Virus record (IMG/VR): IMGVR_UViG_3300029893_000001
Span: 186,001-250,000 of that record
Source: a virus
Strand: one strand, 5' to 3'
Length of the DNA: 64,000 nucleotides
Below the pieces are notes generated by a model. The model did no database searches. It saw only the letters and a program-made list of their open reading frames with translations, and was not told where the DNA came from. Both the position numbers and the translations under genes were made by a program. Below are positions 1-64,000 of the stretch, one piece after another. Every line of letters starts with the position of its first letter. Position 1 is the first letter of the stretch.

Positions 1-1412
1 GCAAGCTGATCCGGATCCACGGCAAAACCGTTCATTGACATCTTGGTCAAGAGCGGAGAAATCCGGCCATACCACCGAAGTGCGAACCGAAGAGCGCCAT
101 CGTAGCCCTGTCGCTCTAACCAACGCCTGTAGAAGTAAAACAAGCGGAAGGTGATGTAAGCATCAGTTCCACCGTATTCAGCCAAACGGTCGAGAGACAG
201 CTCCCAAAGACTGCCTCCGTTCGCGCCGTGGCGGGCCGCCATGGCATCAGAAAGCTCTGTATCATAGAGATAGAACCCTAAGTGCTCTCGGGCCAAATCC
301 TTGAGACGAAAAGCATTGAAGTCCTTCTTGCCCTTAGAGCCGTCGTCCTCGCCGGCCTGGTTCTCATCCTGCAGGTACGCCAAGAACTGAGTGTCAATGA
401 CAGGCTTTCCGAATGTCTTGACTCGCAGAAATTTCAGAGCAATTGATATATCGAACTGAGAGTTGTGCGCGATCCAAAAAGGGAACTTAGATGCCCTGGA
501 GGAGAACAGCTTGAACAGCGCCTTCTTGACGTGCCTCTTCTCTTCTTTGGTAGTCCACGGAGCACCCCAGTGGTCTACGGGAAAAACGTAAGCAAGATCA
601 GAATCTGCCGAAAGCTGCAGAGTGGCGATTTTGTTCTTTGCCACCCTATTCAAGTTTCTGGTTTCAAAGTCGAACGCAACCGGATGTGTGCACTCGTTCA
701 TGAAATAGTTGACTGCTTTGTCAACCTTCTCCAGAGTATCACATACGACTACGCGACCCTTACGAGACCACTTCGTCTCCTCTCCCGTTAAAAGCCTGTG
801 GACGGACTTGATATGGCGAAAGAATCTCCGCTTCTCAGGGCCGTTGTTCGATCGGAGGTAGGCACCGTTGTTCGATCGGAGGTAGGCAGAAGGATGGACC
901 GTAGCAAGATGAATTCGACCGTTTTTCTCGTAAATCTGGCCCTTGATGGAGCCGATCTTCTTGCCCTTCCATTCAGGGTTGGTAGAAAGCGCCTGAACGG
1001 CTTGATTTCCAACAAAAACTACAATCTTAGGATTGAGTTGCTCAATGTCTTTCTTTATGTAATTCGAGCAGGCTGCCACCTCTTCAATTGTTGGTGGTCG
1101 ATTATTGCCGCTGTCATCCACGGGCCGACAACGAACGGTATTGCCAATAGCATAGGAGTCTGAAACTCCAGCCTTAGAGAGCGCAGCTCGTAGCTCCGCA
1201 CCCGACTCGCCAGCAAAAGGGTAGCCAACTTGGTCTTCTGTTCGTCCTGGAGCCTCCCCTACGAACAGGATATCGACTTTGGGTGTCTCACCGTCTTCGC
1301 CGACGTCGTTGTAGACGACATCAGTAGGCACGTAAGTAGTACGGTGGCGTTTATCGCGGAAGAGGGGACAGCCTTGGCAGAAGTCCTGCTCTTGACGTAG
1401 CAGAGCACGCAT
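1..1412 (-). CDS. Uracil-DNA glycosylase (family 4)-DNA polymerase I-type fusion, 3' part missing
   Basis: The first 470 residues are visible; the gene runs off the left edge. Residues 1-210 match family-4 uracil-DNA glycosylase, which removes uracil from DNA: GEAPG at 52-56 with ED at 59-60, HPS at 173-175, and four cysteines (12, 15, 95, 115) positioned like the 4Fe-4S ligands of that family. From about residue 220 a DnaQ-like 3'-5' exonuclease begins, with FDFET (D248, E250) and, further on, NSQFD as ExoII. The polymerase palm of family A should follow outside the window. ATG at 1412 is chosen because an in-frame stop lies just upstream and AAAGG sits at RBS distance. It starts 18 bases after the stop of the preceding gene. 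A perfect 24-base tandem duplication lies inside the glycosylase domain. Fusion of a glycosylase to a phage polymerase is, from memory, also known in SPO1-like phages. The family-A assignment is inferred from the exonuclease, since the palm is not seen. Confidence 0.85.
   Translation of the reverse strand, partial: MRALLRQEQDFCQGCPLFRDKRHRTTYVPTDVVYNDVGEDGETPKVDILFVGEAPGRTEDQVGYPFAGESGAELRAALSKAGVSDSYAIGNTVRCRPVDDSGNNRPPTIEEVAACSNYIKKDIEQLNPKIVVFVGNQAVQALSTNPEWKGKKIGSIKGQIYEKNGRIHLATVHPSAYLRSNNGAYLRSNNGPEKRRFFRHIKSVHRLLTGEETKWSRKGRVVVCDTLEKVDKAVNYFMNECTHPVAFDFETRNLNRVAKNKIATLQLSADSDLAYVFPVDHWGAPWTTKEEKRHVKKALFKLFSSRASKFPFWIAHNSQFDISIALKFLRVKTFGKPVIDTQFLAYLQDENQAGEDDGSKGKKDFNAFRLKDLAREHLGFYLYDTELSDAMAARHGANGGSLWELSLDRLAEYGGTDAYITFRLFYFYRRWLERQGYDGALRFALRWYGRISPLLTKMSMNGFAVDPDQL
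841..888. repeat. Perfect 24-bp tandem duplication inside the glycosylase domain
   Basis: Bases 841-864 and 865-888 are identical 24-mers read back to back. In the polymerase frame each copy encodes AYLRSNNG, so residues 176-183 are repeated at 184-191, directly after the catalytic HPS motif. Because 24 is a multiple of three, the frame is kept. A duplication this exact looks recent, for example replication slippage, although an assembly artefact cannot be ruled out from sequence alone. Confidence 0.95.
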
Positions 1413-1430
1413 CGCGTGACCTTTACATGG

Positions 1431-1796
1431 TCAGAATCCGCGCAATATTTCGCGAAGGAAGCCAAGCTTTATGTTCGACGAAGGTAATGCGGCCTGAAAT
1501 CGAGCCCGCGTTGCCGGCGACAAGAAGATACTCATTAACTTCGTGTTTGCAGCAACAATTGCCTGAGAAAAAGGCCCGCGACAACCAGAGCTGGAGAGAA
1601 GCGACACTACAGGAATATCCGAGCTACGAGGGGCTGTTAGGTACAGCCTACCGTCAGGGCTCACTCGAATAGTAAGGTTATTCCCGTCCGCTTCCACGTT
1701 CGCGCAAAGCGAGCGCGATGCAGTTGTTGTCACAACAGGTTCAACGAAGGCCTTTGGAGAGGCCTTGCGGACTCCCCCACGGCACCCACAACCCAT
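1431..1796 (-). CDS. Small Cys/Gly-start protein, unknown function
   Basis: 121 residues with no family I recognise. The N-terminus is MGCGCRGG, a short Cys/Gly cluster that could bind a metal, followed by a stretch that alternates hydrophobic and polar residues in a beta-rich pattern (residues 35-75), then a basic C-terminal third. ATG at 1796 is supported by GAGAGG five bases upstream. It lies between the SNF2 helicase (nine-base gap) and the polymerase, so it may be co-expressed with replication genes. No signal peptide or membrane segment is seen. Function is unassigned. Confidence 0.7.
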   Translation of the reverse strand: MGCGCRGGVRKASPKAFVEPVVTTTASRSLCANVEADGNNLTIRVSPDGRLYLTAPRSSDIPVVSLLSSSGCRGPFSQAIVAANTKLMSIFLSPATRARFQAALPSSNIKLGFLREILRGF

Positions 1797-1805
1797 ACTT
1801 ACCTC

Positions 1806-4800
1806 TCAATTTGAGTTGTAGACGAATTGCGTCAGCTCTCTATACTCTGGGTATTTACGGAGTAGCTGTGCCATTCGGACCATGGCCGTGATTTCTTCCT
1901 TAGGGAAGACCTTCTCAATTTCAGCATCAGTAAACCCGACGTCCCGCAGCATCGAAATGTACTCATCAGGATTTCCAATCGTGTACCACGTGTACACGAT
2001 GCGAGAAAAGTCGTCCAGGCGCGATTTTGCTTGAGCACGCGTCTCTCCCAAGAAGAGCCAGCGTAAACTGGAATCCTTTCTTTGGAAACCCGAGCCCTGC
2101 AAAATCTGAATTGCCTGGTCCATCAGGCCTGGTGCCATGAACGCAGAAGTATCGCGGATCATGAAGGCAGGCGACGTAATCAACTTACCGGCACGTATCC
2201 GACCCACAATTGAAACACTGAGCTGAACCGGAATTCCGACGGGGCTGGGAGAAATGTCCAGACCAGGAATTTCAGAACTTTCCTCTTCGGCCGCCGGAGC
2301 GACCGCGGCCGGACTTTCTACAGCGGAGGAAAGCTGGTCCTGGAGAATCTTTTTGTTCTGAGTGAAAATGGTGAATCGCTTTGTCTGACGATAGAAGTTC
2401 TTCAGGTCAATCGTCTGTGGGTTAAGATTGAATAGGCCGAGCACCTTCGCCGCAGCAAGAACATGTAAGTCAGACACATCCTTATCGTTGAACAGATCTC
2501 GCGCGGCACGCGTGAGAAGGTCCCGAGCAGCCTTCAGGTTGTCCTGAGATGGGTTGTAAGCGAGAATCTGTTTACTAGTAGGGTCTCCGGGACGGAAGTT
2601 GGGCATCTCCGTGGCCAACACAGTAACAGCAGCAGTACGAACCAACTTCTGGTAGTCAATCCTAGACTGGGGAAATGCCGGGTCAATCGGCACTTTCCCC
2701 ATGATCTTTGCGTAAAGCTCCTGCTGATTGACTACGTGAATACCCTTCTCACGAAGGGCAGCGAGCACCTCAAACGCCTCTTTGGGAGTCCGGAAAGACT
2801 TCATCATCACTCCTTCCGTTTCCATCTTCTCGAAGCTCTCTAGAATGAACTTCATCCCACTGATGTACTCCATCGTAAGCCAATACCCTCCGTTGAAGTA
2901 CACGAGCTTTGGATTGATCACACCCTTCTTCATTCTATCGGGTTTGACGGTCCAAGGGCCACGATTCACGTCAGACTCCACGTATGGAGTCTCAATCTTC
3001 TCGGACCCAGGCATTTCCTCCCCCGTAGCAAGTGTTCTCGTATCGGTGCCGAACACACTAGGGGCTACACGAGCCTCTTCCTTCTCGTAATCCCGCATCT
3101 CCTTGAAAGCATCAATATGTCGTTGAACAGCAGAGAATGTGTTGAAACTCTGCATGTTCTCAAGACTCATGCCCACCAAGCGGAACCGTGCTCCAGAGGT
3201 GTACCCGGAGATGAACTGACGAACAGCGTGCATCTTCGAGACCATGCGAGCAAACTTTGTCAGCTCCGCAGTACCTTCACAGAAAATCAGCTCGATGTAA
3301 ACTGTCGAATAGCGAGGCGCGTCAGGATCTTTCGGGGGCAAACGATACGCACGAGCAATAGACTGCTCGTAATTGCCAGGATTCCAGGGGAGATCCACAC
3401 GAATGATCCGATTTGCCATCTGCAGATTCTGGCCTTCCTGGATAGACTGCTCTACAGCAACAAGGATTTGAACACCAGGATCTTTCTTAAACCTGGATAG
3501 GTTCTTCGTCTCGTCTCTGTCGTAGTAAACAGCACGATCCGACATCTGAATGGACTCGGCAATGTGCCGGGCAACTTCCTTGTAGTGAGTGAAGATGATT
3601 ACCTTTCCGTTGTTAGGATCGGCGAAGTGCTTAGCAAGAATCTGGTCAATCACTCTAATCTTGGGGCTCTTCCGATCTTCTTCTTCAACAAGGAAATGCT
3701 GGCCAAATTCATCGCCAGGGGGATAGTTGAGGAACTTGTCTACGGCAATGAATTTGGTAAGGAGAGGCTTGAAATCTTCGACATCAGGAGCGTCATCCAG
3801 CTCTCCTTGCAAAGCTTCGTACTTTTCCCAGTGCTCGCGAAGGCGCCTTTGGGCCAACTTGAAGGCCTCCATCCGCTCCTTATCCGTAACTGGACCTCCT
3901 TTGGAACGCTCCTTCCAGATGGACTTTAGGGCCTCTTCCTCCTGCTTTACTTCTTCAAGGTCATACTCAACGTCAACGAACTCGCCACTTTGGTCATCGT
4001 ACTCTGTAATCGTAGCCGATGAAGGCTTCTGCCACTTGGAAATCTTATCCCGCGCAAGTGGGTTGCTGGCGTACTGGTCACGCATGGCCCGCTGAAGCTC
4101 CAAGCCAATCGTTCCTGGCTCCAGCTCTCCCAACAACTCTTCGCGAATGATGCGGTCCATCAAACGCTCGTATACAACCCGCTGAGGTCCAGACAGCGTC
4201 GCTTTATGGTAGTTGACCTGCATGTCTGGAAGTTCATTAAGCCAAGCGCTGCGCCGGATGGATACCCCGACTCGACGACTTACGATCTCACGAATCTGCT
4301 TAATCGCCCCAGGCTTGAATTCTTCAACCTTCTTTGATCTAGTTGTACTGAGTGCGAACTTATCGAGGAACTGCTTCCGAGAACCTAGCACCGATGGGTC
4401 TAGGAAGGACATCTGAAGGAAGATGTCATCAGGGCTTCCAGGGGTAATTGTGCCAGAGTAACAACGCTTGTATGGAACAAGCGAAGCCATCTGAAGAATG
4501 GCCTCAGCCTGTCCGGACGCCTTACCACTCGCATTAATGCGAACTTTGTGGGATTCGTCTAACACAAGCATGTCAACACCGACACGCGTAGTAAGCCAAC
4601 TCGGATGCCTGTAGCGAGTCCCGGAAGCGGTCTTTACGTTATCCTCCTGACCGCCACGAAGCCACTCATAGCTCGTCAGCAAAATGGTATTTTTAGGTGC
4701 CTCACGAATCATCTTCGTAAGAGCCATTAAGCCAGCCGACTTGCTTCCCTCTCCAGGCAGACCCTTACGCACACCGCGCTGAAGCCTGGGGGCCTCCGGA

Positions 4801-6011
4801 TCCATCTGCTTGACGGTTTGAGTGTTGATCACGATGAAGTTGATGGTCCCCTGCGTCCACTCCTCCAACTCCGCCTTCTGATCACTGAGAAGAGCGTTAG
4901 GCATTATGATACAGGGCCGACTTACCAACCCCCGATTCATCTTGTCAAGGATGTCAGCAAGAAGCATCAAGGTCTTACCGGCGCCAGGATCGGCGTCAAC
5001 CATAGCTACCTTGCGATCCTTCAAAAAAGCAAGAGCATATGATTGATGGGGCAAGAAACGGGTGTCTGGCTTAACATGTGGGACTTCGGGTGCATCCTCC
5101 GGATTCACAGACAAAGCCTTGTCTTCCTCCGAAATGAGCTGCTTGAAGAAGTCGCTATGCTTATCTGCGAACATGACAGCAGTGATGAGCTGCGCGTAGT
5201 ATTCGCCAAGCATGTCATTCTTAACAGATGCTGTTCCTGCCTTGAACTTAGACTCAAGCTTGCGCAGCTCAGAGTGGATGTACTCCCTAAACTCCGCATT
5301 CTTGGAATACATGAACAGAGGAATTCCTCCGTCACGTTCGAAGTCCACATTGGACATCGCCTTCAGACGCTCGCGTCTGGAATCTGCTTCGTGAGAGTTA
5401 TCCTTGGGATCCACATAGAACAAAGCCTCAAGTCGAGAAGCATTCCATGTTTGTCTGAGACCTGACGGTGTTTTGAAGTGGTCTTTGACTGGGATCTTGG
5501 TATCGAGAATAGAAAGGATCAAATTTCGATTCTCTGATAGCTCTACCAGATGACCGAGCTGAACAGAATCAATCATTCCTGTCTTGTCCACGAAATAGAC
5601 AAGACCATGAGCAGGATCAGAGTAGATGATTTGGTTTCTGATCGCCCTCTCCTGCATCACAGAATCAATCTGACGCAGTTCCTCACCGGTGTCGGGGTCT
5701 GTCTTCGTCCCCAACGGAAACGTCTTTTTGGTCCTGGGGTTGACCATCGCATCGCTTGGAGGCGGGGGAACAGGGACCTTGATCTTCAAATTGGAGTAAT
5801 CGTACTCCGCAGGTATAGGCAACGCCTCTTCTTTCTCGCGCCGCTTCTGGTCTTTCATCTCGACAATTCGCTCTTGAAGCGACTGAGGATCGAGAGAAAG
5901 CTGATTCAGCACGTCCACATGAGGAACGTACACAACAGACCCGTACGCAGCCTGAAATAGGTTTTCAGACTTGTAACGGTCTTTCACGTTTGCCGCCTTC
6001 TGTACTGGCAT
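1806..6011 (-). CDS. SNF2-family (SF2) helicase/DNA translocase
   Basis: A 1401-residue protein with two RecA-like helicase lobes. Walker A reads DADPGAGKT (about 339-347), motif II is VLDESHK (about 482-488), the C-terminal lobe begins with IIFTHYKEVA (about 804), motif V is QEGQNLQ (about 858) and motif VI NYEQSIARAYR (about 880). The pattern LPWNPGNYEQ is typical of SNF2-type ATPases that move along double-stranded DNA. About 320 residues precede and about 500 follow the core with no recognisable domain; a charged insertion (about 660-780) separates the lobes. ATG at 6011 overlaps the upstream stop as TGATG; a GTG three bases earlier is the alternative. Likely roles are remodelling of replication or recombination intermediates or displacement of host proteins; the exact role is inferred. 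Confidence 0.85.
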   Translation of the reverse strand: MPVQKAANVKDRYKSENLFQAAYGSVVYVPHVDVLNQLSLDPQSLQERIVEMKDQKRREKEEALPIPAEYDYSNLKIKVPVPPPPSDAMVNPRTKKTFPLGTKTDPDTGEELRQIDSVMQERAIRNQIIYSDPAHGLVYFVDKTGMIDSVQLGHLVELSENRNLILSILDTKIPVKDHFKTPSGLRQTWNASRLEALFYVDPKDNSHEADSRRERLKAMSNVDFERDGGIPLFMYSKNAEFREYIHSELRKLESKFKAGTASVKNDMLGEYYAQLITAVMFADKHSDFFKQLISEEDKALSVNPEDAPEVPHVKPDTRFLPHQSYALAFLKDRKVAMVDADPGAGKTLMLLADILDKMNRGLVSRPCIIMPNALLSDQKAELEEWTQGTINFIVINTQTVKQMDPEAPRLQRGVRKGLPGEGSKSAGLMALTKMIREAPKNTILLTSYEWLRGGQEDNVKTASGTRYRHPSWLTTRVGVDMLVLDESHKVRINASGKASGQAEAILQMASLVPYKRCYSGTITPGSPDDIFLQMSFLDPSVLGSRKQFLDKFALSTTRSKKVEEFKPGAIKQIREIVSRRVGVSIRRSAWLNELPDMQVNYHKATLSGPQRVVYERLMDRIIREELLGELEPGTIGLELQRAMRDQYASNPLARDKISKWQKPSSATITEYDDQSGEFVDVEYDLEEVKQEEEALKSIWKERSKGGPVTDKERMEAFKLAQRRLREHWEKYEALQGELDDAPDVEDFKPLLTKFIAVDKFLNYPPGDEFGQHFLVEEEDRKSPKIRVIDQILAKHFADPNNGKVIIFTHYKEVARHIAESIQMSDRAVYYDRDETKNLSRFKKDPGVQILVAVEQSIQEGQNLQMANRIIRVDLPWNPGNYEQSIARAYRLPPKDPDAPRYSTVYIELIFCEGTAELTKFARMVSKMHAVRQFISGYTSGARFRLVGMSLENMQSFNTFSAVQRHIDAFKEMRDYEKEEARVAPSVFGTDTRTLATGEEMPGSEKIETPYVESDVNRGPWTVKPDRMKKGVINPKLVYFNGGYWLTMEYISGMKFILESFEKMETEGVMMKSFRTPKEAFEVLAALREKGIHVVNQQELYAKIMGKVPIDPAFPQSRIDYQKLVRTAAVTVLATEMPNFRPGDPTSKQILAYNPSQDNLKAARDLLTRAARDLFNDKDVSDLHVLAAAKVLGLFNLNPQTIDLKNFYRQTKRFTIFTQNKKILQDQLSSAVESPAAVAPAAEEESSEIPGLDISPSPVGIPVQLSVSIVGRIRAGKLITSPAFMIRDTSAFMAPGLMDQAIQILQGSGFQRKDSSLRWLFLGETRAQAKSRLDDFSRIVYTWYTIGNPDEYISMLRDVGFTDAEIEKVFPKEEITAMVRMAQLLRKYPEYRELTQFVYNSN

Positions 6012-6325
6012 CACTCCATCCCTCTGGAGTCGAAGACCTTATCCGGGTACTCAGGGTCTTTTGCGACCTTCTCCCATAACCGAAAAGCGTCAGAATCCTT
6101 TAGTTCTGGAGCCAACTTCTTTGCAAGGGAAAGGAGCATCTTGCAAAGCTCCTTACGTCGATCTGGCTCTAAACGATAGAGCTTCACGAGACGCCAGTTG
6201 TACTGTGCGTAGTAGACCTCGTCCACAGTAACCTGGTCTTCCCTTGAGCCTGCTCTCAAAGTGATAAGGTCCACCACAGGTCGTTGGGGAACATCAAGGT
6301 CATCTACGGCGTCGAAAGCTGCCAC
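6011..6325 (-). CDS. Conserved-looking small acidic/helical protein, unknown
   Basis: 104 residues from a GTG start; no in-frame ATG lies near the N-terminus. The first 40 residues are acidic and beta-like, the rest is predicted helical with many charged residues. It sits immediately upstream of the SNF2 helicase with a TGATG overlap, implying translational coupling and possibly a partner role. No family is recognised, and no membrane or metal motifs are seen. Confidence 0.7.
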   Translation of the reverse strand: MAAFDAVDDLDVPQRPVVDLITLRAGSREDQVTVDEVYYAQYNWRLVKLYRLEPDRRKELCKMLLSLAKKLAPELKDSDAFRLWEKVAKDPEYPDKVFDSRGME

Positions 6326-6328
6326 GAA

Positions 6329-6952
6329 TTAGCCCCGTGAGAAAGAATAACCATCAGACTTCAAAGCTTCCCGAAGTTTCTTGGTCAGTCGAACGATTTT
6401 GTGACGTCCTGTATGACCGTCCTCCTTGAGCTGGTCAAGAAGCTCAGATACCAGATGCTCGGATTCATTTCTGTACCCGTGACCGGCTCGGGCTACACGA
6501 TCCAAGCGTGAAAGGTTTCTTACGGTACGATGTACACGCGCCAGTCGAAGCTTCAGATCCTCACGCATAGCAACTCTCCGAACGAGGTCTTGAAGTTCTG
6601 GGATTCGCCGCAGGCCAGGATAAGCAGGGTTTACATCGGGAGAACGAGCAGGACCATCATGATGGCGTCGTGCCTTACTCGGGTAGAAACCGTATTCATC
6701 AGTATTTTGGGAAGGGGTCCGAGGGGTCCTCTTCACATACTGTGACCCGGAGCTTAGAGGGTCCTCCCATGGAACAAATGCTTGGCCAGACAGTTTCTCC
6801 TTTAGAACCTCCTCATCTGGGTGAAGAACAATCCGCACCTCATAGCTATCATCAGACTTCAAATGAACCAATTTAGGATAGCTCTGAAAGCCATTCCTCT
6901 CCAGCTTGCTGCTTAGGGACTCCCTAAGTTTTTCTGCCGCTTCATGGTTCAT
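6329..6952 (-). CDS. Basic protein of unknown function
   Basis: 207 residues, rich in Arg, Lys and His. Residues 1-60 resemble a small alpha/beta domain, the middle (about 80-110) is Pro/Arg/His-rich and probably disordered, and residues 115-200 are strongly helical with regularly spaced basic residues, which could suit nucleic-acid binding. ATG at 6952 overlaps the upstream stop (ATGA). No family is recognised. It is part of a run of five small genes between the fibre block and the SNF2 helicase. Confidence 0.7.
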   Translation of the reverse strand: MNHEAAEKLRESLSSKLERNGFQSYPKLVHLKSDDSYEVRIVLHPDEEVLKEKLSGQAFVPWEDPLSSGSQYVKRTPRTPSQNTDEYGFYPSKARRHHDGPARSPDVNPAYPGLRRIPELQDLVRRVAMREDLKLRLARVHRTVRNLSRLDRVARAGHGYRNESEHLVSELLDQLKEDGHTGRHKIVRLTKKLREALKSDGYSFSRG

Positions 6953-7233
6953 GAAATCTTCAAAGACCCACCAACAGTGATCGGAAGCCGAATGTTGACT
7001 CCCCCGGCGGAAGCCGCCTCACCTGAGGCGGATACTGACTGCTGTTGTGGCTTAACCTCAACAAAGCCCAGAGTCCCCTCAACCTTAATCAATACAGCGT
7101 TGACCTCGTAAGTGGATCTTGGGGCCAAAATAGCCCCAGGCTTTCCAGCCATAGGTGCCTCTACAAAACGAACCGCGTCGCCAGGCTTAGCTCCACTGAA
7201 GCCTATTACACCGTACTTGAATACCTTTCTCAT
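6949..7233 (-). CDS. Small beta-rich protein, unknown
   Basis: 94 residues. The N-terminal 55 residues look like a small beta barrel with many Gly and Val residues and the pattern KPGDAVRFVEAP. A low-complexity Ser/Ala/Gln linker (about 62-77) precedes a short hydrophobic C-terminus. The start overlaps the upstream stop (ATGA at 7230-7233) and its stop overlaps the next start. Function is unknown. Confidence 0.65.
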   Translation of the reverse strand: MRKVFKYGVIGFSGAKPGDAVRFVEAPMAGKPGAILAPRSTYEVNAVLIKVEGTLGFVEVKPQQQSVSASGEAASAGGVNIRLPITVGGSLKIS

Positions 7234-7577
7234 GCCAACACCTGTTGCAGCCGAGAAAGGCGCTCTACCTGCTTAACCTTACGAGCAGCAGAGAGAAGAC
7301 GAGAGTACAAACGAACCATGGCAGCTCTAGATTTTTCGAACTTCTCAACTGCCGCATCGAACAGGGGCCTAAGTACCGGCTCAACACGGTCTAGGTATCC
7401 GCCTTCATATGCAATCTTATAGAGCATGCGGCAGCCAATCGTCACCCCTCTCCAATCACCCTTCTCGAAGAGGCTTTTAACGCCAGCAAGCTGTGCCATG
7501 AATCTCTTGTCACCCGCCTCTTGGGCGACCTTTCCCATGGCAACAAATGGATCGTTGGCGTCGGCCTTTCTCTTCAT
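7230..7577 (-). CDS. Helical basic protein, unknown
   Basis: 115 residues, nearly all predicted alpha-helical and Lys/Arg rich, with repeated Leu/Val spacing consistent with a small helical bundle. ATG at 7577 lies one base after the upstream stop. It overlaps the next gene by ATGA. No domain is recognised. The context among unknown genes between virion and replication blocks gives no clear hint. Confidence 0.65.
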   Translation of the reverse strand: MKRKADANDPFVAMGKVAQEAGDKRFMAQLAGVKSLFEKGDWRGVTIGCRMLYKIAYEGGYLDRVEPVLRPLFDAAVEKFEKSRAAMVRLYSRLLSAARKVKQVERLSRLQQVLA

Positions 7578-7578
7578 G

Positions 7579-8067
7579 TTAGTCCTCTTCGTCTAGAAGT
7601 GCAGCAGTGCTTGGAAAAGGAGTCCCGGCCGGAGGTTCCTGTAGAGGTAAAGCGTCAAGTTGGACAATCACGCAGTATGCACCCCGTTCCTCCGCCATGA
7701 TTCTCTTATGAGTTAACGGAAGAATCCAATTCGTATCCCGCTTCCTGGGAATCACCAGCAGACGACCGTTCACAAGCTTCTCGTCATACCACCCTGGAAT
7801 TAGATGTAGAATGGATTGATCGTCTACCTTTTGAACCGGCTCAACAATGAAGCAGCCGCGGTTCTTTCCTGAACTGATTTCTTTGACAATACGGCACTTC
7901 CACAGCTCACCGTGCTTTGGCATCAATTCTGGATGCTTTTGCCGATAATGCCGCGAAACCACAGCAATCTTCAGAAGGGTACGGCTGATAACTTCATTCT
8001 CGTTATCACTGCTACCCTTTTTGTCTTTGTAGTTTGTGTTCTCGAAGAACTTCAGAATGCAAAGCAC
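7579..8067 (-). CDS. Unknown protein, possibly DNA-processing accessory
   Basis: 162 residues starting at GTG 8067, with GGAG nine bases upstream. The central region mixes strands and helices (residues 28-130) with the pattern LIPGWYDEKLVNGRLLVIP; the C-terminus is acidic. No known family is recognised. It is the first gene after the fibre block in the direction of transcription, separated from it by a 14-base gap, and heads the small-gene run that leads into the SNF2 helicase. Confidence 0.65.
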   Translation of the reverse strand: MLCILKFFENTNYKDKKGSSDNENEVISRTLLKIAVVSRHYRQKHPELMPKHGELWKCRIVKEISSGKNRGCFIVEPVQKVDDQSILHLIPGWYDEKLVNGRLLVIPRKRDTNWILPLTHKRIMAEERGAYCVIVQLDALPLQEPPAGTPFPSTAALLDEED

Positions 8068-8081
8068 GGTGAGTTACTCCA

Positions 8082-8987
8082 TTAAGGCAGGGGATCGTAA
8101 TTGATTGTGAGGGACTGTAGATCTACGGAATCCAACGATGGAGTCCGAAATGTAAGTTCTAGCGTGTAGATATCGCCCCTCGTAAATACGCCAGAACTTG
8201 GGTCTACACTAACTGTAAGGTCCGAAAATGTGGCAACGGGGGATAACGTCGATCCTGTAAGCGTCACAGCGTTACCATCCGTATCTCGCATCGAGACCAA
8301 CATCTGAGAATTTGGGTCGATGATTGCTCTAACGACCAAATTCACAGGACGAAATTCCCCTGCTATCACCGGGACCACAACAGTAGTTGTTTCAAATCCG
8401 GGCGGAGCTGGTCCTAAGCCACCGGTCTCAATGCGAGTGAAGGCGTTCGGGGCAGCCCAAACCTCAGTAAGCGTAGTGTTTGGTCCCGTTACTGAACTTA
8501 TCCACTTGTAAGTAAAAGGGGGGAGAAAAGTTGTGGGGACGAGATGCGGGCTGTCTTCAGCCTGAGCTAAAACCTTTCTCGCCTGGGTGATGAAGTGGTC
8601 CGCCAAAGCGACCGCACCTCCAGGATACCGGATCCAGGCGAGAGGAACTCCATTAGAAATGGCAGCTTGCGTGAGAAGACCTACCTCTACACTGTAGAGG
8701 GCAGCCTGACCTCCCATAACATCAGCGTCTGTATGACGAACTACAACTGTGTAGTTCGTAGCAGTCGCAGGGAGGGGTGAAATTGTGAGTTCAATTGCAG
8801 TCGACTCACCTACAACAATTCCGTTTGGTAACAACACCCATCCTGGACTGAGCTGAAACGTGTCCGTGTCAGTGAGGGTAATGTCGTATCCGATATACAC
8901 ACCCGGCTCATGAAGCGCGGCAGCCGAGGTAATAGCCCGCTCAGAGGTGAACGTGTCGCCGAAGTTCCAGATACGCCTCTGTGTCAT
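8082..8987 (-). CDS. Virion fibre/adhesin-like protein
   Basis: 301 residues, beta-rich and low in Cys and Lys, typical of phage fibre proteins. Residues about 35-75 contain LSPGWVLLPNGIVVG, a segment recurring in three other proteins of this window (SPG/TPG followed by a Gly-containing strand). The C-terminal half is composed of beta sandwich-like strands. ATG at 8987 is chosen because it overlaps the upstream stop as ATGA; a TTG further upstream is unlikely. It closes the virion block. The fibre role is inferred from composition and neighbours. Confidence 0.6.
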   Translation of the reverse strand: MTQRRIWNFGDTFTSERAITSAAALHEPGVYIGYDITLTDTDTFQLSPGWVLLPNGIVVGESTAIELTISPLPATATNYTVVVRHTDADVMGGQAALYSVEVGLLTQAAISNGVPLAWIRYPGGAVALADHFITQARKVLAQAEDSPHLVPTTFLPPFTYKWISSVTGPNTTLTEVWAAPNAFTRIETGGLGPAPPGFETTTVVVPVIAGEFRPVNLVVRAIIDPNSQMLVSMRDTDGNAVTLTGSTLSPVATFSDLTVSVDPSSGVFTRGDIYTLELTFRTPSLDSVDLQSLTINYDPLP

Positions 8988-10498
8988 GGCATTTCCTCGT
9001 AGAATCCCTGAACCCAACCCCGAACAGCGCCGGTGTCACCCCCGGTCCCCGTACAGATGAACGTTACCGAGAATGAGCTATCCACCGGAACATCAACCTC
9101 AGCAGTAACCATGTGGTCAGGATCAACCTCAGATACTCGATACACGTTGAAAGGGACAGACATATCAGATCTAAAGGTGAAGTTCATAGGTCCAGCAGAA
9201 GTGGAAACGTTCTCAAACTGAAGCGAAAGGCGCACCAAGCGACAATGAGGAGGAACGGCTTCTAAAGAATCCCCATCTGGATTGATGGTGCGTGTAATGT
9301 CAGTTCCTGGCGTTATCAGGCTTCCGCCGGCATTGTGGATTTTACCTTGTGTTGAAGCCCCAGAAAGACCTGCAGAAGACTCAAAGGCCAAGGCGGTATA
9401 TCCACCAGACTTCCTAAAAGGAAGAGGTGTCATCGTACCGCTGTTGTCGTACAGGCGTACGGCACCCATATACAATGCCGGAGCAGATGCATCCGTGGTC
9501 GGCCAGGGAACAGGAAGGTCGAATGACGAAGAAGGGCGACCCCTATCATCAGAGTCGTCAGAAATTGGAGCTACGTTTGTAAGCACCATTGAGGTGTGGC
9601 CACAATTTCTGGTTGGGCGGTAAGCGTAGATATAGTACCACCTATTCACCTGAAGAGTCAGGCTAGCCGGTTTGTCAGTGTTAGGATTGATTTGTGGACG
9701 GTTAATGGTGCTCTGCTGTGTGGTTGCTCCGATGGGGCTGTGGTAACCTCCCATCCGAACCCAATTTTGGGCCACACTGATGGTGGCACCATTACTCGAC
9801 ATAGCAATTGGCTTGTCGAAGCCATCCTGATTATCATTCTGAATGAATGACCTTCCAGGAGAACAATAGGAGAAGAGCTTCCTAAGGTCCAGAATCTTAT
9901 TGCCTGAAGCAGTCAAGTCTCCAGGGGTAATTAAGATTCCACAAACAGGAAGCCAAGCCGGGTCCGGTTGAAGAGCTGGAAGCCTTGCACTGTCCAACGC
10001 AGCAGGAGTCCCGGAGCGAATGCGAAATTTCAAGTTTGACGAAACTGTCTTCGGAACGACTGTGGGTACGAGCGCACGTGTAGGACCGATGGCCGTAAGT
10101 ACCTGACGAGTTTCGGTCGCAGTAATCTCTTCTGCGGAAACCTCCAACAAATCCCACCTGTACAGAGAAGAGTGGGGCAAAGGCAAGGTCACATTAGTAG
10201 AAGAGGTAAGCGATGCCAATCGATATCTGTTGTTAAACGTAAGGTCACCACCAAACGAGAAAATGCCCATTCCCGGTGTGATATCCAAGGACAAATTTGT
10301 CGCAGAACCGTTTACGAGCAACCCAGTCAAAATGGCGCCAGCAGTAATCTGCCCAGCCACCCCTGAGCCAGCTAGAAATGTGGCCCCAAACATGGCCTCA
10401 AGAGCCCTGTTCAGGTCCTGGCTTCGCCAGTCCTGAGCAGCGGAGACGTCCTCGTTAAAGACAACCTCGTTGTCATTGAGAATGATTTTCTTAGACAT
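8984..10498 (-). CDS. Virion fibre/adhesin-like protein
   Basis: 504 residues, rich in Ser, Thr, Asn and Gly with beta-strand periodicity, as in tail-fibre or baseplate-attached proteins. The N-terminus (residues about 60-110) carries LDITPGMGIFSFGG, the segment shared with its neighbours. The C-terminal domain (about 390-504) ends with TGAVRGWVQGFYEE, a compact beta-sandwich-like pattern that may be the receptor-facing head. ATG start at 10498; 12-base gap to the upstream 747-residue gene. No enzyme motif is seen. Confidence 0.6.
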   Translation of the reverse strand: MSKKIILNDNEVVFNEDVSAAQDWRSQDLNRALEAMFGATFLAGSGVAGQITAGAILTGLLVNGSATNLSLDITPGMGIFSFGGDLTFNNRYRLASLTSSTNVTLPLPHSSLYRWDLLEVSAEEITATETRQVLTAIGPTRALVPTVVPKTVSSNLKFRIRSGTPAALDSARLPALQPDPAWLPVCGILITPGDLTASGNKILDLRKLFSYCSPGRSFIQNDNQDGFDKPIAMSSNGATISVAQNWVRMGGYHSPIGATTQQSTINRPQINPNTDKPASLTLQVNRWYYIYAYRPTRNCGHTSMVLTNVAPISDDSDDRGRPSSSFDLPVPWPTTDASAPALYMGAVRLYDNSGTMTPLPFRKSGGYTALAFESSAGLSGASTQGKIHNAGGSLITPGTDITRTINPDGDSLEAVPPHCRLVRLSLQFENVSTSAGPMNFTFRSDMSVPFNVYRVSEVDPDHMVTAEVDVPVDSSFSVTFICTGTGGDTGAVRGWVQGFYEEMP

Positions 10499-10510
10499 GG
10501 AATTCCGCTA

Positions 10511-12754
10511 TCAAGTAAAGGCTCCGTTATCCCAGACACCAGCGTCAAAGACAAATGCCGACGCTCCAAGCCCAGCCCCGTCAGTCACATATGTCGTAAT
10601 GAGCCCCTTACACTGACCAGACACAACGACCTGCCACTTAATCAAAGGGGGGACAATGGCACTCAAGTCAATCGTATAGTTAGGTAATACGAAGCCGCCC
10701 AAATCCACCCAATCCGACCAAGATCCGGCACCGTCAAAGTACCGAGCAAAAAGCTGAAAATCGCGGTCTGGCTCGATCGGAGTGAATCTAATTGCAACAG
10801 GATTGCTATCATGGGGACGAACAGCCATCGGCCGTCCCACATAAACGTCAAATCTGTCCAAGCCCTCGAAGATCTTCCTCATCTTTGTCGAAGAAGGATC
10901 TAGGGAGGGTGAGGTTGAATCGTCCGTCCATTCCGTAGAAATGAATTTGGGCCGATCGAAGTCGTCGACCCAAAAGTTGAACAAGAATCCAGGACGATAG
11001 ATCAACGTGCCCTCGGCCAACGCCATTGCACCTGCAGCATGCTTCGTAACAGAAGGAAGATGCATACTAGTACTGATTGGCCTAATATCCTCCAAACTAC
11101 AAACTTGCAAACCATCCCAAATAACCTCAACAACGGGCAAGATGTCTGCCAGCGCAGAGGTAGCCTCGGGCGTTACATCCCCAAAAATAGCGATGGACGC
11201 ATCGGGCCCGCTAGCGACGTTGTTGGTAACGATGTAGTTTGTTATGGACGCAAATTCATTGGTAGTGAACCTGAACTGCTGGGATTCTTCGCTGCAGGTT
11301 CCAGGTAAATTGTTGATCCAAGTACTGTCGAATGTCACCGTCTCAGTGACAATCGACCCAGAAGAGTCGGTGCCAGTAATCTGAATCTGAACGTTCAGAG
11401 TGGCGCCAGGGACAGCATTCTGAAGACCTACTTTTAGACGAGCAGGAGAACCTCTTAGTGCCTGATCGAACGACTGAAGCGTGAAGCCCAAGTCGGTTAG
11501 GCGCTTGTAACAAGCGCAGGTTTGAGGGTATCTTTGAAAGAATCCGTCAGAGTCCAGGTAGACGATAAATCGTTGAGGGATTGGGCTAGCATCTTCAAAC
11601 GTGAACTCCAAGTCCACAATTTGGTCCACAACAATCCCACCTGAAATTAAGGTCTCCCGGTCCGAAGGCTGCTTGAACGTCAGACTAGTCAGTGGAACAC
11701 CGGTTGGGGGTTCTGCAGCGTCGGTCGACATGTAGTAGATAGTTAGATCCGTGCCTCCAACATATTGGTCGTTGGGGAGCAAAAAGACGATATTCTTCCG
11801 CGGCAGAGTAACGGGCGCGTAGTCAAACGTCTTTGTGGCTGCGTCGGTGCAACGCAAAACCTGTGTTGGGAACTTTGTGGTCTCAAAGTAGTACGCGTTC
11901 AGGATTCCTGTAATAGAACCAGTGACGTCCACACTAACAGCTCCGGAGAGAATCGTCTCCTCACAGATCTTCCCCGGAACCTTAGCCATGTCCCTGTCTT
12001 TAGACACGATCATGCCGTGATCTAGGTGAAGTTGGAATAATGTCTGCGAACCGGACGCCGAGATATCGTTGAGCGACATTCCGTGAGGATTCGACGAAGA
12101 AACAACGCCGGAACCCACGAAGCTACGATGTTCGATATCTACAGGAGTAAACCACATACGATTCGTAGATAGCTGGTCCTGGGTCATATCCACGACCAGC
12201 TCTGTGGTGGTTCCTCCTCCAGACACAACCTCCTGCACTGTAATGTGCGCAAGAGGTATAGTTAAAAGCTTCTCGTCAAACGAGAGCGCATCATAGTCAT
12301 TTCTCGTCAGTACCTGAATATAGTCAGAGTCATTCTGCAGGAAATCAACATAGGTATTTGCCAACGTCTCATAGCGAGTAAGACGTGGACCTGCTTCCAG
12401 TTCACTGAACCTGAGGAAAACGACGCTTTTCGTTCCAATGCCACCAGGTACTGCAATACGAGACGCGCCGTTCTCCAGAAAGATTACTTCTCCGCTCGCA
12501 AAAACTGCTGTACCTGGAGATACATCGACCGTAGCAGGGTCTGACGAATTGATGCTAACGACCAGAGGTCGAGTAGTTTCGGAGGGAAGAGCGGTACGAG
12601 GGTCTTCGCTATCTACGATCCCGTACCGGTTCAACGTCGAGTCGATCTCCCCAAACAACAGACGAGTGCGCTTCAGGATTTCGTCAATGAAAGCCTGCCG
12701 CTCGAATTCGAGCAGGTCCAGCGTAATCGGTGCTGCAAGTAAGATTCTACGCAT
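10511..12754 (-). CDS. Large fibre/adhesin-like virion protein
   Basis: 747 residues. The first 50 are helical (an attachment-like N-terminus), then comes VDVSPGTAVFASGEV (about 73-90), the domain start shared with other fibre genes here. Several beta-sandwich-like modules follow; residues 430-540 resemble an Ig-like fold, and the C-terminal 150 residues include another sandwich with WSDWVDLGG. Start ATG 12754, 15 bases after the preceding stop. It is likely part of the same fibre or baseplate-arm complex as the 504- and 612-residue proteins; function is inferred. Confidence 0.6.
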   Translation of the reverse strand: MRRILLAAPITLDLLEFERQAFIDEILKRTRLLFGEIDSTLNRYGIVDSEDPRTALPSETTRPLVVSINSSDPATVDVSPGTAVFASGEVIFLENGASRIAVPGGIGTKSVVFLRFSELEAGPRLTRYETLANTYVDFLQNDSDYIQVLTRNDYDALSFDEKLLTIPLAHITVQEVVSGGGTTTELVVDMTQDQLSTNRMWFTPVDIEHRSFVGSGVVSSSNPHGMSLNDISASGSQTLFQLHLDHGMIVSKDRDMAKVPGKICEETILSGAVSVDVTGSITGILNAYYFETTKFPTQVLRCTDAATKTFDYAPVTLPRKNIVFLLPNDQYVGGTDLTIYYMSTDAAEPPTGVPLTSLTFKQPSDRETLISGGIVVDQIVDLEFTFEDASPIPQRFIVYLDSDGFFQRYPQTCACYKRLTDLGFTLQSFDQALRGSPARLKVGLQNAVPGATLNVQIQITGTDSSGSIVTETVTFDSTWINNLPGTCSEESQQFRFTTNEFASITNYIVTNNVASGPDASIAIFGDVTPEATSALADILPVVEVIWDGLQVCSLEDIRPISTSMHLPSVTKHAAGAMALAEGTLIYRPGFLFNFWVDDFDRPKFISTEWTDDSTSPSLDPSSTKMRKIFEGLDRFDVYVGRPMAVRPHDSNPVAIRFTPIEPDRDFQLFARYFDGAGSWSDWVDLGGFVLPNYTIDLSAIVPPLIKWQVVVSGQCKGLITTYVTDGAGLGASAFVFDAGVWDNGAFT

Positions 12755-12769
12755 ATTTGCCTTCGTTGA

Positions 12770-14608
12770 TCAGAGAGCCAGTAGCCCGCCGTTGAATCTA
12801 GAGTACAAATCTGTCTCTACCTCAAGGTAAGTAAGCCGCAGCCAGTAAGGCTTTGCGAACGCAGAACTAGAACCCCATACGTTCCGACCTGTCACCTTCG
12901 CGATCGTTGCGTGAGAAATGAAAGCCGTGGTCTGGATTCCCCGAATTTCCCAGCTCTCCATATCGATACGACTTCCCGCATTTGGAGTACCTGGAACTAC
13001 CTCAGTGTCGAACATCAAGTGAATTCTACTGATATCTTCGCTTCCCGAAGGAAAATCGATGTTTACTGACGAAGTCACGCCACCAGGCAGAAATACGCCC
13101 CCACGCGGAGGAGGAGGCGGCGGGGGAGCGCCTGGGGGCCGTGTTGTGAATGGAGACATAACGGGATTTGGCTCAAATTGAACGACCATGTAAGTATCAT
13201 TCTGCGGCGTAATCTGAACCCGCCACCCTTCAAAATCCTTAATGTGTGGTATCTCTGGAATGCAGTCGAAGTGTAGGTGAAACTTGCCCTTCTCGTCCGT
13301 GAAAGCTACGAACGTCTTACTCGTTCGTGAGTAGTTCAACCTCCCTGTATCTAGATCCCAAAACAGGAAAGAGTCAGGAGAAAGCGCCACATTGTAGACG
13401 AGATAGTTCTTTCCGGAGTTTTTCTGTCTCAAGATTCGAGAACCCGAAGCATTGTATAGGGATACAACATCGATCTCTTCCACTTCCAGATCCTCAAAAA
13501 ATGATCCAGACAATCGATCGTACAAAAACGGACCGACGTTGTTCTCTGTGAGGGGGATATTAGGAAGAGGTCTAAGCCCTGACTCGTACGCCGGATAAGC
13601 CCTCAAGTACACCTGAGTGGTAGAACCGTCTTCCAATATATCTGGAATTCCTACATCAACCGTCACCTGGTACGTTGTGCGCCCGTCCGGCAAAGCTCCT
13701 ACTGGGAAGGCTTCGGCGACATCGTACTCAAAGAAGCGATAGTTTATGACATCCCCTGGATAAATCGGATGGTCAGAATGCACCACAAACGTGGTAACTG
13801 TTGAAAGTTGCGCCCAAGTTAGAGGGTCCCCAGGAATTGCGGAAGGCAGGGCAAACGGATCGGAAACCTTGTCTATACCTTCAGTGGCAGTACAAACCCA
13901 AGAGGTACCTGAATACGTAGAACCACCCGTTGCAAAGACTTGCGCACGAGCAGCAGAACTGCCGCCGTCAAAGTCAGTAGGTCGACTCCACGAAAATACA
14001 GACACGACCCAAATGCCATTTTCCGTTGGATCTGTCTGGCCTGTAAGCAAAACCCGATTCCCAGAAATCGTCACCACACCGTCGATGGTCAGCTCTCCTA
14101 CTAAAGGCTGATTCGTATCGGCAACGGCAACCACAGAATCCTTCGGGTCCAAGGACCGAACAAAGTCGTCCGGAACATGTGTACTAGACGGTGTGGGAGT
14201 AAACGTGCCATTTAGCTCCAAAGGATGGCCGTAGAGATCCACGGTAGTACCCGCAGGGTACCCCGTAATCAAAGGCTCCGTGAGGGCCAACGTTTTGCCA
14301 TCGTTCAAAACGTCATCAACGAACGCAAATGCTCGCCCATCTAAAAGGAGCTTACTGCCAGGTTGGATCCAAGAGATTATGTCTTCGACGTCAAGGCGGT
14401 CTTTGGTCGCAGAAATCGCAGAAGAAAGTACAGTCTGGTTGTCCGGCAGCCAAATAGGGAGGGGAGATCCGATCTTCCTCGCAAAGCGAAGACGGCCTGA
14501 AAGAAATACGTCTAACGGATGTGCAATTCCCCTCAACTTTAGAAAAGCACTGTTATACGACGGAAGTTTGCCGTTGATGACTTCAAAGATCTTTCGAACT
14601 CTACCCAT
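12770..14608 (-). CDS. Fibre/adhesin-like protein with polyproline hinge
   Basis: 612 residues. The N-terminal 100 residues contain a compact domain with YPAGTTVDLYGHP; residues 145-255 read as a carbohydrate-binding-like beta domain with NRVLLTGQTDPTENGIW, a pattern frequent in phage tail proteins. A run of prolines (PPGAPPPPPPPRGG, about residues 490-505) separates a final beta-sandwich of about 105 residues. ATG at 14608 follows directly on the upstream TGA. The polyproline hinge suggests a flexible tip. No enzymatic motif was found. Confidence 0.6.
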   Translation of the reverse strand: MGRVRKIFEVINGKLPSYNSAFLKLRGIAHPLDVFLSGRLRFARKIGSPLPIWLPDNQTVLSSAISATKDRLDVEDIISWIQPGSKLLLDGRAFAFVDDVLNDGKTLALTEPLITGYPAGTTVDLYGHPLELNGTFTPTPSSTHVPDDFVRSLDPKDSVVAVADTNQPLVGELTIDGVVTISGNRVLLTGQTDPTENGIWVVSVFSWSRPTDFDGGSSAARAQVFATGGSTYSGTSWVCTATEGIDKVSDPFALPSAIPGDPLTWAQLSTVTTFVVHSDHPIYPGDVINYRFFEYDVAEAFPVGALPDGRTTYQVTVDVGIPDILEDGSTTQVYLRAYPAYESGLRPLPNIPLTENNVGPFLYDRLSGSFFEDLEVEEIDVVSLYNASGSRILRQKNSGKNYLVYNVALSPDSFLFWDLDTGRLNYSRTSKTFVAFTDEKGKFHLHFDCIPEIPHIKDFEGWRVQITPQNDTYMVVQFEPNPVMSPFTTRPPGAPPPPPPPRGGVFLPGGVTSSVNIDFPSGSEDISRIHLMFDTEVVPGTPNAGSRIDMESWEIRGIQTTAFISHATIAKVTGRNVWGSSSAFAKPYWLRLTYLEVETDLYSRFNGGLLAL

Positions 14609-15385
14609 TCAACAACACTCTGAGTCAAAAGGAAGCGCAATAGCACGAAGAGCTTGAGCATGAAGAGCTAAACGAGATGGAATATACAGCCCGGAGTCTA
14701 CACGGACGTACGAAGCCCCTCGAATCTCCTCCTCATCGTCATCCTCTAACTGTTCTGGTTGATCGGTTTCTGTTGGGGTTTCTTTTGGCTCTTCACGAGG
14801 CTTTATCTTCGGAATTTTAGGTACTTCTCGAACTGCAGGCTCCTGCACAGCCCGTTCTTCTGGGGCCTCTTCGGACCACGAAGAGATTGCAACCGGAATT
14901 GCAGCGTACAAATGCTTACAAAGAGTTCCGATTCCGCGAGGATTGGTAAATCTGGCTGGGCGCCCGTTGCTGTAGATAATATCGGAACTTCCATAACGAG
15001 AAAGAGCCCACTCACACACATACCTAAAGTAGTTGCAAGAGCAGGAAACCCAGACGGGAGTCTCCGGCCCAGGACGTCCTGGAGCGACTTCTTTCGACCG
15101 AAGGCCAGGTTGCGGCTGACTCGCCCAACAGATGATTACTTTCTTGGGCTTGCCCCGCCTCATGGCTTTGCCAGGATACTGCACGGTGCACTGAACGCGG
15201 AAAAATTGGCGATAGACCGGGCCTAACGCAGAAAGCCTCCGATATTGAGAGGGAGCCTCCCAGTCAGAGGCCTTACCCACTGGACGAATATCCGTACAGC
15301 CACTGCTGTACCCAATTACATTAGGGGCCGTGTTCGCGAGCAAGACCCGCGGAGACAAAGGCCTGAGATTCCCTCGAACTGGCAT
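14609..15385 (-). CDS. CxC...CxH zinc-motif phage protein (copy A)
   Basis: 258 residues. The core carries C115-x-C117-x6-C124-x31-C156-x-H158, with SCSCNYF at the first pair and YSNGRPARFTNPRG before LCKHL. I recall this arrangement from many large-phage virion proteins; it resembles a SWIM-type metal site. A Pro/Glu-rich linker (about 170-225) and an acidic run follow, and the protein ends in CC. Its motif spacing is identical to that of the protein at 62225-62686. Start ATG 15385 is chosen because the longer GTG version would overlap the upstream membrane gene by 50 bases. Metal binding is inferred; the biological role is unknown. Confidence 0.65.
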   Translation of the reverse strand: MPVRGNLRPLSPRVLLANTAPNVIGYSSGCTDIRPVGKASDWEAPSQYRRLSALGPVYRQFFRVQCTVQYPGKAMRRGKPKKVIICWASQPQPGLRSKEVAPGRPGPETPVWVSCSCNYFRYVCEWALSRYGSSDIIYSNGRPARFTNPRGIGTLCKHLYAAIPVAISSWSEEAPEERAVQEPAVREVPKIPKIKPREEPKETPTETDQPEQLEDDDEEEIRGASYVRVDSGLYIPSRLALHAQALRAIALPFDSECC

Positions 15386-15416
15386 CCCGCCCCAAATAAC
15401 CCGCGCTGAACAAGCT

Positions 15417-15719
15417 TCAGATTTCGGGAGACTCCTCGATCCTTTGAAGGATGGCGTCAAGAGCACCCGAGACTGCTACCCCAGCGAACGCGTAAGCTAC
15501 GAGCCCCCGGACGAAAGTAGCCCAATCCCCATGAAAAGGAACGAGGAGCAAATAGGTAATCCAGCCCGAATGAAATCCTACGCAATAAGCACAACTCAGT
15601 AAGTCGCAGAAGAACTTACTTCGGTCTGCAATCCATTGACGTGGCCGCGAAAAGAGTTTGGCGTCCTTAATGCCGAAGGTGATGCCGTACATAACCGCAA
15701 TTGTTAGGAAAAGGGTCAC
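15417..15719 (-). CDS. DUF1360-like small membrane protein
   Basis: 100 residues with three hydrophobic segments (about 2-18, 50-64 and 70-90). The motif LLSCAYCVGFHSGW at about 41-54 matches the Cys-x-x-Cys-x-Gly pattern of DUF1360 proteins found in Bacillus and in several phages; their function is not known. The GTG start at 15719 overlaps the preceding stop (GTGA). The position next to virion proteins leaves open a role in lysis or membrane modification. The family match is by recognition, not by search. Confidence 0.55.
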   Translation of the reverse strand: MTLFLTIAVMYGITFGIKDAKLFSRPRQWIADRSKFFCDLLSCAYCVGFHSGWITYLLLVPFHGDWATFVRGLVAYAFAGVAVSGALDAILQRIEESPEI

Positions 15720-15985
15720 TCCTCTACCTTTACGCTGGGCCCAAAGATCACGGTGCGCTTTTGGAGGTTGAATCCCTTCAGCTCCATACCCTCTGCCTCG
15801 GACTTGTACTTTTCGAGCAAAGAGCTAATCAACGCGTCCAGTTCTGACTGTCGCACCTGTTGTAGTAGAGAAGCTGCAGTCACCGCTTCTCTCGCCGACA
15901 CCACACGTTCGTTCAAGAGCTGAACGCGCAGCAACTCGGTTTCTTCAAGAGGGATTTCAATTTCGTGAGTATTTGTTGAAGTCAT
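15716..15985 (-). CDS. Small coiled-coil protein, unknown
   Basis: 89 residues. Residues 10-65 form a long amphipathic, Leu-rich helix with heptad-like spacing; the C-terminus has short strands. ATG at 15985 (MTSTNTHEIEI) is chosen over a further upstream start that would overlap the end of the large fibre gene. AAGGA lies about 12 bases upstream. Placed right after the 1245-residue fibre gene, it might be a fibre chaperone or trimerisation helper, but this is only a contextual guess. Confidence 0.6.
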   Translation of the reverse strand: MTSTNTHEIEIPLEETELLRVQLLNERVVSAREAVTAASLLQQVRQSELDALISSLLEKYKSEAEGMELKGFNLQKRTVIFGPSVKVEE

Positions 15986-16017
15986 TTTAGGTACATTCCT
16001 TGAGTCGGTAAGAAGTT

Positions 16018-19000
16018 TTACAACGCCGAGTTCTTTATAACACAATGACGAACGGAGGCATGCCAATACGTGTCCTGATTTGCCGATCCGGTCACCTTAA
16101 GTATCACATCACTGGCGCTCACGTCGCCCTGAACAAACCAGTTCACGTCAGTTTGATACGTGTCAATTGCCTTAGCATGTCGAAGCACGGCATTCACACC
16201 ATCGTGGTAGGCCACAATATGAAAAACTTGGCCTAGTTGCTCTGAACCAGAATCGTCCTCAGCAATAACCTGAACTAAAACATCGATCGCCTGGTCGGCG
16301 ACAAGTGTTCGACTCCACAACGTGGTTGCCCCTGCTCCAGCCGGCGTTGTAACGTTCGCAGTTTCAAGACGCGCATCGCTATCCGTGTAGCCGACAGCAG
16401 TCGTTTTTGTGACTCTCTTTTGGTTGTGAGACTCACTCCAGCGCTGCGTAGTTGAACCTAGTGTGTAAGTAGCGTCAGAGTTAGGTAAGAGGTTTTTGTG
16501 GCTGGAAACTGATGTAGTCGTCCACGTCATTGCTGTTCCAGCGCCTGCAACTGCTCGAAGCTGGTCAGCACCAGGACGGTAGAATCCCGTGTCGTTATCG
16601 CTATTAAACGAGTACCCTGGAGCGCCTTCAGAACCAGACGACACCCTAATCGGCACAGTTGTAAGAACTTCTGTCGACGCAAAATTGACACGAAGAGAAC
16701 CGCCTGCACTGATTGCAAGTTGATTTGCTCCTGGGTTATAGAACCCAGTGTCTGGATCGGAGAAGAAGGTGTAAACCGGCTGCGCAGCAGTACCCTGAGC
16801 TGACTGAATCTGCGGAATGCCAACATTGATTAGAAGCCTAGCGATCTCGGTTCCGCCCGCTGAAATGCCCATTGTGTCGGCTGCAATTCTCCAAAGACCT
16901 GTGTTAGGGTCCGAGCTGAACCGAAGCGCCGGCGTCCCAACGGCTCCATCAGCGAGAGCGACGTGGCTGCTGGACTGGACCGCACCGACGTAGAGGTTGC
17001 TCCACTCCACGCCAGGTCCGCCGAGGTTCTGGGTGCCCGACGGCATCCAGTTGCTCGCCAGCGTCGAGTCGACCTCGCCGAAGAGCGCCCGCAGCGTGCC
17101 TTGCACCGAGATCCCGACCTGCTTGGCGCCAGGTCGGTAGAGGCCAGAGGAAACGTCGCTGATGAAGGAGAACGTCGGGGTCGCAGCAGATCCGTCGGTG
17201 CTACGCGTCTGTCCGGTGTTCGTGATGTAGGTCTGCGACACGGCGCCGACCTGAAGATCAAGCAGTCGGTTGTCCGTACCGCCCAGCGTGGTCTCTGTCA
17301 CGTCCACCGTGAGGCCGGTGTACTCGGCAGTGCCACTCTGGTTGACGACAACAGAGAACCGGCCAAAGGTCTGTCGCCCGCTCGACGCCGAGAATGGCGT
17401 ACCGAACGCAGAGTTAGAGAACAGGTGCGCCTCGGTGGCTGTGGCTGTGGTGAGTCGGCTGGTGTACCGGAGACCTACACCATCATTCGCAACTTGGAGT
17501 GTCCACTTCCCCGCCGAACTTCCGACCCCCTGAGCAACAGCGTTGGTATTGATTCGCAACCCAGTATTGTCGTGAGCGAGAACCGCAATCGTGCCTGACG
17601 TCCCAGCCGTGATCTCAGGCTGTCTTGCGTTCGTCCCGTCCCCCGAGTTGAAGAACAGGCTGCGCGTCGCGCTGGCCGTGGATCCTGGAGGTCCAAGGTG
17701 GGCGTTCCCAGTGCTCCCGACGTGGAACATCGAGGAACCGCCCACCAGTAGATCGATGAGCCGGTCGTCGGTACCAGGCGCAAGAGTCTCAGTGACGTTC
17801 AAGCGGATTCCGGTGTAATTGCCGCTCGCCTTGTTTACGTCGATGGCAAAATCAATGCCTACTTCGTCGCCAGTAGCCTCGGCCAATAGACCAGTGAATG
17901 TGGCTGCCCACCATCCGCCAGTTGAAATCGCCACCTGATCGAACGTGGGAAATCCGATCCCCGTATTCGTGTCATCGATGGCCGCAATCGCAGGGTCGTT
18001 GTCAGACCTGTTCCCCGGAGTCACATGGAACTGGATCGCAGTACTCTCGCCTTGCCCTCTGTAGAAAAGCCAGCGGGAAGTCCCAGACAAGGAAACGCCG
18101 ATCACCTCATGCGAAAGGAGGGTCTCCGTGAAGTAGAAGCCGGACGCAATGTCGCGCCCGAACGAGTAGTGCGGCGCCGCAGCTAGACCATTCGTCGCAC
18201 TGTCCCCTGCGCGAACCAGGCCGTCATTTGTGATGTGGAACTTCGAGATGTTCCCCACCAGAAGATCGATCAAGAGATTATCGGTGCCGGGTGCCGACGT
18301 CTCCGTCACATTCAACTTCAACCCGGTGTAATTCCCTGAAGTCGCCTTGTTGACAGTAGTAAAAAGGCTGATCGAGGTCTCGTCACCTGTGGCTGCAACC
18401 AAAGCTTGCTGAATCAGCGCCGCTTGAACCCCTCCGGTCGAAACAGCTAACTGATCGGATGCCGGACGATAGATCCCCGTGTCCGTGTCGCCGGTGAATG
18501 TGACAGCAGGCGCCCCAGCAGATCCGTCGGGGAACCAGATTGGCTGATAGGACACAGTAGCGCTACCCGCGAACTGCATCTTGTCCGCGCCCCCAGCAAG
18601 CACGAACACTCCACCACCTGCGTAGCGCATTCCGGCTGCAGACGTAACTGTGAATCCAAGCCCAGCCACGCCTGGCGATCCTGCGTAGGCGCGGACCGCG
18701 CCATCTCGGGTAACATGCATCCGCGTCGTACCGCCCGTCCGAAGATCGAGAAGACGATTATCAGAGCCTGGGATGCTGGTCTCAGTGACGTCCAAGCGGA
18801 TCCCGGTGTAATTACCACTCGTCGCTTTGTTCACGACAGTCGTGAAAAGAATCGAAGTCTCGTCGCCGGTGGAGTTGTCGAGACTGCGCATGAACGTCGC
18901 AACGTCGGCACCCGCACTAGTGAAGTGAAGCTGATCGGCCCCCACCAGATACATTCCGGTGTTGCCAGCATTGATGAATCCGTGCGCCGCAGCCGCTGCA

Positions 19001-19755
19001 CTGCCATTCCCAGTCAAAACCTGGTTGATGTACCCAGTACCCCAGGCCTGGGATGCAGCACCGAGAGCAAGCCCTTGGTTAGTCGTAGGCGAGAACTTGG
19101 AGCCGTCGAGTATCGCGCGGTCGAGGCCACTGATGCTGAATCGAATCCCACTACTGTAGAAAAGTCCTGTCCCGCTCTGCGCAGAAAACCCGATCGACGG
19201 TGCCGACGCCGACCCACTCACAAGAAGTATCTGTGGCTCAGCGCCCAATGGCGCCTGAAAAGTGGCAACAGGAACGCCTGCTGCGGTAACAGATATTTGG
19301 TCACTAGCCCAATACAGGCCGGTGTCGAGTTCAGCCAGACCTGACAAGCCGGGTGCTGCAGCCGAACCTGCAGTCACACGAAGCTGTGCGCTCTCGCCTT
19401 GTGACGCACTAAATTGCGCGATGAGTATACCCTCAGAAGAAACTGCAGGATAACCACCGTTGAGTAGAAAGCCTGAACTAGCAGAGTCCCTAAACGAGTA
19501 ACTAGGCTGAGCGACGCTTCCTGCAATATTTAGGATTCCAGTAGGCGCAACAGACACTACTGTACTTTTGCCTGCAGAGACCTCTAAAATATGGTCACTT
19601 CCTGTAACAGGAGTCACAGGCAAAACGACCAAAGGCCCGGCAGCTCCTCCGGAAGGGCCGAGCGTATTGATTAGCAAGCGATCTGCAGCGGGGTCAACCT
19701 GACGCTGCAGCCGTTCGGAGGGGTTGTTTATGCCAAGTGGCTTCAGGTCTGACAT
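16018..19755 (-). CDS. Long repetitive tail fibre, 1245 residues
   Basis: A fibre built of repeated beta modules. One motif, DTGxYxPGADQLxxSxGG, occurs at least seven times in variants (FYRPGADQL, IYRPASDQL, FYNPGANQL, LYRPGAKQV). A second module (YTGIRLDVTET ... DNRLLDL) recurs four times with a period of about 165 residues. Such modules form shafts of phage fibres. The C-terminal 110 residues (ending ASVRHCVIKNSAL) lack the repeats and may form the tip. No chaperone or peptidase triad is seen. The stretch 16900-19200 is visibly richer in G+C than its neighbours, suggesting recombinational origin. ATG at 19755. Confidence 0.8.
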   Translation of the reverse strand: MSDLKPLGINNPSERLQRQVDPAADRLLINTLGPSGGAAGPLVVLPVTPVTGSDHILEVSAGKSTVVSVAPTGILNIAGSVAQPSYSFRDSASSGFLLNGGYPAVSSEGILIAQFSASQGESAQLRVTAGSAAAPGLSGLAELDTGLYWASDQISVTAAGVPVATFQAPLGAEPQILLVSGSASAPSIGFSAQSGTGLFYSSGIRFSISGLDRAILDGSKFSPTTNQGLALGAASQAWGTGYINQVLTGNGSAAAAAHGFINAGNTGMYLVGADQLHFTSAGADVATFMRSLDNSTGDETSILFTTVVNKATSGNYTGIRLDVTETSIPGSDNRLLDLRTGGTTRMHVTRDGAVRAYAGSPGVAGLGFTVTSAAGMRYAGGGVFVLAGGADKMQFAGSATVSYQPIWFPDGSAGAPAVTFTGDTDTGIYRPASDQLAVSTGGVQAALIQQALVAATGDETSISLFTTVNKATSGNYTGLKLNVTETSAPGTDNLLIDLLVGNISKFHITNDGLVRAGDSATNGLAAAPHYSFGRDIASGFYFTETLLSHEVIGVSLSGTSRWLFYRGQGESTAIQFHVTPGNRSDNDPAIAAIDDTNTGIGFPTFDQVAISTGGWWAATFTGLLAEATGDEVGIDFAIDVNKASGNYTGIRLNVTETLAPGTDDRLIDLLVGGSSMFHVGSTGNAHLGPPGSTASATRSLFFNSGDGTNARQPEITAGTSGTIAVLAHDNTGLRINTNAVAQGVGSSAGKWTLQVANDGVGLRYTSRLTTATATEAHLFSNSAFGTPFSASSGRQTFGRFSVVVNQSGTAEYTGLTVDVTETTLGGTDNRLLDLQVGAVSQTYITNTGQTRSTDGSAATPTFSFISDVSSGLYRPGAKQVGISVQGTLRALFGEVDSTLASNWMPSGTQNLGGPGVEWSNLYVGAVQSSSHVALADGAVGTPALRFSSDPNTGLWRIAADTMGISAGGTEIARLLINVGIPQIQSAQGTAAQPVYTFFSDPDTGFYNPGANQLAISAGGSLRVNFASTEVLTTVPIRVSSGSEGAPGYSFNSDNDTGFYRPGADQLRAVAGAGTAMTWTTTSVSSHKNLLPNSDATYTLGSTTQRWSESHNQKRVTKTTAVGYTDSDARLETANVTTPAGAGATTLWSRTLVADQAIDVLVQVIAEDDSGSEQLGQVFHIVAYHDGVNAVLRHAKAIDTYQTDVNWFVQGDVSASDVILKVTGSANQDTYWHASVRHCVIKNSAL
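17225..18860 (-). repeat. Four copies of a ~500-bp module in the fibre gene
   Basis: The encoded motif YTGI/L-x-V/L-x-VTET followed by a D-N/D-R/L-L segment recurs near 18815, 18325, 17815 and 17320, that is, every 490-510 bases. In protein terms the copies sit near residues 313, 477, 647 and 812. Copies 1 and 2 also share the preceding GDETSI and following VRA segments. Such in-frame repeats allow length change by homologous recombination. Confidence 0.8.
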
Positions 19756-19827
19756 TCTTCGCTACTTACCCTCGCTTGCTCAGCGCGAATGGGTGTCAGA
19801 AGAATATACTCAGCCCGCCAAAGGCAT
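19756..19827. other. 72-base non-coding gap before the long fibre gene
   Basis: This is one of the two longest gaps within the virion block. On the minus strand it holds a TATATT hexamer (around 19801-19807) that could be a -10 element, but no good -35 partner is seen at 16-18 bases. GCGAGGGTAAG just upstream of the fibre start supplies an RBS. No strong hairpin was found. Promoter activity is possible but unsupported beyond this. Confidence 0.3.
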
Positions 19828-20238
19828 TTAGTTGACTGCAAGGCCTACTACAAGTGCGCTTATCGCCACGCCAAGAATCACCCCGAGACCCAGCATGAAA
19901 ATGTTTCCATTCTCATCCCACCAGCTTCTACGGCTCAATTCCTCAATGCGGGCCCGCTGTTCTGCAATGAATTGGTCTCTCAATGACGAAGAAACTTCTA
20001 GCTCTCGGGTCCGAACATTTACCTCAACCGTAAGCCGCTCTACAGCAGCAGCATCTTCGATGCACTGAAAGGCATCACTCTCTGTGATGAGAAGCCCTTG
20101 AAAAGGAGCTGGCTGCCCCTCAAGTAGAGGGACAGATAGCTGAAAATCCTCGCTCGCTTCGTGCTGTGTTTCTTGTGCGAAAGCAACGATAGGAGCAAAG
20201 GCCACCAACACAGCCATGAAACTAGAAAGGTACTTCAT
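19828..20238 (-). CDS. Exported protein with C-terminal anchor, spanin-like candidate
   Basis: 136 residues: a signal peptide (1-21, likely cut after AFA), the segment LLEGQPAPFQGLLIT, a coiled-coil (about 62-108) and a C-terminal transmembrane helix (about 112-134). The EGxPAPFxGxL pattern followed by coiled-coil and membrane anchor is a layout I recall from many phage proteins near lysis genes. It lacks a lipobox Cys, so it is not a classical unimolecular spanin. ATGA overlap with the upstream gene. A role bridging inner membrane and envelope at lysis is inferred. Confidence 0.5.
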   Translation of the reverse strand: MKYLSSFMAVLVAFAPIVAFAQETQHEASEDFQLSVPLLEGQPAPFQGLLITESDAFQCIEDAAAVERLTVEVNVRTRELEVSSSLRDQFIAEQRARIEELSRRSWWDENGNIFMLGLGVILGVAISALVVGLAVN

Positions 20239-20597
20239 CTAGGATTCCACCAATCGGGCTTACCAACACTTACATCTTTGGGATGTGGGCCTTTCCTGCG
20301 CTCTTTCTGGGGAAGGGCTCCCATTGGGAAACCGGCGAATGCTTCAACATCTTCGTCTTCTTCATCGTCAGATTCGGGAGCCTCCAGTTCGCCGTCACCA
20401 TCCGAGTCGACAACCTCAATGGGAGGCTCGTCCTCCCTCTCTTCTTGAAGAGCGTTGTCCAAAAGCCCATCCGTATCAGTTCTGTCAGACCTAGCAACGT
20501 GCTCTGCCAAGTGCACCAACCGCTTAAACAGCGTAGGGTGCCCCCGGTGTAACACCACGGAAGCAATTCGAAACAACTTCTCGGAGGAAGAGGTCAC
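20235..20597 (-). CDS. Acidic protein of unknown function
   Basis: 120 residues from GTG 20597, which overlaps the upstream stop (GTGA). The first 40 residues form an amphipathic helical segment; residues 50-90 are extremely acidic (Asp/Glu/Ser), and the C-terminus is basic and ends WWNPR. The charge arrangement resembles adaptor or inhibitor proteins. No family is recognised. It lies in a run of small genes with two membrane proteins. Confidence 0.6.
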   Translation of the reverse strand: MTSSSEKLFRIASVVLHRGHPTLFKRLVHLAEHVARSDRTDTDGLLDNALQEEREDEPPIEVVDSDGDGELEAPESDDEEDEDVEAFAGFPMGALPQKERRKGPHPKDVSVGKPDWWNPR

Positions 20598-21022
20598 TCT
20601 TCATCGTCCTCCAGCGGAGGAACTGAGGCCGACGAAGCACCGGGAAGCTCTAAATCGATACCTTTCTTCTTCAGGTATGCTTTGGCGAATGCCCAAGCGA
20701 AAAGCGATAGCACTCCTGCTCCTGCGAAGTAAGCCGAGCTGCCTAAAATTCCCCACGCAGACCCTTCGGGGTTTTGCCAACCAAGGCCCAATAATGCTCC
20801 CGTTACGATTGGGTGCAGGGGAAGAGTTTCTCTTCCCCACCACCAGAAATTCTGCGTGTCCCAAAACTTATACCAGGGGGACGACCTTTTCTTGTACGCC
20901 CGCTCTCGCGTAAAGACGCTTTTACTCATGAACTGACCGATAACGGCCAGAATACCAGTCACCACCAAGAAGGGCCAGTGGGGCAAAACGTACTCGCCCA
21001 ACATCGAAAGGATCTCGTCCAT
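20594..21022 (-). CDS. Three-segment membrane protein, holin candidate
   Basis: 142 residues with hydrophobic stretches at about 15-32, 68-82 and 90-114, a Trp-rich loop (about 48-64, NFWWWG) and an acidic C-terminus. Holins are often small proteins with 1-3 membrane helices and a charged tail, so this is a candidate, but no endolysin is adjacent. ATG at 21022 is one base after the preceding stop. A structural membrane role is an alternative. Confidence 0.45.
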   Translation of the reverse strand: MDEILSMLGEYVLPHWPFLVVTGILAVIGQFMSKSVFTRERAYKKRSSPWYKFWDTQNFWWWGRETLPLHPIVTGALLGLGWQNPEGSAWGILGSSAYFAGAGVLSLFAWAFAKAYLKKKGIDLELPGASSASVPPLEDDEE

Positions 21023-21023
21023 G

Positions 21024-21290
21024 TTACACCGTCCAAGAAGTTGTTACGGTCCAGCGATATTCACGACGCGCATCAGACATGATCGAGACAGATACAAGAT
21101 TGCAGGCTAACGCAGCAGAAGACGGCGCACTGACCTCGGAACGAATCCGATCGGCCAGTTGTGTTACCAAGTAGTTACACGGGTCTACAAGAGTATCAAA
21201 CGTCCACAGAACAACAGAAATGATCTGTGACGTTGTGGTGGAAGAAATAGTAGCAGTCAGTTCACTGCCTCTGGGACCTGACGACGCCAT
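21024..21290 (-). CDS. Small unknown protein
   Basis: 88 residues, beta/alpha mixture with no recognised domain. The central part contains a predicted amphipathic helix (residues 36-55, DPCNYLVTQLADRI) followed by alternating strands. ATG at 21290 overlaps the upstream stop as TGATG. Its size and place between a propeller-like virion protein and membrane genes fit an accessory virion protein, but this is weak. Confidence 0.55.
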   Translation of the reverse strand: MASSGPRGSELTATISSTTTSQIISVVLWTFDTLVDPCNYLVTQLADRIRSEVSAPSSAALACNLVSVSIMSDARREYRWTVTTSWTV

Positions 21291-22843
21291 CACTCCAGCT
21301 CGCCAATGACGATCACCTCTCGAACCGAATTTTCCTGAATGATGTCGCGAAGATCTGCATTGATCTTCAGCCTAAACTGGAAAAACGAAGAAGCGGGAAC
21401 GCTGTCTGTTTGACTAAGAACTTGCCAGGGCCCCGAAGACGATGTCCTGAATTCCATCTGAATCTTCGAGGAAGCAATCGTTCCCTTCACAAGATATCCG
21501 TGCAAAGAGACCGGCACCGTGAATTCCATCGAGTCGAAAATAACTACGTTTTCGCCCTCATAGGAGTTCTCCCCCACACGAACAAGTCTGTTGTTTGTGC
21601 TGTCATTGAACAATGCAAAATTGACCAGAACACCGTCGACCGAAAGAACGTCGGCCGCGACAGCCTGAACCTGACCAGTTAGGGGTGCGAACACCGGAGA
21701 GTTTCGGTTTGAAGCGTTTTCGTCGTTGCCAAAATAGCCAAACGTATAGAGATGCTTCATTGTGACGACGTCAAACACCTCTACTCCAGGAGAATTGGTT
21801 AAGTAAAGCCGACGACGTCCGACATCTACGTGGATCTTACTGGCAGCATTAACAGAGAATGAGCGGCCTCTAAATTCAATGTACCCTTTCAAGAACCTAT
21901 TGCTGTTCGGGCCCGTCACCGACAACGCACCCAACTCAAAAGGACGTGCAGTATTTGCTGGATCAGCAGACAAAATCCACAAGGACTCCAAAGTCGAGTC
22001 GTAGAATAGACCAGAGGGAGTTACCACTTGACCTTGATGCAGGGAGCCGCCACTATTCACTGCGACATATTGACCAAACGCAGGAACTGCAGGATTAGAA
22101 AGGTCGAAGGACGCCACAAACCCAGGATCGGTAGCTGTAGGAGGGGTCGAAACGCCACCACACGCAACGTATAGCGTTGAGGTAGCTGGGTCAAACGCCA
22201 GGTCCAACGGGGTATCCAACGCAGCAGCGTCTGGAAGACCGGGGGCACCAGCAGTTCCAAACGTACCAACCTGGGTGAAGGTGGCTGTATCGAAAATACG
22301 GAGTAGGTGCTCAGAACAGACGATTGCGATGTACTCTGCGGCCGTAACCGTAAACGTAATCGCCGCCGTGGGAGTTCCGTATCCGCCTGCCGCTGTACTC
22401 CCAAAACCAGGCACGGCACCAATGATCTGACCGTACTCGTTTAGGTAGAAAACTCCGGCAGCAGAGTCGGTGACGTAGTAACGACGACCATCAGCTAAGG
22501 TTCCATACGGGACAGCGGTAACAGTGCCAGCCGCGTCATCAGAACGCTGCCAAATCTTTCTGACGTCAGAGATATTGGCTTCTAGGTGACCCTGGACGAT
22601 CTTGTCGGAACCTTTGGGTTCGAATCGAATCTCGCGCTGATTCTCGTCTGCGACGAGAAGTCCTGAAGCAGAGTCCACATTCGTGGTATTAAGACGAATG
22701 TTGTAATCTGGAGTCAGCGCACTGATATGGTTAGCTACCGCCTGTGCATACGCCGCATTCGAAAGAACCACGTTCTGACTGACTGTCTGCGCGTTGCTTA
22801 CGGTCAACTGCAGGAATTGCTTGAAAGTGTCGAAGAGGACCAT
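21290..22843 (-). CDS. NHL/beta-propeller-like virion protein
   Basis: 517 residues. Residues about 110-370 contain several repeats with NHL or WD-like character: LDTPLDLAFDPATSTLYVA, VDVGRRRLYLTN and VVTMKHLYTFGYFG alternate strand pairs with Gly turns. Propeller domains in phage tail proteins commonly bind sugar or protein receptors. The C-terminal 100 residues look like a separate sandwich (TVPVSLHGYL onward). ATG 22843 is preferred over an earlier candidate because GAGGGAAGG lies at RBS distance and it follows the upstream stop by 14 bases. The propeller assignment is by pattern only. Confidence 0.55.
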   Translation of the reverse strand: MVLFDTFKQFLQLTVSNAQTVSQNVVLSNAAYAQAVANHISALTPDYNIRLNTTNVDSASGLLVADENQREIRFEPKGSDKIVQGHLEANISDVRKIWQRSDDAAGTVTAVPYGTLADGRRYYVTDSAAGVFYLNEYGQIIGAVPGFGSTAAGGYGTPTAAITFTVTAAEYIAIVCSEHLLRIFDTATFTQVGTFGTAGAPGLPDAAALDTPLDLAFDPATSTLYVACGGVSTPPTATDPGFVASFDLSNPAVPAFGQYVAVNSGGSLHQGQVVTPSGLFYDSTLESLWILSADPANTARPFELGALSVTGPNSNRFLKGYIEFRGRSFSVNAASKIHVDVGRRRLYLTNSPGVEVFDVVTMKHLYTFGYFGNDENASNRNSPVFAPLTGQVQAVAADVLSVDGVLVNFALFNDSTNNRLVRVGENSYEGENVVIFDSMEFTVPVSLHGYLVKGTIASSKIQMEFRTSSSGPWQVLSQTDSVPASSFFQFRLKINADLRDIIQENSVREVIVIGELE

Positions 22844-22856
22844 CGCGAACCTTCCC

Positions 22857-23429
22857 TCACAAAGCAATAATAATCCGGTACGAGGTAACGTGGTTCAACG
22901 TTTTGACGTTTAGCGGTTGGTGCGCTAACGCAAACATGAATTGGCTCCCCACTTCAAAGGGAAACGGAGAGCTTAAAATCGTTGCAAAAAGAGCAATTTC
23001 ACCGATACCTGCCGCTAGTTCATCTCGGGCAATCCGAGCCACGAAACTCTTGGCAGTCCCGTCCAAAGTAGCCGTCTCAACCAAGTCAATCGTATCTCTA
23101 TAAACCTCTGAAGTAAGAGAGGTAGCAGTAGGGTCTACAGCAATAGCGGACAGAGGGTTCGCAGGATCATAGCCAGACGTACCCACAGCGTAATGAGTGA
23201 TACGAATTGAAGTACCGTCTGTTAGAGACCTCGCAAGGTACTGCCTGGCAAGGTCTGTAACCGTCGCCACTACCCTAGAAACCGAACCACCAGGACCCAC
23301 AGACCCACTGACAGACAGACCGACGCATCCCGCCTCGGGCGGCCAATGAACCGTGAAGCTGGCGTCCAACGCACTCCCTGCCCCAACAAAGGGGGAGGAA
23401 GCCGAGAAATCTGAAGAGAAACTCGTCAT
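22857..23429 (-). CDS. DUF3751-like fibre N-terminal-type protein (copy B)
   Basis: 190 residues. Residues 60-190 align by eye with the 158-residue protein at 35072-35548: both have ALA/RQYLA-type helices, YDPANP / HDPADP, PTA / PDP, then P(F)PFEVGSQFMFALAHQPL and a final Y-x-I strand. The layout recalls the N-terminal attachment domain of phage tail-collar fibres (DUF3751). The N-terminal 55 residues are an extra Ser/Gly-rich extension. ATGA overlap with the upstream gene. Likely a fibre attachment or adaptor protein. Confidence 0.5.
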   Translation of the reverse strand: MTSFSSDFSASSPFVGAGSALDASFTVHWPPEAGCVGLSVSGSVGPGGSVSRVVATVTDLARQYLARSLTDGTSIRITHYAVGTSGYDPANPLSAIAVDPTATSLTSEVYRDTIDLVETATLDGTAKSFVARIARDELAAGIGEIALFATILSSPFPFEVGSQFMFALAHQPLNVKTLNHVTSYRIIIAL

Positions 23430-23818
23430 CCGGTCACATCTTCGGGGTCAAAGTCGTCGTACACGTGATAGATGAAGCTATGAAAGGGCCCACCAATCGA
23501 ACACTCAGGAACAGAGCCAGTATCCAGCAGATAAAGTAAGCAGCACCAAAACACGTCGTCGTATCTGGTTTTCCTCGAAATCCTTGAGGTCACGTGCTTA
23601 TGAATGTAATTAGCCATCGATTGTGGCGAATTATGACGAGGAGGAGACGCGGCAATATCACGAGCAATAGAACGAGCTTCCTCAAGCTGAGGGAACCCGC
23701 CCCGACGAGCAAGTTCATAAACGCGTCGAATGCCTGGTGCTTGATCGATAGCTGAAGCATAGAAATGCTGAAGCTTCAGCAGTTCTTCCGGACTAGCTAA
23801 GGCGTGACGATACTGCAT
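23426..23818 (-). CDS. Helical unknown protein
   Basis: 130 residues, mostly helical, with a possible small globular core: residues 30-55 (amphipathic), 65-95 (basic) and a C-terminal segment rich in aromatic and acidic residues (FIYHVYDDFDPEDV). ATG at 23818 overlaps the upstream stop (TGATG). No family is recognised. It lies between two adhesin-like genes and could be an assembly chaperone. Confidence 0.55.
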   Translation of the reverse strand: MQYRHALASPEELLKLQHFYASAIDQAPGIRRVYELARRGGFPQLEEARSIARDIAASPPRHNSPQSMANYIHKHVTSRISRKTRYDDVFWCCLLYLLDTGSVPECSIGGPFHSFIYHVYDDFDPEDVTG

Positions 23819-24939
23819 CACGGCTGCGGAGCCTTACCGTTCCAGGCGGCCCCAATTCCATTACCCAGAACGTATGTATTGTTGCTATTGATGGGGGTAC
23901 GATTGGCTACTGAATCATTGAGTACTCGAACTCCGTGAAGACGGCCACGCCATGCCATGTTTGGGGCCCGAAGAAAAACGACAGCGTCATAGTCGTCTAT
24001 CTGTACCGATCTTGGGTTGGTCGCTGCTGCAGCTACGGAAAGCATATCGACGCCACTGGACAACAGCCTCTTCTGTGCGACATAAGCATTGATCACACCA
24101 CCTGACAGGTCCAGCATCTCCCCAACAACAAAGTTGTCGGCCACGGTTGTGTCCCTGGACAGATTATTTGCCGGTCCCGGAGATGTCGTGCTGCCAAAAA
24201 TCGCGCTGTATTCGAGGTCCTTGGGAACCCCCGTCTCTGCTGGAGAATGAAATGGACTCAATGCGCCAACCCACAGAGCATTGCGATCTGCACCTGCGCC
24301 ACCAGGAGGTCCCTCAGACCAAATGAAGAAATACCCCAAGGCAGAGTCCGCAACGCAGAACGTACGCTCGACAGCAAGGGGGAACCAATGTGAGGTAGAC
24401 ACGGGTAAAACCCAAGTACTGGTCCCCACATCCCAACCTCCCGTGAACCCAAGTTGCCACTCCAGCGCAGCAGGCGCTGCGCTAACTACACAACGGGCTT
24501 GCCACGAAGGTCCAGTTGTAGCTGGGGTCTGAATTACGAAGTAATCTCCAGCAGCGGGAGAAGCCGCTGTGTCGAAAACGATGTATTCGATATCCGTGGA
24601 GTCTACATTCAAAATCGCAGAAGCATCTAAGTTTACCCGAGTCGGAGAAATAACTGCCGTAATCTCTGCGATGAAGCAGTTCGTGGGATTTGCAGCATCC
24701 CTAATTGCGATATGCTTATTGACAAATGTGGCATCAAAAACAGCATTCGCGTCATAAAACGCCGATGGTGTTGTGGAATTCACAATGCCGGTCGAGCTTG
24801 AAAAATGGAGTGGAGTCCAGTTAGCGCCTGATGTCTCAATGACTGTGAAGGGGTTAACGAAAGTAAGCCAATGGTACAAAATGTGTGCTTGTACCTGATA
24901 GGTTGGCGTAGCGGTATTGTGAAGATGCTTAGCGACCAT
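23818..24939 (-). CDS. Adhesin/virion protein (paralogue of 28910-29974)
   Basis: 373 residues. The segment GDYFVIQTPAT...GPSWQARCVVSAA...W resembles NYYVVQGKSGT...LWQARLVVQAA of the protein at 28910-29974, followed in both by a Gly/Trp-rich GGWDVGT / GGWGAGW turn and LPV. Later FFIWSEGPPGGAGADRN resembles a surface loop region. Beta-rich and low in Cys, it looks like a virion surface protein. ATG 24939; small gap to the upstream coiled-coil gene. The exact function is unknown. Confidence 0.6.
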   Translation of the reverse strand: MVAKHLHNTATPTYQVQAHILYHWLTFVNPFTVIETSGANWTPLHFSSSTGIVNSTTPSAFYDANAVFDATFVNKHIAIRDAANPTNCFIAEITAVISPTRVNLDASAILNVDSTDIEYIVFDTAASPAAGDYFVIQTPATTGPSWQARCVVSAAPAALEWQLGFTGGWDVGTSTWVLPVSTSHWFPLAVERTFCVADSALGYFFIWSEGPPGGAGADRNALWVGALSPFHSPAETGVPKDLEYSAIFGSTTSPGPANNLSRDTTVADNFVVGEMLDLSGGVINAYVAQKRLLSSGVDMLSVAAAATNPRSVQIDDYDAVVFLRAPNMAWRGRLHGVRVLNDSVANRTPINSNNTYVLGNGIGAAWNGKAPQP

Positions 24940-24957
24940 GATCAGCCTTTTACGTAA

Positions 24958-25968
24958 TCATTCTTCAGCAACTTCCTGACCCTCGGACCGTTGCTCAGTT
25001 GCCTTCTGAAGCGCCTTGAGTTCTTTATTAAGCTGGGCTCGCTGAGCCCGATTCAAGGCCACTGACTGAATTACAATGGTGTTGGTTGCCATGATGGCCG
25101 CCAGCAATGATTTGCAGGCGATGTAAGTGCCTGGCTGAAGGGCGTCCCTAGAAGAAGCCGCAGCGACATTCAATGCTTCAGCCAACGCTACAGCCTTGAG
25201 TGATGAGTTCCTAATAAGGGAGAACACTGCGTCAGTTGAATACACAAGACATTCTGTTAGCTCAGACTTTTGTCGTGTCACAGCAACCCGAGAGTTGTCA
25301 ACCTTGGCCTCGTGCAAACCAACAAAGCTGCGAAACTCTTCAGCGTCCTTGGCGGAAGACGTTTGCTTCGAGCGCCTTTGCTGATTCTTGAAATTTGTGT
25401 CCGTCTTTCTTTGAACTTGGTCTTTGCCCTCTGAGGGCTTCACTTCCTTTTCTATACCAAGAATTGCGGACTCCAATTCAGGATCAAACTCTTCAGGGTC
25501 CTTCTCTTCTAAGTCCTCGCCGTCCACGTCTTCAGGCGCAGACTGACTGATCAGAGATTTTGAAGCTCCGACAATTGATCTGAAGATCACAGAAAATGAG
25601 GCAAGTGCCAGCCGAGAAACTGCATTGATCTGGTCTTCTGTTTTCCGCTTCTTTTGCATAAATGGAACAACGCGGTAAACAGTTCTCCAAAACAATCTCT
25701 TGTACGCTTTGTTGCGGTACTCTCCAGGAACTCTGTCTTGAATGACTTTTTCGAGCTGGTCTTTTATTGGAGTCGACGAAACTAATCTCTCTGCAACCTT
25801 GTCATAATTCCGGAGCGAACGCTCCAAAGCGTCAGTAGCAGACTTAAGTCGACGTAGAGACGTTACGTCCATGGCGCCTGTAAGACGCACAGCCGCACCA
25901 AAAGCCTGACGAATATTGTCGTTCAGCTTCTCAGGCAACCGACTGGATATCTTCCCAGGTAACGCCAT
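24958..25968 (-). CDS. Helical, charged virion-associated protein
   Basis: 336 residues, almost entirely helical. Residues 1-140 form several amphipathic helices; 150-225 are highly charged and low-complexity (EDLEEKDPEEFDPELE and a Lys/Arg/Gln stretch); 225-320 return to hydrophobic helices with Ala-rich runs. No family is recognised. It is in the same run as the coiled-coil protein at 26679-28904 and may form a complex with it. Confidence 0.6.
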   Translation of the reverse strand: MALPGKISSRLPEKLNDNIRQAFGAAVRLTGAMDVTSLRRLKSATDALERSLRNYDKVAERLVSSTPIKDQLEKVIQDRVPGEYRNKAYKRLFWRTVYRVVPFMQKKRKTEDQINAVSRLALASFSVIFRSIVGASKSLISQSAPEDVDGEDLEEKDPEEFDPELESAILGIEKEVKPSEGKDQVQRKTDTNFKNQQRRSKQTSSAKDAEEFRSFVGLHEAKVDNSRVAVTRQKSELTECLVYSTDAVFSLIRNSSLKAVALAEALNVAAASSRDALQPGTYIACKSLLAAIMATNTIVIQSVALNRAQRAQLNKELKALQKATEQRSEGQEVAEE

Positions 25969-25972
25969 GAAA

Positions 25973-26386
25973 TTACGCCAGTTTCCAGGTACGGATTACA
26001 GGGGACCCCTTACCTCTGGTAAACTTGAATTGGGAGCACTCTTGCTCAAACATTTCAAAGGCCTTCCGGAAAACCTCGGTAACGGGGGACTCCAGAGAGG
26101 GCTCCGGAATTAAGAACTTGTCGGTGTTGTCATCTGCCTCACGGCGAGGATCCCTGTTTCTCGCCGCAACAATCTCCTGAACAACAAGAGGCACGGATTT
26201 CTCATCGGCTGGCTCAACAGCAGGAACCAGTTGTTGCGATTCGCGAGAAATACGACGGACCTTTCGCAGCGTGTCATTTATCTGCCTAACCTGCCTCGTC
26301 GCCAATTCGCGGTTCTCTCGCTCAATCGCCCCCACGTCTACTGCCTCTTCAAGAAGAACTGCTGCAGCACCATCTCTTTCAGTCAT
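25973..26386 (-). CDS. Small helical protein, unknown
   Basis: 137 residues. Helix 1 (10-50) is highly charged, residues 55-90 are a mixed linker, and 95-137 contain a Phe-rich amphipathic helix and short C-terminal strand. ATG 26386 (MTERDG) is preferred over one 15 bases upstream because it overlaps the upstream stop as ATGA, the pattern used throughout this genome. Function unknown. Confidence 0.6.
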   Translation of the reverse strand: MTERDGAAAVLLEEAVDVGAIERENRELATRQVRQINDTLRKVRRISRESQQLVPAVEPADEKSVPLVVQEIVAARNRDPRREADDNTDKFLIPEPSLESPVTEVFRKAFEMFEQECSQFKFTRGKGSPVIRTWKLA

Positions 26387-26679
26387 TTCCGAATACCCCA
26401 TAGTCTTTCGGCAAGGTCATGAGCCTGGTCAACCGCAGTGACAACACTGCCTCCGTAAGACTGCAGCATCGCTGATACTTCTTTTTCCCGTTCTGTTTGT
26501 GCTTTCCTAATCTCGTCCAAAGCCTTAGCGTGGCCTTCTAGAATTTCCTGAATCTTCTTGTTGAGTTCTTCCACGTCCTTTTTGGCCTGCTCGTCCTTCT
26601 TGGTATAAGCGAGCCACAAGACCGCACAGAAAATTCCTAACGGACCATACGTGAGGAGGGCTGTAAGAATCTCTACCAT
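26383..26679 (-). CDS. Single-TM coiled-coil membrane protein
   Basis: 98 residues: one N-terminal transmembrane helix (about 5-24, YGPLGIFCAVLWLAY) followed by a long charged coiled-coil (30-75) and a short helical tail. This is the usual shape of i-spanin (Rz-like) or holin-associated phage proteins, and of small membrane anchors of phage structures. Start ATG 26679 overlaps the upstream stop as TAATG. No lysis enzyme lies adjacent, so the role is uncertain. Confidence 0.5.
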   Translation of the reverse strand: MVEILTALLTYGPLGIFCAVLWLAYTKKDEQAKKDVEELNKKIQEILEGHAKALDEIRKAQTEREKEVSAMLQSYGGSVVTAVDQAHDLAERLWGIRK

Positions 26680-28904
26680 TAGGCTGCTCTAGACTCTTCA
26701 GATCTCAACGCCTTATGAAGGGCATCATCGATGGCCAAGAACATATGGCCGTATGCTTGAATGGTGGGAGGAAGATTGGGGTACTTTGCTTTTGCCTTAA
26801 AGCTCTCTTGAATCATGCGTTGTGCAGCTTCAGCAATTCGGGAAGACTGCCGAAGCAATTCACGTTCAAGCGCCGCATCGTCTGGGAGCCCATTCTTAAG
26901 GAGGTCGACCAAGGTAGGCACGTTTTCGGACAGCAATCGAACGGCTTGTTCAAAGTCGCTCTTAGGCCTCTGAGCCTTCTGCTCTTGGCCCTGCATCATG
27001 CCGGGCTCTGGCTTGTGTGCCAGGCCCTTATTGAGGAGGTCCTTGCGCTCTCCAACCGACTTCAACTGATCCTGCAGACGAAGGATTGTGTTTCTTGCTT
27101 TACGGGCAGAATCGGCGTCACCTTCTTGTTCGAACTTGGCTTGAAGCTTCTGAGCCAACTCAAGCTGCTTCTTCAGAGAAGACTCGATCTGTTGCAGCTC
27201 TCTAAGAGCAAGCTGCTGTTTCTTCAATGATAGAGCAGGGTCTCGCCGCGGGCCTTCGTCCTGGAACTTGCGTCGGTCCAGTTCTTCACGACCACGTTCA
27301 ACAAGATCTGCGATACCGCGGCCAACTTGCTGACCCTTCTCCTTTGTCCAGGTAGTTGCCTTACCCAAACCACGGCCAATGGCCTTGGATGTGTCGATGA
27401 TCTGCTGAAGATCAATGGCCTCTTTGACCATCCCAGCCTCAATAAACGCTGCATGAAGGCGCTGAGCTTCATGAAGCCGCGTCATCGCCTCTCTTGTCTC
27501 GGGGGTAACCACCCCATCCATCGTGGATGCCAAAAATTCATACAAGGAAGGAACCAAAAGAATCGCAGAACGATGCATCGGATTCCGACTATAAGGGACA
27601 GCAAGCTTCTTTGCCTCATGCGCCCGCTTCAAAATTGCAGCATTTGCTGTTTGAATGAACTGCTCGACCTTGGGGTCAGAAGGAATATCAGGAGCAAGGA
27701 AAGAGATTATGAAGTCGCCATAGTGCTGAGAAACTTGATCCACAAAGGCTAGCATCTCGTCTGCGCGCTTTTTGTAACGCTGTGGCTTAGAAGCAATCTC
27801 TTTTCCAACATCTTCCTGCTGAATATCTTCCTTTGCCTTTTCCTTCAATTTCTCGACAGTGTCGGAATCATCTGGGAGGTCTCTGAGTGCCTCGTCTAAT
27901 TCCTGGAGCCTCTGCTCGGTCTGGATATCCCGTAACCTATCCTCGTGTCGAATGATTTCTTTTACGAGACTTCGCTGCTCCTTCTCTGCCTCGTCGACCT
28001 CTTTTTGCAGGGATTCAGCAACCTCTTTAAGGGTGTTGATCTCGTACCTAGAACCCTTCATGTCTATGAGTTGAGCAATGTCTCTGTGGGTTCGCAGAAG
28101 CTTCTCAAGCTTTTTGTCAAGGACCTTTTGGACACCAAACAGCTTCTTCCTCAAAGCCGAGATCTCTTCCAGCTCCGAAAGTTTGTTCTTCATGAGCTGT
28201 TCGATGATTTCGTCGTCCTCTGTCCCTGGGGTTACAACAGCGGCGTCATTTGCCTCCTGAAGTTCATCAATCAGACCGTCTTCCGTCTTGGTGATGGACG
28301 ACACGAGCTTGTCGATCGCTTCAATTTCTCGACGAATAGCAGCTTCTGCTTTTTCTGCACGATCGATGTGTAACTGAATCCACTCCGACTTCTTCCGCAG
28401 TCGTTCTTGCTCCTCTGGATCATTAGAGGCCTCTCGCTGCTCCTCAACCTCAGCTAGATTCGCATCGAGCTTCTCGACTTGGTCGTGTGCTTTTTCGAGT
28501 CGGGCCTTGGCGAGATCTAGTCTTTTCTTAAGAGCATCAAGGTCCTCAAGGACCTTCTCTTCCAGAGAGTCAAAAAGCTTCTCTCTTTTGGCAGCGGCCT
28601 GCTCGCGCTTTTCCTTCGTTACACCACTATTGATGATATCATGAGCCGCTTCGGGCGTTAGCTGCTTGATATCTGCGGCAGAGTAACCAAGATCGGCCAG
28701 TTGCTGACGCATATCCTTGGTAATGAGGACTGGTAAGGTGGCAATTTCGTCTGTAGAAGCAAGGGCGGGCTCCTCGCCCGCAGTCCTCTTATGGCGTAGC
28801 TCTTGGCGAACTTCGGCCAAACGCAGGCGCCTCTTCCGTGCGTGTGCCAAGTTAGCAACAGAAGACTGGAGAAGAACCTTTGCGTATCGGTCCGAAAGAG
28901 ACAT
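26679..28904 (-). CDS. Large coiled-coil protein
   Basis: 741 residues, dominated by heptad repeats: residues about 90-380 are nearly continuous coiled coil with Glu/Lys/Leu, then a globular helical portion (about 380-500) and a second coiled-coil (about 555-640). A short segment around 495-525 (IDTSKAIGRGLGKATTWTKEK) is Gly-rich. The length and helical nature would fit a scaffold or filament, but it is not adjacent to a tape-measure context. It could be a virion-internal or host-interacting protein. Not assigned. Confidence 0.6.
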   Translation of the reverse strand: MSLSDRYAKVLLQSSVANLAHARKRRLRLAEVRQELRHKRTAGEEPALASTDEIATLPVLITKDMRQQLADLGYSAADIKQLTPEAAHDIINSGVTKEKREQAAAKREKLFDSLEEKVLEDLDALKKRLDLAKARLEKAHDQVEKLDANLAEVEEQREASNDPEEQERLRKKSEWIQLHIDRAEKAEAAIRREIEAIDKLVSSITKTEDGLIDELQEANDAAVVTPGTEDDEIIEQLMKNKLSELEEISALRKKLFGVQKVLDKKLEKLLRTHRDIAQLIDMKGSRYEINTLKEVAESLQKEVDEAEKEQRSLVKEIIRHEDRLRDIQTEQRLQELDEALRDLPDDSDTVEKLKEKAKEDIQQEDVGKEIASKPQRYKKRADEMLAFVDQVSQHYGDFIISFLAPDIPSDPKVEQFIQTANAAILKRAHEAKKLAVPYSRNPMHRSAILLVPSLYEFLASTMDGVVTPETREAMTRLHEAQRLHAAFIEAGMVKEAIDLQQIIDTSKAIGRGLGKATTWTKEKGQQVGRGIADLVERGREELDRRKFQDEGPRRDPALSLKKQQLALRELQQIESSLKKQLELAQKLQAKFEQEGDADSARKARNTILRLQDQLKSVGERKDLLNKGLAHKPEPGMMQGQEQKAQRPKSDFEQAVRLLSENVPTLVDLLKNGLPDDAALERELLRQSSRIAEAAQRMIQESFKAKAKYPNLPPTIQAYGHMFLAIDDALHKALRSEESRAA

Positions 28905-28909
28905 TCATC

Positions 28910-29974
28910 TTACCTAGACAAACTGCCATCCCATTCAATGGCAAGTCCATTACCAAGACTTAGAATAAGGCGTCCGTTATCAACGAAAGACCTGTAGGGA
29001 ACCTGATCTGAAATGTACCGGAGCCCGCGAAGATATCCGCGGTCGTCCTCCTGAAACCCGGCGACGTTGTTTCCGATAGGAATCTTTGCAGAATCGTTCC
29101 TAAGGTCGAATTGGCTAGGAGGCAACGAAGTGAACATATTCTGCTGTACTGAGTCCCCGTAGCTTATGGCGGAATAGGACAAGTTCGTCGTAAGTGCATC
29201 GTCTAAGCATTGAATGTCGGCCAATGCACCGCCGGGGCCTAACACTGGGGTACCACCGAAAGCGCACACAAATCTAGTGTCTTCAGTTGGGCGCCGGGTC
29301 TCCCCTGCACCAAAGTATGCAATCCTAAATACCCCTGTCCCGGCAGCGTTCTGCGTCCACATCCGAACGTGAGTATCGTCAATCAAGACGTACCATGTCT
29401 GAGTAGCATCTGCCTGAATCTGCTGTGTGTTGAGCACTGGAAGTGTCCATCCAGCACCCCACCCACCCTGAGGGGCCACTTCTAGTTCAATCGTGTCTGT
29501 CACAGCCGCTTGGACCACTAAACGGGCCTGCCACAATGGAGCAGCGGTACCCGATTTACCCTGAACTACGTAGTAGTTCGTCCCTGCGGCATTCAAGGTA
29601 GGATCAACAACTCGAAATTCGACATTGGTATCGTCAACGAAAGACGCACCGTACAAACCTCCCTCCAGCACTACCTCAGTAGCAGAAGGGACCCCAATGA
29701 TCTTGTAGACACCATTATTGACGAATTCAGACCCATGAACTGTCAGCCACATGTTTACGTGGCCAGGCAAGAAAGGCCCTGCCGTGCTTCGAAAACGATT
29801 TGGTTGTGAACCACTTACTTCCCCGTCTACACCTGTAACGAGAGGAGCTTCGAAGACACCAAGAGGGTTAACTTCTACGTCGCCCCATCCAAGGGCGTAT
29901 ACCAGAAGCTCTCGAAGAAGGACGTGAATAGTCCTAGCAGGCTCGTTAACTCTCTTTAGGATCTTTGTAGGCAT
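28910..29974 (-). CDS. Adhesin/virion protein (paralogue of 23818-24939)
   Basis: 354 residues, beta-rich. It shares the YYVVQGK...WQARLVV...GGWGAGWTLPV core with the protein at 23818-24939 (see there). The N-terminal 60 residues are helical (IHVLLRELLVYALGWGD), perhaps an attachment region; the C-terminus contains ILSLGNGLAIEWDG, again similar in layout to the ending of the paralogue (LGNGIGAAWNG). The matching ends support duplication of a whole gene. ATG start at 29974. Its role is presumably surface binding on the tail. Confidence 0.6.
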   Translation of the reverse strand: MPTKILKRVNEPARTIHVLLRELLVYALGWGDVEVNPLGVFEAPLVTGVDGEVSGSQPNRFRSTAGPFLPGHVNMWLTVHGSEFVNNGVYKIIGVPSATEVVLEGGLYGASFVDDTNVEFRVVDPTLNAAGTNYYVVQGKSGTAAPLWQARLVVQAAVTDTIELEVAPQGGWGAGWTLPVLNTQQIQADATQTWYVLIDDTHVRMWTQNAAGTGVFRIAYFGAGETRRPTEDTRFVCAFGGTPVLGPGGALADIQCLDDALTTNLSYSAISYGDSVQQNMFTSLPPSQFDLRNDSAKIPIGNNVAGFQEDDRGYLRGLRYISDQVPYRSFVDNGRLILSLGNGLAIEWDGSLSR

Positions 29975-29989
29975 GAAGAAAGCCTCTAA

Positions 29990-32900
29990 TTAAGTGCGGC
30001 GGAATACCGGACGCCCCACCGGGTAGAACGCATCGACCGCCTGACCAGCACGAACAACCGCCGTGCCATTTGTAATGGTGGTGTAACCTGAAGATACGCC
30101 CATGTACATTGAATTCTCATCCGTGTGTACAATGTAGGCCAGAGCAGTTCCTACAGAGACGTCCGGAGCGGTAGCTCCTGTCATTACTACCCGAGGTTTC
30201 TGATTGAAGCGGGGAGCTGTCGCCCTCCCGGTGGGAGAAGGAGCAGCAGAATAGCCGTTAAGCAGAAGAGCGCCTAAAACCACGTCTCCCCCGGGGACAT
30301 ATCCGATAAGACCACCAGCTCCGTAGGAGTCAATTCCAGCAACGCTCCCAACCAGGGAGCGTCCACGAGAAAAGGACACCCCAGGATAATCCTGGCGACC
30401 GTCTTGAATCAAAACGGATTCGTAAGAAGCGAATTCTGTGGTCCAAGATGACGGAACAGCGATACGTGTTCCTTTACGCAAAGTCCTTCCAATTCCCCCC
30501 ACCAACACGTCATCGTAAGGGTACCTAACGATCGTTGTAGCCCCGGAAATAAGGAACGTATTGGGAACAACGCTGATCGTCACCTGACCCACGCGCAAGT
30601 TCGAAGTCGAAGCTACAATGACCAACAAAGTCTCAGAGCTTGGACTGGAGGAAGCCCCGACAGCCACCTCGTGCAAACTACGAGTGTTTGCTGGACTGGT
30701 GACAGACGCGTGGAATTCGTTTGAAACAGCGGAGAACGCGCCGGTGAGTCTGTCCCTAGTAACGAATCCGCAAGCAAGATCTCCAGAGGGTCCAGCCGAC
30801 TCCGTTTCGATAGTAACTCCGACGATGCTCTCACCAAGATTTACCGGAAGAGGAACGTAGAGCGTCGTTCCAGCGAGCTGAGACCGCCACATTGCCTCAT
30901 CTGGAGTCCCGCCAGAGTACTCCAGAACCCAAGGAGACGCCTCACTCCGTGGATAAGCAACAGTCGGAGGAACCGGACGAACAACAGGTGCATCCATAAG
31001 AGCCGTATGAGAAAGGAAGCTCTCAGGAGAGTACCTAGAACCGACACTTGCGCCGTTCGCTGCCTTCTTCGGGAAGGGCAAGCGTTGAGAAACTGCTAAT
31101 GGGGGCCGGTCTGCAGGACGATAGAATTTGGCCGTATCATCCTGAACAAAATAACCCCCATAATTCGGGCCGTCTGAGGATTGCAGGTATCTATCCGTGA
31201 CTCGACCCTTCGAGTACAGTAGACCCATGTCAAATCCAGAAGACGTAACAAACCCGTACACCCCTGGTGGACTGCTAGAGTGAGCATCCCGTCGAAGGGA
31301 CGTACCTAGCAACCGGTAGTCTAACCAGGGCTTGTTTGGCCCATTGGTGAACAAGATCTGATCGGAAATGCCCTCGACTGAACCATTCAGTCTAGTCTCC
31401 AAAGACTGGGTAATTCCTTGATACGGGGTGTATTCGTAGTAGATTCTCGCACGCGCCCCGGTTACGAGAGGCACTCGCACCGGGCCAACAACGATGGTGT
31501 TATGAACACCAGTGGCACCGCCCGTATGTTCGTAACGACACGAGAACATAGAGCTGTACGCTCCGATATTCATCGGAGTCCCAGAAGTATCTACAGCCTC
31601 CTGAAGAGAAACTGATTGGCCGGTGCCGATATTACGAACAGGATCACGATCAGCAGAATCGAACCAAATCTCCCACGCAGCATTTCCCGTCCCTGCTGAG
31701 TAGAAAGACAAGTCCGTGAATCCAGGGAATGCAACGTTGCTGAAGATCCCAGCGGTGAATTCATTGCCGCTACGTACACCACCCATTACAGATATGCCGC
31801 AGTCAGCCCAAGGACACAGAGGATTCGGAGATTCAAAGGTCTTGTGAACTGTTGAAGCGTCGATCTGGAACTGATTCGAACCGATCTGATAGGGCCCGCG
31901 AACTTGCTTGCTTCCTGGATCAATTTCGAACCAGCGGTCGACGATATCTCCCAAAGAAACCAGCGTAACACTAGCTGTAGTTCCACCAGGAACGGTACCC
32001 GGCTTAAATTCGATTCGAACTCGCTGGAACGCGGGGGATGCACCAGCGTCATCTGTGAATTGAATGTAACGAATCTTGTCTTGGACGGAGGTGGTATCCA
32101 AGCTAAGACCCGCTACTGCATAGTTTTGCAACGCACCTGCAGCAGAAGCAATCTGAGACGAGACAGAACCGTTTGCGAATAGAGTCGCACGGTCAATCAC
32201 GACTTCATCCCCAACAACAGGAACGTTAATGACGTTGAGAGGTACTCCGATCCACGCACGGCTAAACGGGGCAGCACCTGTCAATGAATACTCAATCCGA
32301 TGCACCCGGTCAGGAACCGCTAACAAGCCACGATTGTTGACATACGTGTTAAGCGACGATGTCCGACCAGCCTCATGATTTCGCTTAACAGCCCATACAC
32401 CAACCAAAACGCGAGCGCCTGCAGCGGCATATGCCGCCAACGCATTAAGAGTGAGTTGGACTTCCGTCTGCCTAAGAGGCTGCGGCGATACTTGGTCACC
32501 CTGAACAAGCCAGCCAAGCGGAATGCCGCCACTGAAGTACGTATGGTCCATAGGAATAGGACGACGATCTCCTGCAACGTTGCCGTCGATGGAGTACGCA
32601 ACAAATCCCTGAGGCCCATAGGGACGAACGCGTGTCTGCGGGTCAATTGAAAGCATGTAACCTTGAGGCAAATTGATGCCCAAGGTATTTGTGGCTGCAG
32701 TCCACGTGAAAATGCCAGTAGCATCGGTATGGTCTACAGTCAAATTCAAGAAAGTCCACGTAAACAATTCTGCTTCATCTGACTCCGCCCAGACCGTTTG
32801 ACGACTATTGGGAACGTTTGGAATCAGATGCGCACCTGCGGTGGCAGAGGGCCCGATTTCGTCCACTTGGAGTAGACTGGTACCCGCTACGTTGGACGCA

Positions 32901-35053
32901 ATTGGATGCGTCCTCATGTTAGTACGTAGTTCACCCGCGATGAGCTTATCAAAGCTCTCGTCCAAAATACGCTGAAGCTCTTCGGGGTCTGAGATCGAAC
33001 GAGAACGAACATCCAGGACTTCTCCCTCATAGGGAAACGTTGCAGCCTGGTTGGGGAGTCCGGGGAATGCGCTTCGATTCGCCCCATTCTGTCCAGCTAC
33101 AGTTAGTGCGTAGGCGCCTGTATTTCGACGATGAACCAAGCAAACTGGAAGTGCCCAGACCGCAGAAGCAGGGTCCTCTCCCACGAGAGGGTCAGATGAC
33201 CTAGACCACAAAGAAGGCTCCCCGCTAACCGCAGCGTAGACGCCCGTCGCAGTCATCGCTCCTTCTGCAGCGGTCTCAAGTGCCCCGAGTGGAAGGCTGA
33301 AGAACCTGAACTTGCCCACCCACTGCGCTCGTCGTGGTCCAATTCTCGCCCTAAACTGAAGCTCAGGCCCTGAATCAGCATCAGGAGACGGCGGAGTGAA
33401 CATGGTCTGGAAGACCTCCAAAACCAGAAGGTCTGTACGTCCCGATGTGGCCGGAGGTGCCGGAAGAGCAACGTTTGCTGGCGAGGTCCAACGAAGATAA
33501 CGACCAAGCACCTGAACCAATGACGAAGGAATGTCCAAAGACCCATCGTTGATTTGAATCGGGTCATTGGTCCCGGTGATGAAACCGGCTGGTCTTTCAA
33601 GCTGAGCAGCCGCAGCAGCGGCTGAAGCACCAGCGACGAGGGCCTCCTCCACCTCCACTAAACCAATACCAAGTTCGGCACGTGGGGCTACGTCAAAGAC
33701 GTAACGCTCACCATCCCGGAAAGTATCAATGAAGGGTGGCCCAGCTAGTTCGTCACTTGTTCTGCGAACTACAACGAGTGGAATAGCCCACGAAACCCCG
33801 TCGTGAGAGGAAACAGCGGCTGTTGCCTGCCACAGCTTTTGGTCCGTATTAGAAACAACGCTAAAAGCGTTGCCATCTACGTTCGTGATGGCGGCAGCAA
33901 CTGTCGACGTATCCGTCAACACACTTACGTTAACGTTCTGGATAATCCGGTACTGGTATCTCGTGACGACGAACGTAGTGGAGTCATACACCTCCATCTC
34001 AGACAAGTCGAAAGAAGGTGCTAGGGTCCCACCTTGCTCTGTCATCTGCTCCAAAGCAGTTCGAACAACGGAGAAGCTCCTCGCAACGGCTCCTTCGTCG
34101 TCGTAGGTCTCTGAAGAAGGCACTGCGATCGTTTCGCGCCAAGCCTCAAGGATTAGAAGGTCGAAGCGTTCACCTGCACCCGGGGCCGCAGGAAACGACA
34201 GGCTTGTTGCATGTGTTTTGATGAAGTGGCCGTTCATCAAGTAGTGGCAGCCGGGCAACAATGCGGTGTTTGCAATTCCGTTCAAAGGGATGAACGGAAA
34301 TTGAACCACGCCAGGCCCGCGAACCGCTGAGCCAGCAACAGAAGCACCCGAGGTTGCTTGGGGGATCTCGTTTAGAAACCCAGAACCGCTTGTAACCCGG
34401 TGCCACTGATGACGAGACTCAGCGTTCCTGGAAGAAATCTCGCCAAGGTCAACCGCACCTCCAATAGGTGCCCAAGCCGATGTAGAAGCATTCCACTGAT
34501 AAGCGAGGCGAGTATCAAATGCGATACGAACGTCCCCGTCTCGGTTGTGGGTGGTCGGAAGAGAGGCGACAGTAGATACTGGCATCCGCCAGCCAGTCTT
34601 TCCAAGCTTGTCTGCCCAGTCTCCAACTGAATAGTCGATCTCAACTCCGGGATCAGTCAATGCTGTCGCCCCAAAGGGAATTGAAAACTTGGCGAATGTT
34701 ACGAAGTAGTTACGACTTACACTAGTCGACCAGGTTGTCTCTGGGATAACCTGCAGATTAACGATAGGACTAGTAAGGCTTCTGTACTCCAAATGGAGAA
34801 CCAGGTAGCTGACCCTGTCGGGTCCAGCAGCAGCAGGAGCCGGAATAGAGCGCGTTTCTGTAGAATCAGAAACGGCCACCATACCATCATATCCTGTGAC
34901 GATAAAGGGCGCGATTGAAACCTGAAGAGAAACTGCTGATGGTGTCAGCGTTCCACCATCGAAGATAGCCCGATCAACAATTCGAGCTTGGGTGGTGTTC
35001 AGGTCAAGAGTGCTGTCCTGGTTCCGAAACTGGAGAATGGGCTTGATTGCCAC
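29990..35053 (-). CDS. Giant fibre/adhesin protein, 1687 residues
   Basis: The second-longest coding sequence wholly virion-related by composition. N-terminus: VSIAPFIVTGYDGMVAV (about 45-62) is the recurrent opening segment seen in the 301-, 504- and 747-residue genes. Multiple modules with LLILEAWRE / LLVLEVFQT strands (around 290 and 540) look like repeated adhesin domains. It ends GMYVG...AVVRAGQAVDAFYPVGRPVFRRT, probably a tip. It starts at GTG 35053 (AGGTG upstream) 18 bases after the preceding gene. No catalytic motif was recognised. Role inferred: long host-binding fibre or baseplate arm. Confidence 0.65.
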   Translation of the reverse strand: MAIKPILQFRNQDSTLDLNTTQARIVDRAIFDGGTLTPSAVSLQVSIAPFIVTGYDGMVAVSDSTETRSIPAPAAAGPDRVSYLVLHLEYRSLTSPIVNLQVIPETTWSTSVSRNYFVTFAKFSIPFGATALTDPGVEIDYSVGDWADKLGKTGWRMPVSTVASLPTTHNRDGDVRIAFDTRLAYQWNASTSAWAPIGGAVDLGEISSRNAESRHQWHRVTSGSGFLNEIPQATSGASVAGSAVRGPGVVQFPFIPLNGIANTALLPGCHYLMNGHFIKTHATSLSFPAAPGAGERFDLLILEAWRETIAVPSSETYDDEGAVARSFSVVRTALEQMTEQGGTLAPSFDLSEMEVYDSTTFVVTRYQYRIIQNVNVSVLTDTSTVAAAITNVDGNAFSVVSNTDQKLWQATAAVSSHDGVSWAIPLVVVRRTSDELAGPPFIDTFRDGERYVFDVAPRAELGIGLVEVEEALVAGASAAAAAAQLERPAGFITGTNDPIQINDGSLDIPSSLVQVLGRYLRWTSPANVALPAPPATSGRTDLLVLEVFQTMFTPPSPDADSGPELQFRARIGPRRAQWVGKFRFFSLPLGALETAAEGAMTATGVYAAVSGEPSLWSRSSDPLVGEDPASAVWALPVCLVHRRNTGAYALTVAGQNGANRSAFPGLPNQAATFPYEGEVLDVRSRSISDPEELQRILDESFDKLIAGELRTNMRTHPIASNVAGTSLLQVDEIGPSATAGAHLIPNVPNSRQTVWAESDEAELFTWTFLNLTVDHTDATGIFTWTAATNTLGINLPQGYMLSIDPQTRVRPYGPQGFVAYSIDGNVAGDRRPIPMDHTYFSGGIPLGWLVQGDQVSPQPLRQTEVQLTLNALAAYAAAGARVLVGVWAVKRNHEAGRTSSLNTYVNNRGLLAVPDRVHRIEYSLTGAAPFSRAWIGVPLNVINVPVVGDEVVIDRATLFANGSVSSQIASAAGALQNYAVAGLSLDTTSVQDKIRYIQFTDDAGASPAFQRVRIEFKPGTVPGGTTASVTLVSLGDIVDRWFEIDPGSKQVRGPYQIGSNQFQIDASTVHKTFESPNPLCPWADCGISVMGGVRSGNEFTAGIFSNVAFPGFTDLSFYSAGTGNAAWEIWFDSADRDPVRNIGTGQSVSLQEAVDTSGTPMNIGAYSSMFSCRYEHTGGATGVHNTIVVGPVRVPLVTGARARIYYEYTPYQGITQSLETRLNGSVEGISDQILFTNGPNKPWLDYRLLGTSLRRDAHSSSPPGVYGFVTSSGFDMGLLYSKGRVTDRYLQSSDGPNYGGYFVQDDTAKFYRPADRPPLAVSQRLPFPKKAANGASVGSRYSPESFLSHTALMDAPVVRPVPPTVAYPRSEASPWVLEYSGGTPDEAMWRSQLAGTTLYVPLPVNLGESIVGVTIETESAGPSGDLACGFVTRDRLTGAFSAVSNEFHASVTSPANTRSLHEVAVGASSSPSSETLLVIVASTSNLRVGQVTISVVPNTFLISGATTIVRYPYDDVLVGGIGRTLRKGTRIAVPSSWTTEFASYESVLIQDGRQDYPGVSFSRGRSLVGSVAGIDSYGAGGLIGYVPGGDVVLGALLLNGYSAAPSPTGRATAPRFNQKPRVVMTGATAPDVSVGTALAYIVHTDENSMYMGVSSGYTTITNGTAVVRAGQAVDAFYPVGRPVFRRT

Positions 35054-35071
35054 AGTGACACCTGTTCGTTA

Positions 35072-35548
35072 TCAGAGTTGGACAAAGACTTCGTAGACGA
35101 ACCGGTCGGTCGGTGTCTTAAACTTCAGGGGAAAATTGGCGATGGCGAACAAGAACTTTAGACCAATCTCTGGATCTCCTGGAATAGGAGAATACACAAT
35201 CGTACCCAGCAAACAGAGAGAGCTTACAGCTCCTGTGGCCTCTCCGGGCTCAACAGAAGCTGTGAAGACAGGGCACGAAAAGCTCGCGAATGAGACACCG
35301 TCAATTGTATCCACCAAAGAACAGCCACCCGCAGTAGTGATTGCTTCCACGGGAGAGCCTAGTGGACCACAATAGCAGCCTGTCCGAGACGGGTCCGGAG
35401 TAATAGCCAGCGTAGGGTCGGCTGGGTCATGGCCGTTTGCACCTATTACAAACGTATCCACGGCAAAGCTCTTTCCCGTAGCCAGCATCTCCGCGATGCG
35501 GGCCTTCCCCTGATTTGTGATAAGAGCTAATGCTTCGATAGTAGGCAT
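35072..35548 (-). CDS. DUF3751-like fibre attachment protein (copy A)
   Basis: 158 residues. The N-terminus, LITNQGKARIAEMLATGKSF, with following GANGHDPADP, matches the layout of tail-collar fibre N-terminal domains (DUF3751-like). The C-terminus shares PGDPEIGLKFLFAIANFPL with the copy at 22857-23429. It immediately precedes the 1687-residue fibre, consistent with acting as its adaptor. A Cys-rich insertion (GCYCGPLG) at about 67-74 may be metal binding. ATG at 35548 sits 8 bases downstream of the AGG centred in an 18-bp palindrome. Confidence 0.55.
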   Translation of the reverse strand: MPTIEALALITNQGKARIAEMLATGKSFAVDTFVIGANGHDPADPTLAITPDPSRTGCYCGPLGSPVEAITTAGGCSLVDTIDGVSFASFSCPVFTASVEPGEATGAVSSLCLLGTIVYSPIPGDPEIGLKFLFAIANFPLKFKTPTDRFVYEVFVQL

Positions 35549-35549
35549 T

Positions 35550-35567
35550 TTATGTACCTGTACATAA
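35550..35567. promoter_or_regulatory. 18-bp palindrome that encloses the RBS
   Basis: TTATGTAC and GTACATAA form 8-base arms around two central bases, at 35550-35567. Read on the minus strand the centre supplies the AGG that serves as Shine-Dalgarno for the ATG at 35548. A hairpin could therefore hide the RBS, or the dyad could be a protein-binding operator. A related TGTAC...GTACA dyad lies upstream of the SSB gene at 60970-60983. Confidence 0.6.
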
Positions 35568-35605
35568 GGACGAAGAACGGAACCCTTTTAGGGTGTGGAT
35601 GGAAT

Positions 35606-36802
35606 TTATGAGATTCGCTCCACACAATAGTCCGAAGTATCTACTCCAAACGTACCAGGTCCGGGGTAAGATGTGCCTGCTGTATCAGCAATTGAAGTAT
35701 CCCAGCGCACGTGGCCACCAGAAACCGTATCCCAGACTCGATTGCGATAGGTGAGAGAAACACCTCCACCTCCGGCAGAACCTTCAATCTCCACCGGAGT
35801 GTCAATTGGAGGATCAAAAATGATAGCACTGCGCGCTGCTCCCGTACCTCCGGAGGGAGTTGTCGCCGCTGGAAACGGAAAGCCGTAACTAGAATTGGTG
35901 CCAACAGGAACCCAAATATTACCCTTCTGATCGGTGATTACGTCTGGATAACTGCGTGCGCCAGACATGATTTTGACGATATCGGTCGAAGAGCCCAAAA
36001 CGAGTGAAGTCATGGCGTCAGACGTCTGTGTCAGTGGGATAACCCGCACCAGAACGTCCTCGCCTCCCTGAGGCATCACGGATACCGTTGCATCAGGTTC
36101 TGGAGTGCAGGCGCTGGCCCAATACCCCGCGCGCTCCGAAGCAAGGAAAGTGGCGCCATCTCGAAACCAAACACCATCAGTGTCGGGCCCGTCACCGTTC
36201 TCACATGACGAAAAGATCAAAGAACGAGACAAAGCGCCGGCCGAGGTGACCATTACCCAGCCAAATCCGGCTAATCCATTAACTTCAGAATCATGTACCC
36301 AAAAATGAACAAATCCATCGGTGTAGAAGCCAAAAATATCGTTGTCTGAAGACCTGGATCCAACGAGAAATTGTTCTCCAGACGCAGCACCTGGGATTGT
36401 ACTGTGGGCGGCTACACTGCCATCAAAGCCCCCTGACCTCGCATACGCAATCTTCCCATAGCCGTTCCAGCTAGACGCAGGCGTCTGGTCGGTATCGACA
36501 AAAAGTACCTCTCGCCCATTCCCATCCTGAAAAACGCACCATCCACCAGGTCCCCAATCTCCTGCACCACCAGCATCACCCCCGGTGGCAGTCTTAAGAC
36601 AGTCGTACGCACCTCCACTACCTTGGTCTGCGGGGTCAAGTGCTGCAGTGACTCCGCTGTAAGCGAAAGTTGTAGAGCCGTCTCCAGAGCCAATAACAGT
36701 CCAATGCCCCGAAGCAATCATCATCTCTTTGATTTCGAATAACGGAGCGCTAGCACGTACACCTGCCGCCTTCGCCCAGTTAACTGTGAAAACTCGTGCC
36801 AT
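35606..36802 (-). CDS. Adhesin-like protein (tandem paralogue of 36806-37831)
   Basis: 398 residues. The pattern GSGDGSTTFAYSGVTAALDPADQGSGG and NGYGKIAYAR, AHSTIPGAASGEQFL is shared almost verbatim with the next gene upstream, so the two are tandem duplicates. Phage receptor-binding or surface proteins of this type are usually rich in Gly/Ser/Trp as here. The C-terminal half (about 240-398) diverges. It starts at ATG 36802 after the upstream stop with a few bases between. Function inferred from composition; no enzyme site. Confidence 0.6.
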   Translation of the reverse strand: MARVFTVNWAKAAGVRASAPLFEIKEMMIASGHWTVIGSGDGSTTFAYSGVTAALDPADQGSGGAYDCLKTATGGDAGGAGDWGPGGWCVFQDGNGREVLFVDTDQTPASSWNGYGKIAYARSGGFDGSVAAHSTIPGAASGEQFLVGSRSSDNDIFGFYTDGFVHFWVHDSEVNGLAGFGWVMVTSAGALSRSLIFSSCENGDGPDTDGVWFRDGATFLASERAGYWASACTPEPDATVSVMPQGGEDVLVRVIPLTQTSDAMTSLVLGSSTDIVKIMSGARSYPDVITDQKGNIWVPVGTNSSYGFPFPAATTPSGGTGAARSAIIFDPPIDTPVEIEGSAGGGGVSLTYRNRVWDTVSGGHVRWDTSIADTAGTSYPGPGTFGVDTSDYCVERIS

Positions 36803-36805
36803 TTA

Positions 36806-37831
36806 TCACCTCGAAACCGGCAGCGGATCGGTTGTAGGCCAAGGCACACAATACCCAGCCTGGGTGCTAGAACCAGCGACAATAAAGCGCTCTTTTGTGC
36901 CCCCAGAACCGCGAGTAACAATCATCGGAGCATCAAGAAATGAAGACAGCCGCTTGTAACAACGCCCGGTCCAGCCTTTGTAATACTGGTCAGGAGCTGA
37001 CCCAATTCGAGCCAAAATAGATTTGATGCCGATTGTGTTGTCGGAGTTAAAAGCTCGTGTCGCGTTGTACCGGCAATCTTCTAACGTAACTGATTGCCAT
37101 ACCTGATTAGCCGTGGAGTATTGATTCCATGCTTGAACCGTAGTGAGACCGCTACTCCCGTATACAACAATCGCTGGATCATTATCCCAAGACGGGGCCT
37201 CGTGCACTGGACAAAAGATGACACCTCCAACACTTCGATTTTGAGGACCGATCCAAATAGCACCCCAACCAGCAACAGTACTCTCCAGTGCCTGGTCCGC
37301 AAACACGTGCACTGCTGCGCCTTGAAAAGTAATAACTTGAACCCCTGTTGATGTAGCTCGATTTCCAAAAATCCACTGCTCGTCTGTGGCCGCCCCAGGG
37401 ATAGTACTATGGCCGGCTGTGCTCCCATCAAAGAAAGCCGTGGCACCAAGCCCCGCGTTATACGCAATCCGACCGTATCCCCACCAACCACCTGAAGTCT
37501 GGTCAGTGTTGCAAAATAGCCATTCCCGTTGGCCCCCGACCTGCCGCAACACACACCACGCGCTGCTTTGAAAATACCCATTCTGCTTCACGGCTGTCTG
37601 TTCAAACTGCGGCGTCTTCAAGCAGTCGTAATCGCCACCTGAGCCTTGATCCGCAGGGTCAAGCGCCGCTGTTACACCGTTGTAGGCAAAGATCGAGTTT
37701 CCGTCACCAGACCCACGAACTTCCCACAACCCAGAATCTACCAAGGTCTCCTTAATATTCCACAGGAACCCACCCAGGTAACCATGGTTCTGATTCTGCT
37801 TGAGGATATTCGTCGTGAAAGAAAAGGCCAC
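36806..37831 (-). CDS. Adhesin-like protein (tandem paralogue of 35606-36802)
   Basis: 341 residues starting at GTG 37831 (AGGTGA upstream). The N-terminal half repeats the segments of its neighbour: SGDGNSIFAYNGVTAALDP, GQREWLFCNTDQT, GRIAYNAGL, STIPGAATDEQWI. Duplication followed by divergence is typical of phage surface proteins. C-terminal GCYKRLSSFLDAPM and other segments have no counterpart. Cys residues at about 121 and 131 are unpaired in the copy. Function unknown; a structural surface role is inferred. Confidence 0.6.
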   Translation of the reverse strand: MAFSFTTNILKQNQNHGYLGGFLWNIKETLVDSGLWEVRGSGDGNSIFAYNGVTAALDPADQGSGGDYDCLKTPQFEQTAVKQNGYFQSSAWCVLRQVGGQREWLFCNTDQTSGGWWGYGRIAYNAGLGATAFFDGSTAGHSTIPGAATDEQWIFGNRATSTGVQVITFQGAAVHVFADQALESTVAGWGAIWIGPQNRSVGGVIFCPVHEAPSWDNDPAIVVYGSSGLTTVQAWNQYSTANQVWQSVTLEDCRYNATRAFNSDNTIGIKSILARIGSAPDQYYKGWTGRCYKRLSSFLDAPMIVTRGSGGTKERFIVAGSSTQAGYCVPWPTTDPLPVSR

Positions 37832-37839
37832 GAATCACC

Positions 37840-38526
37840 TCACAATGAGCTGTCGACCACAATTCCGCCCCACAAACAAAGCAACTCATCCCCAGGGGCA
37901 GCAGCGGCACTAAGGAATAGACGTAGCTCATACATCCGAGCTGAATTCAAGATCTCATCTGGGTTTGCCAAAACAGCCACCGGAGTAAGAACATTGCTTG
38001 CAGTGAAATGGATATTCGCGCTTCCGTTAGGAATAGCAACCGAAGAAACGATAACACCAGCCGCAGGTGCTCCAGGTGCGCCCATGTCATAGAGTCGAAG
38101 TCTACCCTCACCGGCACCAGCCAACGTCATCACGCCAAAAAACTCCAGAGAAATAGTAACAGTTGACGCAGTGTAGTCCGTCGGATCAAACACAAAACCC
38201 CCAACTACCTGTTCCGAAGCAATTAGAGTAGTTGTTTGGTTGGTAGAACCCGTTACATAGATTCTTGCGCTGCCACCGGACCCACTATTTATCAACTCCC
38301 ACGTTGGACCTGTGTGATCCGTAAGAACATAATAGTCGTAAGGCGCTGCAGCTCCTACTTGAGCAATTCTACCTACGTCCGACGCCGCGAAAACAACTGC
38401 ACCAAGCAAGGTGTCTGTGCCTGCGTTCATTGCCGCTACGTCGTTGAACGTGTAGTAGTGCAGAACGTGTGCTCCAGCCAACGGATCGCCAGCTACAGGC
38501 TTAATGTCCTTGTGCAAAATGGTCAT
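37840..38526 (-). CDS. Virion protein, beta-rich
   Basis: 228 residues. Beta-sandwich composition throughout with GSARIYVTGSTNQTTTL at 80-97 and a final jelly-roll-like stretch. It lies between the baseplate/fibre gene at 38542 and the tandem pair downstream, with tight spacing. ATG at 38526 and GAAG-type RBS. No enzymatic motif; a fibre or decoration role is likely but unproven. Confidence 0.55.
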   Translation of the reverse strand: MTILHKDIKPVAGDPLAGAHVLHYYTFNDVAAMNAGTDTLLGAVVFAASDVGRIAQVGAAAPYDYYVLTDHTGPTWELINSGSGGSARIYVTGSTNQTTTLIASEQVVGGFVFDPTDYTASTVTISLEFFGVMTLAGAGEGRLRLYDMGAPGAPAAGVIVSSVAIPNGSANIHFTASNVLTPVAVLANPDEILNSARMYELRLFLSAAAAPGDELLCLWGGIVVDSSL

Positions 38527-38541
38527 ACGTTGCCTTGAATA

Positions 38542-40113
38542 TTAGAAGCCATCGAAAACCTGATCCGCGCTGTCAAAAACGTCGTCAAAAGCAGCAGAGT
38601 CCACAACCGCTTCTGAACCAGAACCTCCCGGAATCACATAATACCCCGCAGTGACCGTAGAAGTAATTGGAAGCTCCAAATCCCAGTAGCTAGCAACTGC
38701 CAAGGTAGCCTGGGGCCTAGAAAAGCAGCAGTCTAAATCTTCGAACAGAGAAACCTCAGGTACTGTCGAGTCAAGACAGTGTCCGCCGTCAAACCGGTCC
38801 ACAAGCGGCAAGCCATACCAACCGTCGGTCAGAGGATCCGCTTCTTCTGGGGAGTCTAGGGGAAGTCCACTATCGAATGCAATCGACCCCTCGTAACGAA
38901 CACTGACCGGCCTCCCAGGGTCCCCGTCGGGAAATACAATTCTCCTAGTCCCAGGAATGTGGAACGCAGCTACTATTCTTGAGCCCAACGGCTCGATTGT
39001 AGTAGCGGAGACTACTCTCTCGATCGGCGAAGAAACATCGAAGTAAGCAGCCCCCACCAATCCTGTCTCCGAACCTGTGGGGTCGAGAGACAAGGATCCT
39101 GCAGAAATAACTTCAGTGAGCGGAGCCAGACTGTCCAACCGCAAACGGCCTAAAGCCAGCTCAACAACTCGGTCAAACGGGTAGCGCCAGGCGCAAAACG
39201 CAAGTTCAGACTCCGTTGTCAGGACAACCGAAACTACAATTGGAAGACAATCCTGGCTGAGAAGTGAGGTGATGCTGCAGAAACCCGTCTCAAAATCAAA
39301 CGTGTGCGTTTCAGGTCGCCCCATGAAGTCTAGGCTGACTACCTCGTCGCTGACGGATGTAAGCTCCGCTATCGCCGGCTCTAGATTGTCCATCAACTTC
39401 ACAAACGCCGCCCACGTCCCAACGCAAATGTTAGGGATCCACACGTGGAAGGCGAATCCACCCTCATCATGAGCGGTAGAGTAAAGCGTCCTAGAATCCG
39501 GCTCGAAATACTCCAAATCAACGGTGGTGGGACGGACGACAGGTGTCGTATTCGACGCAGCAGTTGCTATGTCATCGACGCCGCGTGTCGACCCTGTCTC
39601 GTTAATCAATGAACGTACTGCCATTTTTCCAGCCAGGACACGCATAGCCCTTGTGGGAGGCAGCAACTCTTGGAATGCAATCTGATGTTCTGTCGCACGA
39701 AGCGACAGTTCACTGTTTAATTGGCGTTCTGCGTCCTCAAACTTCACGCCGACATTGAAGAAGAACTCTTGTGTATACCCGCGTAACAAGGTCGCATAGT
39801 TAGTTGCGACCACTAAGAGCAAATACGTCTCGTTACTAGTTCGAACTTGAATGAAGTTCTTGCCGGGGGCGAGGTTCAAATTCACCTGAGTTGACGGCTC
39901 AGAAAGAACTAGCGTCGTCACCAAAGTGTTGTTGTTGAAGACCTCGACAGTGTCTCCCGGATCCCCTTGGACCAAAAATGGGGTGGTATCCGATGACGAA
40001 AGCGGGAGGACTACTGGACCCTTATGCCATTGGGTACCCGCAGGAATACTGTCTAGGATTTCTTGGTAGAGATCCTCATACGCGTCAACATTGGGCGTGA
40101 TCCTCAGCGCCAT
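38542..40113 (-). CDS. Baseplate/tail protein downstream of gpJ-like gene
   Basis: 523 residues. N-terminus helical (YEDLYQEILDSIP), then beta domains with FNNNTLVTTLVLSEP and LNLAPGKNFIQVR; the middle carries helical segments (AERQLNSELSLRATEH) and the C-terminus a series of short strands. Position just after the Dps-like gene and the gpJ-like protein matches the tail-protein-I/gp53 position in other phages, so a wedge or fibre-connector role is reasonable. No direct sequence motif proves it. ATG 40113. Confidence 0.55.
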   Translation of the reverse strand: MALRITPNVDAYEDLYQEILDSIPAGTQWHKGPVVLPLSSSDTTPFLVQGDPGDTVEVFNNNTLVTTLVLSEPSTQVNLNLAPGKNFIQVRTSNETYLLLVVATNYATLLRGYTQEFFFNVGVKFEDAERQLNSELSLRATEHQIAFQELLPPTRAMRVLAGKMAVRSLINETGSTRGVDDIATAASNTTPVVRPTTVDLEYFEPDSRTLYSTAHDEGGFAFHVWIPNICVGTWAAFVKLMDNLEPAIAELTSVSDEVVSLDFMGRPETHTFDFETGFCSITSLLSQDCLPIVVSVVLTTESELAFCAWRYPFDRVVELALGRLRLDSLAPLTEVISAGSLSLDPTGSETGLVGAAYFDVSSPIERVVSATTIEPLGSRIVAAFHIPGTRRIVFPDGDPGRPVSVRYEGSIAFDSGLPLDSPEEADPLTDGWYGLPLVDRFDGGHCLDSTVPEVSLFEDLDCCFSRPQATLAVASYWDLELPITSTVTAGYYVIPGGSGSEAVVDSAAFDDVFDSADQVFDGF

Positions 40114-40118
40114 TTAAC

Positions 40119-40706
40119 TCACCTCGGAGGCCCAAAAACTAAGGCCGGAGGCGGCATGGGTAACGCCGAGAAAGGAGGTGGAGGAAGAGGGGCGCTGACT
40201 GGAGGAGACAGCGGAGCAGAACTTGGTCCTTCCATCTGCTGACTTCTGCGTTCAAGGAAGTACACTAACGTCTCCAGTTCGTTTGCTGTAGAAGCAAGGA
40301 GATCATCTAGACCATAGGTTAGGAATCCCTCGGTGCGCATCTTCGAGGACAGAGACCTAAGCTTTCGAGTCAGACGAAGAAGGTGTTCGTAGAAAAACGT
40401 AGCTGCTTGGTTTGCGTCCAAAAGGGCAGCCTTAAGCTCTGGCCCCAATTTCCTCATGCGCACGAACACATACTTTGCTTGCTGCACGGGATCTACGTAG
40501 CGCTCATCATCGAATTCAGAAAAGGCAGTCAGCCGTTCAGCCATCGGGTCTAACAGCTCGTCCAACTTCTCGTAGATTCGACCGAAAAGAAGATGATCGC
40601 TGTAACTTGTAGGCCCAAAGACACGCCAATGTGCAGTCTGCGCTGCCATCGACAGAAAGCGCAGCTCCCAGACAACGTTGGCAAGTACCTGAAGATTATG
40701 AGCCAT
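40119..40706 (-). CDS. Dps/ferritin-like protein inside the tail operon
   Basis: 195 residues. Residues 8-140 align without gaps, by eye, to E. coli Dps around its ferroxidase centre: H26 and H38 (AHWRVFG...DHLL), D53 and E57 (LLDPMAERL) fall exactly where H51, H63, D78 and E82 lie, but the position of D67 is G42. Near residue 115 DLLASTANELETLVYFLERR matches the final Dps helix. Dps-type proteins bind iron and oxidise it, or bind DNA, as a four-helix bundle. A proline-rich tail (150-195) is extra. It lies between a 94-residue disordered protein and a baseplate protein; ATG at 40706. Whether it oxidises iron or has become a structural four-helix protein is not known. Confidence 0.7.
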   Translation of the reverse strand: MAHNLQVLANVVWELRFLSMAAQTAHWRVFGPTSYSDHLLFGRIYEKLDELLDPMAERLTAFSEFDDERYVDPVQQAKYVFVRMRKLGPELKAALLDANQAATFFYEHLLRLTRKLRSLSSKMRTEGFLTYGLDDLLASTANELETLVYFLERRSQQMEGPSSAPLSPPVSAPLPPPPFSALPMPPPALVFGPPR

Positions 40707-40711
40707 GAAGA

Positions 40712-40996
40712 CTACCTCGGAACAGCTCTCGGCGGGATAACATTTTGGACAGAACGAAATTTTGACGTTCCACCTGTACCAGTACCCTTTTCAAGGTCGG
40801 AGACGTCCTTCACATAATGCCCTGGGCCTGTTCGTGAATCCCCTCCGGGGAGATCGTTCATAGGCCCAGACCACCGGTCCTCCTCAGGAAGAGCGCCAGA
40901 AGAGTCATGGGGCAAAGAATCCAAGCCAGGTCCGGGCCCCTCGTCAGGACGACTAATTCTATCAACCTTGTTGAAATCTAGAAATCGGTGGCTCAT
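40712..40996 (-). CDS. Disordered small protein
   Basis: 94 residues, rich in Gly, Pro, Asp and Ser with no hydrophobic core, probably disordered. Short LDFNKVDRI N-terminus and a basic C-terminal segment. The start ATG 40996 overlaps the stop of the gpJ-like gene (ATGA), and it ends five bases before the Dps-like gene. Small linker or assembly proteins are common in baseplate operons. Function unknown. Confidence 0.6.
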   Translation of the reverse strand: MSHRFLDFNKVDRISRPDEGPGPGLDSLPHDSSGALPEEDRWSGPMNDLPGGDSRTGPGHYVKDVSDLEKGTGTGGTSKFRSVQNVIPPRAVPR

Positions 40997-42393
40997 CTCC
41001 TCACCTCAATTGTGATAAGAGAATCGCTAGTCTCCGGGTACTCAAATGGGCGGAATTCAAGTGTTTCTACGGGAATGGTCCCCGTCAGATCACGCGTGAA
41101 CTCAAGAATAGAAATGTTTGAAACCCCAGCCACGTCAGCAGAAAGTTGCGACCTAAGGTCGTTAGCAAACAAGACCGAAATAAATTCAGTTCTGTTTATG
41201 AACGAGGACACCGAAGCAAATGCAGCACTAGCAGCCTCAGTTTCGTCAAAAGAGCTAAGAACCTGTACCAACACTCGTGCCCTAATAGGAACAGGAATTG
41301 CCTTTCGAACCAAAATGTCCGCTCTATAGAGTTGAACCCCTAGCCTGTTTACGTAATCTTGAGCGTCACGAATGAGCTTATCGTAAGTGTAAGTAATAGT
41401 GACCGTTTCGTTCAGCCCAGGAATGACGTCAAGCTCCACTCGGTCATTTGCTTGAGTAGAGGACCTATACTGAAACGTGCTGTCTGGAAGGAAACTAAAC
41501 CCAACGGGTGTACTCCCGACACGAACGCCCTGAACAGCTAAAGCTGGGGAGAGGGGAAGTCTAAAGGTCCGCTGAACAGCATTACCGACGTACGTTACCT
41601 CTGCCGTCTCGGTCACCGATCCAATGATGTAAACGTCCCAGGCTGACCGTCGGGTTCTACGCCTAAAGTTGTCAGTGTCGGTGCTGAAAATCATCTGAAC
41701 AGCGTCTATAGACGACGTATTGAACGATTCAACAAGTTGCTTTAGACCGTCACCCGAACCCAGCGCCAATCCATTGAATTTAGAACGAATGCGTGCACCG
41801 AAACGAGAAGCACTTTCGAATTCAGTACTACCAGAGATCCGTTCTCGGTTCACTACCCCGTCAATCCCTTGAACGGTAGATTGAACCCGAAGAATTCTAT
41901 TGGGAGGGACCTCAAACAAGGCACCCGCACCTAGTGCTTCGACAGGGACGCGCACCTCATACCGGCGGGCGGCAGCATTAAAAAATGCGCCTAGACTTGA
42001 ACCGAGGATGAAAGCGTCCCGTAAAGTCCTAAATGAAATCGTGGGATCTGAAGTGGAGACAACGGTACCTGCAGGTACGACGACAACCTCATCAGGTCCG
42101 GGAGCCTGATAAGTGTAGAAGGTTACATTCCCGCGCGCGGCCCTACCCAGCGACCGACGAAGCCCGTGATTTGCTCCGTATAGCTGAAGAACCGTCTCGT
42201 TCTGTGAGAGAACGTAGTCCAAGCTATATCTACGACTAAGGTCATCAAAAAGCAGTTCAACAGCACGAATTTGGGCAGCCTGAGGACGAATGAATATGTC
42301 AAAAACGGGGCCCTTAACCGTGTCAATGGAAGAGTCCTGCGTCTCAATTGCATCCGCTAAAGAAAGCTCAATCTGCCGTAAAGTCCGTGCCAT
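40993..42393 (-). CDS. Baseplate J-like protein
   Basis: 466 residues with the Baseplate_J pattern: GRAARGNVTFYT (about 84-95), VVVVPAGTVVSTSD (about 103-117), a Phe-containing strand FRTLRD, then NRERISGSTEFESASRFGARI (about 180-201), the GG/GS..E..ES..R.RI signature. Such proteins form baseplate wedges of contractile tails (P2 gpJ, T4 gp6 family). The C-terminal 130 residues carry another beta domain. ATG 42393 overlaps the stop of the gp25-like gene (TGATG). This is the clearest baseplate marker in the window. Confidence 0.85.
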   Translation of the reverse strand: MARTLRQIELSLADAIETQDSSIDTVKGPVFDIFIRPQAAQIRAVELLFDDLSRRYSLDYVLSQNETVLQLYGANHGLRRSLGRAARGNVTFYTYQAPGPDEVVVVPAGTVVSTSDPTISFRTLRDAFILGSSLGAFFNAAARRYEVRVPVEALGAGALFEVPPNRILRVQSTVQGIDGVVNRERISGSTEFESASRFGARIRSKFNGLALGSGDGLKQLVESFNTSSIDAVQMIFSTDTDNFRRRTRRSAWDVYIIGSVTETAEVTYVGNAVQRTFRLPLSPALAVQGVRVGSTPVGFSFLPDSTFQYRSSTQANDRVELDVIPGLNETVTITYTYDKLIRDAQDYVNRLGVQLYRADILVRKAIPVPIRARVLVQVLSSFDETEAASAAFASVSSFINRTEFISVLFANDLRSQLSADVAGVSNISILEFTRDLTGTIPVETLEFRPFEYPETSDSLITIEVRR

Positions 42394-42890
42394 CAGATTG
42401 CTCTAGTATCGTCCGTCACGATCGATCCAGGGAGATTTGGTTTAGCTCCGGGAAGAAATTGATGCCTGAGCTGGATGTAGAAGCTAGTAGGGATCACATC
42501 TGGTCCGTCGAATGGAGTAACATTGACGAAGAATATGTAACCCGTACGAGAGAACTGAATGACTCGAATCGTGCCAATCGACTGAATCGCCTCGAAAGAA
42601 GTCAACTGGTCTAAGCGCGTATTTTGAAGCTGCTGCAATCTCTCCAGCGCCTCACGGACTAAAGTCTTGATGTATCCTCTATTGATCAGCCCAAGAGGGC
42701 CCGAACGACGAGAATTAATCTGATCGAGATTAGAAATCTGAGACCCATAACCCCTCTCTGGGTCGTACTCTGTCATCAGCGCGTCAGGAACGTCCTGAGA
42801 TAGCTTCTCGATCCCTTGAATGTAGACCGGACGCCCGTTGCTAGATCGAATTACGATATCCCCATCTCGCTTCTTCAACGTCTTGGACAT
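42393..42890 (-). CDS. gp25-like baseplate wedge protein
   Basis: 165 residues. The segment MSKTLKKRDGDIVIRSSNG, QGIEKLSQDV and later YGSQISNLDQIN...IKTLVREALERL follows the lysozyme-like gp25/W wedge pattern: a strand with G-x-x-x-I, an early L-x-Q-D, a conserved YGS and an amphipathic helix. The pairing with the downstream J-like protein is the usual one. ATG 42890 overlaps the upstream TAA (TAATG); a longer form is unlikely. C-terminus beta-rich. Function: connecting baseplate wedge and sheath, by homology. Confidence 0.7.
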   Translation of the reverse strand: MSKTLKKRDGDIVIRSSNGRPVYIQGIEKLSQDVPDALMTEYDPERGYGSQISNLDQINSRRSGPLGLINRGYIKTLVREALERLQQLQNTRLDQLTSFEAIQSIGTIRVIQFSRTGYIFFVNVTPFDGPDVIPTSFYIQLRHQFLPGAKPNLPGSIVTDDTRAI

Positions 42891-43426
42891 TAATCGTACT
42901 CCACTAGAACGCGCACCCAAGAACGAAGTTCTTGGGTGAAGTCTCCCGAACCAGAAGCCTCGAAACGAGACGCCAGCACCGAGAGTGCCGCATAGTTAAA
43001 TGCATGTTTGTCTCGGGCTGAGATAATGTCTCCCATACTCTTGGTCATGGCTTCTTGAAGAAGAGTAGCCTCTGTTACATCTTCAAAACCATCCAAGGAA
43101 GAGGAAAGGTCCGAACGAACCTGATCGTAGTAATCCGCAAGTTGCTCATACATTCGCTGAGACTCTAGTTCATTTCGCTTTTCTTCCTCCAAATACTCCG
43201 TCAAAAGCTGATTGCGGACTTCAACTTGATTTGGGTCGTTATCCAGGATCACCTGAAAAAAGCTGGAAACAGAGCTTCTAACGGAAATGGGAGTAAGAAT
43301 CAGGTAGGCCTCAAACTCTGTAGAAATGCTCTCTTCCTGCCCTGATTGTGCGTTGAAAAACGTGGGCCTATCTTCCCGCACCGAGGAGGCGACAGTATCA
43401 GCTTCTTCTAGGGTTAGACGTCTCAT
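42890..43426 (-). CDS. Helical baseplate-operon protein
   Basis: 178 residues, mainly helical: 25-70 beta/helix mix, 75-140 long charged coiled-coil (LLTEYLEEEKRNELESQRMY) and a final helical segment. No family is recognised. It is translated just ahead of the gp25-like gene with TAATG coupling and follows the 612-residue gene by three bases, so it most likely belongs to the baseplate assembly set. Confidence 0.6.
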   Translation of the reverse strand: MRRLTLEEADTVASSVREDRPTFFNAQSGQEESISTEFEAYLILTPISVRSSVSSFFQVILDNDPNQVEVRNQLLTEYLEEEKRNELESQRMYEQLADYYDQVRSDLSSSLDGFEDVTEATLLQEAMTKSMGDIISARDKHAFNYAALSVLASRFEASGSGDFTQELRSWVRVLVEYD

Positions 43427-43428
43427 AA

Positions 43429-45267
43429 TTATGTCGTGGAACTAAATCCAGCAATAGAACGAGCCACCAAAAGGGCGGCGAGTCGAGTCGCTTCCGGTGG
43501 TGCACAACCCGGGCTCCCTAAAGGACTAGGAAGAGATGATGCAGACGAGGCGGAATTTCTTCGTTCTAGACTTACACGAAGAGACAAGCTTAGCGAGCTG
43601 ACAGTAGTCCGTAGCCCCCGCAAAGCTGTACGAACAGTGTCGAATAGTGACGTGAGTACGTCCATCACCACCTTAGTGATACCTAAAGCCTCCTGAAACT
43701 CAGTTGGAAGCTCAAATCCAGCCTGGCGAGCTAGATCGCCCTGACAAGGCAAGGACCCGCCGAAAGAGGGCTGCGTTGCTGAGGACGAACTTACAAGACT
43801 AGAACCACAAGAGACGTCAGAAACAATACCAAGCAAGTTCCCTACAGCACGTAGGAATTCTGTGATGTTCGATGCCTGGGTCTCGATCGTAGATAGAACA
43901 CCGTCAAATGGATTTGAGCTGGAACTACCGGGGGTACCCGGTGATCCTGGACCTCCAATTCCACCAATCCCCACTGTGGTGGAACTTCCTACAGAGGCAA
44001 AACTTCCACTCGATGAGAAAGCCGGTCCGAGTAAGCAGTCTAGGAGACCGTTTGCCATATCATTGAACAGCATATTCACGAGACTGACCAAGTTCGTGAT
44101 CTCATTTAAAACTCCCGTAATCACGCCCTGAGCCTCTGCGATGATCGTAGACAAAACCGCCAACTGCGACTTGATCGCATTGCCAACAGCTTCTGCATAT
44201 TGGGCAGCGGAAGGGTTGTCTCCTCCCTGTGAGATCAATGACTCCGCAAGAGCATCTAACCCAAAGGTTCGGTTGATGTCCAATGTACTGAAGATAGCGA
44301 CACCAGGTGAGGAAAAATCAGGCATACCAGAGGGGCCTGCACTCCCCGGGGTGCTTCTTCGTAGCGAGTCCCGTATCAGGGCCGCAGTATCTTCAGGTGT
44401 AGGGAACAATTCAACAGGCCCCGACACGCGCCGTAATACCGCATCAGCATCTGAGCCAAATGCACCTGCAACTCTAGCAATTTCAGACGGATCAGGGATG
44501 ACAGAAACGATGAAGTTCTCTCTGCTGGTTTTCGCAACGGCATCGACGAATTGAGAATTAGTAAGGCCCAACATCCGAGCTTTTCGACGCGTGGATTCAG
44601 TGGCCTCCGGACGTCCAACCCAAAAAACGTAGATCCGGACTAAGTCCGAAGATATGCTGACAGACTCAGCAGCCGCACTAATTGGGCGGTCGATTCCAAT
44701 TGTGATTTCTTCCTCAACGGTAACTTCGGGGGTACAAGAAGTTGCTGCTGTTACTGACTTCTTCATGTAAGTGGTAACAAGCACAAAACGAGGAGTGATC
44801 TCTAAAGGGGTCGAATACGTCCGAAAATCAGTGTCGTCGGTGATGGGAATCGAAGCGAGGTCAGGCAGGACCCGAAAAATCTCCTCAAAACCTCCCAAGA
44901 CTCTGGAGAACAACTGGATTGCACTTAGGTCACGAGTCCCTGGAAGAATCAAACGACCGTTAACGATCGTCATGTTGAAGCGGTCGGCAATGGCAGCTTC
45001 CACGTCCTCAACAGAATCCCCCTCAATCAGTCGAGTAGCGTCGATCAGCCCCTCTGTAGTAGTATCAGCGGAGGCAAGAATAGCGTCAAGACTGCCTCGG
45101 AGAGGCTCAGAAAATGTAGATGTCAAACTGTCGCCGAGGGTTCTTATACTTTCAAGCTGAGCCCGGGCCAAAAGGAGCTGATCGCCTAAGCGCTCCTGAT
45201 AGTCAAACAGGGCCGCGTCCAGGCCAGGGTCCAGCCGGCATCTAATCGTTGACAAAGAAAACGGCAT
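43429..45267 (-). CDS. Large baseplate-associated protein
   Basis: 612 residues. N-terminal half is helical with beta insertions (FVLVTTYMKKS, VRIYVFWVGRPEAT, NFIVSVIPDP). The middle (370-420) is helical (ITNLVSLVNMLFNDM); residues 430-465 are a Gly/Ser-rich disordered linker; the last 120 residues are amphipathic helices. It precedes the wedge genes. No known family is recognised. The hydrophobic helical tail (about 390-420) might be a channel or membrane-contact region, but there is no clear transmembrane helix. ATG start 45267. Confidence 0.55.
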   Translation of the reverse strand: MPFSLSTIRCRLDPGLDAALFDYQERLGDQLLLARAQLESIRTLGDSLTSTFSEPLRGSLDAILASADTTTEGLIDATRLIEGDSVEDVEAAIADRFNMTIVNGRLILPGTRDLSAIQLFSRVLGGFEEIFRVLPDLASIPITDDTDFRTYSTPLEITPRFVLVTTYMKKSVTAATSCTPEVTVEEEITIGIDRPISAAAESVSISSDLVRIYVFWVGRPEATESTRRKARMLGLTNSQFVDAVAKTSRENFIVSVIPDPSEIARVAGAFGSDADAVLRRVSGPVELFPTPEDTAALIRDSLRRSTPGSAGPSGMPDFSSPGVAIFSTLDINRTFGLDALAESLISQGGDNPSAAQYAEAVGNAIKSQLAVLSTIIAEAQGVITGVLNEITNLVSLVNMLFNDMANGLLDCLLGPAFSSSGSFASVGSSTTVGIGGIGGPGSPGTPGSSSSNPFDGVLSTIETQASNITEFLRAVGNLLGIVSDVSCGSSLVSSSSATQPSFGGSLPCQGDLARQAGFELPTEFQEALGITKVVMDVLTSLFDTVRTALRGLRTTVSSLSLSLRVSLERRNSASSASSLPSPLGSPGCAPPEATRLAALLVARSIAGFSSTT

Positions 45268-45268
45268 A

Positions 45269-45862
45269 TCAGATCAAGGTCGGCTCTTGAATATTCAGGA
45301 CGAACTGAAGAGTGTTCTTTGCATATCCAATTTCCTGCAAGTACCCGCCGCTCTGTGGGTTTGGATTGTCTGTGATTAGGCCCAAACTACCAACGTAATA
45401 CGTCGTGTCTGGGGTAAATGGCAAGAACGGAAACTGCTGCGGCGTGTACAAAAAGCTCCCAATATTTTGAACGGCCACAGTAGACTGTGTGGGATTTGAT
45501 ACCACCACGCCGATTGCGGGCCCCGTAGATATAGAAGAGGAATCCGCCAGATCAACAGTGTCACTGGAGACCTGGTAGACCCACTGGCCAATAAATAGGG
45601 GAGACGCCGCGTTGAACAGAAGAGTACCCGGTGCCCCGGCGCCCGACTGCTGCAAAAGACTGTACAACGTGTCCAGATTTTCCTGGAACCAAGCGTTTGA
45701 CGGGTTTTGCGTGGCTGTGATCGCTTCGGCCCAGCCCCTCATCACCTCCAAATAGTTCGCAGAGCTACCATTTGCCAGAGCTTTTACATTCTGACGTGCG
45801 GTGATGTAGGTCTTGAGGGCCTGAAGCAAAGTCTCGGGATCTACTTCTGGAAACTGGGGCAT
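45269..45862 (-). CDS. Tail/baseplate structural protein
   Basis: 197 residues. N-terminal helical half (LLQALKTYITARQNVK; Trp-Ala-Glu-Ala at about 48-51) followed by a beta-rich C-terminal domain (residues 95-197: GQWVYQVSS, IGVVVSN, TTYYVGSLGLITDNPNPQSG), a fold seen in several phage decoration or structural proteins. It is adjacent to the 149-residue gene that has a related N-terminal helix with a W-A-D-A core. ATG 45862; no metal or catalytic site. Confidence 0.55.
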   Translation of the reverse strand: MPQFPEVDPETLLQALKTYITARQNVKALANGSSANYLEVMRGWAEAITATQNPSNAWFQENLDTLYSLLQQSGAGAPGTLLFNAASPLFIGQWVYQVSSDTVDLADSSSISTGPAIGVVVSNPTQSTVAVQNIGSFLYTPQQFPFLPFTPDTTYYVGSLGLITDNPNPQSGGYLQEIGYAKNTLQFVLNIQEPTLI

Positions 45863-45898
45863 GGCACTCCTCCAGAATAGATACGGCTCCTAGACGCG

Positions 45899-46348
45899 TT
45901 AACTCCAATTCACCGTAACGCCACTGGTCGTATCCGTTGCCAATCCGGTTATCATCCATCGATGAATGGCCTGGGCGAAACTGTGAGCAGCCTCCCGATG
46001 ACTCAACGGCCTGGCCTCAAATAGAGGCAAGAAGCCAATCAACCCAACGGGGGGCGTACTAGACCAATCTGGTGCCATCCCAAGCCCTACAGAAGTAGCG
46101 AAAACAAGCCAAGCGGCTTCCATGGCAGAAGCAGTAACGACCTCTGAGAGAGAAGTCTCAAAAACTGGAGTTAGAGTAGCAGCCAACACTTCTGCTGCTG
46201 TGACTACGGTGGTTGAAACGGGGACGATGGGAAGAGTATAGTCTCTCATCGCGTCAGCCCACTCCCGGGCACACAAAGCTGCAGTTTCTGGAGGATCTTC
46301 AAAGAAGGCCACCAACGAGTTCTCAAGATCTGATTGAATCAGGGGCAC
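45899..46348 (-). CDS. Tail/baseplate structural protein (small)
   Basis: 149 residues. It resembles small virion proteins in other large phages: an N-terminal segment SDLENSLVAFFEDPPE, a central hydrophobic helix region (about 60-105) and a C-terminal helix with HSFAQAIHRWM. GTG 46348 is chosen with GGAG nine bases upstream. It is 36 bases away from the 197-residue gene. Family identity is not certain; the position in the tail block is the main clue. Confidence 0.5.
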   Translation of the reverse strand: MPLIQSDLENSLVAFFEDPPETAALCAREWADAMRDYTLPIVPVSTTVVTAAEVLAATLTPVFETSLSEVVTASAMEAAWLVFATSVGLGMAPDWSSTPPVGLIGFLPLFEARPLSHREAAHSFAQAIHRWMITGLATDTTSGVTVNWS

Positions 46349-46354
46349 AGTAAA

Positions 46355-47497
46355 TCACTCCACAAAGCACTTTGTGCTTAGTACCTGAGTAAACCTTACT
46401 TCTACGTCAGAGGTAAGAAATTTTGCAGGACCAGTAGCAGTCAACACTACGGCGTCGCGTAGCCACTGACGCATGTCCTCACCTCTCATCATAGGGTCCT
46501 CTGCATTTCGTCCGGCCTTGATTCTCTGCGCCTCCAACTCAACCGTTTGTTCAGCGTCCACCAAAAAGTTACGGTCCACATTGTGGATCTCATCACGTCC
46601 AGCCGCCATTTTTATGTCTGTGCGGCTGACGCTGATGTTCAATCCGTAAGACGCATTGTCAGGAATGATCCAATTGACATTGCCCTCAACATCAACCTCG
46701 GTAATTGTTTCTTCCAGGCGTACTGTACCGTACACCGTACGGCTCCGGAGCTTTTTTCCAGTAATAGGCGAAGTTGGCTCTGTGCCGTCATTTGCCACAA
46801 CGTGGCCCTCCCGATGATCGATCAACGTGTAGGGAGGTGCTTTACTTGAAAGATGGCGCAGGTATTCTTTCGCAAAAACTTCATCACCGCCGTCTGGCGT
46901 AACACGAATCCACAACTGCTGGGGCTGATCTGTATCAGTGAATCGCTTCACCACACCAAAGCGCATCTCGTTAGAGATCTCTGAGACATTGTTATCCAAT
47001 GTGCGATGAACGATCGTAGGGGCCTTCGTGTTCGCCTCCAAATTCGGTACGTCAAGCGTATTCAAGATCGGACCACCACGTAGCGAAAGAGTGCCGTCTT
47101 GACCGAAATGCGCAGCAGCGAGACCCCTAGAAGTGATATCTATTTCGCTTTCCTGAAGTCGTCGATAGTAAAAACGGTTGTCCTCATACGTAGCTCGGAT
47201 GAAGTTCTCTGCCGCATCTTCAGCCATGTAAGCAGAAGTAAATGTCTCACCCGAATCCGAACGAGAATCCAAGATCATACGCGTGCTACGCTCAGGCATT
47301 ACGCGGATCCAGCTCGCTGGACCTAAATACGGGTGTGTAATTGGAACTGTTCGTCCGGCACGCGGGCCGGTGTAAGTAATCGTATCCGTCGCTGGATTTG
47401 TCGCTGTAGTAACAACACCATAAGGCCGTGTCGCATACTGCAACTCTGTTGCGTACAGGCGACGCCCATCACGAATAAAACGACCCGCCCCACTCAC
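46355..47497 (-). CDS. Spike-like baseplate protein
   Basis: 380 residues. N-terminal about 110 residues are OB-fold-like with strands; the C-terminal half contains tandem short strands (IKMAAGRDEIHNVDRNFLVDAEQ and similar) resembling the beta-helix of gp5/VgrG-type spikes, and the order hub-then-spike is usual. GTG 47497 overlaps the hub stop (GTGA). Residues 160-260 are charged. A cell-puncturing spike is the most likely role; no needle-tip PAAR gene is seen. Confidence 0.55.
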   Translation of the reverse strand: MSGAGRFIRDGRRLYATELQYATRPYGVVTTATNPATDTITYTGPRAGRTVPITHPYLGPASWIRVMPERSTRMILDSRSDSGETFTSAYMAEDAAENFIRATYEDNRFYYRRLQESEIDITSRGLAAAHFGQDGTLSLRGGPILNTLDVPNLEANTKAPTIVHRTLDNNVSEISNEMRFGVVKRFTDTDQPQQLWIRVTPDGGDEVFAKEYLRHLSSKAPPYTLIDHREGHVVANDGTEPTSPITGKKLRSRTVYGTVRLEETITEVDVEGNVNWIIPDNASYGLNISVSRTDIKMAAGRDEIHNVDRNFLVDAEQTVELEAQRIKAGRNAEDPMMRGEDMRQWLRDAVVLTATGPAKFLTSDVEVRFTQVLSTKCFVE

Positions 47498-50400
47498 GAT
47501 GAACGTCTCCTTGCTGCTTCAGCAGTTTCTCGTGTCAAACGACGACGGTTTGGAAGCGGCTCGCCAGCCTGTCGAGGAATACTACCCTCATACCTTTCAG
47601 GTGGGCACGTATTGGGAGGCACCTCATTCGCAAAGATAGCAACTTGCTGGTTTCTGGAGGTGGTGTAAGCCGCAGCGCGTGCAGCCAAGCGCTCATTTCG
47701 AGCAATGATTGCACTTCGCTCCTGTTCCAGCCTACGGCGTCGTCTATCAGACACCCCGGAGGGGATCTCAGGAACAGGATCTGGAGCGAAGCGTGTGGGC
47801 TCGGCCGCCATCCTCAACGCTGGGATCCCCTTGAGACCAAACTGATCGTAATATTCTTGAAGAGAGATGACGTCAGAATCGGGTCCTGGGCGCCCCACAG
47901 TCTCTGCACGCGAAAAAGGTTCGCTGTTAGGGATGGGGTTGTAGAACAATACGAGGCGTGCGCCCAGCCCCAATGAACCATCACGCATACGTAAAAATCC
48001 TAAGTTGAATCGAGAAACGAGTTCTGGGTCCCAACGGGTCAAGAATTGAGCAAACTCGTCTCCAACACCACAGACCACTCTCATGCTTCCCTGAGTTCTA
48101 GCGCGCTCCGTAGCATCTGCCGCGGGTGTAGTCCCTGCGCGCCGCCGTTCTGCTGCAGTAACCACACGGAACTGTTTTCCTTCTCCAACGTAGCGCTGAA
48201 AAGCCGCTGACCCGAAGATCGCACCCGTTTCAAAGTGCAAATGAGTCTGAGTTTCTCGCTGTTCTGTCCCAGAAAACCCTGTATATGACACGATTTGATT
48301 TCGCTTCACCGTGGCGCCCAGCTCTACACCATCTGCAAGCCTGTTCTGATGCCGATAAAAGGTGACGAAACCATCTGCATGAATAAGACCCAACGACATT
48401 CCCTGACCAGGACGACCATTACGAGCTACCGACGGATGTGTGTAGAAGACAATACCATCGGCAACAGCGTAGCACGGCTCATCCAAATCCATAGGAATGT
48501 CGACACCAGGGTGCCAACCTCCCCCGCGAAGGCCAAAACCTGAGGTAACAATCCTGGGGAATTCGCCGGCAAACTGCCAGGTCCCTACACCACGATCAAT
48601 TTCTTCGTCAGGCAGTTGCCCGCGAGCATATCGATCAAGAATTGACCTACGTTCTCTACCTCCGGGTAGAGATCTCTTCCATGCCGCCCATCTGGGAACA
48701 GTCCTAACCGAGGGCCCCGTCGGAGCACTAAAGAAGCGTGGGTCTCCGGGGGAACACGTTGGTTCTTCGGAAGCCTCAGGGGGGTCGGCCGGCTCGACAT
48801 CATCAGACGGAGTAAGTGTCGACCGTACTCCTGTAACCCCTACACGGGGTCGCGCACCAGCCGGAGTATGAGTAGCCGAGGAGTCAAGTCCTCGCTCCCG
48901 TAGTGTTGCTTCCAGCTCTTCTACACGAGCACGAACTGCGTCCAAACGAGATGCTCGTTCTTCTTCAGTCAACGCGCCAGCGTTGCGAGTCAGTTCATCT
49001 AGCTCAGCCTCAAGCGCTCTGAGTTCTGTGACGACTGAGTCTTCCTCTCCTTCAGGACGCGAGGGAGCCCCCGAAAAAGCGGCGTCAATTACGTTGTACG
49101 TCGCCTGCCCATTTGGAATGATTGCGCGGTAGCGATCTTGAAGGGCCTGAAACTCCTGCTCCGTAAGAGACCTACCGTCGGTTCGGATCGTTCGGATCGC
49201 AGATTCGAAATCTCGCACTCTCTGCTGCAGAGACTGCACAACCGAGCGTCGTGGGTCCGCAGGAATGGCAAAGTACATAGGATGGGCAGGCCCACCTGTG
49301 ATGTAACGAGGAATACCAAGTTCGTCGTATGATCTAGTGTAGTTCAAAGTAATATTCATGGACGGAGGCTGCTGCCCGGCAATTTGCCCCGCCGTGACAG
49401 GAAGTGTCCAAGACAATCCGTCAACCAACGCAATTCTCTCTCTGTAGAGATTAAAAATGGGGCGGTTCAAAGTCAACCAAGGACGAAAAACCACACCAAG
49501 TTGATACCGGTCCGCAGCAGCCAAGAGCTTTTGGAACTCCAAAGTCGCTACCTGCTCCAACCTAGAAACATCTGTGATCTGTGGGTACGTAAGCACCTTG
49601 ACATTTAGTCCCAGACGAGATGCCAAATTTGGCGACCAGATGCCAACAGATCTGTCGGGATTGAGTGGCGTTATCTGTCCCTCATCAATATTCCCAATAC
49701 CAACGAACGAACCGTTTGCAAGGACAGCAGTAACTACCTCACCGCCTTCCTCGTCCATGCTTTCGTTTGTCAGATGATGATCCAGAGTAAGAATCTCAGA
49801 CCATGCTCCGTAATCCTCAGGGGCAAAGTCATACTGAGCGAATTCGAAAATCAGGTCACCACATCCAGAAACCCAGAATCTGTAGTCCGCAGTTTCACAT
49901 GCGTCAGTGAGGAGTTGTAGACGATTGGTCCAGTTAAGGTTGGCTGCAACATTGCCTGCACCGACTACTTCAATCGTCCACAAAAGGTCGTTCGGCGTAT
50001 TACGACCAGGAGACAAGAAATGAACTGCTTGTGCTTCTGGATGCCAAGCGCCTTCACGTCGTGTACTACGACCTGCTTCATGTACCTCTGCCTCTGTCCA
50101 GTATCTGCGGTTGCCGATGGAATGGTCTGGTGGTGCGTCCTCCACCAAAAGCCCCGCCCCTGAAGAAGGAGTGAAGTTATGACGACGAGGAGTACCAAAG
50201 ACACAGAGACTATACCAGTTCTGCATCCGTTGCTGGATCTGTCTGTTGGTGACAGCTCGACTAGCGCCGCGAGCAGCCGAAGGAAAATACGTCTCTAGAG
50301 CATAAGGCCTAGGTGGGTCGCCAAAGAGAGAGCCAAAGAAAGGAAATACACCAGGACGCATTCGACCAATCCGTCCTGCACCGCGGTGAACGGCTACTTC

Positions 50401-51936
50401 CCGTGACGTTCGAGCCGGGTCTACGGTAGACCCCTGCTGGGCGCCCGGCGGCGGCTGGGGAGCCGACGGATCCTCAGCCTCATCCTCTTCGACGGAGGTT
50501 CCTTGAAAGCTGCCCCTAGCGACATTAGCGGCTGCACTAGGTTCGACTCCGTAGCCCCTCAGAACTACCAACAGTTGTCTATACCGAGACCTTTCTGACT
50601 CAGAGAGAGTTGCTTCTCCACCCTCCTGCACTCGGCGGTGAAGAGGCTCAAACTCTGCTGCAGCGGCTCGAAGCTCTTCCTGTGCGGCCGACCTAGCCGT
50701 AGATCTTCCTCGAAACGCCCGATCTGCAGAAGCCTGCAGCAGCGAACCAGAAGTACTAGGCAAAAACGTGAGAGCGGAAATGAGTTCCGGAAGATTCAAA
50801 CTAGACCACGGGTTTGAGAGGCTTGAACCCGCGACCAAATCTGCGAAGAAGCCAGTGTTAAATTGACGATTGCCCTGCTCGGTATACGTCCTAAATACCT
50901 GAATCCCTGAAATAGGGCTCTCGTTTGTTGGGTCGGCTGCTGCAGTTGTCTGTGACCCAGGAAGGACCGCGAACATTGTGTTCGTGTTCACGCGCATCTT
51001 CGACATCAGAAGGCGAATATCAGCGCATGAGACAGAAATCGTGTTCAGGCCGTCAATATAGTTCTCTGTTACTGGCTTAGAAACAATGAATCCGGTGAAG
51101 ACAGGGATCCATTCGTCCAACTCAGACGCAGGGTTATGGATCCAAACGCGCACTGCGTCGTGTTTGTGAAAGACGGTACTCCATAAATGCAGGGGAAATC
51201 TCCGACCTCCTGAATCTGGGTCCACCGGATTGTAGTCCTCACGGCTTTTTCGTGAGTACATGTTGTACTTGACAGTCTCGTCGTAATCGAATGCGTTACC
51301 ACTACCCAGAGGAGAAGCCGTACGGAACTGTCCCTGCAAATTCTCTGGAGTAATAGTGAAACGATGCCCCGCATTGTCGAGCGTGAAGTCACACTTGTTG
51401 TAGTCCGTACCGAATCCATAGGTTACGGAAATCGTGCCGGTCAAAAACGGGGTAACATCCTCACCTTCGATGTATACGACTGCATCGTGATAGAAAACCT
51501 GATGAGGTCTCTCCACGAAGTAGTGCGGAGCGCTCCCACCGCGCACAGTCGGATCTGCCTCGCGTGATGCTGTGAGATCTGCCGAATCGCGTCGGACGTC
51601 ATCACCCTCAGATACGCGCGAAGAACTATCACTACCTACCTCGTCAGGAGAACGACGAGGGTCAGGAGCGCGCCCGTCCGACCCTTCTTCGTTGCCGGAC
51701 GAGTTAATGATCGATGAAGCAAGAGACTGCGCCTGCTCCCTCTCTTGTCGAGGAGTCGTTCCGTCTGCAGTCTGAGTGGTATCTACAACGGAGGGAGGAC
51801 TAAGAACACCATCAACAGGATCGGAGGGTACCTGCTCAATAACCTCAGGAGACCTAATAATGGCTTCGCCAGGTTCCGGGAGAAACCTGGCCTGACCTCC
51901 GCCGATTCTTCGATTGCTATCGCCGCCACCAGGCAT
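47494..51936 (-). CDS. Tail hub protein with M23 peptidase domain
   Basis: 1480 residues. Residues 1-135 are low-complexity and acidic. Residues 137-330 show a gpD/gp27-like hub domain (YIEGEDVTPFLTGTISV, FTGFIVSKPVTENY, INTISVSCADIRL). A long central part includes coiled coil (about 950-1010) and Pro-rich linkers. An M23 peptidase lies around 1120-1260: H1142 and D1146 in HPGVDIP, then H1232-L-H1234 in HLHFE, the zinc ligands of LytM/lysostaphin-type endopeptidases that cut peptidoglycan crosslinks. Domain fusion to a tail hub suggests local cell-wall digestion during injection. The C-terminus is helical. ATG at 51936. Confidence 0.8.
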   Translation of the reverse strand: MPGGGDSNRRIGGGQARFLPEPGEAIIRSPEVIEQVPSDPVDGVLSPPSVVDTTQTADGTTPRQEREQAQSLASSIINSSGNEEGSDGRAPDPRRSPDEVGSDSSSRVSEGDDVRRDSADLTASREADPTVRGGSAPHYFVERPHQVFYHDAVVYIEGEDVTPFLTGTISVTYGFGTDYNKCDFTLDNAGHRFTITPENLQGQFRTASPLGSGNAFDYDETVKYNMYSRKSREDYNPVDPDSGGRRFPLHLWSTVFHKHDAVRVWIHNPASELDEWIPVFTGFIVSKPVTENYIDGLNTISVSCADIRLLMSKMRVNTNTMFAVLPGSQTTAAADPTNESPISGIQVFRTYTEQGNRQFNTGFFADLVAGSSLSNPWSSLNLPELISALTFLPSTSGSLLQASADRAFRGRSTARSAAQEELRAAAAEFEPLHRRVQEGGEATLSESERSRYRQLLVVLRGYGVEPSAAANVARGSFQGTSVEEDEAEDPSAPQPPPGAQQGSTVDPARTSREVAVHRGAGRIGRMRPGVFPFFGSLFGDPPRPYALETYFPSAARGASRAVTNRQIQQRMQNWYSLCVFGTPRRHNFTPSSGAGLLVEDAPPDHSIGNRRYWTEAEVHEAGRSTRREGAWHPEAQAVHFLSPGRNTPNDLLWTIEVVGAGNVAANLNWTNRLQLLTDACETADYRFWVSGCGDLIFEFAQYDFAPEDYGAWSEILTLDHHLTNESMDEEGGEVVTAVLANGSFVGIGNIDEGQITPLNPDRSVGIWSPNLASRLGLNVKVLTYPQITDVSRLEQVATLEFQKLLAAADRYQLGVVFRPWLTLNRPIFNLYRERIALVDGLSWTLPVTAGQIAGQQPPSMNITLNYTRSYDELGIPRYITGGPAHPMYFAIPADPRRSVVQSLQQRVRDFESAIRTIRTDGRSLTEQEFQALQDRYRAIIPNGQATYNVIDAAFSGAPSRPEGEEDSVVTELRALEAELDELTRNAGALTEEERASRLDAVRARVEELEATLRERGLDSSATHTPAGARPRVGVTGVRSTLTPSDDVEPADPPEASEEPTCSPGDPRFFSAPTGPSVRTVPRWAAWKRSLPGGRERRSILDRYARGQLPDEEIDRGVGTWQFAGEFPRIVTSGFGLRGGGWHPGVDIPMDLDEPCYAVADGIVFYTHPSVARNGRPGQGMSLGLIHADGFVTFYRHQNRLADGVELGATVKRNQIVSYTGFSGTEQRETQTHLHFETGAIFGSAAFQRYVGEGKQFRVVTAAERRRAGTTPAADATERARTQGSMRVVCGVGDEFAQFLTRWDPELVSRFNLGFLRMRDGSLGLGARLVLFYNPIPNSEPFSRAETVGRPGPDSDVISLQEYYDQFGLKGIPALRMAAEPTRFAPDPVPEIPSGVSDRRRRRLEQERSAIIARNERLAARAAAYTTSRNQQVAIFANEVPPNTCPPERYEGSIPRQAGEPLPNRRRLTRETAEAARRRSS

Positions 51937-51984
51937 AGAAAGACCTCAAGATCACCAGCAAGATAACCTAGGCGGTTAGAATAG

Positions 51985-52611
51985 CTACTGTTTAGAGGGT
52001 CCTGACTCCTCCGCGGGCTCAGATTTGTCTGAAAATCTCGCTCTGGAGGCCAGGACAGCAGGCCTCAACATTCGCAAGTACGTCAAACACATCTGACTTT
52101 TGACAATAGCATCCAGGTGATATTGGTACCAAGGATCTTGGACCGGGCTATCCGAAACGCCCACCGTCTTCACACAATGGTGAGCGTAAACCGCCTCCAT
52201 TCCGCACCTAGCACGACCCAACAAATCACAGTCTACGACATAAACGTCGGACCTAGACAGTACCCAAAGGTCAAGCAAAATGCGATATTCAGTGCTAAGG
52301 GGATTTTCGGTCGCCAAGATAGCCAGCTTCTCGATTTCAGGAGACAAAAGAGCGTCTACTAGCCTGGACGTGTACCCCTGAGCGAGCTTCAGCGACATGA
52401 GCTGGGCGCCCGTCTGAGAACTAGAGCGAGATTTCAAGAGTTCTAGAAGCTGCGGAGTAAGTGAACCTCCTGAAAGGAAGAATCGGAACGAGGAATTTGC
52501 TGCATCCTGGGCCTCTGCTCGCAAAACAGAGTCTATCCAGGACGGAGGTTTGGCCAGAACCTCCGAAGGATACCCGATGTACACTACGACTTTCTCATCT
52601 GCGTAGGACAT
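51985..52611 (-). CDS. Nucleoside deoxyribosyltransferase-like protein
   Basis: 208 residues. The fold looks Rossmann-like: KVVVYIGYP at the start, then SRSDVYVVDCD (120-128), GMEAVYAH (137-144) and VKTVGVSD (147-154), the order seen in nucleoside 2-deoxyribosyltransferases, where the Glu is catalytic. Known members exchange bases between deoxynucleosides; in phages related proteins act in nucleotide salvage or base modification. Residue E139 is a plausible catalytic Glu. Sequence similarity is weak, so this remains a fold-level call. ATG 52611 (a TTG precedes). Neighbour: the hub gene, 48 bases away. Confidence 0.4.
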   Translation of the reverse strand: MSYADEKVVVYIGYPSEVLAKPPSWIDSVLRAEAQDAANSSFRFFLSGGSLTPQLLELLKSRSSSQTGAQLMSLKLAQGYTSRLVDALLSPEIEKLAILATENPLSTEYRILLDLWVLSRSDVYVVDCDLLGRARCGMEAVYAHHCVKTVGVSDSPVQDPWYQYHLDAIVKSQMCLTYLRMLRPAVLASRARFSDKSEPAEESGPSKQ

Positions 52612-52617
52612 CAACCA

Positions 52618-53238
52618 CTAGTCTTCCTGCTCTCTCCTTCGGAGAGGCGCAAATTCCTTAGAAATCACGTTCCTGACGATAGCGTCCAGATCGTCTGAGA
52701 ACAACCCTAATGAGATCCCCAGATTTCGAACGAAGTCAACTTCGTCGAGACCAGTCAACGTCTTTTGGATGGCGTCGAGTGACATTTCTAGGGCATTTGG
52801 GTCTCCGATTTCTCTGTTGTTCTGAGAGATTTCTTCTTCAGCCCTCCGTAACGCATGATAGTAGCCAAGTGTACGACGAACTCTGTCTGCAATAAGGTGG
52901 TACACAGCCTCTTCGTAGAATCTAGAGGAGAACTGAGACCTGGGGTCCTTAGAGTCCAAGAAAATGTGTCGCAGAGATTCGTACAACAACTCTCTAAGGC
53001 GCTCCTTTTCCTCTTCAAGGAACTCAGGAACAGGACTGACAACGCCTTCAGCGTCCTCATCGTCGGAAGAATCATCCAAAACCGCTGAAAGCAGTCGAGT
53101 CTCAAACTGCAAAATAGCGGACATAGCGGCGTTACGCAGTTTTGCCGCAGCTCTTAAGTCCTCTTTGGGGTCCCTCAGGTCCTCATGGCCTTCGTCTGCT
53201 GCTTCGGGAGAGAAACTAGCATCGTCTTCAAATGTCAT
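52618..53238 (-). CDS. Acidic helical protein, unknown
   Basis: 206 residues, almost all helical and strongly acidic at the N-terminus (about 1-30, 60-80) with a long helical region (85-200) including QNNREIGDPNALEM. No family is recognised. It overlaps the upstream gene by ATGA. Surrounding genes are recombination proteins and a tail hub, so it might act in recombination or assembly. No domain evidence. Confidence 0.6.
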   Translation of the reverse strand: MTFEDDASFSPEAADEGHEDLRDPKEDLRAAAKLRNAAMSAILQFETRLLSAVLDDSSDDEDAEGVVSPVPEFLEEEKERLRELLYESLRHIFLDSKDPRSQFSSRFYEEAVYHLIADRVRRTLGYYHALRRAEEEISQNNREIGDPNALEMSLDAIQKTLTGLDEVDFVRNLGISLGLFSDDLDAIVRNVISKEFAPLRRREQED

Positions 53239-53804
53239 GGCCGGTCTCCCTTAGTTACTTTCGCTAAGCCACCCTCATACATCATCTCCCTAACAATCTC
53301 CACCTGCAGCTTGAGGATGTTGTAAGATTGGTTCACGTTCTTCGTCACCGTCTCCGCAGCAGCTAAGATTCGTTTCACTGCAGAAAGACGGTCTTCGATC
53401 TCGGGACATGTCATTGCCACGACCGCCAAGCGTTGTGGATCGTTCTTCAAGAGCATGACTTCCTTCTTAAGGAAGATGTTAGTGCGGACGATATCGTGCA
53501 GACGCTCCAGCTTCCCACGAATATTGTCATACCTGAGCGTCACCTCCGCTGCTCGATCTTTGATCGCCTGCAACTCCGCGCTGACAGCTAGGCCCCGATT
53601 AAGATCAGCCGGTCCACGAATGGTACGGGCATTCTCTTCCTGCTCTCGCAGGTAAGGAAAGCTATTATGCAACTCTGAGATCAGAGAGGTGTCGGGCTTA
53701 AAAGATGACTTCTTCGCAGTCAAAATTGCACGTTCAATTGCAGGCTCGTCTCTATACTGAGAGACTCTAGCCTGCCAGATGCCATCATCGATGATCTCGA
53801 TCAT
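53235..53804 (-). CDS. Coiled-coil protein, unknown
   Basis: 189 residues with a coiled coil (about 65-110; LQAIKDRAAEVTLRYDNIRG) and a second helical segment (120-189). ATG 53804 is chosen over an upstream start because it forms ATGA with the preceding stop. Regular Leu/Ile spacing suggests oligomerisation. No family is recognised; the neighbours are the small gene at 53801 and Mre11-like nuclease, a combination consistent with a recombination accessory. Confidence 0.6.
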   Translation of the reverse strand: MIEIIDDGIWQARVSQYRDEPAIERAILTAKKSSFKPDTSLISELHNSFPYLREQEENARTIRGPADLNRGLAVSAELQAIKDRAAEVTLRYDNIRGKLERLHDIVRTNIFLKKEVMLLKNDPQRLAVVAMTCPEIEDRLSAVKRILAAAETVTKNVNQSYNILKLQVEIVREMMYEGGLAKVTKGDRP

Positions 53805-54085
53805 CGCAACACCATGATCTTCATGTTGGGTCTCTGTGGAAAGGCAGGTGCAGCAAGTAGAGGACGCACGCACAGCCACGCATCATTTACCATTCTAAAA
53901 TCCGTCTTCCCACAGCGATCCTTGACAATAGTCTTGAACCAATCGTAGATCTGCTCCACCTTCGTCTCAAAGAAATCGATATCGTATCCACCACCAGCAC
54001 GATTTGCGGGATCCTGATGGGTATCGACCAACAACAAAACGTGAGACTTGTTCAACGCTTCCCAAACAGGCGAAAAATCATCCAT
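53801..54085 (-). CDS. Small unknown protein downstream of Mre11-like nuclease
   Basis: 94 residues with alternating strands and helices (SHVLLLVDTHQDP, IYDWFKTIVKDR). ATG 54085 overlaps the end of the nuclease gene by eight bases. The segment VLLLVDTHQDPANRAGGGYD could be a nucleotide-like loop, but no consensus motif is present. Function unknown; coupled expression with the nuclease is likely. Confidence 0.6.
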   Translation of the reverse strand: MDDFSPVWEALNKSHVLLLVDTHQDPANRAGGGYDIDFFETKVEQIYDWFKTIVKDRCGKTDFRMVNDAWLCVRPLLAAPAFPQRPNMKIMVLR

Positions 54086-55127
54086 CAGAAGCCTCTGCCA
54101 ATAGCGCAAGCTCAAGCAAAGATGAGATCTCAATCTCGGCTAAAGCCACCTCTTCCTCCGAGGCACCCTGCTGTTTTACACCAGCCAGAAGCTTGTCGCG
54201 AAGAGATCCGTCGACTCCCAACGAGAGCGAGTTGTCCCGAGGAACCAGTGCCACCTTCACTACGTTAGAAGGTAGTTCACTGGGAATATCCTCCTTAGAG
54301 TCGAACTTCCACTTAACGTACGAGTTAGGAGGAAGAGGATCTCCCTTCTTCGCCTCCACGAATCTGTTGGACTCAATAGGTACGAATTGAGGATCTTCAG
54401 GAGTAAGAGTGTCCACTACAAGAACACCCTTAGGCCAGGTATCGCTAAACTTCGTCTGCAGAGGCGAGCCACTATAGAAGGCATTCTTGCTTACCGCCTG
54501 CACCTTGTGAATGTCACCAAGGGCCCAATATGTCACCGGTAGAGCAGAATCCGGCGCATCCACACCATCCTTGAGTCTGTAATAGCTTCCATCTTTCATT
54601 TTGATGTCTGTCTGCGACCCCCGAACCGTCTCATGGGCTACGACCACAAAGTGATCGTGCGGAACCATGATAGATGAGGCCCTAAAACCTTCCACTGCAG
54701 ACCGAACATCCTCCTGGAACCTATGCTTACGATGGCACAAGAGACAAAAGACTGTGTCTCGGACAGAAACATAAGCAGTCTCTTCAGTCACGCACGAATG
54801 CTTGAATTTACCGTGCTTGTACAGCAAAGCCAAATAGTGAATGGCCGTATACCCGGTAGCATCAATCAGATCGTGATTACCAGGGATAACAAATATGTGA
54901 AAACCGGCTGCATCGTACTCCAGCAGTTTACGTTCGACCATCTCCCTCTCGGCCTGAGTAGTCGTTTCTGGGTCATCAAAGATATCCCCAGCAACCACAA
55001 CCGTATCGATGTCGTGGTCGTACGCTACGTCGAAGATGGAGTCAAACATCTCCTCTTGCCGCTTGAGGTAATTAGAAAGATAGCGGTTCGCTCCCACATG
55101 AAGATCTGCTGTATGGACAAACCTCAT
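54078..55127 (-). CDS. Mre11/SbcD-type recombination nuclease
   Basis: 349 residues with the calcineurin-like phosphoesterase order: D8-x-H10 (HTADLHVG), GDIFD with D48, GNHD at 83-86, H165 (VVAHE) and 204-GDIH-207. These bind two metals in Mre11, SbcD and T4 gp47, which process double-strand ends together with a Rad50/SbcC partner. The last signature is usually GHxH, here GDIH, so one His ligand is Asp. No Rad50/SbcC gene is seen in this window. ATG 55127 overlaps the upstream stop (TGATG). It belongs to the recombination set with RecA. Confidence 0.8.
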   Translation of the reverse strand: MRFVHTADLHVGANRYLSNYLKRQEEMFDSIFDVAYDHDIDTVVVAGDIFDDPETTTQAEREMVERKLLEYDAAGFHIFVIPGNHDLIDATGYTAIHYLALLYKHGKFKHSCVTEETAYVSVRDTVFCLLCHRKHRFQEDVRSAVEGFRASSIMVPHDHFVVVAHETVRGSQTDIKMKDGSYYRLKDGVDAPDSALPVTYWALGDIHKVQAVSKNAFYSGSPLQTKFSDTWPKGVLVVDTLTPEDPQFVPIESNRFVEAKKGDPLPPNSYVKWKFDSKEDIPSELPSNVVKVALVPRDNSLSLGVDGSLRDKLLAGVKQQGASEEEVALAEIEISSLLELALLAEASDG

Positions 55128-55771
55128 CACAACTCCGGCAGAACACCTTCGTGTTTGAGGTAGTTCAGAATAGTTGCAGATGCCTGCTCCCGAGAGAAGA
55201 ATCCTCCGCCCTGTTCTCGATGAACGAGATACCGCTCTCCCGCCCGCTCCCAGAGCCTAATTTGGTCAATGCCAATCTGGTCTGTTGCAATCCTCATCTT
55301 GAAGCGAACCATGACAACTGGATGTCTTTTGCACATCAAGACAAGACCAAACCAACTAGCAACCCCGTCAGCAACCTTAGTTTTGTGGATGTTAAGAACG
55401 ACGAATAAGCTTCTATCCCGCAAAGCCTGAAGAACTCTCTCATACGCAGTTTCATCTATGACCGTGATTCCAATTGTATCCGCAATAAATTTGGCCATAG
55501 GCAGAATGAATCGAGCCTCAGCCGTCTTTACTGGCGGAGGTACCTCCGGATACGCTTCCGGCGTTCTATAAGAGAACTCATACGTATCATCGGGTCCAAT
55601 GATATCAGGATCCGTATTGCCCATCTGAATAGGCTGGTTCGTAACTGGGTCATAAATCCTAGGATCCAGACGAGCCTGAGGGTCTTGGGCCAAACGCCCA
55701 GCCCGGATCAAATCCAAGACAGAGTTCTCCGAACCCGTTGGGGGAGCAGGACGCTCATCGCTTGTACTCAT
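55127..55771 (-). CDS. Unknown protein in recombination cluster
   Basis: 214 residues. N-terminal 85 are Pro/Asp-rich and likely disordered; residues 90-214 form an alpha/beta domain: FVVLNIHKTKVADGVASW, KRHPVVMVRFKM, GERYLVHREQGGGFFSREQ. The final part resembles a small domain with basic residues that may bind nucleic acid. Overlaps the neighbours on both sides (ATGA/TGATG). Function unassigned; context suggests recombination or repair. Confidence 0.6.
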   Translation of the reverse strand: MSTSDERPAPPTGSENSVLDLIRAGRLAQDPQARLDPRIYDPVTNQPIQMGNTDPDIIGPDDTYEFSYRTPEAYPEVPPPVKTAEARFILPMAKFIADTIGITVIDETAYERVLQALRDRSLFVVLNIHKTKVADGVASWFGLVLMCKRHPVVMVRFKMRIATDQIGIDQIRLWERAGERYLVHREQGGGFFSREQASATILNYLKHEGVLPEL

Positions 55772-56292
55772 GAATTCCCCTGAATGTACGTCCTTACGAA
55801 GGATCTCCCAACCTTAGCGGCTGACTTTCGAGTCGTGCAGCGGGTATACTCGTCCTGAGTCTCACGACGCAGGGTAAGACCAGTAAGTCGTGCACCACCG
55901 TTGCCATAACTGGCGTGCAGACTGAACACGCGCTCGCCTCTTACAAAGATCGCGAACGGGATCCAGCGTACCCGCAAGAATCCCCTCTCTCGACGAGTTT
56001 TCACGTCTAAGAAATCAAAGACGCAGTAAGCTCCAAGTGTCAACTGGTTCTCATCTTTAGAGGAGAGGTCATCCAGACACGAAAGAGGAACACCCACCTC
56101 AGACGCCAACTCTGTTGCCAGCGGTTTCACTGACTCTTGGAATCGGAGAGAGTGAATTCTGAATCTGGTCTCCTGAAAATCGATGAGACGACGACCGGTA
56201 TCAATCGATACGATGGGATTTGCTCCCAAAGTCAAAGTTACCGATCGTCGCTGCATCGATTCAGGCTCAACACTGTGAGATGTGGTGGACAT
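55768..56292 (-). CDS. Unknown protein next to RecA
   Basis: 174 residues, mixed strands and helices, starting MSTTSHSVEPES. Patterns SLTLGANPIVSIDTGRR-like strands at the N-terminus, a helix around 45-65 and a basic C-terminus rich in Arg/Lys (TRKSAAKVGRSFVRTY). It follows RecA by 17 bases and precedes the 214-residue gene with an ATGA overlap. No family recognised. Confidence 0.6.
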   Translation of the reverse strand: MSTTSHSVEPESMQRRSVTLTLGANPIVSIDTGRRLIDFQETRFRIHSLRFQESVKPLATELASEVGVPLSCLDDLSSKDENQLTLGAYCVFDFLDVKTRRERGFLRVRWIPFAIFVRGERVFSLHASYGNGGARLTGLTLRRETQDEYTRCTTRKSAAKVGRSFVRTYIQGNS

Positions 56293-56309
56293 TCCACAGC
56301 TTTTACAGG

Positions 56310-57650
56310 TCAGTCCCTCAGGATTTCTCCAAGGTCATCCTCATCTGAAACAACTGGCACCTTACGCCGCTTCTTTGGGACTTCCGTCATTTCCGACTCT
56401 AGAGCGACCTTTCCCTTTTTCCGCTTTGGACGAACTTTAGACGCCTCTGGCTCCGCTGGTGTTAGAACTGAGGCAATAGCCTCTAGCTCATTCTCTGCAT
56501 CCTCAGCAGCTTCCTCGTCAAAGTCATATAGAGACTCCCAATTGTTAGCACTGAAAAAGAGCTTGTACGCTAAATCAGATTCCAACTGAGTTCTGCAGGC
56601 AGACCTGAATTCGTTGGTACAGAGAACTCGCATCAAGTCGTCGGTGAAAAAGGCTTGATTATTCCACTCGAAGTCACCGTCTACCTGAAGACGGATCATT
56701 CTCTTGTTACCACTCTTCTCGACTTGACCAGTAAGCTCCAAGTAGCCCAAGCCATCACGGCCTCGCTCGTACCCCCGTCCGAAAGCCACGGTCATAGTTT
56801 CCGTGCACTCCAAGAAGGGAGGGAATTGCTTGTTCTTTTTGGTTGCAATATTGACGTACCTCATCGACCTATTACGTTCGACGAATGGCTGCTTAACGGC
56901 GCTCAAGCGGAATTTCAGATCAGGGTAGAACTTCCATGCCTGACCGCCAGGTTCGTACTCTGGATTACCAAACATCTGCCCAGGATTTAGTCGAGTTTGG
57001 TTTGTGGCGAATAACGACACATTCTTTCTACCCAGTTTCGACTTGACCAGGGGCAAATACATAGAGTGAACGGCAGCAGCCGCCGCCATTCTGACGTTCT
57101 CGTCGTCTTCTTCGATGGCCTCGGGGAGCATCGATGCAACCGAGTCAACAACGAACAAAGCCTGAGGAAGGGGACGCCCGCCCTCATTCGGTGTATAGTT
57201 CGGCAGAGCCCTAAGCAGACGAGCCATGGTTCTATAGGTTTGCTCTGCAGTATCGGGCTGATAGTAATGAAAGTAAGGATTCTTCCTACCGTCAGATAAG
57301 CGCATGCGGACTCCAAGGGCACGGAAGTACTTAGCGTCTGATGCTGTCTCGTGGTCGAAGAAAAATACCGGGATCTTCTGTCTGGTAGCATTGGCAATCA
57401 AATGACCAGCAGCAGTAGACTTACCACTTCCTTCCGGACCATAAGCATTAGTAACTTTCCCTGGTGGGAGCCCGCCCCCGGTCAAAAGATCGAGGATTAG
57501 AGAACCAAACGAAATTGCACCCTCAACATAAGAGCCACGGTCCAGCGAAACAGGTGGATTATCGGTGTCCTTACCAATCGTTTCAGCAAGCGCTGCAAGT
57601 TCATCAATATTTGTAACGTAGTTACGTTCAACGGTCTTCTTTTTTGCCAT
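56310..57650 (-). CDS. RecA/UvsX-type recombinase
   Basis: 446 residues. Walker A GPEGSGKST at 71-79, Walker B ALFVVDS at 164-170, and L2-like NQTRLNPGQMFG from 217 are those of RecA-family recombinases that pair homologous strands in phage recombination. The length is near that of UvsX/RecA. The C-terminal 80 residues are acidic and then strongly basic. ATG 57650 is chosen because AGGAAC sits upstream; an ATG-like alternative 69 bases earlier lies in the repeat region. It follows topoisomerase by an 86-base gap that holds tandem 8-bp repeats. Confidence 0.85.
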   Translation of the reverse strand: MAKKKTVERNYVTNIDELAALAETIGKDTDNPPVSLDRGSYVEGAISFGSLILDLLTGGGLPPGKVTNAYGPEGSGKSTAAGHLIANATRQKIPVFFFDHETASDAKYFRALGVRMRLSDGRKNPYFHYYQPDTAEQTYRTMARLLRALPNYTPNEGGRPLPQALFVVDSVASMLPEAIEEDDENVRMAAAAAVHSMYLPLVKSKLGRKNVSLFATNQTRLNPGQMFGNPEYEPGGQAWKFYPDLKFRLSAVKQPFVERNRSMRYVNIATKKNKQFPPFLECTETMTVAFGRGYERGRDGLGYLELTGQVEKSGNKRMIRLQVDGDFEWNNQAFFTDDLMRVLCTNEFRSACRTQLESDLAYKLFFSANNWESLYDFDEEAAEDAENELEAIASVLTPAEPEASKVRPKRKKGKVALESEMTEVPKKRRKVPVVSDEDDLGEILRD

Positions 57651-57678
57651 GTGAAGTTCCTGTGGGGGTATTAGTGTG

Positions 57679-57710
57679 AGTGAAGGAGTAAAGGAGTAAA
57701 GGATTGAAGG
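57679..57710. repeat. Four tandem 8-bp repeats in the topoisomerase-recA gap
   Basis: Read on the plus strand the units are AGTGAAGG, AGTAAAGG, AGTAAAGG and ATTGAAGG; on the minus strand they read CCTTYAMT-type. They lie 29-60 bases upstream of the recA ATG, inside the largest gap in this part of the window. A stem of GGGTC/GACCC (57712-57725) is adjacent. Such iterated sites can bind a regulator, but no promoter match was found. Confidence 0.75.
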
Positions 57711-57736
57711 ATGGGTCAACAGACCCTAAACTACGA

Positions 57737-59491
57737 CTAAGACTCTTCATCTTCCGAAGAGGGAACGATCCTGCCTTTTTCGTCGAAGACGACAAAGGAT
57801 CGCCAATCTTCACCAGAAGCACTTACATAGGGTCTTCCTGATTCCTTATCAATCAGGACACGAAGCCGGCTTCCAGACTCAGGGGAGCGAAAGGAGGGCC
57901 TCAGGCTCTTTTTGGCCATGAAAACTGCTGTTTCAGTAGCCCACTGCCAAAGGTCGTTGAAGAACTTCTCGAAGGTGAGATCTCCCCGCTCTACGGCAAG
58001 GATTTCTTCTTCAATCTCTGCGCAAAAATCAGGGTCTATTAAATCTGGGGCGGTTCGTCGGACAAAGGTCAGCACCGCCTCTCCCTTTGGAGTTATGCGA
58101 AGAAGGCCTCCTCCCAACGATTCTACGTACGAGTTGTGGTGAAGAAACTCAAGAGCGGGACGGTAGACCCAAGGTCGACCGATAAAGTGGGCATCTAACC
58201 AAGCAACTAACGTACCGTGAGTGTGGCGCTTAGGGGGTTTGGATGTCACTTCGAAAACTGAAGCTTCGACAACTGTGGAATCCGGCTCTAACGGACGAAT
58301 CGTGGGCTCAAACAGCCGCGAGCTAAGCTGATGCCACCCAGGCTCTACGAGCGAAAGACCTTCTGCACGGAAGACCTCTTCATCATCAAGAGCATAAGAA
58401 CAGTTATGCCGCTCAAATTGAGCAGGACGACCCTGAGAACCTAGAGTTCGAAACCAGATAGCCGAATAAATAGACTTCAGGTCTCCTGATAGGTCAAGCT
58501 GAGACGGTGCAAGGGAGATGTGGACTGGACGAATCGCTTCTAGCAACGAGGCAGAAGAAAACGTTGTTGGACTTTTCTCTGCCAGCTCAGCCGCCAACTT
58601 ATGGGTGACATGATCATGGATCCGTCGAGCAGCCTCAGGCGAGAGCCATGTAGAATCGGTGTACGGATAAGTAATTAGTCCCATCTCATACAAAGTGTCA
58701 CACACCCTAACGCAGGTAAGTGCGTCAATCCCATACCTCCAACTAGCAAACTGAATTATGGTGCTAAGAGTAAAGGGAGGTTGAACAGGGGCCAGTTCTC
58801 GTGCAGAGATAAACGCAGGCACTGCTGCTGCAGCTCTGCGCGCGATTTCCTGAGCGCGATTTTCAGACAGCGGTCCTGATTCTGCAGTCGAGCCATCAGA
58901 TAAGAGTGCTCGAACCACGAAGTACGAGTCAGATTTGAATTTTCTAATCTTCCGCTCGACACGAGCAAGCTCAGACAAGAGTGGAATGGCCGTACGATTT
59001 ACTTGTAGGCCCTCACCGAGTCGGGCTGCTAACACCGGAGACAGAGTGAAGTGGACAATCCGATCGGCTGCCTCCCTGGCAAGGTAGCTATTCAACGAAT
59101 TGGTGTTCAATTCTCCCGAGTTTTCTATTGCAGATTTCAAGCTTTCAACGTCCAAAGCCGTCAGTCGAATACGGCGGAACATCTTGTTGGCGTAAGAAGC
59201 AGTGATACTAATCTGATTCGCAATAGCTTCACCTTCGGGTGAAGAATCCGTTGCTGCGTAGACCACGTCAGCACGAGAAACCGCCTTCTTGATTCGTTCG
59301 AACGCCTGGATATTTCGAACCTTCCAAGTGAAGGCCAATGTTTTGGGGTCAATCCCTAATTGTGATTTGGGCAGCCCACAATAGTGTCGGTTACACGACA
59401 CCGCAACCCATCCGTCCAACGACGCTTTTCGGATGAGATCGCTGAAGAATCTCTTCTTCCCCTCAGACTCTACAACGATTAGAGAAGACAT
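57737..59491 (-). CDS. Type IA topoisomerase with unusual active site
   Basis: 584 residues. The order follows E. coli TopA: Toprim start VVESEGKK (E8), ATDSSPEGEAIA at 80-91, catalytic-loop GLITYPYTDS with Y275, and EAIRP at 318-322. However, the Toprim motif has Ser84 where TopA has D113, Tyr277 replaces the R321 next to the catalytic Tyr, and Leu317 replaces the H365 of HEAIRP. Type IA enzymes relax negative supercoils through a 5'-phosphotyrosine. Whether this one is active or has changed role is open. ATG 59491 overlaps the upstream stop as TGATG. A 62-residue acidic/Ser C-terminus follows. Confidence 0.7.
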   Translation of the reverse strand: MSSLIVVESEGKKRFFSDLIRKASLDGWVAVSCNRHYCGLPKSQLGIDPKTLAFTWKVRNIQAFERIKKAVSRADVVYAATDSSPEGEAIANQISITASYANKMFRRIRLTALDVESLKSAIENSGELNTNSLNSYLAREAADRIVHFTLSPVLAARLGEGLQVNRTAIPLLSELARVERKIRKFKSDSYFVVRALLSDGSTAESGPLSENRAQEIARRAAAAVPAFISARELAPVQPPFTLSTIIQFASWRYGIDALTCVRVCDTLYEMGLITYPYTDSTWLSPEAARRIHDHVTHKLAAELAEKSPTTFSSASLLEAIRPVHISLAPSQLDLSGDLKSIYSAIWFRTLGSQGRPAQFERHNCSYALDDEEVFRAEGLSLVEPGWHQLSSRLFEPTIRPLEPDSTVVEASVFEVTSKPPKRHTHGTLVAWLDAHFIGRPWVYRPALEFLHHNSYVESLGGGLLRITPKGEAVLTFVRRTAPDLIDPDFCAEIEEEILAVERGDLTFEKFFNDLWQWATETAVFMAKKSLRPSFRSPESGSRLRVLIDKESGRPYVSASGEDWRSFVVFDEKGRIVPSSEDEES

Positions 59492-59796
59492 CAAACAAGA
59501 ACCTTGCAAGCAGCGTCAATTACAGCTTCATCAAACAGACCTACAATCTTATGTTGTAGCTTCCCTTTAGCAAAAAGACGTAGTTGAGGTACCCGAACAC
59601 AAGCCAGCTCCTCAGTGGCTTGTGTTCGGGCGGAAACCTCGATAATCACTACCTGAAATCCTGAGGATCTAAGGCGACCCTCAACAGCAAAAAGCATTTG
59701 CCGGGATCTCATGCAAAGCTCATCATCGGGGTCAATGATGAGAACTGCTAGGTTTTCCTTTTGGCGAATTTGACTAAGAATCTGTTCGGCTTGCAT
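59491..59796 (-). CDS. Thioredoxin-like protein
   Basis: 101 residues with a thioredoxin-fold pattern: strand VLIIDPDDELC, a helix, the strand VVIIEVSAR and the cis-Pro signature VPQLRLFAKGKLQHKIVG (about 69-86). The usual CxxC is replaced by DDELCMRS with a single Cys, so classical disulfide chemistry is unlikely. Similar proteins in phages sit near nucleotide metabolism genes. The ATG at 59796 abuts a strong terminator hairpin and no good Shine-Dalgarno is visible, so the true start might lie further in. Confidence 0.55.
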   Translation of the reverse strand: MQAEQILSQIRQKENLAVLIIDPDDELCMRSRQMLFAVEGRLRSSGFQVVIIEVSARTQATEELACVRVPQLRLFAKGKLQHKIVGLFDEAVIDAACKVLV

Positions 59797-59798
59797 AC

Positions 59799-59831
59799 AA
59801 AAGAGGGGCGGTTGATTACCGCCCCTCTTTT
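59799..59831. terminator. Intrinsic terminator after the SSB gene
   Basis: A 13-base perfect stem AAAAGAGGGGCGG / CCGCCCCTCTTTT with a 7-base loop lies 8 bases after the SSB stop; on the minus strand the second arm ends in TTTT. It is the only strong terminator I found. It lies immediately upstream of the thioredoxin-like start. Confidence 0.85.
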
Positions 59832-59839
59832 ACATATGC

Positions 59840-60928
59840 TCAGAGATCTCCGAAATCGTCATCGAAGTCATCATCGTCCTCTACCGGCGGACGCTTCTTC
59901 TTCTTCGCCTTAGGCGGAGGAGAATCTTCCTCATCATCGTCATCGTCCTCTACCGGCGGACGCTTCTTTTTAGGTGGAAGCGAGTCTTCGTCGTCCTCGT
60001 CATCTACTGGACGCTTCTTCTTCGCCTTCGGCGGCGGAGGAGAATCCTCCTCCTCCTCGTCGTCGTCCTCGAAGTCGTCGTCCTCTACCGGCGCACGCTT
60101 CTTCTTCGCCTTCGGCGGCGGAGGAGAATCCTCCTCCTCGTCGTCCTCGAAGTCGTCATCGTTCACTGGCTTTCTCTTGGAAGGCTTGCCCGCCGAAGGC
60201 TTAGGAGACTCAAAATCATCCTCGTCATCATCTACTGGACGCTTTTTGGAGCCTTTTCTCGGAAGAGACTCTGTTTCCTCGTCATCCGATTTAGTATCGA
60301 AGTAGCCATGCCTCTTGAGGTCTTCACGAATCTTGTGAATGTCGGGCTCTTGATAGAACTCGTCAAACGAGATAAGCTCAAGAGACGTCTCCTCCTCGGA
60401 CAGAGGAGAGCGATCTCCTTTCTGGACCTGCCACTCTACACCGCCACGCTTCTTACTGCGCTGCTTCTGCAGATGGATATCGCACCCAAGCTTTGGGTGC
60501 GCGATGGACTTAGGCTCGCCTTTGACCATGTTCAGCTTCTTGAGGTCAAGGAGCTGTCGCATGACAGTAGGAGGGACATCCAGTGCTCGAATTGGATCCG
60601 CATCGCCACGATTCTGTGCAGTCCGGTCAATGACATTCATCATGTAACGAACACTAGGGCGCAGGCCCACTTCACAAGCAGGGCATCCTCCCTTTTTCGA
60701 AGAGGATTCGCTATCAGGATCCCAGTTCGCGCAGTCTACGGGATAGCGCTTCTTTTCGCCCGTCTTATTGACGAACTCGATCCAATGTTGTGCGTAACTG
60801 AATACGCCGCCCACGATCCGGAAGGGATACCATTCATCCATCTTGGGTAGCTCAGCTACCGAAATGTCTTCCTTCCAGTTTTTGTCGCGGGTACGAGGGT
60901 TTGTATCATCGAAATCTTTGAGTGCCAC
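59840..60928 (-). CDS. Single-stranded DNA-binding protein with charged tail
   Basis: 362 residues. The first 210 contain a gp32-like core with a zinc-type cluster (C66, C82, C85 in VDCANW and GGCPAC) and several beta segments such as EWYPFRIVGG and KLGCDIHLQKQ. The last 150 residues alternate acidic runs with Lys/Pro blocks (KAKKKRPVDD). Phage SSBs of this type coat single strands at the fork and use an acidic tail to bind partners; the tail here is unusually long. GTG 60928 with AAAGG upstream. The strong terminator just after suggests heavy expression. Confidence 0.65.
   Translation of the reverse strand: MALKDFDDTNPRTRDKNWKEDISVAELPKMDEWYPFRIVGGVFSYAQHWIEFVNKTGEKKRYPVDCANWDPDSESSSKKGGCPACEVGLRPSVRYMMNVIDRTAQNRGDADPIRALDVPPTVMRQLLDLKKLNMVKGEPKSIAHPKLGCDIHLQKQRSKKRGGVEWQVQKGDRSPLSEEETSLELISFDEFYQEPDIHKIREDLKRHGYFDTKSDDEETESLPRKGSKKRPVDDDEDDFESPKPSAGKPSKRKPVNDDDFEDDEEEDSPPPPKAKKKRAPVEDDDFEDDDEEEEDSPPPPKAKKKRPVDDEDDEDSLPPKKKRPPVEDDDDDEEDSPPPKAKKKKRPPVEDDDDFDDDFGDL
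59870..60170 (-). repeat. Direct repeats in the SSB tail
   Basis: A block encoding ...PPKAKKKR(P/A)PVEDDDFEDD... recurs at least three times, near 59889, 60012 and 60096. The copies at 60012 and 60096 match over 40 bases or more. The pattern of GAG/TCC-rich codons makes the region almost purine/pyrimidine asymmetric. Repeat-number change by slippage or recombination is likely. Confidence 0.85.
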
Positions 60929-60969
60929 GGGTTTTACCTTTTACGTGTCAACGGGTTAAATGGGGACTG

Positions 60970-60983
60970 TGTACGTATGTACA
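60970..60983. promoter_or_regulatory. TGTAC-GTAT-GTACA dyad upstream of SSB
   Basis: Five-base arms TGTAC and GTACA flank four bases (60970-60983), in the 64-base gap between the sigma factor and the SSB gene. The half-sites equal those in the 35550-35567 palindrome. The gap also carries AAAAGG as the SSB RBS. Whether it is an operator or only chance is unknown. Confidence 0.4.
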
Positions 60984-60992
60984 AAACGAGAT

Positions 60993-62225
60993 TTAGAGGG
61001 CAGATACCTGCCTAAGTCTTTCTGCCTTGACCTTTTGGGGGTCGAGCTTCTGAGAAACATACTCTGTTAGGCCATAGGCCAAACAGACTAGGTTCCGAAG
61101 GTTGTCAGGGAGCGAGTCAAGAAGGACTTTTACAGAATCAGAAGGATCATAATCAAGTGGGTCTGACTGTTCTTCTTGGGATTCAATGATAGAGGAAATA
61201 GGAGTTGAGGATCCATCTGGTTTGAGGGGGTAGTCGAGAGATCGAACCTGTGACGTCCGAACTGTACTATAGATAGCGTCTACATGGCTTCTCGAATACC
61301 CAGAAACACGAGAAAGTTCTTCAGTAGTCAGAGGACCAGACTGAGATTCTTGCTTTAGTCGAATAGCCTCTAACTTAGCGTAGTGTTGCCAGGTGTTCGA
61401 TGATACCCGGATCAAATTAGAGTCTTCTTTCAGGTAGTACAGCATACTTTGCCGTATCCACCACCGAGCGTGACCCACAAATCTCGCGTTTGAGACTTCG
61501 TCGTAAGACGAAATAGCCCGAAGCAAGCCGAAGCTTCCATTCTGGAAACAGTCGAGCGCGTGGTCCTCCGAAACAGCTTGGGCTTTCGCCTGCTTCAGGA
61601 TTACCCTTGAGTATGCGTTGAATACTCGTTCATAGATCTCTTGAAGTGCAGCTAAGCGTTCAGCAATATAGCGAACGATCCCAAAAGCTGTTCTCGGATC
61701 CAGGCGGCAATCCTGTTCTAAATAATGACACGCGGCATCCGCTGCGGACGCTTCCTCTAAGTCGTCGTTCAAATGAGCCAACAAACTTCGGTGGGAGGCT
61801 TCCTGGTACTGAGAAGCCTTAGAGCACCAGTCCTTCAAGAATTGTTCAAACACCATCCGAGTAAGAGGGAGGGCCAGAACAATATCTAGCTGGCGGTCTT
61901 TATCTCCGTCTAATGTGGCAGCCTGCAAGTCCATGCAAGCGCACAAAAAATCAGCCTCTCGCTGCTCCGGGTCCACCGGGACGTCCTTCACGGACCCATC
62001 GATAAAGGCGATCGATCTTCGATAGATTGCTTTATTGCGGTCTAGGTTGGAAGCTACTTCCGCCCCCAGAGCTATTACACCTAGTTGGATGTAATCATTT
62101 TCTCTCAACAGCAAACGAACGCAATCATAGACAAGCAAAGACGCTCGACTGAACAGGGGAAACAATTCTTCTTGGGTAAGCGTATCCCCTGAGTTGACAG
62201 TCTCGATCAACGTCCGCGCAGTCAT
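60993..62225 (-). CDS. Divergent sigma-70 family factor
   Basis: 410 residues. Residues 203-268 match sigma region 2: DHALDCFQNGSFGLLRAISS, RFVGHARWWIRQSMLYYL, the last containing the melting/-10 helix. Residues 270-330 are region 3-like (IRVSSNTW, LTTEELSRVSGYSRSHV). Region 4 is short: LPDNLRNLVCLAYGLTEYV then AERLRQVSAL, without a full -35 helix-turn-helix. The first 200 residues form an extra helical domain with no recognised family. It likely directs phage late transcription by host RNA polymerase. ATG 62225 overlaps the upstream stop (TGATG). Confidence 0.7.
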   Translation of the reverse strand: MTARTLIETVNSGDTLTQEELFPLFSRASLLVYDCVRLLLRENDYIQLGVIALGAEVASNLDRNKAIYRRSIAFIDGSVKDVPVDPEQREADFLCACMDLQAATLDGDKDRQLDIVLALPLTRMVFEQFLKDWCSKASQYQEASHRSLLAHLNDDLEEASAADAACHYLEQDCRLDPRTAFGIVRYIAERLAALQEIYERVFNAYSRVILKQAKAQAVSEDHALDCFQNGSFGLLRAISSYDEVSNARFVGHARWWIRQSMLYYLKEDSNLIRVSSNTWQHYAKLEAIRLKQESQSGPLTTEELSRVSGYSRSHVDAIYSTVRTSQVRSLDYPLKPDGSSTPISSIIESQEEQSDPLDYDPSDSVKVLLDSLPDNLRNLVCLAYGLTEYVSQKLDPQKVKAERLRQVSAL

Positions 62226-62686
62226 CAAGTTAGCTGCCTTAGGCGGTCGTTTATAGACACTCTGGGAGATTGCTGACGCAGTCGCTGCATCTCCGTTGAG
62301 TTCGTTGCAAGCAGAGTCTCGGCTAATTTGAGCAAGTGCGGGCATAGTCCTGGTTTCTGGAACCCCCTGAGTTTTTCAGGGATGTCTTCCGGTCCGACTC
62401 TCATGTCTGTGGCCCCCATAGTGTAGAGAGCAGGGGCACATCGTACCTTGAAGTACGCACAGGAACACGAAACTTTAGCGGACGCAGCCGGATCAATCTC
62501 CTCAGAATAAATCCTGATCACGGACTTACGCGGATCCTTTCCCCCGGAAATTACCGCAAGGAATTGGATAAAGTCCCCCAAGTTATCAGACTCTTTACGG
62601 GTTTTGAGGGCCTCAACCTTGTACTCCGTCTTAAAACGACGGCGGTCCGGCTGAGTAACGACCAAAAGCTGACTCAATGTAAGCAT
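62225..62686 (-). CDS. CxC...CxH zinc-motif protein (copy B)
   Basis: 153 residues. The motif C74-x-C76-x6-C83-x31-C115-x-H117 sits within SCSCAYFKVRC...GLCPHLL. The spacing is identical to that of the 258-residue protein at 14609-15385. Around it are a helical N-terminus and a helical C-terminus. Start ATG 62686 overlaps the upstream stop as TAATG. It lies between a small unknown gene and the sigma factor, a different context from copy A. Metal binding is inferred; function unknown. Confidence 0.65.
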   Translation of the reverse strand: MLTLSQLLVVTQPDRRRFKTEYKVEALKTRKESDNLGDFIQFLAVISGGKDPRKSVIRIYSEEIDPAASAKVSCSCAYFKVRCAPALYTMGATDMRVGPEDIPEKLRGFQKPGLCPHLLKLAETLLATNSTEMQRLRQQSPRVSINDRLRQLT

Positions 62687-62925
62687 TAGATCGAAAACAC
62701 CTTGTTCAAAAGAGAAAGCACAGCCTGTAGCTTTCTAATCGCGAAGCGATTTCTCTGCGATTTCAACGCAAAGGAAATCTTCTCTACAGAAGTGTCATGA
62801 ACCAAAAACGCCAAGATCTGAGCCAGGTAGAAAATGTCTTCGCCCTCATCAAGGCCGTAGTTTTCTTTCAGGTACTTCCGAATCTCCTGAGCTGAAGCTC
62901 CGGTAATTCGATGAGACGTATTCAT
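62686..62925 (-). CDS. Small helical protein, unknown
   Basis: 79 residues, helical, with IRKYLKENYGLDEGEDIFYLAQ-like segments and a basic C-terminus. ATG 62925 has AGAGG eight bases upstream and starts inside the 3' end of the upstream small gene, overlapping it by 77 bases in another frame. Function unknown. The coding call is based on RBS, frame-coupled stop and the following gene's TAATG. Confidence 0.6.
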   Translation of the reverse strand: MNTSHRITGASAQEIRKYLKENYGLDEGEDIFYLAQILAFLVHDTSVEKISFALKSQRNRFAIRKLQAVLSLLNKVFSI

Positions 62926-63052
62926 TACTAAGCCTCTTTGCGACCATGCGCTCGTAACAAACCAAGAGATTTGAATAGTTAGAGTACGGATCCAAGCGGA
63001 ACGCCTGAGCCGCCTTCTGATACCTAAGGTGGATGTCCTCTTCCTTTGTCAT
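62849..63052 (-). CDS. Small unknown protein overlapping its neighbour
   Basis: 67 residues: KEEDIHLRYQKAAQAFRLD, a helix, then Tyr/Ser-rich C-terminus. ATG 63052 follows the TIGR02757 gene by one base. It overlaps the next gene by 77 bases, unusual for this genome, so the C-terminal part may be noise and the gene is less sure than its neighbours. No family. Confidence 0.45.
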   Translation of the reverse strand: MTKEEDIHLRYQKAAQAFRLDPYSNYSNLLVCYERMVAKRLSNEYVSSNYRSFSSGDSEVPERKLRP

Positions 63053-63053
63053 G

Positions 63054-63869
63054 TTACAGTTCGTCCCAGGCCCCCATGGAAAAGAGCAAGAAGTCGTACT
63101 TCAAAGGGTCACGTGAATCAAGCTGAAGTAGACTATGGGTGATATCTTCGGCGCATCTCCAGGTGCTACCAGATCTTGCCGTCAATCCCAGCTTAAAACT
63201 CACCCTGCGGACGTGTGTGTCGAGTGGAACAATTAGCTTGTCCAAAGATATACCAGACCACAACCCTAAGTCTACCTCGTCTTTCCTGAACATCCATCTC
63301 ATCAACATGTTCAAGCGCTTACACGCCCCTCCCGCGGCAGGGTTTGGCAACAAGTAGGCAAACCCTGCCGACCCTCCTGAAGGAGCGCCACACCCAGAGA
63401 AGTCGAGGGTACGCAGAGTCCTCACAAAAGAGGTAAGTTGTGTTTTGGTCAAAGAAGGGGCAGTAGGGCAGGCATCCGCAACCAACACGCTCTCCAAAGA
63501 ACCAAAAACTTGAAGTACATGCTGCACAGAAAAGAGCAAGCACCTCAAATCCTCTGGCTTGTTGAATCTATAGCAAAACCAGTCAAAGCTTCTCTTATAC
63601 CCGCCACTCATCACAAAGTCATAGGGAGAAGAACCCATCTCCTGAAGTATCTTAGACACCACAGGAATGAACACCTTCCTCTGCCCGTAAGCAAGCGATG
63701 AAGCAATCAGTGCGACGACCTCTGCATCGTGAGGAGAATGGGCATAAGGATAAACAAGTCCAACAGGGTCCTCCTTCTCAGCGTGAAGGCGGAGTGACGT
63801 CCCCAAAGAGGCGAGGCGCCCGTCGAGAAGATCTCGAAGGCGCCCCAATTGCGTCTGATTCAGCTTCAT
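63054..63869 (-). CDS. TIGR02757/DUF2400 protein
   Basis: 271 residues. Hallmarks of the TIGR02757 (DUF2400) family are present: DPVGLVYPYAHSPHDAEV (about 34-51), LIASSLAYGQRK, YRFNKPEDL, FGSLESV, KRLNMLMRWMFRKDEVD (about 188-204), LIVPLDTHV (about 217-225) and DPLKYDFLLFSMG at the C-terminus. The family is widespread in bacteria but its function is uncertain; some features recall helix-hairpin-helix DNA glycosylases. It is uncommon in phages as far as I know. ATG 63869 overlaps the partial upstream gene (ATGA). Confidence 0.75.
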   Translation of the reverse strand: MKLNQTQLGRLRDLLDGRLASLGTSLRLHAEKEDPVGLVYPYAHSPHDAEVVALIASSLAYGQRKVFIPVVSKILQEMGSSPYDFVMSGGYKRSFDWFCYRFNKPEDLRCLLFSVQHVLQVFGSLESVLVADACPTAPSLTKTQLTSFVRTLRTLDFSGCGAPSGGSAGFAYLLPNPAAGGACKRLNMLMRWMFRKDEVDLGLWSGISLDKLIVPLDTHVRRVSFKLGLTARSGSTWRCAEDITHSLLQLDSRDPLKYDFLLFSMGAWDEL

Positions 63870-64000
63870 GAAGCCATACGAGCAGGCGAAACTAGGTCAA
63901 CTACCTCGCAGGTTCCGCCGGCACAAGCCAGGGTCTGAGACCCTGATGTATTGTCGTTGGTCTCGTAGTCTTGGAGCGCCGCCCAATCCACTGTTTTTGG
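63866..64000 (-). CDS. C-terminal end of an unknown protein (partial)
   Basis: Only 44 residues up to the stop are visible (starting PKTVDWAALQDYE, ending SPARMAS); the gene begins beyond the right edge. The segment contains two Cys (ACAGGTCEV), possibly metal or disulfide. Its stop overlaps the TIGR02757 start by ATGA. No function can be given. Confidence 0.6.
   Translation of the reverse strand, partial: PKTVDWAALQDYETNDNTSGSQTLACAGGTCEVVDLVSPARMAS
63929..63945. repeat. 17-bp palindrome in the partial gene
   Basis: CAGGGTCT and AGACCCTG are perfect 8-base arms around a single G. The palindrome lies inside the coding end of the partial gene, with no T-run following, so it is not a standard terminator. 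It might be a binding site or chance. Confidence 0.5.

Follow-up and report, generated by a model that had tools for sequence, protein, structure and literature searches.

A Dps-type mini-ferritin gene at a fixed place in the baseplate operon of one lineage of uncultured phages

The window analyzed here, a stretch of 64,000 nucleotides, comes from an uncultured virus whose record spans 392 kb. In the tail region of the window, a 195-residue open reading frame on the minus strand encodes a protein resembling the Dps mini-ferritins, and a search of the record with the protein's own sequence returned one copy of the gene. The initial annotation had placed this frame at 40119-40706, which proved exact; on the plus strand, the same interval contains stops. 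It had also described tight spacing between baseplate genes, and the gaps to the upstream 94-aa gene and to the downstream 523-aa gene are 5 bases each. The features of the locus, from upstream to downstream, are as follows.

42393..42920, minus strand: sheath-initiator/gp25-like gene (phrog_2669, 0.011; PF10934, 0.063; position before Baseplate_J)
40993..42393, minus strand: Baseplate_J / T4 gp6-type wedge protein (PF04865, 3.6e-13; phrog_6, 8.3e-23)
40712..40996, minus strand: 94-aa Gly/Pro-rich gene, which always adjoins the Dps-like gene in the clade described below
40715..40718, minus strand: GAGG motif resembling a ribosome binding site for the Dps-like gene, within the 3' end of the 94-aa gene and 8 bases ahead of the Dps-like ATG
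40119..40706, minus strand: Dps-like mini-ferritin gene, 195 aa (open reading frame, phrog_3636, profile match to Dps in the PDB, AlphaFold2 model, Foldseek)
40122..40232, minus strand: Pro-rich C-terminal tail of the Dps-like protein (from its sequence)
40122..40125, minus strand: GAGG motif for the 523-aa gene that follows, within the last codons of the Dps-like gene
38542..40113, minus strand: 523-aa gene after the Dps-like gene, presumed baseplate wedge protein (gpI/gp7 position; conserved synteny)
35072..35548, minus strand: tail-collar fiber N-terminal-like gene (PF12571, 0.0029, below the cut-off)

Both the sheath-initiator name and the collar name are based on weak matches. The 523-aa protein gave no family match in PHROG and Pfam searches, and naming it from an AlphaFold2 model was abandoned as the model was too poor (pLDDT = 48); it is presumed from its position only to be a baseplate wedge protein. 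In the operon stretch, no promoter- or terminator-like signals rose above the chance level.

The Dps-like protein was matched by phrog_3636 (2.2e-9) and, in a single-sequence phmmer search, matched Deinococcus Dps2 at 1.6e-5. When a family profile built from 52 phage sequences was searched against the PDB, the best match was Bacillus anthracis Dlp-1 (7.6e-14), covering helices A-D (profile positions 17-153). At ≤ 0.001, the profile matched 69 distinct PDB sequences; the matched entries listed were Dps or Dps-type, besides chimeras on a Dps scaffold. The Pfam Ferritin model (PF00210) was matched by 33/52 relatives and DUF5856 (PF19174) by 39/52, at 0.01 or better. The window protein reaches neither model, its DUF5856 score of 17.0 bits being under the curated cut-off of 34.6. 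No mention of DUF5856 was found in the open-access literature.

An AlphaFold2 model calculated from the family alignment presented a Dps-type helical bundle (pLDDT = 91.8) with helices at residues 2-28, 34-62, 73-95, 98-125 and 131-158. In a Foldseek search of the PDB, the 50 matches listed were all Dps, with a probability of 1.00, TM-scores on the target of up to 0.77 and modest E-values of about 1e-3; the best viral match was also annotated as Dps. The 23-residue helix at 73-95 sits between helices B and C in the model and is longer than the BC helix of Dps. Doubt would have attached to the assignment had the predicted structure lacked a four-helix bundle or had the relatives proved unrelated to Dps; the predicted fold is a bundle of the Dps type and the relatives lead by profile to Dps structures. 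Judged by profile and model, the protein is a true, though divergent, Dps relative with a Dps fold. Like the bacterial proteins Dlp-1 (1ji5), Deinococcus radiodurans Dps2 (2c2j) and Pseudomonas aeruginosa PA0962 (8ff9), it combines this predicted fold and the profile match over helices A-D with H-H-D-E ligand spacing and an adjacent Trp. Unlike them, it lacks the Asp/Glu67 carboxylate and has a long helix between B and C and a Pro-rich but no basic tail, and its gene lies in a phage baseplate operon.

The metal site was considered by homology, with the assignment of ligands to sites A and B taken from PMC10002758 and PMC6675082. The relevant codons of the Dps-like gene are listed here.

40629..40631, minus strand: codon of His26, by homology a metal ligand of site A; present in 79/79 sequences
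40593..40595, minus strand: codon of His38, by homology a ligand of site B; present in 79/79 sequences, an invariance that is partly built in because H38 falls within a peptide pattern used to fetch relatives
40581..40583, minus strand: codon of Gly42, where E. coli Dps has Asp67, the carboxylate of site B
40548..40550, minus strand: codon of Asp53, by homology a site-A ligand contributed by the partner subunit; present in 79/79 sequences
40536..40538, minus strand: codon of Glu57, by homology a bridging ligand; present in 79/79 sequences

None of the peptide patterns in the main relative search covers H26, D53 or E57, and W27, next to the site-A His, is also kept in 79/79 sequences. The spacing of H26, H38, G42, D53 and E57 (12, 4, 11, 4) equals the one between Dps residues numbered 51/63/67/78/82 (PMC6675082). 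The residues are those given in the initial annotation, and the matches to phrog_3636, Dps2 and Dlp-1 put the likeness to Dps well beyond chance. In P. aeruginosa Dps, two irons are held by H37, D64 and E68 and by H49 and E68 (PMC10002758), which correspond to H26, D53 and E57 and to H38 and E57 here.

The glycine that had been noticed at one Asp position is Gly42, so that the canonical Asp/Glu67 carboxylate, which works at site B via a water (PMC6675082), is absent from the window protein. In the six phages of the window clade, the position is occupied only by Gly (three), Lys (two) or Arg (one); outside the clade, it is mostly Glu or Gln, and also Asp. Gly42 fits this clade pattern and does not by itself exclude iron chemistry, since Nostoc Dps4, with Asn67, still oxidizes iron with O2, though with an extra His ligand present (PMC6675082). 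The clade-wide Gly, Lys or Arg suggests a shift from fast di-iron ferroxidase chemistry to a mainly site-A metal site. H26, H38, D53 and E57 are invariant in the clade although pairwise identity drops to 37-63%.

At position 144, His is near-invariant in most other phage relatives (66/79), where it precedes the conserved helix-D Glu and might serve that group as an additional metal ligand. Loss of a conserved His144 by the window clade was considered and rejected, as Leu is also found in Dlp-1 and Salmonella phage SE131; a gain by the other phage group is more likely from these sequences.

Loci of the window clade were found by searches with Baseplate_J and with the 523-aa protein, and by a search with the Dps alignment. 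Five further distinct phages were identified (L014, L015, L099/L104, L100 and the near pair L102/L103), all of them uncultured. The gene order in 6/6 distinct phages is Baseplate_J, a 70-94-aa gene, the Dps-like gene, a gene of ~490-524 aa, and collar and fiber genes. Thus the position between baseplate genes described for the window is conserved, and every member of this tail lineage that was found has the Dps-like gene at this fixed place, with a spacing to both neighbors of -4 to +6 bases, overlaps included. Identity to L014 and L015 is 64% and 58% for the Dps-like protein and 70% and 60% for the product of the next gene; the Dps-like gene is nearly as well kept as its neighbors. Between L102 and L103, it differs by 23 synonymous and 3 amino-acid-changing codons and is therefore under purifying selection. 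The Dps tree joins the sequences of the window clade into one group (96/77; recovered in 97% of bootstrap trees, with the bootstrap not fully settled), and a long stem branch leads to it.

G007 (L013, L095), a more distant relative of this tail lineage, has Baseplate_J, an 80-aa ORF and a 444-aa gene corresponding to the 523-aa one, but no Dps gene between them. Its Dps gene lies beyond the fiber genes, ~12 kb from Baseplate_J. The small Gly/Pro-rich gene between Baseplate_J and the Dps-like gene is found in 6/6 clade phages and its product is probably disordered; the 80-aa ORF (L095 11167-11409) occupies its place in the distant relative.

The proline-rich tail pointed out in the initial annotation exists, though among clade relatives a similar one occurs only in L014. 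Absent from L015, L099, L100 and L103, it was dropped as a functional hallmark. The window protein is acidic (pI 6.1; clade range 4.9-6.3) and has no basic (Lys/Arg-rich) terminal tail, the DNA-binding feature of some Dps proteins only. DNA binding by such a tail is therefore unlikely, and the earlier suggestion of DNA protection, if by the E. coli mechanism, is the less supported for it.

With the window protein as the sole query sequence, a search of viral contigs gave no match; relatives were reached via a distant homolog and then by alignment. They are encoded in 173 viral-contig stretches, 80 of which were kept. Genome contigs of 84,980 species yielded 2 stretches with relatives, in a scan that used fewer patterns than the viral one. 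In other lineages, the genes near the Dps-like gene include terminase (15 loci, mostly 1.2-2 kb downstream), portal (12) and tail sheath (11, about 3-4 kb downstream). A gene for terminase, portal, sheath or another virion protein is present in the fetched stretch of 26/72 distinct loci, a proportion without a baseline for comparison that is suggestive only of a family often found among head or tail genes. The Dps genes of Salmonella phage SE131 and Aeromonas phage LAh_9 lie among nucleotide-metabolism genes, and some family members are near ThyX, PhoH or anaerobic ribonucleotide reductase genes. Since the gene elsewhere is near terminase, portal, sheath, GroEL or DNA-metabolism genes, the baseplate position is specific to the window clade. 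That all family members are baseplate proteins was considered and rejected: Baseplate_J adjoins the gene only in the window clade, and in other records with a Baseplate_J match, it is tens of kilobases or more away, with the exception of L013 (~12 kb).

Some members of the family are fused to other domains. The Dps-like domain occurs within long multidomain proteins, with InPase or DUF5661 domains, in L032, L033, L042, L073 and L090. The BFVD entries A0A6J7WIS1 and A0A6J5LAB8 also hold a Dps-like domain in longer proteins, annotated as prohead protease or ParB/sulfiredoxin.

The reading favored here, at a probability of roughly 0.4, is that a late-made protein of Dps fold, with a metal at its dimer interface, joins the baseplate. 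Expression would come late and be timed with that of the baseplate wedge proteins, and the subunits would associate, as in Dps, into dimers or larger assemblies. Iron or some other divalent ion would be bound at the dimer interface, and the protein would attach to the baseplate as a metal-stabilized structural element that may also carry iron. The operon position, the tight coupling to its neighbors and the change at position 42 are the reasons for this preference. A baseplate role is not needed for the family as a whole, because members elsewhere are found at terminase, GroEL and DNA-metabolism genes. Against such a role, the place in the operon may reflect expression timing only, and the arrangement in G007/L013, with the Dps gene beyond the fibers and none between the wedge genes, also speaks against it.

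Close behind, and nearly as likely, is a soluble Dps-type cage, made late, that oxidizes and stores iron or removes peroxide and guards the phage DNA or the host until lysis; its gene would be in the baseplate operon only for late expression. The minimal ferroxidase ligands and the Trp are invariant across 79 sequences (for H38, partly by construction), and a Dps with a non-carboxylate at position 67 can still oxidize iron, as Nostoc Dps4 demonstrates with Asn67 and its extra His ligand (PMC6675082). Family members in non-tail places, including those near ThyX, PhoH and anaerobic ribonucleotide reductase genes, are consistent with a cage of this kind, and the published phage Dps proteins have been read in this way (PMC8008677, PMC6669764). 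It accounts less well for the strict fixation between wedge genes in six phages and for Gly, Lys or Arg at the site-B carboxylate in the whole clade, and the acidic pI and lack of a basic DNA-binding tail count against it as well. Even if the protein is only a soluble scavenger, a Dps gene is retained by large phages as a fixture of their tail operon.

It is distinctly unlikely that the protein is a purely structural helical bundle of the baseplate which has given up metal chemistry. The site-B carboxylate is lost, and the Lys or Arg in 3/6 clade members could replace the charge of the metal; the long stem branch of the clade and the 23-residue helix between helices B and C also fit a structural part. 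However, H26, H38, D53 and E57 would not be expected to stay invariant at a pairwise identity of 37-63% if the metal had been abandoned. An assembly factor or chaperone for the neighboring wedge protein, absent from the finished tail, is highly improbable: the start/stop overlaps with neighbor genes and the GroEL genes near seven other-lineage loci lean toward it, but the protein has no chaperone similarity and such a role has no need of conserved metal ligands. The GroEL genes in question are phage-encoded and were observed near the Dps-like gene in L038, L002, L025, L020, L044, L071 and L083.

Phage-encoded Dps-type proteins are already known from PHROG 3636, Salmonella phages 7-11 and SE131, and Aeromonas phages LAh_6, LAh_8 and LAh_9, as well as from Lactobacillus phage Semele and the Gratiaviridae (PMC8008677, PMC6669764). 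The window protein resembles them in being of this type, and they are only distantly similar to it. Those of Lactobacillus phages and gut Gratiaviridae were interpreted as oxidative-stress proteins (PMC6669764, PMC8008677). Unlike the window gene, the Dps genes of SE131, LAh_9 and Lactobacillus phages are in or near DNA-metabolism regions and not between baseplate genes. A report on 'DPs' of phage 7-7-1 was set aside, as it concerns capsid proteins and not Dps. In the Vi01-like phage Sajous1, the gene for the ferritin-like gp217 and a tail completion gene have been proposed to share an operon, and gp217 was detected by mass spectrometry of the phage (PMC10892097). The window gene is similar in having a ferritin-like product and lying beside a tail gene, a likeness by description, gp217 having been assigned by Phyre2 only. 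A Ferrojan horse reading was given to gp217, and infection was independent of host TonB or FeoB (PMC10892097).

The initial remark that such a placement is not described stands in so far as the open-access literature yielded no account of a Dps gene located between the wedge genes of a baseplate; it does not extend to phage Dps proteins or to Sajous1 gp217, both of which are published. The present case adds to these a mini-ferritin as a fixed baseplate-operon gene of one lineage. Iron in phage tails is an open question, as reflected in the Ferrojan horse hypothesis and the HxH iron sites of the T4 tail fiber (PMC11705849), and a lineage-wide mini-ferritin between baseplate genes provides a concrete protein and concrete residues with which to test it. 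The broader proposal, in which a Dps-type mini-ferritin has become a built-in, metal-loaded baseplate part of the contractile tails in one lineage of large phages and brings iron to the surface of the host during infection, is unlikely; if true, it would be a protein-based form of the Ferrojan horse idea.

Two further observations concern the tail region of the window. The adjoining genes at 36806-37831 and 35606-36802, both on the minus strand, are paralogs with 43% identity over 197 aa. A 1480-aa protein encoded at 47494-51936 on the minus strand has a peptidase/endolysin-like domain at approximately residues 1129-1237.
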